From: Candidatus Mcinerneyibacteriota bacterium
GTDB lineage: Bacteria > AUK180 > JAQVHJ01
Reading direction: 5' to 3'
DNA length: 6,350 nucleotides
Assembly: GCA_030630935.1 (NCBI GenBank)
Contig: DAOVMD010000190.1
Span: forward strand, 1 to 6,350
Shown in pieces: positions 1 through 6,350 of the stretch. Both the position numbers and the translations under genes were made by a program. A model generated the notes under the pieces. The model made no database searches and was not told the DNA's origin. It saw nothing but the letters and a program-made list of their open reading frames with translations. How positions within the stretch are numbered: position 1 is the stretch's first letter; the number at the start of each line of letters is the position of its first letter.

Positions 1-104
1 GTATGACTCTGATACCAGTTCTATCTGGTGCTGGATACATCCAGAACCGCGCCCCTGCTTGAATGCCACTCTTATCGATGAATTAATATTGTTGCAACAG
101 CAGC
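1..104. other. Left edge with no assignable gene, beyond the protease stop codon
   Basis: On the minus strand these bases follow the TAA at 105-107. None of the three minus frames continues the interrupted fibronectin-III domain. The first 70 bases are richer in G+C (36 of 70) than most of the window. On the plus strand one frame stays open from base 2 to a stop at 173-175, but it overlaps the protease gene antisense and has no recognisable motif. The stretch may be a diverged gene end, a rearrangement junction or a chimeric contig end. Confidence 0.5.
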
Positions 105-3100
105 TTACGACGACGTATAAGGAACAGAATCCGGGGTTGGTTCACTCGCTACCTGAGTCGCAGTATTCCATGTAAACCCTGGACTATCTCCAGCAACATA
201 CCTTAAATCATAATGCCCACTTGAATTGTTTCCATTCCAACCGTCATCGCCGGGAGCTTGCCATGATAATTCAAACTGACCGGGTATAGTAGCATAATAA
301 AAAACAGAAAGAGTCGCAGCTGCTGGTTCAGTTGTATCACTACCCGGGGCGGTATACCCAAACCAACCCATTATAGCATCAATATAATCAGCTTGTGTAT
401 ATGGACCATCAATAAAGCACCCAAGTAAAGCATCCTGATATATTGTTTTGAATGTCCCTGCATCATATTCAAGGGCATAATATTCAAGATCACTGCTGTT
501 TTTTAGTAGGTAATTTGAACTCTTTCCTATGTTATCAACGTAGTTATTAAATGAACTTCCCATTGTATCATCGGATAAATACCACCAATCCATACCTGCT
601 GCTACTGAACCGGGTTCCCCGTTTAACCTAGTTATTTCACCAGGTGAATCATCCTGACCTATTCCCTTAAAATTTGCCTGTAGGTAATCTCCATAAAAAG
701 AAGTACCATCTAAATAAGGAGTTGATTCTCCGAGAATGGGTTTAGGTGGATCGTCTTCATTAAAAGTTTGCATTCTACCCAAACTTACACCTTCAAGATA
801 AAGGTTTTTATTATTTGGACCGGTTCCTTCATCAAGCCAATTCTGAATTTTTGTATAAGGAACATCTACCCAATACCCATTAAGGATCCAAGACCACTGA
901 ATATGACCTTGTGCAATAAATAAGGTAGTAATTCCGCTTAAATCATACGGTAAATCATCCTTCATATAAGTATATTGATAGTTACTGTCAGATAATGCTT
1001 GTGTAATATATGAATCTGTATCCAAATCATCCGGTCCACAGGAATCATTGCCATCCGCATCATAAACTACAACATCAAACTTACCGTATGTGAGGGTTAT
1101 GGTTTTATCATGAGTAAACTCATTAAGTGAAACGTCTGTATAAGTGATCGATATATCAAACTCGACATTACGTGGAATTGGACAACTGGTAGGAACAGAA
1201 ATATAAATTGGATTTCCTGAGTTATCATTTGTTGCTTCTGAATTAATTGTTCCGTAAGAAATATTTGTAAAATTAGCCATATTGGTATAAAAATCATCGG
1301 TTGTGATCTCAGCAATTTTTACATTTAGTGCTTGAGCACTTCCAATATTCTTTAATGTAATGACTAATTGTGTATTTGATTCACCGGGTTCAATAACCCC
1401 GTCACCGGCATTATCATCGATCCAGCCTGCAACAACAATACTTGGAGAAGGAGCAGCATTTAATAGAGCCGCATCTGCATCGATAATACCAAATCCATAA
1501 TATTCATTATAACTCTGGGATGTTGCATCACCAGGATCACCACCGTTATCAGTATAAATATCGTCATTTATAAGATCATAATCTTTATATTTTGCAGTTT
1601 TACGTAAATACAATCTAATATCTGTATTCGAAGCACCTTTACTCTTCATTAGAGCGGCAACACCGGCTACAACAGGACATGAATAAGATGTTCCTGAAGA
1701 AACCCAAAATGTAGAGGGTGGATCAACTTCAAAATCACTCGTTGAAGTAGGACAAGTCTCATCTGGAAATGAATAAGAAATGAACTGGGCATTTGTCCCG
1801 TAATCATGGGATCCGCCACCAGCCATGACATCAACTTCCCCTTCTTCATCCCCCTGAAATCCGGGAGTTGGTCCATCACCATAACAAGAACCCCAGCTAT
1901 CGCCGGATTCTTGTGCAGATGCGTGCAAGGTAGGTTCATTGTCAGGGCACATAATAACCCCGTCACTCTCTACTGCACCTACTGCAAGACAATTAACATA
2001 ACCCGCAGGAAAATGTACAGCGATCCAGCCATTAGCTGTTGATGCAACACAAAAGTTTCCATTAGTTTCGGCATCATTTATTGCAGTTCGTTCAACTGCC
2101 GCAGGAAAAGGACCACCAATTGACATGGATGTAACATCTGCTTTCAGCATAGTGGCATAATAAATTCCCTCTACAAAATCAGCAGTGGTTGTTCCAACAG
2201 TTTCAATTACTCTTACCGGGATAAGTGAACAGCCCCAAGCAATACCTGCCATTACAAAACTATTTTCTGCATCGGCTGAGTGAATATGAGTAGTTGAAGT
2301 ACCATGTGATTCACATTCAGGTGAAGGGTATGGGTCAGTATCGTTAGCTATGGTATCTGCACGGTAAACACCATCGTTAGCTACAAGAATACTTGGAGTA
2401 ACATAGACGGTATTTTGAATTGTATCAAAATCTGTGTAGACATTTGTCATGTGTTCAAGCTCGGGTGATTTCTTATAAGCACCCACATTATCATAAGCAC
2501 TGCCTGTATCAAGGTTTGCAATCCTGATGTTTGGATCTCCGCCATAATTGCCAACACCCATTCTATCCCAGCCGCCTGGCATATTACATGCACCACCAGT
2601 CTTAGAATGACCTGATACATAAGCCTTAATATACCACTGTCCGTCACCCCAAACACCTGCACCATTATAATATGGTTCAGTGGAAGGAGTCCAGTGTAAA
2701 ATTCTTATATGGTCAAATTCAGCAAATTCAATAGCCGGATCTTTATTCAATTTCTCAAGTAAGGTTACCTTTGTTTCACCTGTCGGAATAGAAACCTTTT
2801 CAAAAGCACCACGGCGATGGCGGCAAGAACCTACAATCGTAATATTGTACTTCTTGTTAATTTCTGCAAGTTTTGTATAAACCGATTCGCCTCTGTTCTT
2901 CTGATAAAATTCCGGTTTGTATTTAACAATTACATAATCAGCAATAACAGTCATTAATTTACCGGTCTTCGGGTTGCGGATGGTTTCCCATTTATTCTTT
3001 CCAATTTGCTTTACTTCTCCTAGTTTAGGAAGCATTGACTGTTTGTTTTTTCTATAGGGAACTTTCAAACCAAAATTGATAGACTCCTGCTTAGTATCTT

Positions 3101-3308
3101 TAACTAAGTGAGTTCTTACTTTTGGTTCTTTTTCTTTTGATTCTTCATTTTTTATCTGCGTTCCCTCAGGATGGTCTCTAACCACCGAGTCGATCTTTTT
3201 AATGATTGGTTTCTGTGTCTTCGCTCCAACCGTCTCAGTAGGTTGAAACAATATAAAGACACAACAGAAAACTAATAGTAATACCAAGTACACTTTTGTT
3301 TTCTTCAT
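105..3308 (-). CDS. Secreted S8 (subtilisin-family) serine protease with propeptide, Ig-like, ThuA/GATase-like and truncated FN3 domains
   Basis: A 1067-residue exported endopeptidase. Residues 1-29 form a Sec signal peptide (MKK, hydrophobic core, probable cleavage after VGA). A Lys-rich linker follows, then an inhibitor-like propeptide at about 122-204 (DYVIVKYKPEF through DPAIEFAEFDHI). The catalytic domain spans about 210-618: Asp267 in LDTGS, His335 in SHGTS, oxyanion-hole Asn427 in STANG and Ser541 in SSGTSYSCPVVAG, so the triad is complete. The Asp-His spacing (68 residues) is about twice that of subtilisin. Residues 622-741 form an Ig/CARDB-like beta domain that opens with an acidic GDGVIEPGES motif. 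Residues 743-985 resemble a ThuA/GATase-like alpha/beta domain (VVVYDADGND, then LYLEGVSLG). An FN3 domain starts near 991 and is cut off at 1067. The start is supported by GGAGG at 3316-3320, 7 nt upstream. A sigma-54-type promoter precedes it. The protease call is firm, the C-terminal domain names less so, and the substrate is unknown. Confidence 0.93.
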   Translation of the reverse strand: MKKTKVYLVLLLVFCCVFILFQPTETVGAKTQKPIIKKIDSVVRDHPEGTQIKNEESKEKEPKVRTHLVKDTKQESINFGLKVPYRKNKQSMLPKLGEVKQIGKNKWETIRNPKTGKLMTVIADYVIVKYKPEFYQKNRGESVYTKLAEINKKYNITIVGSCRHRRGAFEKVSIPTGETKVTLLEKLNKDPAIEFAEFDHIRILHWTPSTEPYYNGAGVWGDGQWYIKAYVSGHSKTGGACNMPGGWDRMGVGNYGGDPNIRIANLDTGSAYDNVGAYKKSPELEHMTNVYTDFDTIQNTVYVTPSILVANDGVYRADTIANDTDPYPSPECESHGTSTTHIHSADAENSFVMAGIAWGCSLIPVRVIETVGTTTADFVEGIYYATMLKADVTSMSIGGPFPAAVERTAINDAETNGNFCVASTANGWIAVHFPAGYVNCLAVGAVESDGVIMCPDNEPTLHASAQESGDSWGSCYGDGPTPGFQGDEEGEVDVMAGGGSHDYGTNAQFISYSFPDETCPTSTSDFEVDPPSTFWVSSGTSYSCPVVAGVAALMKSKGASNTDIRLYLRKTAKYKDYDLINDDIYTDNGGDPGDATSQSYNEYYGFGIIDADAALLNAAPSPSIVVAGWIDDNAGDGVIEPGESNTQLVITLKNIGSAQALNVKIAEITTDDFYTNMANFTNISYGTINSEATNDNSGNPIYISVPTSCPIPRNVEFDISITYTDVSLNEFTHDKTITLTYGKFDVVVYDADGNDSCGPDDLDTDSYITQALSDSNYQYTYMKDDLPYDLSGITTLFIAQGHIQWSWILNGYWVDVPYTKIQNWLDEGTGPNNKNLYLEGVSLGRMQTFNEDDPPKPILGESTPYLDGTSFYGDYLQANFKGIGQDDSPGEITRLNGEPGSVAAGMDWWYLSDDTMGSSFNNYVDNIGKSSNYLLKNSSDLEYYALEYDAGTFKTIYQDALLGCFIDGPYTQADYIDAIMGWFGYTAPGSDTTEPAAATLSVFYYATIPGQFELSWQAPGDDGWNGNNSSGHYDLRYVAGDSPGFTWNTATQVASEPTPDSVPYTSS

Positions 3309-3346
3309 GTTGCTACCTCCGTTTTATGATTAACGACTTATAAACG

Positions 3347-3363
3347 TGCAATCTTTATGCCAA
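3347..3363 (-). promoter_or_regulatory. Sigma-54 (RpoN) -24/-12 promoter of the protease gene
   Basis: Read on the minus strand the site is TTGGCATAAAGATTGCA. It has the invariant GG (-25/-24, at 3361-3360) and GC (-13/-12, at 3349-3348) exactly 10 nt apart, within close matches to the known consensus TGGCAC-N5-TTGCA. The predicted start of transcription is near 3336, giving a leader of about 28 nt that contains the GGAGG at 3316-3320. Spacing and position both fit. Such promoters need an AAA+ enhancer-binding activator, whose gene is not in this window. Confidence 0.75.
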
Positions 3364-3376
3364 TAAAAACATAAAA

Positions 3377-3409
3377 CCCAATTCAATAGATAAATAACTG
3401 AATATTGGG
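3377..3409. repeat. Inverted repeat, operator-like, just upstream of the sigma-54 site
   Basis: CCCAATTCA at 3377-3385 pairs with TGAATATTGGG at 3399-3409: CCCAAT with ATTGGG and TCA with TGA, with a 2-nt bulge and a 13-nt loop. It ends 14 bp upstream of the -24 element and touches a TTGACT box at 3410-3415. It could be a regulator site or a hairpin; no family can be named. Confidence 0.45.
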
Positions 3410-3415
3410 AGTCAA
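3387..3415 (-). promoter_or_regulatory. Possible weak second promoter (sigma-70 type) for the protease gene
   Basis: TTGACT (minus strand, 3415-3410) is a 5 of 6 match to the -35 box. It lies 17 nt from TATCTA (3392-3387), which matches only 3 of 6 bases of the -10 box. The upstream T-rich stretch resembles that of the strong promoter at 5593-5621. The spacer overlaps the inverted repeat at 3377-3409. Confidence 0.25.
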
Positions 3416-3699
3416 TAAAAAATATTTTAAATTAAGAACCTTTTCTTTATACAAAGTTTTGAGTTTTATTTCAGTTTTTTGAAATTTCAATTTTGGGGCT
3501 TTTAAATTCGACCTCCCTGTAAACACAAAAAATTAACAAAATATAAAATTTTCAAATCTCAATATCAGGTTATTTTAAAAATCTAAATCTGATAAAAGAA
3601 CATGAAAGATTGCCAATATCAAAGTCCACAAATCGCCTACCTATCAGGACTTGTGCTGTCTTGTAAGCCGTATCCAAACCAATCAATAGGGTAAGCTAA

Positions 3700-3735
3700 A
3701 GAAAAATTAAAAACACTTCTATAAGGTCTTTAGAA
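3700..3735 (-). terminator. Weak candidate terminator of the lipoprotein-foldase operon
   Basis: On the minus strand TTCTA (3735-3731) can pair with TAGAA (3721-3717) across a 9-nt loop. Three bases later comes TTTTTAATTTTTC (3713-3701). The 5-bp stem is AT-rich and poor for an intrinsic terminator, and it lies about 90 bp past the stop codon. No better hairpin plus T-run was seen closer to the gene. Confidence 0.3.
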
Positions 3736-3825
3736 CGACTTTGAAAAAACATTTTGCACAGAATCAATTATATTTTAAAGGTATTTTTATGAATTAAAAA
3801 TTTCAGACTTTTTAATAATATATTT

Positions 3826-4767
3826 TTAGGGATTTATAATTTTTTCGATTTCTAAATCTTTATACTCAATTTTCTTATATTCTTTCATATATTCACTTAT
3901 TATTTTTCTGTTTATCTTACCCCGTAAATCACGTTCAAATTCTCTTTTTATAAACTCCTTTTGTTCTTTAAAACCCCAGATATTATCCAGTCTAATTATT
4001 GCCCAACCTTGATTATAAAGAAATGGTTCTGAAATATCCCCAACTTTTCTAAGTTTATCATAACCAATATTTTCAAATTCTTGTGGAAATTTACCCCTAA
4101 TAATTAACCCTAATGCTCCGCTATTCTTTCGAATATAATCAACACCATTGTAATATTCTTTGGCAAGGGTTTCGAATTTTTCTCCCCTTTTCAATTTTTC
4201 TGCAATCATTTTAATTTCTTTCTCAACCTTTTTAACCTCTTGTTGATCATTCACATCATTTACTACACGGAGTATCTCTGAGAAAGATCTTTTTTCAAAT
4301 TTCACCTTATTTAACTTATAGAAATTCTCCAATTTCTTTTCATCAAATTTATATTTATTGTCTACTTCTTTAATAATCATTGTTCTAATTAGAGCTTCTC
4401 TTGTTTTTATTTCCATTTCTTTTTCGAGTTTCTCTTTTTCAATTAGATAATCTACATCTTTATTATAATCTAAATCGATTGCTTTATCATATAGAATTTT
4501 TTCTTGTAAAAAAAGCTTCAAGTTGTCTTTTATTAAATCTTTATTCTGCAGTATGGCTTCTGTGTTTGTGATTGCAATCATTCTATCAAGAAATTCTTTC
4601 CTCGTAATTGAATAATTTCCAGATGAAATTAGAATTGGATTATCATCAAAAACGAGTTCATTATTCTTAGAGTCTATTGAAGGCGGGACAGGATTTTTTG
4701 AACAAGAAGAAAAAATAATAATTGAAATAAAACTTATGATTGAAAAATATACAAATATTTTTTTCAT
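3826..4767 (-). CDS. SurA/PrsA-like lipoprotein, parvulin-type peptidyl-prolyl isomerase family (foldase/chaperone)
   Basis: A 313-residue lipoprotein. The signal peptide (residues 1-21) ends in FSSC, with Cys22 as the probable lipid-modified residue; the lipobox is loose. A SurA_N-like helical, charged region spans about 45-155 (YSITRKEFLDRM, LFLQEKILYDKAIDL). A PpiC/parvulin-like domain spans about 158-263, with the family signatures GEKFETLAKEY, SGALG (216-220), KFPQEF and VGDISEP then QGWAIIRL. Both histidines usual in parvulins seem replaced, by Glu in FSEIL and Ala in GWAII, so chaperone activity may outweigh isomerase activity. A charged helical tail follows. It is the second gene of an operon, 25 bp after the preceding stop. 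No clear Shine-Dalgarno precedes its ATG, only an A-rich AAAAAGTAA, so translational coupling is plausible. A 60-base sample of the gene is about 28% G+C. Confidence 0.8.
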   Translation of the reverse strand: MKKIFVYFSIISFISIIIFSSCSKNPVPPSIDSKNNELVFDDNPILISSGNYSITRKEFLDRMIAITNTEAILQNKDLIKDNLKLFLQEKILYDKAIDLDYNKDVDYLIEKEKLEKEMEIKTREALIRTMIIKEVDNKYKFDEKKLENFYKLNKVKFEKRSFSEILRVVNDVNDQQEVKKVEKEIKMIAEKLKRGEKFETLAKEYYNGVDYIRKNSGALGLIIRGKFPQEFENIGYDKLRKVGDISEPFLYNQGWAIIRLDNIWGFKEQKEFIKREFERDLRGKINRKIISEYMKEYKKIEYKDLEIEKIINP

Positions 4768-4792
4768 TTACTTTTTAAAATTAAGGATTGAA

Positions 4793-5557
4793 TTAATCTC
4801 CAGCTTGAATTTTATAACTTAAAGTATCTGAGTTTCCAATATTATCTGTTACTGAAATATCAAAATAAATATCAATGTCATAAGGGGGATCTTCCTGCAT
4901 TGTAAATAAAAATGTATTAGTAGTACTAGTATCGCTTACTGAAGAACTAACAGGAAGAATTGTATATGTATAGGTATCCGGAAGTTCAAGTTGAGTAAAA
5001 AAGTCAAGGAATTTTTCTACCTGGCAATCAAAATTCAAAGAAGTATCCGGATGATCTACATCATAAGCAGTAATTGTAATAGTTGATGTATTTCCTGAGG
5101 GCCAAAAAATATAAGTGTCAGATATGATAAATGCTGTTTTATTTTCTATTCCTGTTATTACTGGATCATGATTAATCACTCGTAAAGTTTTATATCCTTC
5201 AACTGCAGCGCCTGTTGAATCTTCTACTTTTGCATAGATGTTATAACTGCCAATTGCAAGGGGTGCAGTCCAGATTGCCATAGTTGAAGAAGTTACTTGA
5301 AAAGAACCTCTATTCTGTTCTTCACGGAAAGTGATTGTTAAATCATCTCCATCGTCGTCTTTTGCAACAACAGAAAGTGTAGTAGTAGATAAACTTGAAA
5401 TCACTGCCGGATATATAGTGAGCTCTCCTAATCTCGGGAAAGTATTATATGACGGGATAGTTGGGTTCTTTTGAGGGTCTACACAACCCGTTAAAGCGAT
5501 AAGAGAAACGATAATTATTGAAGTTAGGATTAAACCTAAAAAAATCTTTTTACTCAT
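4793..5557 (-). CDS. Lipoprotein with two tandem Ig-like (PKD/cadherin-like) domains
   Basis: A 254-residue protein exported as a lipoprotein. Residues 1-24 are a signal peptide with a good lipobox LTGC (Cys25). After a short linker, residues about 41-128 form one beta-sandwich-like repeat with an acidic, possibly calcium-binding DDDGDD motif (67-72) and the pattern WTAP...GSYNIYAKVEDSTG usual in PKD/Ig-type domains. Residues about 131-252 form a second repeat with AYDVDHPD (164-171) and the closing DISVTDNIGNSDTLSYKI. No enzyme motif is visible. It is probably a surface or periplasmic binding or structural protein; the exact function is unknown. The start is fixed by GGAGG at 5565-5569, 7 nt before ATG. 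It is the first gene of the operon with the foldase-like lipoprotein and has a consensus promoter just upstream. Confidence 0.82.
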   Translation of the reverse strand: MSKKIFLGLILTSIIIVSLIALTGCVDPQKNPTIPSYNTFPRLGELTIYPAVISSLSTTTLSVVAKDDDGDDLTITFREEQNRGSFQVTSSTMAIWTAPLAIGSYNIYAKVEDSTGAAVEGYKTLRVINHDPVITGIENKTAFIISDTYIFWPSGNTSTITITAYDVDHPDTSLNFDCQVEKFLDFFTQLELPDTYTYTILPVSSSVSDTSTTNTFLFTMQEDPPYDIDIYFDISVTDNIGNSDTLSYKIQAGD

Positions 5558-5592
5558 AATAATTCCTCCGTTGGATTATTAACATTTTAAAG

Positions 5593-5621
5593 ATTATAAC
5601 ATAAAAATTATTAAATGTCAA
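5593..5621 (-). promoter_or_regulatory. Consensus sigma-70 promoter of the two-lipoprotein operon
   Basis: On the minus strand TTGACA (5621-5616) and TATAAT (5598-5593) are separated by exactly 17 nt, so all 12 consensus bases and the spacing match. An 8-base T-run lies just upstream and could act as an UP-like element. Transcription should start near 5586, giving a leader of about 29 nt with GGAGG at 5565-5569. Confidence 0.85.
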
Positions 5622-5678
5622 TAAAAAAAAGCAAAATTTTAGAGATAAACAAAAGAGTATATCTGATGACTCCATTTT

Positions 5679-5728
5679 GTCATTGCGAAGGAAAGATGAA
5701 GTATTTCATCTTGACTGCGGCAATCTCG
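5679..5728. repeat. Dispersed palindromic repeat, copy 1 (GTCATTGCG...GCGGCAATCT type)
   Basis: The copy starts with GTCATTGCG and ends with GCGGCAATCTCG. ATTGC and GCAAT at its ends can pair, and the middle holds a perfect 8-bp hairpin: AAGATGAA (5693-5700), GTAT loop, TTCATCTT (5705-5712). Similar GTCATTGCGAG...GCAATC palindromes are, from general knowledge, frequent intergenic repeats in many unrelated bacteria. Confidence 0.7.
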
Positions 5729-5749
5729 CTTTTAAAAGAACGTTTGTTT

Positions 5750-5796
5750 GTCATTGCGGAGAGCAAGCTCTCTTTGTGATGACCGCGGCAATCTTG
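5750..5796. repeat. Dispersed palindromic repeat, copy 2
   Basis: It shares GTCATTGCG and GCGGCAATCT with copy 1, in the same orientation and 71 bp away. Its inner hairpin differs: GAGAGC (5759-5764), AA loop, GCTCTC (5767-5772). Conserved ends with a diverged but still self-complementary centre suggest that the folded form, not the central sequence, is under selection. Confidence 0.7.
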
Positions 5797-5842
5797 TGAC
5801 ATTTGAAAACAAAAGAATTGTATCCCAAACAAATTAGGGGCA

Positions 5843-5863
5843 TTGTTTTCCTCCGGAAAACAA
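5843..5863. repeat. Perfect 9-bp hairpin
   Basis: TTGTTTTCC (5843-5851) and GGAAAACAA (5855-5863) pair perfectly around a TCC loop. There is no adjoining T-run on the plus strand and no gene ends here, so it does not look like an ordinary terminator. Confidence 0.55.
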
Positions 5864-5865
5864 CA

Positions 5866-5935
5866 GTTTGAGTAATCAGTTAGAGTTTGCTCCTCTTACG
5901 GGGAGTATCTTACAAATAACGTCTCAAACCCTAAC
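5866..5935. repeat. Long inverted repeat
   Basis: GTTAGAGTTTG (5879-5889) faces CAAACCCTAAC (5925-5935) with one mismatch. As an alternative, GTTTGAG (5866-5872) can pair with CTCAAAC (5923-5929). Inside, GCTCC and GGGAG can form a further short stem. No function can be assigned. Confidence 0.45.
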
Positions 5936-6009
5936 CCTATCTCTAACTAAAAAATTAAAATAACTATTTTTCTTCTATCTACTTTCTATAAAACAACTGT
6001 TCCTGCGCC

Positions 6010-6044
6010 CAGATACCCTAACCAAGTGCGTGGTTCTGGGTCTG
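6010..6044. repeat. Segmented hairpin
   Basis: CAGA/TCTG, CCC/GGG and AACCA/TGGTT pair in order, separated by small internal loops (TA; T opposite CT), with a 6-nt AGTGCG loop. This gives 12 bp in all. It opens the run of hairpins leading towards the intron end. Confidence 0.5.
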
Positions 6045-6061
6045 CTCTCTGCTCTCGGTGA

Positions 6062-6078
6062 GGTTAACAAAGTTAACC
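6062..6078. repeat. Perfect 7-bp hairpin
   Basis: GGTTAAC (6062-6068) and GTTAACC (6072-6078) pair perfectly around an AAA loop. No T-run follows on either strand. Confidence 0.5.
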
Positions 6079-6084
6079 GAATTT

Positions 6085-6137
6085 GCCATTTATGGCTACT
6101 ATGAAAATGATTCGTAGCCTGGGGCTTCAGCCCTAGG
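6085..6137. repeat. REP/BIME-like pair of hairpins with inverted CTAC and GTAG tetranucleotides
   Basis: A small hairpin GCCAT-TT-ATGGC (6085-6096) runs into CTAC (6096-6099). After a 14-nt spacer comes GTAG (6114-6117), directly followed by a hairpin at 6118-6137, CCTGGGGC-TTCA-GCCCTAGG (8 bp including one G-T pair). REP elements handled by RAYT transposases are known to carry GTAG or GGAG just 5' of a hairpin, and BIMEs are inverted REP pairs. In addition GGCTAC (6094-6099) can pair with GTAGCC (6114-6119), giving an alternative fold. Confidence 0.45.
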
Positions 6138-6155
6138 AAAACGATAGAAGAATAT

Positions 6156-6171
6156 TCGACATTTATGTCGA
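6156..6171. repeat. Short palindrome TCGACAT-TT-ATGTCGA
   Basis: A perfect 7-bp inverted repeat around a 2-nt centre (or 6 bp around TTTA). It is the last hairpin of the run. It may be a protein-binding site or a small stem-loop. Confidence 0.4.
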
Positions 6172-6269
6172 GTTATGAAAACAATAATTTTTCCTTTTTT
6201 TTGTTCTCTTAAGTTCTCGTCAGTTCCCTGTCAATTTAAAAAGTTTGAGCGAAGCGAATTCTTTGTTTT

Positions 6270-6350
6270 GTCGAGTAGGCGTATCGTCCTCCTAAATTTA
6301 ATAGTGAGAACGACCGCCCCTCACAGAACCCGCCGTGCGGTTTTCCCGCA
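6270..6350 (-). mobile_element. 3' end of a group II intron (part of domain V, domain VI), probably bacterial class C; continues past the edge
   Basis: At the right edge the minus strand begins inside a domain V hairpin: TGCGG, an A-rich GAAAA loop, CCGCA, then CGGCGGGTTC. The 5' strand with the catalytic triad lies beyond the edge. Domain VI follows: GAG/CTC, a bulged A in CCTACTC, GGCG/CGCC with an adjoining G-T pair, then CGTTCTC/GAGGACG (7 bp, one G-U) capped by an AT-rich loop. The RNA would end in CCTACTCGAC, agreeing with the AY 3' terminus and, as I recall, with the CCUACUC-type ends of class C introns. The bulged A lies 7 nt before the splice site at 6270/6269. The reverse transcriptase gene, if present, would lie to the right. 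Confidence 0.75.

Follow-up and report, generated by a model that had tools for sequence, protein, structure and literature searches.

A conserved sigma-54-type promoter with a candidate enhancer precedes a secreted subtilase gene in an uncultured bacterial phylum

Introduction

Sigma-54 has been portrayed as governing the bacterial exterior (Francke et al. 2011, PMC3162934), and sigma-54 control of chaperone and heat-shock genes has been reported in Bacteroidota and Planctomycetota (PMC12316311). We analyzed a 6,350-nucleotide stretch of DNA (the window), which is an entire contig from the genome of an AUK180 bacterium. AUK180 ('Candidatus Uvuciota') is a phylum listed with three genomes, from deep-sea and hydrothermal sediments (PMC11382960). 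In contrast to the chaperone systems of PMC12316311, the gene behind the sigma-54-type element studied here encodes an extracellular protease and no chaperone.

Results

An exact sigma-54 element lies in front of a subtilase gene

The initial annotation had proposed that a near-consensus GG-N10-GC element precedes a secreted protease gene, at the right distance from a good ribosome site. Both parts of this proposal were confirmed. Positions 3363-3347 of the minus strand read TTGGCATAAAGATTGCA, with GG at 3361-3360 and, after ten bases, GC at 3349-3348; the expected TGGCA and TTGCW blocks around GG and GC are present. The pattern TGGCAYRNNNNTTGCW has one exact match in the window, the promoter site TGGCATAAAGATTGCA itself (0 mismatches). 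The site is intergenic, is oriented toward the gene and stands at a proper distance from the start codon, the ATG at 3308 lying 38 nt past the end of the core. When the local 120 bp were shuffled 2000 times, none of the shuffled sequences (0/2000) gave the motif. The features of this region are as follows.

3347..3362, minus strand: sigma-54 -24/-12 promoter core TGGCATAAAGATTGCA (GG-N10-GC), an exact match to TGGCAYRNNNNTTGCW, kept before six homologues
3336, minus strand: predicted transcription start, 12 nt after GC by arithmetic from the promoter geometry
3316..3320, minus strand: Shine-Dalgarno sequence GGAGG, read directly from the sequence, with the ATG 7 nt on
105..3308, minus strand: exported S8 subtilase of 1067 aa, with PF00082 and an N-terminal signal sequence

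The Peptidase_S8 domain (PF00082) was detected with an E-value of 4.5e-26 and 92.3 bits against a cut-off of 21.8, and in the translation DTG, SHGT and GTSYSCP, candidates for the catalytic Asp, His and Ser motifs, can be recognized by eye. The ORF stops at position 105, near the contig edge. Since homologues reach ~2280 aa, extending ~1200 residues further, the subtilase in the window may be incomplete, and a frameshift or the assembly edge likely lies behind the short ORF.

The element is conserved before subtilase homologues

The closest genomes compared belong to the same family or class only. Six copies of the subtilase gene, encoding proteins ~30% identical to that in the window, were found in five class-level genomes, and all six are preceded by a sigma-54 element 20-45 nt ahead of the start: TGGCATGAATATTGCG, TGGCATAAATATTGCA (twice), TGGCATAAAATTTGCA, TGGCATAGATATTGCA and TGGCACAAATCTTGTA. 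This conservation is the decisive evidence that the element is a sigma-54 promoter. Across six relatives, the exact pattern occurred 53 times in the forward form compared with twice in the reversed form, and 34 of the 48 distinct sites were intergenic. As the promoter has been kept at the same place in six gene copies from five genomes, the subtilase is probably made on demand through a signal-driven activator rather than constantly.

The genome encodes RpoN and NtrC-type activators

The genome containing the window (3.16 Mb in 471 contigs, 80% complete, ~34% GC in the sampled loci) was scanned by sequence pattern, with the same pattern reversed as the control. Exact matches to TGGCAYRNNNNTTGCW numbered four, compared with one for the reversed pattern. 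All four are intergenic and aimed at the next gene; one directly follows an activator gene and lies ahead of a small CxxC-rich ORF and NuoE/NuoF-like genes. Allowing one mismatch gave 58 matches, of which 20 were intergenic; of the 23 matches to the reversed pattern, none was (Fisher p = 0.0004). Coding regions account for 87% of the sequence sampled. Many matches were obtained with a looser composite pattern that included a downstream GGAG, and these were left out of the evidence.

The annotation had made its reading depend on an rpoN gene and had called for a search for enhancer-binding regulators; both are present. The single rpoN gene (C148:5062-5538; PF04552, E 2e-54) encodes a product containing SRRAITKYREQMG (RRAITKYRE), which is close to the RpoN box. 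The sigma-54 activator domain gave eleven strong matches, ten of them complete and one truncated at the end of a contig. Almost all belong to NtrC-type response regulators, and most adjoin a histidine kinase. The GAFTGA or GSFTGA loop is intact in six of the ten complete activators, altered in three and not resolved in one. The altered loops (GAYTHA, GSFTDA and NIATGV) occur in the NtrC-type regulators at L006, L010 and L011 of this genome (G000), and these three proteins may no longer act on sigma-54.

A candidate enhancer dyad is shared with a clostripain promoter

We compared the DNA upstream of the promoter with that of the homologues. A dyad, TTYCA-N6-TGRAA, stands exactly 58 bp upstream of the -24 element in four homologues; weaker second copies lie near -76/-77 in several, and the homologues at L021 and L022 have partial dyads only. 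The window also has a perfect dyad, which differs from those of the relatives in standing at -122 instead of -58 and in having TGAAA instead of TGGAA as its right half.

3469..3484, minus strand: candidate enhancer (activator site) TTTCAAAAAACTGAAA, a perfect TTYCA-N6-TGRAA at -122 from the -24 element
3377..3409, minus strand: imperfect inverted repeat CCCAATATTCA...TGAATTGGG, between dyad and promoter

A perfect dyad arises with a probability of 0.0012 per 250 nt of shuffled sequence, a somewhat flattering figure, the consensus having been drawn partly with the window in view. When the dyad in the form that it has in the window was sought with TGGNA downstream at a similar distance, the window alone matched. 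The sequence (T)CCAATA recurs upstream of several homologues too. Between dyad and promoter, no sequence matched the IHF consensus exactly, and no activator gene adjoining the protease gene was seen in the relatives' neighborhoods that were read.

The 16-mer TTYCARAAAWMTGGAA, built from the relatives' copies, occurs six times in six genomes. Four occurrences are in promoters of subtilase homologues and one is in a clostripain promoter (G005). The sixth is located in G003, 113 bp upstream of a weak sigma-54-like site that precedes the gene for another exported protein; the relative of that protein in G006 has an exact sigma-54 site. Clostripain genes with sigma-54-type promoters were found at two loci.

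L242:258-1667 (G005, C26): secreted clostripain (C11), sigma-54-type promoter with the dyad at -58
L237:351-4100 (the window's genome, G000, C317): secreted clostripain (C11), sigma-54-type promoter

The G005 gene combines the sigma-54 site TGGTATAAATCTTGCA with TTYCARAAAWMTGGAA at -58, as in the subtilase promoters. Its counterpart in the window's genome (PF03415, E 3e-47; 55% identical to the G005 clostripain) has the sigma-54-like site CGGAATAATTCTTGCA and a dyad matching at 9 of 10 positions at -164. The comparison of these promoters suggests that the TTYCA-N6-TGRAA dyad is likely an enhancer. It is very likely that in at least one relative the activator of the subtilase gene also drives a secreted clostripain, and the best reading is that a small group of secreted proteases is under a single activator.

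Predicted sigma-54 targets are rich in exported proteins

A genome-wide search for the motif before other exported proteins, which the annotation had also recommended, revealed a sigma-54 regulon rich in such proteins. A crude signal-peptide rule classed 9 of 16 sigma-54 targets as exported, compared with 22 of 97 background ORFs (23%; p = 0.009, or 0.018 without the window). Proteins probably under sigma-54 control in the window's genome include an OmpA-domain outer-membrane protein, LpxC, a Wzz-type protein, a beta-barrel protein, a DUF6600 protein, an exported CarboxypepD_reg protein, a lipoprotein and a pseudopilin-like protein.

Other sites accompany genes of different kinds. Sigma-54 sites were seen in relatives upstream of Hsp20-family, DnaK and HtrA-type protease genes (L178, L195, L197, L205, L221, L192 and L212), some of them 150-365 nt from the gene; this suggests sigma-54 control of protein quality in the relatives. 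At L016:1586-3016 (G000, C236), a gene for a PqqD-domain protein comes after a sigma-54 site; a small ORF and one of radical-SAM-like type lie behind this gene, and the arrangement resembles that of a peptide-modification cluster. A further radical SAM gene (L111:3711) stands downstream of a sigma-54 site adjoining an activator gene.

A boxA-like motif occurs at the start of some sigma-54 leaders

Of 58 sigma-54 leaders, 9 carry the boxA-like sequence G[CT]TCTTT close to the predicted +1, 11-17 nt downstream of the -12 element, compared with 0.15 expected by shuffling and one in an upstream control stretch.

L016:1530, L101:2019, L112:1140, L121 (minus strand) and L141: boxA-like leader sites
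L183, L193, L195, L208 and L222: boxA-like leader sites in relatives

The transcripts concerned include those before genes for Hsp20, outer-membrane and other exported proteins, and the clostripain leader (L141) likewise carries the motif. The window promoter has only a degenerate AAGTCGTTAATC at this position. The motif could be a Nus-factor site or another signal in the initial transcript. We tentatively raise the possibility that sigma-54 initiation is coupled to Nus-factor antitermination in this phylum, through a boxA-like GTTCTTTRAA at about +1 to +7 of a subset of transcripts. If so, signal-induced transcripts would resist Rho from their first bases.

The upstream lipoprotein operon and other readings of the motif

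Upstream of the subtilase gene, beyond 517 nt of intergenic DNA, lies a lipoprotein operon. The annotation had credited it with a perfect housekeeping promoter, and this promoter is real: TTGACA-17-TATAAT at 5621-5593.

3826..4767, minus strand: PpiC-type peptidyl-prolyl isomerase lipoprotein (PF00639, E 1.8e-12)
4793..5557, minus strand: Ig-like lipoprotein (BLASTP 6e-8 and 3e-6 to lipoproteins at L232 and L230)
5593..5621, minus strand: sigma-70 promoter of the lipoprotein operon, TTGACA-17-TATAAT with extended TG, 12/12 consensus

It is plausible that, as the annotation had supposed, the protease gene and the lipoprotein operon are regulated separately. A lipoprotein related to the Ig-like one is encoded just upstream of the protease in the two relatives examined. 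Directly downstream of the protease, these two relatives encode a PorV-like protein, which fell below the Pfam cut-off in the one scanned. We found no terminator between the operon and the protease gene, no RNA element in an Rfam search over the long intergenic region, and weak local repeats only, in AT-rich DNA. Positions 6270-6350 of the window weakly match the 3' part of a group II intron, with a score of 28.2 bits that falls short of the gathering score; the contig end cuts the match off.

These neighboring sequences bear on whether the sigma-54 motif is a chance resemblance, the protease being expressed instead from a sigma-70 promoter in the AT-rich intergenic DNA or by read-through from the lipoprotein operon. 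The failure to find a terminator would suit such read-through, and several sigma-70-like sites matching 8-9 of 12 positions lie within 520 nt upstream. Weak matches of this quality are, however, expected in AT-rich DNA, and the 26 sigma-70-like sites in the window hardly exceed the 24.8 expected by shuffling, whereas the sigma-54 element stands at the same place in six of six homologues and is absent from shuffles. We regard a chance resemblance as very improbable; a sigma-70 origin of the motif was rejected on its conservation. A different possibility, which is compatible with the sigma-54 promoter preferred here, is that sigma-54 induction is superimposed on low constitutive transcription from sigma-70 promoters or by read-through. 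The long intergenic stretch, the undetected terminator and the strong sigma-70 promoter two genes upstream would all permit such dual control, but none of these observations demonstrates read-through, and we consider dual control conceivable though rather doubtful.

The dyad could also be bound by a repressor or a nucleoid protein instead of a sigma-54 activator, and a palindrome held at a fixed distance would suit a repressor as well. The form of the dyad found in the relatives, however, is almost confined to this promoter class, and the weaker second copies in several homologues are usual for activator sites. A repressor or nucleoid-protein site thus appears unlikely.

Discussion

The motif at 3362-3347, its orientation, its rarity and its conservation are established, as is the presence of rpoN and activator genes. 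We conclude with high confidence that this is a true sigma-54 promoter, opened by a phosphorylated NtrC-type regulator acting from an upstream dyad, and that the subtilase is induced by a signal; the start site, the role of the dyad as an enhancer, the activator concerned and the signal are the parts of this explanation that we infer. RNA polymerase carrying RpoN would sit on 3362-3347 in a closed complex. To open the promoter, ATP would be hydrolyzed by a phosphorylated NtrC-type response regulator at the upstream dyad, for which TTTCAAAAAACTGAAA (3484-3469) is the best candidate. Transcription would then begin near 3336, and production of the exported subtilase would follow once the partner histidine kinase had sensed its signal.

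We thus describe, in an uncultured phylum, a large secreted protease under an apparently signal-gated sigma-54 promoter with a conserved candidate enhancer, which it has in common with a clostripain in one relative. This supports a view of these organisms as regulated protein degraders, with all evidence being computational. The short enhancer sequence provides a handle for finding the sensor.

A literature search on sigma-54-driven secreted subtilases returned nothing pertinent. The locus resembles NtrC-activated sigma-54 (RpoN) promoters in its GG-N10-GC core with TGGCA and TTGCA, in the presence of rpoN and NtrC-type response regulators, and in its upstream dyad; it differs from them in serving a secreted subtilase gene in an uncultured phylum and in that no exact IHF consensus was detected. 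The sigma-54 sites of the relatives before Hsp20 and DnaK genes parallel those described in PMC12316311, and HtrA genes are preceded by such sites too. As in the control of the cell exterior described in PMC3162934, the targets here comprise outer-membrane proteins, LpxC, a chain-length determinant, a lipoprotein, a pseudopilin-like protein and secreted proteins. That work, however, stresses the synthesis and transport of envelope components; the word 'secreted' is absent from its text, and 'protease' appears once, in another context. Sigma-54 control of the exterior and of chaperones has in both cases been published, and the promoter described here is of a known kind. With it, secreted proteases join the features of the cell exterior already linked to sigma-54.
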